Below are positions 1 to 16,497 of a DNA stretch of 16,497 bases, in pieces. The notes below the pieces were generated by a model. It saw only the letters and a program-made list of their open reading frames with translations, did not search any database and had not been told where the DNA came from. The stretch comes from a bacterium (GTDB lineage: Bacteria > BMS3Abin14). Position 1 is the first letter of the stretch. The number at the start of each line of letters is the position of its first letter. The DNA lies in the NCBI GenBank assembly GCA_029210545.1, contig JARGFV010000054.1, positions 1-16,497 of the forward strand. Direction: 5' to 3'. The position numbers and the translations under genes are program-made.

Positions 1-2
1 AA

Positions 3-115
3 GGAAAGGGAAAACGACGCTTTTCCCTTTCCGTGGAGCGAAAAGTCCCGGATTGGACTTTTTGCGACTCTATCAAGGTTGGTTGCTGAAAGGAGGTGGG
101 GGTGAGAGAAACCCC
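3..115. repeat. Hairpin cluster at the left edge
   Basis: Three inverted repeats follow one another. Positions 3-14 (GGAAAGGGAAAA) pair perfectly with 21-32 around a 6-nt loop. Positions 38-48 (GCGAAAAGTCC) pair with 55-65 (GGACTTTTTGC), with one G-T wobble. Positions 99-103 pair with 111-115 (GGGGT/ACCCC). The first two are joined by a CCGTGGAGC-like linker that is also seen near 1166-1174. They are members of the hairpin family described at 1083-1197 and 16349-16497. No function can be assigned; they could be REP-like palindromes, terminators or structured RNA. Confidence 0.7.
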
Positions 116-514
116 TCCTTCGAGATGTTTAAGACCCCGAGTCCCACCGTTGGCGGGATCCAGTGACCATCAGGGGACGGAAAGAAGGAGGGGAAGGGGC
201 TTTGGGGAGAGGGCCGGGGTGAGGGGGAAGGCCGTGTTCCTGTCCAGAAGCATTTACAGTTGGGTTTATTTTTGGGTTTACATATGGCGTTGTTGAAGTT
301 GGAATAAAAGTTTTAAAAAAGTAGGGAATCCTTGGAAGGCGGAGCGGGAATTGCTTTTCATTTCAGGGTTGTTGGTCCAAGCTTTTTCCGGCTCCCTTGT
401 CCTCCGGCTTGTCACCCATAGATTTCCAGTCCACCAATGCTTTAGCGACGACGGGACACCGGCCACTGGAGGTTCCGGGGTCTGGTGGGAGGCTTGTGAA
501 GGGCACCCCGGTCT
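116..514. other. Non-coding stretch, no gene seen
   Basis: I find no convincing gene here. Short open frames exist on both strands (for example 278-466 minus), but their predicted proteins have the erratic composition of chance frames and no recognisable motif. The stretch holds a G-rich purine run around 180-235 and a short direct repeat GGGTTTA-N5-GGGTTTA around 262-280. It lies downstream of the hydrogenase-like remnant at 515-694 and may be further decayed gene remains, but I could not recognise any. Confidence 0.5.
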
Positions 515-694
515 TCACCCGGTTACCGGGTACCCCAGGAACCGCAGGAGCCCGTCGAGGATGGTGAGGGGGTGAGGTGGGCAGCCGGGGACTGGCCTGC
601 CCGCGAACCGGTCGGGCATCTCCGGCGGCGACGCGTCCGGGTAGCCCATGGTCCGGTGCTTCTGCTGTATTCTGGCGCGAAGGAGCTTCAGCAT
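515..694 (-). pseudogene. Remnant of a group 4 hydrogenase/NuoB-like small subunit (59 codons)
   Basis: A 59-codon frame starts at ATG 694, one base after the stop of the S4-domain gene, and ends in TGA at 515-517. Its first ~34 residues (MLKLLRARIQQ...YPDASPPEMPDRFAGRP) resemble the N-terminal segment of bacterial proteins related to formate hydrogenlyase small subunits (HycG/NuoB-like), which usually precedes a cysteine-rich domain. The text then jumps to PGCPPHPLTILDGLLRFLG, which looks like the end of such a subunit: PGCPP carries the last [4Fe-4S] cysteine and the helix after it. The middle, with the other cluster cysteines, is missing, so the frame looks like an internal deletion. The stop lies in a palindrome (ACCCGGT-T-ACCGGGT, 517-531). 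The family call is from memory of motifs, not from a search. It might instead be a genuine small protein. Confidence 0.45.
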
Positions 695-695
695 T

Positions 696-977
696 TTATT
701 CCTCGATCTCCTCTTCCCTCAGCACCCGGCAGTATTCCTCATCCTTCTTACCTGCCTTCCCCGGTATCCCCGTCACCTCCACCAGCACCTTCTTTCTGGC
801 GTATCGGACCTCGATCCGGTCCCCCACCCGAACCGGTTTCCCCGGTTGGGCCTCGCGGCCGTTGAGACTCACGTATCCGTTGTCGCAGAGGGTGGCGGCA
901 AGGGGTCGCCGCTTGACGAGCCGTGACCGCTTGAGGAAAAGGTCCATTCTCAGGCGGTCAGGAGTGCTGTCAGTCAT
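696..977 (-). CDS. S4-domain RNA-binding protein (RqcP/HslR-like)
   Basis: A basic protein of 93 residues. Most of it is one S4 RNA-binding fold: RMDLFLKRSRLVKRRPLAAT, then the CDNGYVSLNGR loop and the KPVRVGDRIEVRY strand, followed by a short acidic tail (DEEYCRVLREEEIEE). Stand-alone S4 proteins of this size include Hsp15 (HslR) and RqcP, which bind stalled or split large ribosomal subunits and tRNA. Which subfamily this belongs to cannot be decided here. I chose ATG at 977; a TTG three codons upstream (986) is possible but less likely. There is no strong Shine-Dalgarno sequence. It is separated from the large operon by the repeat-rich gap 978-1230. The stop is followed after one base by the start of the hydrogenase-like remnant. 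Confidence 0.85.
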   Translation of the reverse strand: MTDSTPDRLRMDLFLKRSRLVKRRPLAATLCDNGYVSLNGREAQPGKPVRVGDRIEVRYARKKVLVEVTGIPGKAGKKDEEYCRVLREEEIEE

Positions 978-1025
978 AGCTTTCAACCATCCATGTGCCC
1001 CATATGTGGTGCTCGCTCGGGGTTT

Positions 1026-1073
1026 AGCTAGCAGCTGGCAGCTAAAAGCTTAAAGCTAAAACAGCTTAAAGCT
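1026..1073. repeat. Heptad repeat AGCT-N3 (seven copies)
   Basis: The palindrome AGCT recurs at 1026, 1033, 1040, 1047, 1054, 1063 and 1070, so it repeats every 7 bp with one 9-bp step. The three bases between copies vary (mostly AAA, TAA or GCA-like). It lies in the gap between the S4 gene and the second foldase gene. A similar heptad built on TGCA is found at 11856-11883. Short heptanucleotide repeats of this sort are known in several bacterial groups, with no settled role. Confidence 0.85.
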
Positions 1074-1082
1074 TTTATAACC

Positions 1083-1197
1083 GCGCCTGAAAGCGGCGCC
1101 CGGATCGAATGCCAAGGGCTGCGTGCTCGATCCGTGAGGAGAGCGAAAATCGCATTTTTCGATCTCCGTGGAGCTGAAGTCCCGCACGGACTTCAGC
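1083..1197. repeat. Chain of four hairpins, probable end of the large operon
   Basis: Four inverted repeats follow each other: GCGCC 1083-1087 with 1095-1099; CGGATCGA 1101-1108 with TCGATCCG 1127-1134; 1138-1149 with 1156-1167 (GGAGA and CGAAAA arms with one mismatch); and GCTGAAGTCC 1173-1182 with GGACTTCAGC 1188-1197, perfect with a 5-nt loop. They begin 34 bp beyond the stop of the last gene of the operon (1231). The last stem could help end transcription, but no clean T-run follows it. The third and fourth repeat the layout seen at 3-65, with the same linker. Confidence 0.75.
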
Positions 1198-1230
1198 GAT
1201 TAACAATAGTCACCGAGAGGCCCGGCAGGC

Positions 1231-2151
1231 CTACTCGCTTTTATCAAAGACCTCGATATAGGCCTTTTCCCGGATCTCCCGCAGCCAGTCGTTCCGGGCC
1301 CTGGTTTCCTTCTCCGCCCTCAGGCGGTTTAACAGCTGATCCCTTACCGTGTTCATGGGCGGAGGGTCTTCGGTGTCCCGTGATTCTACCAGGACGATGT
1401 GGAAACCCGCGGCTGTCCTGACAGGCTCTGAAACCTCACCGGCGGCGAGGTTCGTTACGGCGGTTTCCAGCTCGGGTATCAGCTCCCCCTTGTGGAAGGT
1501 GCCGAGCCGGCCTCCCGTATCCAGGGAGGACGCGTCCCCGGAATGCCGGCGGACCATGGCGTCGAAGGAGGCCCCGCCCTGAAGCTGACGGTAGATCTCA
1601 ACGGCACCGTTTTTCACCGCTTCGGCTTCGGTGTCCGTGGCTTCCTTGTCCACCTTCAAGAGGATGTGCCTCAGTGTGACGGTCTCCACGGCGGGGAAGC
1701 TCTGCCGGTAGAGCTGGTCGATCTCCCCTTCCGAAACGTTCAATCTGTCCCTGAGGGCGGTTCCCAGGGCACGGTTGGTAAGGATCTGCTCCCGGAGGCC
1801 GTCCCTGAAGGTCTGGACTGTCTCGCCCCTGGCTCTCAGGGCCTGCTCGAACTGCTCGGCGGTGAGGTTGTTGTTCTCCCTGAGAGAGCGCTCAACCCTG
1901 TCCACCTCCTCTTCGGAGACGGTCAGGTCGTTCTGGCCGGCCCAGGAAAGGATCAGGCGCTGTTCGATGAGGGATTCCAGGACCTGGTCACGGGCCATGT
2001 CAGGATTCCGGGCCTGGGCAGTGATCACCTCCATCCGGGTGATCGGCTCGCTCCCCACGCGCGCGACCACCGTGTCCGCTGCCGGGGACGGAACGGCGGA
2101 GAAAAAAAGGAGGCCAAAAGCGGCACAGGCAACCTTGATAACTCCTTTCAT
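1231..2151 (-). CDS. Periplasmic SurA-like peptidyl-prolyl isomerase/chaperone
   Basis: 306 residues. Residues 1-25 form a signal peptide (Lys-rich start, hydrophobic core, cleavage after PSPAA). Residues ~26-150 are the SurA N-terminal-type helical chaperone region, starting with the usual VVARVGSEPIT strand. Residues ~160-258 are one parvulin domain (RHILLKV, a GASFDAMVRRHS helix, a GGRLGTF loop and the closing GFHIVLVESR). The tail is helical and charged. It should assist folding of outer-membrane or secreted proteins, perhaps including the multihaem cytochromes encoded upstream. Its ATG directly abuts the stop of the preceding foldase gene with no spacing, so the two are likely coupled. 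It is the last gene of the long operon. SurA usually has two parvulin domains; here there is one. Confidence 0.9.
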   Translation of the reverse strand: MKGVIKVACAAFGLLFFSAVPSPAADTVVARVGSEPITRMEVITAQARNPDMARDQVLESLIEQRLILSWAGQNDLTVSEEEVDRVERSLRENNNLTAEQFEQALRARGETVQTFRDGLREQILTNRALGTALRDRLNVSEGEIDQLYRQSFPAVETVTLRHILLKVDKEATDTEAEAVKNGAVEIYRQLQGGASFDAMVRRHSGDASSLDTGGRLGTFHKGELIPELETAVTNLAAGEVSEPVRTAAGFHIVLVESRDTEDPPPMNTVRDQLLNRLRAEKETRARNDWLREIREKAYIEVFDKSE

Positions 2152-3129
2152 CTAGAAGATCTCCTCCATGTTTTCCGGAAAAATGACGATCCTTGCCTGG
2201 CTTTTCAGGGACTCGAGCCACTCCTTGAAGAATATTTCCTGGCGCTTCTGGAAGATGGTGGCCTTGATCTTATCCTGCACCTCTTCGATGGCCAGGGTGT
2301 GAGGGCGGATGCGTTCCTCCACCTTGAAGAGGTGATAGCCGTAGGGTGAGTGGACGACTTTGCTGATACTGCCGACCCTGTACCGGAAAACGGCTTCGTC
2401 GAACTCTTCAGGCATCTGTCCCTTGGCGAAGACTCCCAGGTCTCCGCCGTTTTCGGCGTCGGGACTGAGGCTGTGCAATTTTGCCAGTTCGGCGAAATCC
2501 TCACCCCGGACAATACGTGCTCTCAGGCTGTCGGCCTCCTCTTCGGTGGCGACGACGATCTGGCGGGCCCGGACCATGAGCGGCTGCTGGAACTGCTCCC
2601 GGTTGGCCTCGTAATGTTCCTGGATATCATCCGCGCTGACGTGGATCACGCTGTCGATCTCCTGCTGGATGAGCTTGTCGATGAGAAGCTTCTCCGCGCG
2701 GTCCTGCCTCCACTCCTCCAGCTTGACGCCGATCTTGTCGAGAGCCTCGTTGAGGGTATCCTTGGGATAATCCTGCTTGAGCTGTTCGATCTCCCGGTCT
2801 AGTTCCTCGTCACTTACGGTCAGCCCGCGCATCTCGGCCTGCTGGAGCAGGAGCTCGGTCTCGATGAGCTTGTTGAGGAACCCCATCTTGAGCTCCCGGA
2901 CTGCCGAGGGGGTGCTGGCCACCGGGGCGTGGAAGCGGACGGTAAAACGCTTGTACTTTTCCCCGAAGACCGCGGCTGTGATCGTTCTGCCGTTGACCTC
3001 GGCGACCAGGCTGTCACCGGGCTCAGGAGGCGGGACAGGTGCCGGGGCGGACCGGGCGAAATGGTAAACCAGGTAGGCGGAACCGCTCAGGGCGGCGAGG
3101 ACGATCAGGATGAAGGCAGTTTTTTTCAT
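2152..3129 (-). CDS. Membrane-anchored parvulin-type peptidyl-prolyl isomerase (PpiC/SurA family)
   Basis: 325 residues. Residues ~5-23 are hydrophobic after MKK, followed by a Pro-rich linker (APAPVPPPEP). There is no cysteine anywhere, so it is not a lipoprotein; the first segment is either a signal peptide or an N-terminal anchor. Residues ~41-180 are the SurA-type helical region (VAEVNGRTIT at its start, long charged helices). Residues ~185-272 are the parvulin domain (RARQIVVATEEEAD, FAELAKLHSLSPDAENGGDLGVF, YGYHLFKVEER). Role: periplasmic folding of exported proteins. It starts 25 bp after the stop of mfd and has no strong ribosome site. The tandem mfd-foldase-foldase order is, to my knowledge, also found in Geobacter-like genomes. 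Confidence 0.9.
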   Translation of the reverse strand: MKKTAFILIVLAALSGSAYLVYHFARSAPAPVPPPEPGDSLVAEVNGRTITAAVFGEKYKRFTVRFHAPVASTPSAVRELKMGFLNKLIETELLLQQAEMRGLTVSDEELDREIEQLKQDYPKDTLNEALDKIGVKLEEWRQDRAEKLLIDKLIQQEIDSVIHVSADDIQEHYEANREQFQQPLMVRARQIVVATEEEADSLRARIVRGEDFAELAKLHSLSPDAENGGDLGVFAKGQMPEEFDEAVFRYRVGSISKVVHSPYGYHLFKVEERIRPHTLAIEEVQDKIKATIFQKRQEIFFKEWLESLKSQARIVIFPENMEEIF

Positions 3130-3154
3130 GGCTGCACTGTGTATTATCAGGAAG

Positions 3155-6100
3155 TTACAGGGACCGCAAGATATCCATCATGAACGTTATCCTGTCACTG
3201 GCCGAGGGAAAGCCGGAAACGTCCAGTTTCAGGGTCGTGGGCGGCGCGAAGGTCAGTCTCTTGTCCAACGACAGCATGCGGACCAGGGCATCCGGTGATA
3301 TTCTGGCCTCCGGATGGAAAACGACTATGATATACGGCCCGGCCGAGTCGATGCGCTCGATGGCCATGCTCCGGGCGGTGATCTCCACCTCCATTCTCGT
3401 GAACAGTCCGCTGACCTCCGGGGGGAACCTGCCGAACCGGTCGGCGGTCTCCTCCCGCAGCGACTCCAGCGCGGCCAGGTCGGGGGTCCCGGCGAGGCGC
3501 TTGTAAAGAGTCAGGCGCTCTCCCACCTCCGGGAGGTAATCCTCGGGAAGGTAGGCCGGAAGGGGTAAGGTGACGTTGGGCTGGACCTGGAGAAGGGTCT
3601 CCTGTCCCGCGGCTTCCCTGACCGCCTGTTCCAGGAGCTGGGAGTACAGCTCGAGCCCGACGGCGTCGACCCTGCCGGACTGTTCCTCGCCAAGGAGGTT
3701 CCCCGCTCCCCTCATCTCCAGATCGTAGGAGGCCAGACGGAAGCCCGATCCCAGCTCTGTAAGCTCCCTGAGGCTTCGCAGCCGCTGCTTGGCCTTGCTG
3801 CCGATAGCGTTCTCTGACGGAACAAAAAAATGGGAGTAGGCTCTCACGGGGGAACGGCCGACCCTGCCACGGAGCTGGTAAAGCTGGGCCAGGCCGAACC
3901 GGTCGGCCCTGTTGACGATGAGAGTGTTGGCGTTGGTGATGTCGAGGCCCGATTCGATAATGGCGGTCGTTACGAGGACGTCATATTCATGGTCCAGGAA
4001 ACGGACCATGACCTCTTCGAGCTCCCTTTCGCTCATCTGCCCGTGGGCGAGCCCGACCCGTGCGTGCGGCACCAGCTTCCTGACCATGTCCCTCATGGCG
4101 CCGATGGTCTCGATCCGGTTGTGCACCAGATAGACCTGCCCGCCCCGGTCGAGCTCTTTTGTGATGGCGTCCGCGATGACATCCTCGTCGAAATACCGGA
4201 CCTCGGTGTGGACCGATTTCCGGTCCGCCGGAGGGGTGTGGATGAGGGACAGGCTCCGCAGCCCCGAAAAAGCCTGGAAGAGGGTGCGGGGGATGGGTGT
4301 GGCCGAAAGGGTGAGGATGTCCACCGACTGGCGGAACTTTTTAAGCTTTTCCTTGTGCCTGACTCCGAAGCGGTGCTCCTCGTCGATGATGATCAACCCG
4401 AGATCGGCGAAAGAGATGTCCTTGGACAGGAGCCTGTGGGTGCCGATGACAATGTCGAGCTCTCCGGCCGCCAGCGATTCGACGACCTCCTTCTGCCGGG
4501 CAGGGGTTACGAAACGGCTGAGCAGTCCCACCGTGACGGGAAAATCCTTCAGGCGCTGGGAAAAGGTCTGGAAGTGCTGCTGCGCGAGGACCGTGGTGGG
4601 GACCAGGAGCGCGGTCTGTTTCCCGTCCGCAGCCGCCAGGAAGGCGGCGCGCAGGGCAACCTCCGTTTTGCCGAACCCGACGTCACCGCACACGAGGCGG
4701 TCCATGGGTGTCGGCGAGGTCATATCGGATATCACCTCCGCGATGGAACGTTCCTGGTCGGGCGTCTCGGCCCAGGGAAAGGAAGCCTCGAACTCCCTGA
4801 ACAGGCTGTCTGGCTGCCGGAACGGATGTCCGACCTGCCCCTCCCTGGCTGCCGACACCTTGAGCAGTTCGTCGGCCATGAGCTTCAAGGATCGCCGGAT
4901 CCGGTCCTTGGACCTGTTCCACGACACGGAACCAAGCCTGCTCAGGGGGGGAGGGGTCTCGGAGCTGCTCCGGTACCTCTGGACCCGGTTCATGTGCCAG
5001 ACGGGAACGTAAAGGGAGTTGCCGTCCGCGTATGTGATCTGCAGAAAATCATCCACGGTCTTTGCCACTTCGAGCTGCCGCAGCCCCTCGTAGCGGCCGA
5101 TGCCGTGGTCTATGTGCACGACTACGTCTCCGGGGATGAGGGAGCCGATGGGCAGTTCCCACTCGGGGAAGGTCACCGTGGATGGCCTGGTTGCCCTTGC
5201 CGGCCCGAAGATGTCGGCGTCGCTGATGATGGTGAGCTTTTCCCCGGGCAGGTGAAACCCCCCGGAAAGGGTCCCGATGACGAGGGAGGTCCCTGGCGTC
5301 CTGACGGCCTCCGGAAAGCCCTGCGCCAGGCGGGTCAGGTGCCCCGCTTCGGCGATGACCGAACCGAGGCGCTCGGCTGCCGAAGAGGAACGGATACACA
5401 GGACCACGGTGTCCTCCCCGCCCTTGTCCTCGAGGAGACGGATCAGTTCCACCATGCGGTCCGGCCTGGAGGCGGGAAGGTTGTCGGGAAGGGGAGGCAG
5501 GCACGAGATGGAACGGGCGCCCGGGAGATCGAACATGGAAACGCTGATGCCCGGACGCGCGGTGACCTCGCTGTATGTCCTGTCCGGGTCCTGGTAGACC
5601 AGGCCCGGTTCCGGAAAGGGCGGACTGTGACGTTTGAGGGCGAGGGACGAGAACCTGTCGAGGCTTGCCCTGATCTCCCGGGGTTCGTAGAGAAAAATCA
5701 GGGTCTCCCCGTGCAGGTGATCCAGGGGGTAAAACGCTTCGCCGTAAGCCAGGGGAAGGTAGAGGCTCGCACCCGGGAACCCGCTACGCTCCACGAACAG
5801 GGATAAAGTGCGCTCCCTCTCGGCAGCCCGGACTCCGGCAGCCGCCATCTGGCGGCTGAGACGGTCTGCGGCCTCTTTCAGCTCCTCCGGCCCGAGGAGG
5901 AACTCGGTGACCGGAAAGATGGAGCGATCGTGGGCAGGTCCGGCCGACCGTTGAGTCTCCGGGTCGAAGAAACGGATCGACTGGATGTCTTCGCCCCACA
6001 GCTCGATGCGCATCGGCTTTTCCGAAAGGGGTGAGAAGATGTCCACGATGCCGCCCCTGACAGCCACGTCACCGACATGAAGGGCCACAGGCTCCCGACG

Positions 6101-6550
6101 GTAGCCCATGGCGGCCAGCCTGCCCGTGAGCTCGTCCCGATCCACCGATGCGCCTTCCCTGACGGTCAATACCCAGCGATCAAGGGCCCCCGGCGGCGGG
6201 ACCGGCTGGGACAGGGCCTCGGCCGGGATCACGACAGTGCGCTCACCGGACCTTAACGACGCCAGGGCCGCGATCCTCGCGGCAGCCGTGTCGACGTCCG
6301 GGGTCAGCTGCTCGTAGGGCAGAGACTCGGATGGGGGGAGGGTGCAGGGCCCGGCTTTTCCCATGAACAGGGACAGGTCCCGTGTAAAAGCCTGGGCCGA
6401 TTCGGCGGAGGGAGTGATAATGGCCAGGGGACGTGACGATGCCAGCCGGGAGGCGAGAAGCGCCGCCCCCGGCAGTGTCAGCCCGGATACCGGGACCGCC
6501 CGGTTACTGCCAGGCTGTTCAATAAGAGATGTCAGGGAAACAGCTTTCAT
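3155..6550 (-). CDS. mfd: Transcription-repair coupling factor Mfd
   Basis: 1131 residues, close to the usual ~1150. Mfd is a DNA translocase that pushes stalled RNA polymerase off lesions and recruits UvrA. Domains in order: UvrB-like N-terminal module (~1-350, with PSESLPYE and GYRREP...RGGIVDIF); CarD-like RNA polymerase-interaction domain (~466-525, [19 protein letters not shown]); RecG-like helicase with Walker [10 protein letters not shown] (622-630), GTHRLL (703-708), DEEH (723-726), SATPIPRT (749-756) and QLRGRVGRS (892-900); TRCF C-terminal domain (~985-1090). All key motifs look intact. The ATG at 6550 overlaps the rfaE2 stop by 4 nt (ATGA). Its place in an operon headed by respiratory genes looks like a convenience of gene packing and not a functional link. 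Confidence 0.98.
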
Positions 6551-7029
6551 TCGGCGGAGCGGATGCGGTCGATGATCCCCGAAGTCGATGCGCCCTCGTG
6601 GAAGGGCAGGCTCAGGACCTTGCCCCCGGCCGCCTCGACGACCTCCCGCCCCACGATCTTGTCCACCGGCCAGTCTCCTCCCTTGACCAGGACGTGCGGT
6701 CTGATCCTCTCGATGAGGTCAAGGGGGGTCGGATCGTCGAAGGGTACCACGGCGTCGACCCATCGCAGGGCCAGCAGGACCTCGCTTCGCTCGCCCAGGT
6801 CCAGGATGGGCCGGCCGGGCCCTTTGATGCGGGCTACCGATCCGTCGGTGTTGATCCCCACAACCAGGAGGTCTCCCAGCTGCCGCGCGTCGCGAAGGTA
6901 ACGGACGTGACCGGGGTGGATCAGGTCGAAACACCCGTTGGTGAAGACGATGGTCAGTCCCTCGTTCCGCCATCGAGCGGAGGCGGCCTGGATGGAGTCG
7001 GGGGTGTGAAGGAGGGGCCGGATCGTCAT
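6547..7029 (-). CDS. rfaE2: D-glycero-beta-D-manno-heptose 1-phosphate adenylyltransferase
   Basis: 160 residues, matching the stand-alone C-terminal half of HldE. It transfers AMP from ATP to heptose 1-phosphate to give ADP-heptose, for the inner core of lipopolysaccharide. It is a cytidylyltransferase-like nucleotidyltransferase: [17 protein letters not shown] (29-45) contains the HPGH signature (38-41), [17 protein letters not shown] follows, and VKGGDW (115-120) and the STSGIIDRI end fit the family. The N-terminal kinase half (RfaE1) is absent here and must be encoded elsewhere. It overlaps both neighbours by 4 nt and sits between the gene of unknown function and mfd. With gmhA nearby it supports a Gram-negative envelope. 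Confidence 0.95.
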
Positions 7030-7991
7030 GGGGCCTCCCGGAGGGCGGCGAGAAGGAGGGGGAAAAGGATCTCGTGGTGCCCGGTGAGGCTGATCCCCCG
7101 TCCCCCGCTCCTGGTGGGCCGTCCGAGGACGTTGACCCGCGGCCTGTAATGCTGGACAAAATCCATGTTCACGGTCGTGAGACCTTCAAGGGAGTGGCCC
7201 AGGTTCAGGGAAAGAGAACACGCCTTCAGAAAGATCTCGGGGATGATGACGGCGGATCCCATGTTGATGAAGACCCCCTTTTCCAGGGCCGCTACCTGGC
7301 GGGTGAACAGCCTGAAATCGTTCATGGTGGCCTGCCCCGTGGCGGCCGGGTCGCAGGAAGGGTGCATGTGGATAATATCGGTTCCCAGGGCCACGTGGAC
7401 CGTGGCCGGTATCCGGTGCCGGTACGCGGCGGCGAAAACGCTCACCCCGGCGTTGGGAAGACCGCCCTCGGCAATGAGGCGGCCTACCGCAAGCCCGATC
7501 CCTTCACCTTTCCCTGCGGCCTCATGGATGGCGCCGTTGAGGGCGACGGAAGTCTCTTCCACCATGCCGAAGGAACCGCCCATGAGGGCGGCATCCACAT
7601 CTTCCGAGGTGTTCCCGGCAAGGGCCATTTCGTAATCGTGGATGATGGCGGCGCCGTTGGTGGCGATCCCCGTGAAAATGCCGTCGGCGACCGCTTCCCT
7701 GATCAAGGGCCCCAGGCCCACCTTGATGGGGTGGGCGCCCATGCCGAGAAGGACAGCCCTGCCGTCCCGCCTGGCGGTCCGGATGGCCTGTGCCGCTTCC
7801 CTGACGCCGGAGACGCCGGGGGCATCGGGCATCGAGCCCAGCCATTGGTCCAGGGTCGCGCCGGCAGGGACGGGTTGGCCAAGATGCTCGAGGCTGACCT
7901 TGGCGGGCCGCTCGTGCACCGAGACCGTCCGGACCTTGCCGGTCCCGATGTCGGCGATGGGCGTGTCGGGGTATCGGCTGTCAGCTGCCAT
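7026..7991 (-). CDS. Conserved protein of unknown function in the heptose cluster
   Basis: 321 residues, soluble, with no signal peptide. I do not recognise a characterised family with confidence. It is glycine-rich and looks like a Rossmann-type alpha/beta enzyme: [15 protein letters not shown] (~82-97), [17 protein letters not shown] (~107-123), [32 protein letters not shown] and a closing [13 protein letters not shown]. The GxHxxKxGL...NGAxxIHDxE pattern vaguely recalls deoxyhypusine-synthase-like NAD enzymes, but I do not see that family's lysine motif. I chose ATG 7991, which gives an 11-nt overlap with gmhA. The frame stays open up to 8111, but that part only mirrors gmhA. Lying between gmhA and rfaE2 with coupled starts, it may act on a sugar phosphate; that is inference only. 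Confidence 0.75.
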
Positions 7992-8568
7992 GGGCGAAAA
8001 GGGCGATCTCCATGATCTCGGCGACCAGGTGAAGGACCAGGTGGTGAACTTCCTGGATCCTGGGTGTGGACCGGTCCGGGACGGTGAGGCAGATGTCGCA
8101 GAGCGGGTCAAGCCGGCTGCAGTCGGGCCCGGTCAGACTCACGGTCGCCATGGATTGGGCGTTGGCCCGTTCCAGGGCCTTGAGTACGTTGGCTGAAGCG
8201 CCGCTGGTGGTGAGAGCAAGCAGGACATCACCCTCCCGGCCCAGGGCTTCGACCTGTTTTGAAAATACCTGCTCGAAAGAGTAGTCGTTGGCGATCGATG
8301 TGAGGTTGGAGCTGTTGGTGGTGAGGGCCAGGGCGGGCAAGGGGCGGCGCTCCATGAGAAAACGGTTGACGAGCTCGGCGGCGAAATGCTGTGCGTCGGC
8401 CGCGCTCCCCCCGTTGCCGATGACGAGAATCTTCCCCCCGGACAGGATCGACTTGATCATCGTTTCCGCGATCCGGGCAACTGTCTTCGCCCTGTCGGTG
8501 CAGAAGTTCTCGATGAGGTCGGCGGCTTCGGCGCCCCGCTGGATAATGAGTTCTTCGAATCGCTTCAT
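7981..8568 (-). CDS. gmhA: Phosphoheptose isomerase (sedoheptulose 7-phosphate isomerase)
   Basis: 195 residues, full length. It converts sedoheptulose 7-phosphate to D-glycero-D-manno-heptose 7-phosphate, the first step to ADP-heptose for the lipopolysaccharide core. It is a single SIS domain: VIGNGGSAADAQHFAAELVN (49-68) binds the sugar phosphate, followed by NDYSFEQVFSKQVEALG (94-110) and LTTSGASANVLKAL. The catalytic pair of the E. coli enzyme, Glu65 and His180, falls at exactly the same numbers here (E65 in AAEL; H180 in VHHLVLH). The ATG at 8568 overlaps the rex stop by 4 nt, and the stop overlaps the next gene by 11 nt. Confidence 0.97.
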   Translation of the reverse strand: MKRFEELIIQRGAEAADLIENFCTDRAKTVARIAETMIKSILSGGKILVIGNGGSAADAQHFAAELVNRFLMERRPLPALALTTNSSNLTSIANDYSFEQVFSKQVEALGREGDVLLALTTSGASANVLKALERANAQSMATVSLTGPDCSRLDPLCDICLTVPDRSTPRIQEVHHLVLHLVAEIMEIALFAHGS

Positions 8569-9209
8569 TCGTTACTCAACTGGAACGCGAGTCCCTCTAG
8601 GTCGATGGCGAAATCGACGTTCTTGAGGATGCCCCCCGTCGAGATCTTGATGGTGGTCGGGGTGAAGTTGAGGATCCCCCGGACGCCGGCGTCGGTGAGC
8701 ATCTGGGCCACCCTGGCGGCGCTGTCAGGGTTGACGGCGATGATGCCGATCCTGATGGCCAGGGCGTGGATGACCCTCTGCATCTCTTCCAGAGGATAAA
8801 GGGGGATACCCTGGAAGCTTCCCATCTCCACCAGGACAGGGTCACGCTCGAAAATGGCCGATATCCTGAACCCCCGTTTGGCCAGGGAATCTGTACCAAG
8901 GAGGGCGAACCCGAGGTTCCCGGCCCCCACCAGGGCGCAGTTCCAGTCGCGGTCGATGCCGAGGGCCTTCTTGATGTCGAACTGGAGGTTCTCGACATAG
9001 TACCCGACACCCCGGACCCCGAATTCGCCGAAGTAGGCGAAATCCTTGCGTATCTGGGCAGGGTTGGTCCCGCATTTCCTGGCGATGTCCGAGGAGGAGA
9101 CCACCTTCTTGCCGGATCTCAGGAAGTCCTCGAGGCACCTGTCGTAAAGAGACAGCCTCCTTATCGTGGCATCCGGGATCTTGATGCGACTGACCTTTTT
9201 GAAAACCAT
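8565..9209 (-). CDS. rex: Redox-sensing transcriptional repressor Rex
   Basis: 214 residues, typical for the family. Rex binds operators when NADH is low and lets go when NADH is high; its targets are usually respiratory and fermentative genes. Residues ~1-85 are the winged helix (IPDATIRRLSLYDRCL, then RKDFAYFGEFGVRGVGY at 54-70). The NAD(H) domain follows, with GAGNLG (95-100), an acidic residue in AIFERDP (118-124), and NFTPT (181-185) near the end. I chose ATG 9209, preceded by AGAGGTGA. The frame stays open upstream to 9383, but only as a mirror of the cytochrome gene. Only 4 bp separate it from the 12-haem cytochrome gene, so it is probably co-transcribed with the b6f-like complex. I saw no complete Rex operator in the window. 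Confidence 0.95.
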   Translation of the reverse strand: MVFKKVSRIKIPDATIRRLSLYDRCLEDFLRSGKKVVSSSDIARKCGTNPAQIRKDFAYFGEFGVRGVGYYVENLQFDIKKALGIDRDWNCALVGAGNLGFALLGTDSLAKRGFRISAIFERDPVLVEMGSFQGIPLYPLEEMQRVIHALAIRIGIIAVNPDSAARVAQMLTDAGVRGILNFTPTTIKISTGGILKNVDFAIDLEGLAFQLSNE

Positions 9210-9213
9210 GGCT

Positions 9214-10569
9214 TCACCTCTTTTTGCTGTTGTCTGATATCCTCTCCAGGTCCCCGATGGTCTTTTCGAGGATGGATAGAGCGTAATCCCGGTTGTGGAC
9301 CGGCACGCCGAAACGGACGAACCGGATGTTCCGGTCGGCCAGTTCGATGATCCGCCGGTCACCGGGGGACCGATCCTTTCCAAGGTCGGCCCGGATACGG
9401 TCCAGGAGGTCCTGGTCCCTGGTGAGGGCGGTTTCGATCTCTTTTTTCCAGGTGCCGATCATCTTTTCGTAGCCGGGGATGTGACACCCTTTGCAGGCCG
9501 CCTCCACGGCGATCATGGTGGTTCCCGAAAACTCCCTCTCATTCCCGTCAACAGGTGTTGGAACGGTGTGGCATCCGTTGCACCCGACACGGGCCTCGTG
9601 CATGGGTGACGGCAGGGGAGAGACCCCCGTTGCCCCTGTTCCGCTGTACATGCTCCAGATCCCGCTGTGCCTGCTCTCGTGGCAGGAAGAACAGCCGAGG
9701 GCGGCACTGGAAGAGTCCCCGTGGCTGGTGTGCCTGATGGGCTCGTGACAGGTACCGCACTTTACCTTGTGGTCGGTGACGTGCATCCTGTGAAGGAGCT
9801 CCACAGGTTCGCTCAGCGCCGCTTCCATGGATTGGCCGTGACACTCGACGCACGAACAGGTCCTGATCCGTCCGTCACCACCGACGACCCCCTGATGGCA
9901 GCTCCGGCATGGCACTCCCCGGTCAACGTAGGTCCCGTGCTCGAAGGGCTCCTCCCGTATCCCCGCGGAGAAATCGAGGCCGGCAGGGTCATGGCAAATG
10001 GTGCACTTCGCCGTGGCCGGCTCTTGGCCGTTGGCCTTGAAGTGGCAGATAAAACATGCGTCCTCAACGACAGTGACGTGTTCCCCCATGGCGACCCGCG
10101 AGTGGCAAGTCGTGCATCTCAGGATCTTGCCGCGTCTCAGGCGCTGAAGGTGTGGAGTGTGATCGAAAGTGATGTTGTCGGCGAAGGTTACCCGGCCGTC
10201 GAGCAGCCTCCGGGAGTGACACTCTTCCGTCAGGCAGTTGGCGTCGCTGACCTCGGCCCTGGAGTGTTCGCCGTAGGCGCGGGTCAGGTAACTCGCCACC
10301 TGGCCAAGGGCGCGGAACTCCGGGACGAACTGCTGTTCGTCCGTTGGTTCGAGGTGGCAGTCGACGCAGGGGACATTGACGTGCGCCGAGCTCTTCCAGT
10401 CCTCGTAATAAGGCCTCATGATATGGCAGGTGTTGCCGCAGAAGATCGCCGAATTGGTGATCTCCATGACGCTCAACGCTCCGAGGACGACAGCGACGAA
10501 CGCCAGGAGGAGGATCTCGTAGAACCGGAGCCTCCGCATTACCGTGAATATACGGGTGAGGAATTTCAT
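9214..10569 (-). CDS. NapC/NirT-type dodecahaem cytochrome c, membrane-anchored
   Basis: 451 residues from ATG 10569. Residues ~16-38 form an N-terminal membrane anchor, directly followed by the NapC/NirT-type start ITNSAIFCGNTCHIMRPYYED. I count 12 haem-binding sites: ten CXXCH plus one CX3CH (residues 44-49) and one CX4CH (residues 112-118). The last ~90 residues carry no haem site and are helical and charged. The protein should face the periplasm and pass electrons from the membrane complex to soluble or outer-membrane cytochromes. NapC/NirT proteins often oxidise quinol themselves. The start overlaps the 9-haem gene by 4 nt (ATGA). The frame is open to 10806 upstream, but that part mirrors the neighbour. 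It is the last subunit gene of the b6f-like cluster, 4 bp before rex. Confidence 0.9.
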   Translation of the reverse strand: MKFLTRIFTVMRRLRFYEILLLAFVAVVLGALSVMEITNSAIFCGNTCHIMRPYYEDWKSSAHVNVPCVDCHLEPTDEQQFVPEFRALGQVASYLTRAYGEHSRAEVSDANCLTEECHSRRLLDGRVTFADNITFDHTPHLQRLRRGKILRCTTCHSRVAMGEHVTVVEDACFICHFKANGQEPATAKCTICHDPAGLDFSAGIREEPFEHGTYVDRGVPCRSCHQGVVGGDGRIRTCSCVECHGQSMEAALSEPVELLHRMHVTDHKVKCGTCHEPIRHTSHGDSSSAALGCSSCHESRHSGIWSMYSGTGATGVSPLPSPMHEARVGCNGCHTVPTPVDGNEREFSGTTMIAVEAACKGCHIPGYEKMIGTWKKEIETALTRDQDLLDRIRADLGKDRSPGDRRIIELADRNIRFVRFGVPVHNRDYALSILEKTIGDLERISDNSKKR

Positions 10570-11894
10570 CTGCCGTGCCGCTCCTGTTCTCGCTGCCTGG
10601 CCTCGGGGCTGCCCAGAGCGTGTCTCCGGTGCAGCTCCTTCTCGATGAAGTTCAGCTTCACGGCGAGGAGGAGGAAGATCCCTGCCGAAAGCAGGCCAAG
10701 GAGAAGGAAAACGAAGCTTCTTATCCTTCTTTCGAGGAAATGGTCCCGGGACAGGTTCAAGGAGGCCATCATCTTCACTTTGGCCATCCCTGTCAACTCT
10801 TCCCACTGTGTGTCCACGGAATGGAGGGCCGACTCAACCTGGACCAGCCAGCTGTAGGCTTCCCTGTTATACTGGTCGATCCGGCTCGTCTGGATCCCGC
10901 CCAACGCAAGTTCCAGGGATGTCTGTTTCAGCTCCTCGAGGAGGCTCATGGCACGAGTGAGGCTGCTGTCAATGGCCCTGCCCTGCTCCCAGGGTCCGCT
11001 GCCCGTCGGATGACAGCTCCAGCAACGGTCCGAGATCCGTCCCACCAGTTCCTCGAGCCCCGTGGCCTGCGTGCGGTGATGGTCGTGGCAGTCAGTGCAG
11101 GCAGGCTGTCCCACGCTGAGGAGGGAACGGCCGTGAGGCCCCTGTCGGTAGTACGCCAGCTCCCGGTTATGACACCTTCCGCAGATCCGGGCGCTGACGA
11201 CGGGGCCCGGTGTCAGAGCCCGGTGGGCGCCGTGACAGTCGACGCAGGACGGGGCGTTGAGGTTGCGGCCCTCCTCCAGGGCGTTGAAGTGGACCCCCTC
11301 GAGGTAGCTTTTTGCCGTGGAGTCCCGGGCCAGGTCTCCCGCGCCGTGGCATCCCAGGCATTGCTTTACGGAATCCGTCCCAAACAGGGGTGAAGAGGGG
11401 ACGGCGACAGGAACGATCCCATGGGCGCCGTGACAGGTGACGCAGGTAGGACCACCATGGCCGTCCAGGATACTTTTTCCGTGAGGCCCCGAAAGGAACT
11501 GGTTCAGCTGGCCGGTGGGCAGGACCGGGCTGGAGATCCGGTCGCTGTCCGAGTGACAGCCTCCGCACAGCCGCACACTGTCCATGCCCTCCGGGGCGCC
11601 GATGAACCCTTTCCCGGGGTCCATGGCCCTCTCGAGGCGCTTTGGGTCGCCACCGTGGCAGTCGGTGCAAAGCAGGCCGGCCAGCCGGTGGATATCGCTC
11701 TCCCAACGCTCTGCGGGCCTGGCGTTTTCGGTATCCAGGTTTGCGTGGCACGAAATGCAGGAACTGTCTTCATGACCGGAGTTGGCCAACAGGGGAAAAG
11801 CCAGGATCCCCAGTACGAGGATGCCCACAAAAACGATCCTTGGTGGGATCTTCTCTGCACTTTGCACCCTGCACTTTGCACTGATTCTCTTCAT
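10566..11894 (-). CDS. Nonahaem cytochrome c with N- and C-terminal membrane segments
   Basis: 442 residues from ATG 11894, which overlaps the preceding stop by 4 nt. A TTG two codons upstream (11900) is less likely. Residues ~19-37 are a signal peptide or anchor. Nine CXXCH sites follow (first at 46-50, CISCH), several with HG or HGK pairs that often supply distal haem ligands. A coiled, haem-free region (SLTRAMSLLEELKQ..., ~320-370) leads to a C-terminal membrane helix (RSFVFLLLGLLSAGIFLLLA) and a basic cytoplasmic tail. It probably serves as the first c-type electron acceptor of the b6f-like complex, in place of cytochrome f or c1. Oddity: its first codons (KCRVQSAE) are encoded by a TGCA-N3 heptad repeat (11856-11883), which suggests that repeat DNA has become coding sequence. 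Confidence 0.9.
   Translation of the reverse strand: MKRISAKCRVQSAEKIPPRIVFVGILVLGILAFPLLANSGHEDSSCISCHANLDTENARPAERWESDIHRLAGLLCTDCHGGDPKRLERAMDPGKGFIGAPEGMDSVRLCGGCHSDSDRISSPVLPTGQLNQFLSGPHGKSILDGHGGPTCVTCHGAHGIVPVAVPSSPLFGTDSVKQCLGCHGAGDLARDSTAKSYLEGVHFNALEEGRNLNAPSCVDCHGAHRALTPGPVVSARICGRCHNRELAYYRQGPHGRSLLSVGQPACTDCHDHHRTQATGLEELVGRISDRCWSCHPTGSGPWEQGRAIDSSLTRAMSLLEELKQTSLELALGGIQTSRIDQYNREAYSWLVQVESALHSVDTQWEELTGMAKVKMMASLNLSRDHFLERRIRSFVFLLLGLLSAGIFLLLAVKLNFIEKELHRRHALGSPEARQREQERHGR
11856..11883. repeat. Heptad repeat TGCA-N3 (four copies) inside a gene start
   Basis: TGCA recurs at 11856, 11863, 11870 and 11877, exactly every 7 bp, giving a 13-bp direct repeat (CTGCACTTTGCAC) at 11855 and 11869. 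On the minus strand it encodes residues ~4-13 of the nonahaem cytochrome. It is analogous to the AGCT-N3 array at 1026-1073. Confidence 0.85.
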
Positions 11895-12325
11895 CCCCAA
11901 CCCCCGCTGTGGAGAAGGAGCGACAGGACGAAAAACAGGATGAAGAAAAGGAAAGAAATGACCAGGAAAAGGCGTTTTTGAAGCCGTCGCCGTCCCGAGC
12001 GGTCCAGGATGGGCAGCAGGACGAACCCGAGGAGCAAGACAGCGGTCACGGAGGATGTGAGCGTCCGGGAACCTATGATCCTCTCGGCCATGATGGCCGG
12101 TTTGAGGATCCAGACCACCTTGATCTCCGGATCGGGCCCGGTGAGGAGAGGGTCGGCAGCCCTGTCCAGTGATGGAGGGAACGCCGCTGACAGGAAGGCG
12201 ATGAGGGCAAATGCCGCCGCTACAACCATGAAACCGCGGATGACATAATTAGGGTAGAAGGGGTATTCGACACCGTCCCGCTTGCGCAGCCCCTTTTTCC
12301 TCACCCGGTAGGCTTTCCTCGTCAC
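11891..12325 (-). CDS. Cytochrome b C-terminal part (subunit IV-like) with altered Qo motif
   Basis: 144 residues from GTG 12325 (GTGA overlap with the b6-like gene). The frame is open to 12553, but that part mirrors the neighbour. After a basic start and NYVIRGF come three membrane helices (~28-50, ~88-107, ~119-139). PDPEIK (64-69) and LLPILDRS (103-110) match subunit IV (PetD) and the C-terminal half of cytochrome b. The family's PEWY motif should follow PDPEIK. Here residues 70-73 are V-V-W-I, so the Glu that takes a proton from quinol at the Qo site and the Tyr are gone; I checked the codons GTG GTC TGG ATC directly. It should pair with the b6-like subunit. Either Qo chemistry is changed or the protein is chiefly structural. 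Confidence 0.85.
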   Translation of the reverse strand: MTRKAYRVRKKGLRKRDGVEYPFYPNYVIRGFMVVAAAFALIAFLSAAFPPSLDRAADPLLTGPDPEIKVVWILKPAIMAERIIGSRTLTSSVTAVLLLGFVLLPILDRSGRRRLQKRLFLVISFLFFILFFVLSLLLHSGGWG

Positions 12326-13032
12326 AGCGGCTCCGATATGCCGAGCTTCCGCACGATCGCGAAATGGGCCGTCATGAAAACGGTGGTCACCGCCGGCAGG
12401 ATGAAGACATGAAAAACGTAGAACCTTGTGAGGCTGGCGCCGTTGACCTGCTCCCCTCCCCGGAGGAACAGCTTGATCTGGTTTCCCGCGAGGGGCAGGG
12501 TGCCCACGAGGTCGGTCCAGTATACCGCTGACCAGTAAGCGGATCGGGTCCACGGCAGGATGCTGCCGGTGAGGAAAAAGCCGGCCGTGAACAGGAGCAG
12601 TGCCGAACCGATGACCCAGTTGAGGTCCCTCGGCTTCTGGTAGGCGCCGGTAACGAAGACCCTCAGGGAGTGGACGATGATGGCAGCCAGCATCAACGTT
12701 CCGGCCCAGTAGTGGACCGTGCGGAAGAGCCAGCCGTAAGGAGCAGGGCCGGAAAGGTAGAGGATGCTGCGATGGGCATCAGGATCCGCCGGCACGTAGA
12801 AGAACATCAGGAGAAGCCCCGACAGCACCTGGACGATAAACAGGGCAAAGGCGAGGCCCCCGAAACATCCCCACCAGGGGATGTACGGGATCGGTCGGCC
12901 CAGGGCCTTCTCGATGGTCTGCCTGAGGGAGAGCCGCCGGTCGAGGGGACCGTAGATGAGCCCGCGTATGCCGATCCAGTCCAGGAGATCCCTCAGCAGG
13001 CTTTGACCCTGCCGTTCGTCGCGGCCGCTCAC
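12322..13032 (-). CDS. Cytochrome b6-like subunit (cytochrome b N-terminal part)
   Basis: 236 residues from GTG 13032 (GTGA overlap with the Rieske gene). Four membrane helices carry the two b-haems. The ligands H107/H121 in helix B (13 residues between) and H208/H223 in helix D (14 residues between) are all present; the 14-residue spacing is that of b6, not of mitochondrial-type cytochrome b. Cys56 in WWGCFGGL lines up with the cysteine that binds the extra haem ci/cn in b6f (YCLGG in plants and cyanobacteria). Other b6 marks are GSILPW (156-161), LRGGEQVNGASLTRFYVFHV and the ending VRKLGISEPL, very close to IRKQGISGPL in plant b6. Role: transmembrane electron transfer in a quinol-cytochrome c oxidoreductase. 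Confidence 0.95.
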   Translation of the reverse strand: MSGRDERQGQSLLRDLLDWIGIRGLIYGPLDRRLSLRQTIEKALGRPIPYIPWWGCFGGLAFALFIVQVLSGLLLMFFYVPADPDAHRSILYLSGPAPYGWLFRTVHYWAGTLMLAAIIVHSLRVFVTGAYQKPRDLNWVIGSALLLFTAGFFLTGSILPWTRSAYWSAVYWTDLVGTLPLAGNQIKLFLRGGEQVNGASLTRFYVFHVFILPAVTTVFMTAHFAIVRKLGISEPL

Positions 13033-13472
13033 ATTGCCCTCCCCGCCACGTGGACGCGGTTTCCCTCGATCCGGACCGGGAGGGTCTCAAGCGGTCTCGT
13101 GGCAAGGCCCCACAGAACGTTTCCATGCCGGTCAAAGGTGCATCCATGGCCGCTGCAGACCAGGACATTCCGACCCGCGTCCCACACCAGCTCGGAGCCC
13201 CGGTAGGTACAGACTCCGGACAGCGCCACGATCTCGTGGCCCTTCTTGACAAGGATCCAGGGTGTGGAGGCGTATTCGATTTCCAGGGCCTGTCCCGGGG
13301 GTATCTCCTCGAGGTTTGCTGCGGGGATGAGGGTTCCTGAAAGAACAGGAGGGGTCTGTCCGGGTTGAAGAAACCTCACCGTGGGATAGAAGACCGCACC
13401 CGCGGCGATGAGGATCAGAAGCCCCAGGAGGTAGTCGGTCCATCGGTAGGTGGAACGGGCAGGGGAGGTCAA
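13029..13472 (-). CDS. Rieske-type iron-sulphur protein with altered cluster ligands
   Basis: 147 residues. The start appears to be TTG 13472, with GGGGGTGA upstream on the minus strand. Residues ~13-34 are one membrane helix (DYLLGLLILIAAGAVFY), followed by a short hinge and a Rieske fold. Box 1 reads C88-T-Y90-R-G-S93 instead of C-T-H-L-G-C: the first His ligand is Tyr and the disulphide Cys is Ser. Box 2 reads C106-S-G-H109-G-C111 instead of C-P-C-H-G-S: the ligands C106 and H109 are kept, the disulphide Cys is Gly, and a new Cys stands after the His-Gly. The codons (TGT ACC TAC; TGC AGC GGC CAT GGA TGC) were read directly. It leads the b6f-like operon. The cluster may bind with 2Cys-1His plus another ligand, have a shifted potential, or be absent. 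Confidence 0.9.
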   Translation of the reverse strand: MTSPARSTYRWTDYLLGLLILIAAGAVFYPTVRFLQPGQTPPVLSGTLIPAANLEEIPPGQALEIEYASTPWILVKKGHEIVALSGVCTYRGSELVWDAGRNVLVCSGHGCTFDRHGNVLWGLATRPLETLPVRIEGNRVHVAGRAM

Positions 13473-13540
13473 GTGAGTTCACCCCCTGGCGGCGCGTTGC
13501 AAAACCCCGGTCGTCACGCCGCCGGCATGACAGGCTGATC

Positions 13541-13581
13541 TGTCGGAAGATGGGTTTTTTCGGTTCCGGTTTTTTCCGACA
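13541..13581. repeat. Inverted repeat in the leader of the Rieske operon
   Basis: TGTCGGAA (13541-13548) pairs perfectly with TTCCGACA (13574-13581) around a 25-nt loop. The loop holds two T-runs in direct repeat (GGTTTTTTC and GGTTTTTTCC) around CGGTTCCGG. It lies ~70 bp upstream of the Rieske start and could be an RNA leader structure or an operator. Confidence 0.55.
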
Positions 13582-13588
13582 AACTATA

Positions 13589-13618
13589 GCCAGGAACCCA
13601 TGTTGGGGCTTTCCTGGC
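13589..13618. repeat. Stem-loop in the leader of the Rieske operon
   Basis: GCCAGGAA (13589-13596) pairs perfectly with TTCCTGGC (13611-13618). Inside it CCCA can pair with TGGG across TGT, leaving a 3-nt bulge. It lies between the candidate promoter and the Rieske start. No T-run follows, so a simple terminator is unlikely. Confidence 0.6.
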
Positions 13619-13657
13619 AGGCTCCTGGTGCTTGTGAATAGCTATGCGACTTTGCGA

Positions 13658-13687
13658 TTTTTAGCACACCGCGGCCGTGAGTGTCAA
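13658..13687 (-). promoter_or_regulatory. Candidate sigma70-type promoter of the Rieske operon
   Basis: On the minus strand TTGACA (13687-13682, a perfect -35) is followed after 18 bp by TAAAAA (13663-13658, four of six to TATAAT). Transcription would start near 13650, giving a leader of about 175 nt with two hairpins before the TTG start of the Rieske gene. Judged by eye only. Confidence 0.35.
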
Positions 13688-13730
13688 TGAATGCGGGGGT
13701 TTAGAGATACAGGGGTGGAGGGCGATCAGA

Positions 13731-13763
13731 GCCCCGGTGCGGCCTGAAAGACCGCACCGGGGC
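13731..13763 (-). terminator. Perfect 12-bp stem-loop after the b-type cytochrome gene
   Basis: GCCCCGGTGCGG (13731-13742) pairs perfectly with CCGCACCGGGGC (13752-13763) around a 9-nt loop, 35 bp beyond the stop of the gene at 13799. No T-run follows on the minus strand, so it may be a weak or factor-dependent terminator, or a 3' end stabiliser. Confidence 0.55.
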
Positions 13764-13798
13764 ACAATGTGACGATGCGATGCGCCAGAGCCGCTCCC

Positions 13799-14665
13799 TC
13801 AGTGGAACTCGCTTATGGCGGAATAGATGATGAACAGGATCATGATGAGACCCGCCCCATAGGCCATGAAACCGATGATCCTGGCCCAGATAAGGGAGAT
13901 CCTGGTCGGGGGGGTCGTCTCGAGGGTGTCCAGTCTGCCCTGGTCCACCATCCGCTGGTACTCGAGGGGCCTTTCGTGGATGAACTCCTCCTCGTTGATC
14001 CTTCCGGTAAAGATGACGTGGTCGAGGGGGAACTTTTCGGGTCTCAAGTGGGTGTTGAAAAAGTGGATCGTGAAGATGAACCCGGCCGCCAGAAGCGCCT
14101 CGTCTGAATGCAGTATGATGGCGATGTTGAAGGTCCACCCCGGGACCACCTTGGCGAACGCTTCCGGGAACCACAGCATCAGGCCGGAAAAACCGATGAT
14201 CCCGACGCCCCAGAAGACCGCCAGGTAGTCGAACTTCTCCCAATAGGTGAACCGGTCGAACTTCGGCCGTTCCCGCACTCCCAGGAACCAGAGAATGTGG
14301 CCGCCCACATCCTGCACGTCCTTGATCCATGGCACCATGGAATCAGGGCCGAAAAACCACTTCAGGAGCGGTTCCTCACGGACCTTGACAATGTAATAGA
14401 TGGCGTAAAGGACATGGAGGACGAAGTACAGCCAGGTGATGGCGCCGCACACGCGGTGGATGTAACCCGCCGTGCCGATCCCTCCCATGAAGCGCGCAAG
14501 GGCCTGGGCCCACCCGGTGTGATAATACTTGAGGGGCATTCCTGTCAGGACGAGCCCCAGGAAACTGATAATGATGAGAGCGTGGAGAAAGCGATGATAA
14601 TAATTGAACCGGAAATACCAGCGCTCCCGGGTTCCGCTGTTTTCTGTTTGAGTGTGTTCGGTCAT
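13799..14665 (-). CDS. Dihaem b-type cytochrome, HydC/FdnI-like membrane subunit
   Basis: 288 residues with about five membrane helices (~25-42, ~68-93, ~146-165, ~183-205, ~259-283). His residues placed to bind two b-haems are H28, H70, H84, H186 and H201 (YYHRFLHALII; GYIHRV...FVLHVLY; AIILHSDE; FTIHFFNTH). This is the pattern of the membrane cytochrome b of formate dehydrogenases and Ni/Fe hydrogenases, which exchanges electrons with quinone. ATG 14665 is preceded by GGGAGGT seven bases upstream. It starts 17 bp after the 11-haem gene. In Geobacter CbcL a multihaem c domain and a domain of this kind are fused; here they would be two proteins. The likely job is quinol oxidation with transfer to the partner cytochrome. 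The loop at ~95-140 and the acidic segment at ~210-255 are larger than in simple b561 proteins. Confidence 0.9.
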   Translation of the reverse strand: MTEHTQTENSGTRERWYFRFNYYHRFLHALIIISFLGLVLTGMPLKYYHTGWAQALARFMGGIGTAGYIHRVCGAITWLYFVLHVLYAIYYIVKVREEPLLKWFFGPDSMVPWIKDVQDVGGHILWFLGVRERPKFDRFTYWEKFDYLAVFWGVGIIGFSGLMLWFPEAFAKVVPGWTFNIAIILHSDEALLAAGFIFTIHFFNTHLRPEKFPLDHVIFTGRINEEEFIHERPLEYQRMVDQGRLDTLETTPPTRISLIWARIIGFMAYGAGLIMILFIIYSAISEFH

Positions 14666-14682
14666 TATAGATACCTCCCGGA

Positions 14683-15831
14683 TCAGTGGGCCCCGCCGGA
14701 CCCTTTACCCGCATGCTCGATATAAGCCCGGATGAACCACAGCAGGGTGTGGATCCCGAAGAAGGCGAACACACCTGAAAGCAGGATGACCATGGCCAGA
14801 TAAACGTAGTAGAGCAGGGGGTTCTTCCCGGCATCATGGTAATCGGCGTGGGGCATGTAGAGGGTGAAGTTCCTGTTGGCTCCGGGGTGGCACTTGCCGC
14901 AGGTGCCGATAATGTTGTCAGGATGCACCATGGACGCCGGGTCCGACCCGGCGAGGATGCCGTGGGAACCGTGGCAGTCAGGGCACTGCGCCGCTCTTGT
15001 GTACCCCATGCCGGTGACCTGCCCGTGATAATTCTTTCTGAAGGTGTAGCCCATCTCCTCGTGGCACGCCGAGCACCGTTTGACCACCGTCAGCAGGAAC
15101 TCGTCGTCCATGGCTCTTTCGGTATCGTGGGCTGAGTGGCACGAGATGCAGACCGGCGCGTCATCGGGACTGTCTGCGGATATCTTGCCGTGGACACTGG
15201 TCCTGTAGATCTCGACGATCCCCCGGTGGCAGGAAGCGCAGGTGTCGTTGATGTTGGCGCGTGCCACCCGGGATCCTTCGTCGCCGGCTCCCCTGATATT
15301 GTGGTTGCCGTGGCAGTCGTTGCAGACGGCGGAAAACACGACGCCGCTCCTGATAAGGACGACACCGTGGACGCCGGTCTCGTATTCGGCGCACACGTCA
15401 GGGCTGCCCTGATCGGAGTGACACTGGCAGCAGGTCGCCGGGATGTTGAAATCGTAAACGGTTGAACGGGAGTCTGTCCCGGGCAGGATGCCGTGGGTGC
15501 CGTGGCAATCGGAACATTCAGCAGGGTGTCCCGCGGCCTCTATCTCCCCGGTCATGTCGTCGTGACAGTTCTCGCAGGCGACTTTCCCGAGATCCTCTTC
15601 ATGTTCGTCTTCCGCGTCGGCCGCGTCCTCGTGACAGTCCGTGCAGTCCAGGTCACCGTGGACGGAAGCTCCGAAGGTCCCTTCATCTATATATAGGGAG
15701 ATCTCCCTGCCCTGGACGGTTTTGGTGAGAGAGTCGTCCGAGTGGCAGTCGAAGCAGTCCGAAGTGGTGAGAGCCTGGGCCGGGGACGCGGCAACGAGGA
15801 TCATGGCGGCGATCCATAAGATATTCCTCAT
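14683..15831 (-). CDS. Undecahaem cytochrome c with C-terminal membrane anchor
   Basis: 382 residues from ATG 15831, preceded by AAAGGGGA; the frame extends to 15909 but lacks a better start. Residues 1-20 are a signal peptide (cleavage after PAQA). Eleven CXXCH sites start at residues 26, 63, 86, 106, 134, 170, 198, 228, 253, 283 and 311; the fifth is CCQCH. Many are followed by HG or HGIL, typical of tightly packed bis-His haems. The sequence is acidic at ~69-82 (DAADAEDEHEED). A C-terminal helix (~338-368) anchors it with the c-haems in the periplasm. It should accept electrons from the b-type cytochrome encoded 17 bp downstream. It lies 127 bp after atpE, behind a terminator, so it has its own promoter. 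Confidence 0.92.
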   Translation of the reverse strand: MRNILWIAAMILVAASPAQALTTSDCFDCHSDDSLTKTVQGREISLYIDEGTFGASVHGDLDCTDCHEDAADAEDEHEEDLGKVACENCHDDMTGEIEAAGHPAECSDCHGTHGILPGTDSRSTVYDFNIPATCCQCHSDQGSPDVCAEYETGVHGVVLIRSGVVFSAVCNDCHGNHNIRGAGDEGSRVARANINDTCASCHRGIVEIYRTSVHGKISADSPDDAPVCISCHSAHDTERAMDDEFLLTVVKRCSACHEEMGYTFRKNYHGQVTGMGYTRAAQCPDCHGSHGILAGSDPASMVHPDNIIGTCGKCHPGANRNFTLYMPHADYHDAGKNPLLYYVYLAMVILLSGVFAFFGIHTLLWFIRAYIEHAGKGSGGAH

Positions 15832-15859
15832 TAGTTTCCCCTTTAAGCGGTGTCCGATA

Positions 15860-15881
15860 GCCCTTCGAAAAACCGGAGGGC
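15860..15881. repeat. Small inverted repeat in the cytochrome leader
   Basis: GCCCT (15860-15864) pairs with AGGGC (15877-15881), 29 bp upstream of the ATG at 15831. It is short and may be chance. Confidence 0.3.
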
Positions 15882-15902
15882 ATTGAATAAAAAAAGTATT
15901 CC

Positions 15903-15924
15903 TTTTCACAAGCGGTCGTGAAAA
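15903..15924. promoter_or_regulatory. Operator-like inverted repeat upstream of the undecahaem gene
   Basis: TTTTCAC (15903-15909) and GTGAAAA (15918-15924) form a perfect inverted repeat with an 8-bp spacer. It overlaps the T-run of the atpE terminator and lies ~72 bp upstream of the cytochrome start. The half-sites face the wrong way for a Rex operator (TTGTGAA-N4-TTCACAA). Which regulator would bind, if any, cannot be said. Confidence 0.3.
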
Positions 15925-15952
15925 AAAGAGGGAGGGAAAAAGTCCCCCCCCC
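15921..15952 (-). terminator. Intrinsic terminator of atpE
   Basis: On the minus strand a run of G (15952-15944) pairs with CCCTCCC (15936-15930) around a short loop that includes ACTTTTT, and is followed by TCTTTTTTT (T-run at 15927-15921). It begins 7 bp after the atpE stop. The G-run with one G-U pair makes a 7-bp stem. Confidence 0.7.
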
Positions 15953-15958
15953 TGGTTC

Positions 15959-16342
<384 letters not shown>

Positions 16343-16348
16343 TCACCT

Positions 16349-16497
16349 CGCAAAAAGTCCCGCTTGGACTTTTTGCGATCCTTTCAGTTGATGGCTTTGC
16401 ACAAAGTCATCAACGCGCCCCGCGTGGGGCGCCCAAATCAATGACCGGCAATGGCAGTCATTGATTTGTGAGGAAAGTGAAAATGACACTTTTCGCT
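16349..16497. repeat. Array of palindromes at the right edge
   Basis: Five hairpins follow one another without a gene. CGCAAAAAGTCC (16349-16360) pairs perfectly with 16366-16377. GTTGATG...CTTTG pairs with CAAAG...CATCAAC (about 16388-16415, one G-T pair). GCGCCCC pairs with GGGGCGC (about 16416-16433). CAAATCAATGAC pairs perfectly with GTCATTGATTTG (about 16435-16469). The last is AGTGAAAA with TTTTCGCT, cut by the end of the window. The first and last belong to the hairpin family at 3-65 and 1138-1197. Confidence 0.75.

Follow-up and report, generated by a model that had tools for sequence, protein, structure and literature searches.

A b6f-Type Gene Cluster with an Altered Quinol-Bifurcating Site and Two Multihaem Cytochromes in a Candidate Bacterial Phylum

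Introduction

The bc complexes are taken to be defined by the bifurcation of quinol electrons on the p-side of the membrane. A core made of a Rieske protein, a cytochrome b6-type protein, and a subunit IV is already known in combination with multihaem cytochromes, both in anammox bacteria and in the ext cluster of Geobacter (PMC12954380, PMC5877670). The anammox complexes Kustd1480-1485 and Kuste4569-4574 contain b6-like, SUIV-like, and Rieske subunits with a multihaem cytochrome c in place of cytochrome f, and their intact Rieske clusters have high potentials, exceeding +300 mV (PMC12954380). The Geobacter extMNOPQ genes encode a Rieske protein (ExtO), a b-type protein (ExtP), ExtQ, and 12- and 10-haem cytochromes (ExtM/ExtN) (PMC5877670). 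CbcL and CbcBA, menaquinol:cytochrome oxidoreductases with b-type subunits of the HydC/FdnI family, use b-haems to connect menaquinone with a multihaem cytochrome and do not bifurcate. Our search of the open-access literature returned no bc-complex Rieske subunit devoid of its ligands and no non-bifurcating bc complex.

Here, we analyzed a stretch of bacterial DNA of 16,497 nucleotides (hereafter the window). It constitutes contig C54 of a genome of 2.72 Mb (97.5% complete) from a candidate phylum.

Results and Discussion

Organization of the Gene Cluster

The original prediction described five coupled genes at positions 9214-13472, and all five were found there on the minus strand, each overlapping the next by a short stretch. 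They encode a Rieske-fold protein of 147 amino acids with one N-terminal transmembrane helix (13029..13472; PF00355, 43.4 bits for a cut-off of 20.3), a cytochrome b6-type protein (12322..13032; PF00033, 145 bits), a subunit IV-like protein (11891..12325) with a weak but consistent family match (PF00032, 19.7 bits for a cut-off of 20.7; TIGR01156, 18.8 bits), a 9-haem c-type cytochrome with a C-terminal transmembrane helix (10566..11894), and a 12-haem NapC/NrfH-type cytochrome with an N-terminal transmembrane anchor (9214..10569). The rex gene, encoding the redox-sensing repressor Rex, lies directly downstream (8565..9233, minus strand). On the other side, a split CbcL-like pair adjoins the cluster (13799-15909), its c half being an 11-haem c-type cytochrome (14683..15909) and its b half a diheme-b, FdnI/HydC-like protein (13799..14665), both conserved neighbors. 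The order along the minus strand is thus 11-haem cytochrome, diheme-b protein, Rieske, b6, subunit IV, 9-haem, 12-haem, and rex. Upstream of the cluster, a search for a Rex operator gave four weak matches where 3.9 were expected, and the matches of a promoter scan did not rise above chance.

The cluster was present in seven of the 12 genomes examined from this phylum. Gene order was the same in all seven. The last gene was rex in every readable case, namely in the window and in five of the six relatives, the sixth being masked at that place.

The 9-haem protein carries nine CXXCH motifs and belongs to a family that accompanies Rieske-b6-IV cassettes in many phyla. The second cytochrome carries ten CXXCH motifs, one CX3CH (45), and one CX4CH (113). 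In its counterpart from a sister phylum, an ordinary CXXCH takes the place of CX3CH, and the CX4CH motif is shared. A count of 12 is thus reasonable, and the total of 21 c-haems originally proposed is correct by motif count. No cytochrome f was matched by profile among the five proteins, multihaem cytochromes c standing in its stead.

Comparison with Known Complexes

The predicted complex has in common with cytochrome b6f/bc1 the b-haem ligands, the haem ci cysteine, the fold, and the core gene order, but it lacks cytochrome f or c1, a Rieske ligand, the PEWY motif, and a tyrosine of cytochrome b. It shares the replacement of cytochrome f with the anammox complexes, whereas their NAD(P) oxidoreductase subunits were not seen in the window cluster.

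By its list of parts, the cluster can be likened to Geobacter ext, and ExtP was the best NCBIfam match of the b6 protein. Membership in Ext was nevertheless rejected, since the match scored 198.8 bits, below the cut-off of 290, and the model is too broad for a top rank to count for much. Besides many other b6 proteins, it matched a control genome of Bacillus, and its two matches above the cut-off (loci L116 and L117) resemble QcrB of the Bacillus type, accompanied by a canonical CKHLGC/CPCHGA Rieske protein. No extHIJKL-type neighbors (rhodanese, porin) were recognized by eye among the open reading frames of the window, which is a short contig. The CbcL and CbcBA enzymes would work in a similar way, but the b6 protein of the window belongs to PF00033 and thus falls outside the CbcL family.

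Alteration of the Quinol Site in Three Components

The residues singled out in the original prediction (the CTY and CSGHGC boxes, VVWI, four histidines, and Cys56) were all confirmed in the window. The low-potential side was described as intact and proved to be so in all seven genomes. The ligands of haems bL and bH (His107, His121, His208, and His223, at b6 spacing) were invariant in the seven b6 proteins and in all 43 other sequences of our alignment, and Cys56, which aligns with Cys35 of spinach b6 and marks the predicted haem ci site, was invariant in the seven.

The bifurcating side, predicted to be altered in both the Rieske protein and subunit IV, was altered in both in all seven genomes. 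In the window Rieske protein, the ligand boxes read C88-T-Y90-R-G-S and C106-S-G-H109-G-C111; the first-box histidine is replaced by Tyr90, Cys88, Cys106, and His109 are kept, and the disulfide cysteine pair is replaced by Ser93 and Gly108. The six relatives (L011-L016), 35-49% identical to the window protein, have CTF, CTY, CTY, CTY, CTF, and CSE in the first box, against CTY in the window. Both disulfide cysteines are lost in all seven proteins, where position 93 is Ser or Gly and position 108 is Gly, Ala, or Ser; Cys88, Cys106, and His109 are invariant. None therefore has the Cys2His2 ligand set of a [2Fe-2S] cluster that a bifurcating Q-cycle enzyme requires. The "Tyr/His" alternative put forward earlier for this position is not a defined one, given that position 90 is Tyr, Phe, or Glu. 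For the same reason, Tyr90 was rejected as a substitute ligand across the clade, and a tyrosine is unlikely to replace the lost ligand.

An AlphaFold model (pLDDT 84) indicated that the Rieske fold is kept, the model matching the Chlorobaculum Rieske domain 8hn2 with a Z-score of 17.0 and an rmsd of 2.1 Å over 105 residues. Its structural matches also included NirD-type nitrite reductase subunits (3c0d and 4aiv); some subunits of this type are devoid of a cluster.

In subunit IV, V70-V-W-I73 occupies the place of PEWY in the window, and the seven proteins read VVWI, ALWI, TLWI, TLWI, PMWL, PSWF, and PMWL. The acid-bearing motif required of a bifurcating Q-cycle enzyme is thus missing, as is, in the window, the cytochrome b tyrosine that is also required. 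This residue, Tyr136 in b6 numbering, was present in all 43 canonical sequences and was lost in five of the seven (Ser, Asp, or His; Ser157 in the window), L014 and L016 retaining it. In our alignment, it is the counterpart of Tyr147 of Rhodobacter sphaeroides, which forms with Glu295 and Tyr297 a triad whose conservation was reported as 94-99.9%, double changes being absent from the set analyzed (PMC12199298). All three members are changed in the window (Ser157, Val71, and Ile73).

The cytochrome b wall of the site was also modified at other positions when the seven b6 proteins were compared with the 43 others. Ala147 (Ser168 in the window) became Ser or Thr; Ile150 (Tyr171), which is Val or Ile in all 43, is Tyr, Phe, or Trp in all seven; and Val151 (Trp172), elsewhere Gly, Val, Met, or Ala, is Trp in all seven. 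The counterparts of Ile150 and Val151 presumably line the quinol pocket in bc1 structures. Altered conserved positions clustered in the cd1 segment 136-152 (5/13 versus 2/59; Fisher p 0.0016, with segment bounds picked post hoc); taken across the entire p-side half, the excess did not reach significance (p 0.09). As read from the alignments, the cytochrome b wall is therefore a third altered component beside the Rieske protein and PEWY, and the p-side quinol site appears dismantled on three sides.

Bifurcation might persist with altered chemistry if a [2Fe-2S] or another cluster, of a low potential matched to low-potential acceptors, were held by Cys88, Cys106, and His109 together with Tyr90 or Cys111, and if other residues accepted the quinol protons. 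The three invariant ligands, which suggest that something may still be bound and count against the non-bifurcating reading given below, fit this proposal, as do the intact Rieske fold, the location of Cys111 at the usual place of the cluster-bonding serine, and the finding that bc1 does not strictly depend on the PEWY glutamate (PMC10583091). We nevertheless consider it improbable, as neither candidate for a fourth ligand is constant (position 90 is Tyr, Phe, or Glu, and position 111 is Cys or Gly), L016 having both Glu and Gly, and large aromatic residues occupy the pocket positions.

Conservation and Origin of the Altered State

That the changes are errors, as the original prediction considered, was ruled out, the same kind of change recurring in seven separately assembled genomes. 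Decay into a functionless complex would agree with the faster divergence of the Rieske protein and subunit IV relative to b6, though the same was seen in the intact outgroup. For the two closest copies, dN/dS was 0.31 (Rieske), 0.24 (b6), and 0.29 (subunit IV), which points to continued purifying selection on the altered state. With intact frames, invariant haem ligands, and a gene order kept in seven genomes, decay is the least credible of the explanations weighed here. The predicted haem bL, bH, and ci sites and both multihaem cytochromes likewise appear to be retained under selection.

Loci for comparison were obtained by a b6-family profile search of 386 genomes, from which 40 loci were taken. 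The six nearest outside the phylum, with the order Rieske-b6-IV-9-haem, came from two other small phyla; the best outside b6 matches (274-292 bits) were L062, L063, L065, and three loci of another phylum. Rieske-b6-IV-9-haem clusters are found in a sister candidate phylum (genomes G053, G198, G330, and G386; loci L062, L063, L065, and L123), where L062, L063, and L065 have the same five parts as the window, including the 9-haem protein and a 12-haem NrfH-type protein 38% identical to that of the window over about 430 amino acids. There, the 12-haem gene lies upstream of the Rieske gene, and its product differs by an N-terminal response-regulator receiver domain. Unlike the window clade, these clusters have an intact Rieske protein (CTHLGC or CPHLGC/CPCHAA) and an intact IKPEWY; in the fourth genome, G386, the Rieske protein and subunit IV, which were the parts read, are intact as well.

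Outside the clade, the first-box histidine was kept at all readable related loci, with PEWY, PEWF, or PDWY at all but two. These two, the bcc complexes L017 and L018, belong to a separate family found in two of the same genomes and combine an intact Rieske protein with the loss of the PEWY glutamate (APWY). The Rieske motif was unread by script in L075, L081, L084, and L085; L075 is CTHLGC by eye, and the Rieske gene is absent from the stretch examined in the other three. The PEWY count leaves out L072, L077, L097, and L117.

In the b6 tree, the seven proteins formed one clade with 100/100 support, a single change of state, and a stem of 0.76 changes per site. Since the nearest outside clusters have the same parts with intact CTHLGC/CPCHAA and PEWY, the altered state is, by this comparison, derived and arose once, and the losses would have come together or in close succession. 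The concerted evolution originally proposed stands in so far as no b6-type locus with both sites readable is altered at one site alone; the co-variation is a single evolutionary event, and is thus not statistical evidence of repeated co-evolution. Independent variation of the two sites, which would have spoken against the proposal, was not seen in b6-type loci, but L017 and L018 indicate that the sites can vary independently.

The same bcc complexes, and the natural variation of PEWY, would be in line with an ordinary b6f-type Q-cycle complex in which the changes are neutral variants at tolerant positions. No related locus read outside the clade has the Rieske histidine change, and by established bc1/b6f biochemistry this histidine does not count as a tolerant position, so that we regard neutrality as very improbable.

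When 84,980 species genomes were scanned for the second Rieske box, a pattern blind to relatives with a different box, only five relatives were confirmed, on contigs of relatives already found in the phylum. Among plasmids, the Rieske protein had 12 matches, each of them remote; they comprised small subunits of Thermus arsenite oxidases and a few Rieske proteins from cyanobacteria.

A Possible Non-Bifurcating Mechanism

The window complex probably serves simply to carry electrons between quinones in the membrane and cytochromes on its outer side. We lean, with slightly more than even confidence, toward a b6f-type complex without quinol bifurcation, i.e., a quinone:multihaem oxidoreductase that uses the n-side quinone site alone. 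Single electrons would pass between the periplasmic 21-haem array and n-side menaquinone via bL, bH, and ci, and the Rieske subunit may be retained as a scaffold or docking part, or may carry a modified low-potential cluster. Electrons might flow from low-potential periplasmic donors to menaquinone, the uptake of cytoplasmic protons at menaquinone reduction then building a membrane potential; the opposite direction, powered by the membrane potential, could also occur. More tentatively, and with rather less than even confidence, the whole clade may consist of electrogenic one-site (n-side) menaquinone:multihaem oxidoreductases devoid of a Q-cycle, with the pocket aromatics as a bridge from bL to the c-haems and a clusterless or three-ligand Rieske protein.

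The gap between bL and the c-haems and the direction of flow are the least certain parts of this mechanism. In AlphaFold3 models of the related anammox complexes, the nearest c-haem lies 26-28 Å from the membrane cofactors (PMC12954380), which is too far for direct transfer, so that a closer docking would be needed in the window complex. The retention of the cytochrome b tyrosine in L014 and L016 also counts against the non-bifurcating reading.

The main rival places quinone chemistry in the 12-haem protein. Its N-terminal NapC/NrfH domain bears the CHxM signature of haem 1 and might on its own provide a p-side quinol-oxidizing or quinone-reducing site; b6, subunit IV, and the Rieske protein would then be an anchor or a second, n-side quinone site, so that two sites, or the p-side one alone, would be linked to the multihaem wire. 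CymA/ImcH-type proteins oxidize quinol in such a way (PMC6295460, PMC12307469). This arrangement seems unlikely, though less so than a persisting bifurcation, since the same NrfH-type protein also occurs in the sister complexes, whose Qo site is intact, and is therefore not by itself a replacement for that site, and the b-haem and ci ligands, unneeded in a mere anchor, are retained in all seven copies.

If the n-side, non-bifurcating mechanism holds, a natural, selected clade that has dispensed with the bifurcating site shows the bc core to be able to work as nothing more than an electron wire across the membrane. This would bear on the evolution of bc complexes and on the coupling of periplasmic or extracellular electrons to quinone by low-potential carriers alone, and the clade would offer a natural knock-out of the bifurcating site in which haem ci and the b-haems can be tested on their own.

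Genomic Context

In the window genome (97.5% complete), we found no second Rieske protein and no haem-copper oxidase, bd oxidase, or dsrA; the NrfA profile (PF02335) gave partial multihaem matches and no clear NrfA. The genome encodes a periplasmic [NiFe] hydrogenase. The small subunit bears a twin-arginine-like signal, and no neighboring gene for a cytochrome b was recognized. Such a hydrogenase, devoid of its own anchor cytochrome b, could be one of the low-potential donors. A low-potential anaerobic electron economy is in keeping with a lost high-potential branch. In one relative, a haem-copper oxidase was matched.

The rex gene (window 8565-9233) lies directly downstream of the 12-haem cytochrome gene, and the same arrangement was found in all relatives with readable sequence. 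This shared position of rex at the 3' end of the 12-haem gene suggests that the cluster is under NADH/NAD+ control via Rex. A Rex operator was sought in the window, with no convincing match.

The 12-haem protein encoded in the window (gene 9214-10569) has CX3CH as its first haem motif (residues 45-50), as do the 12-haem proteins of all five aligned relatives, whereas the sister-phylum protein carries CXXCH at this position. In three sister-phylum loci, the NrfH-type 12-haem cytochrome also carries a response-regulator receiver domain as an N-terminal fusion (L062, 8139-9926, PF00072, E 1.7e-16; L063, 10200-12002, receiver recognised by eye; L065, 10183-11997, PF00072, E 1.7e-18). This odd architecture, in which a multihaem cytochrome is tied via a membrane helix to a receiver, may function as a redox switch or a signalling switch.

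A split CbcL-like pair, consisting of an 11-haem cytochrome c and an FdnI/HydC-like b protein, was found at window 13799-15909. Identity of this pair among relatives is about 62-82%, and it is more conserved than the Rieske-b6 genes. In the comparison locus L090, the pair occurs as a single fused protein of 931 aa with 19 CXXCH motifs, the b part of which shows 51% identity. A dense haem island, comprising a 16-haem cytochrome and two FdnI-like b/multihaem c pairs, adjoins the sister complexes (L063, 12260-17936; L065, 12236-17960).

Two genomes of the window's phylum also contain a bcc complex (L017, 706-2619; L018, 6120-8490), whose single-chain bcc-type cytochrome b carries APWY and adjoins a 7-haem cytochrome; the PEWY Glu is thus gone, with the Rieske protein intact and unchanged. 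Finally, a small stand-alone Rieske-like protein with the boxes CTHKGG and CPWHGG was observed in a genome from another phylum (L137, 1495-1812).
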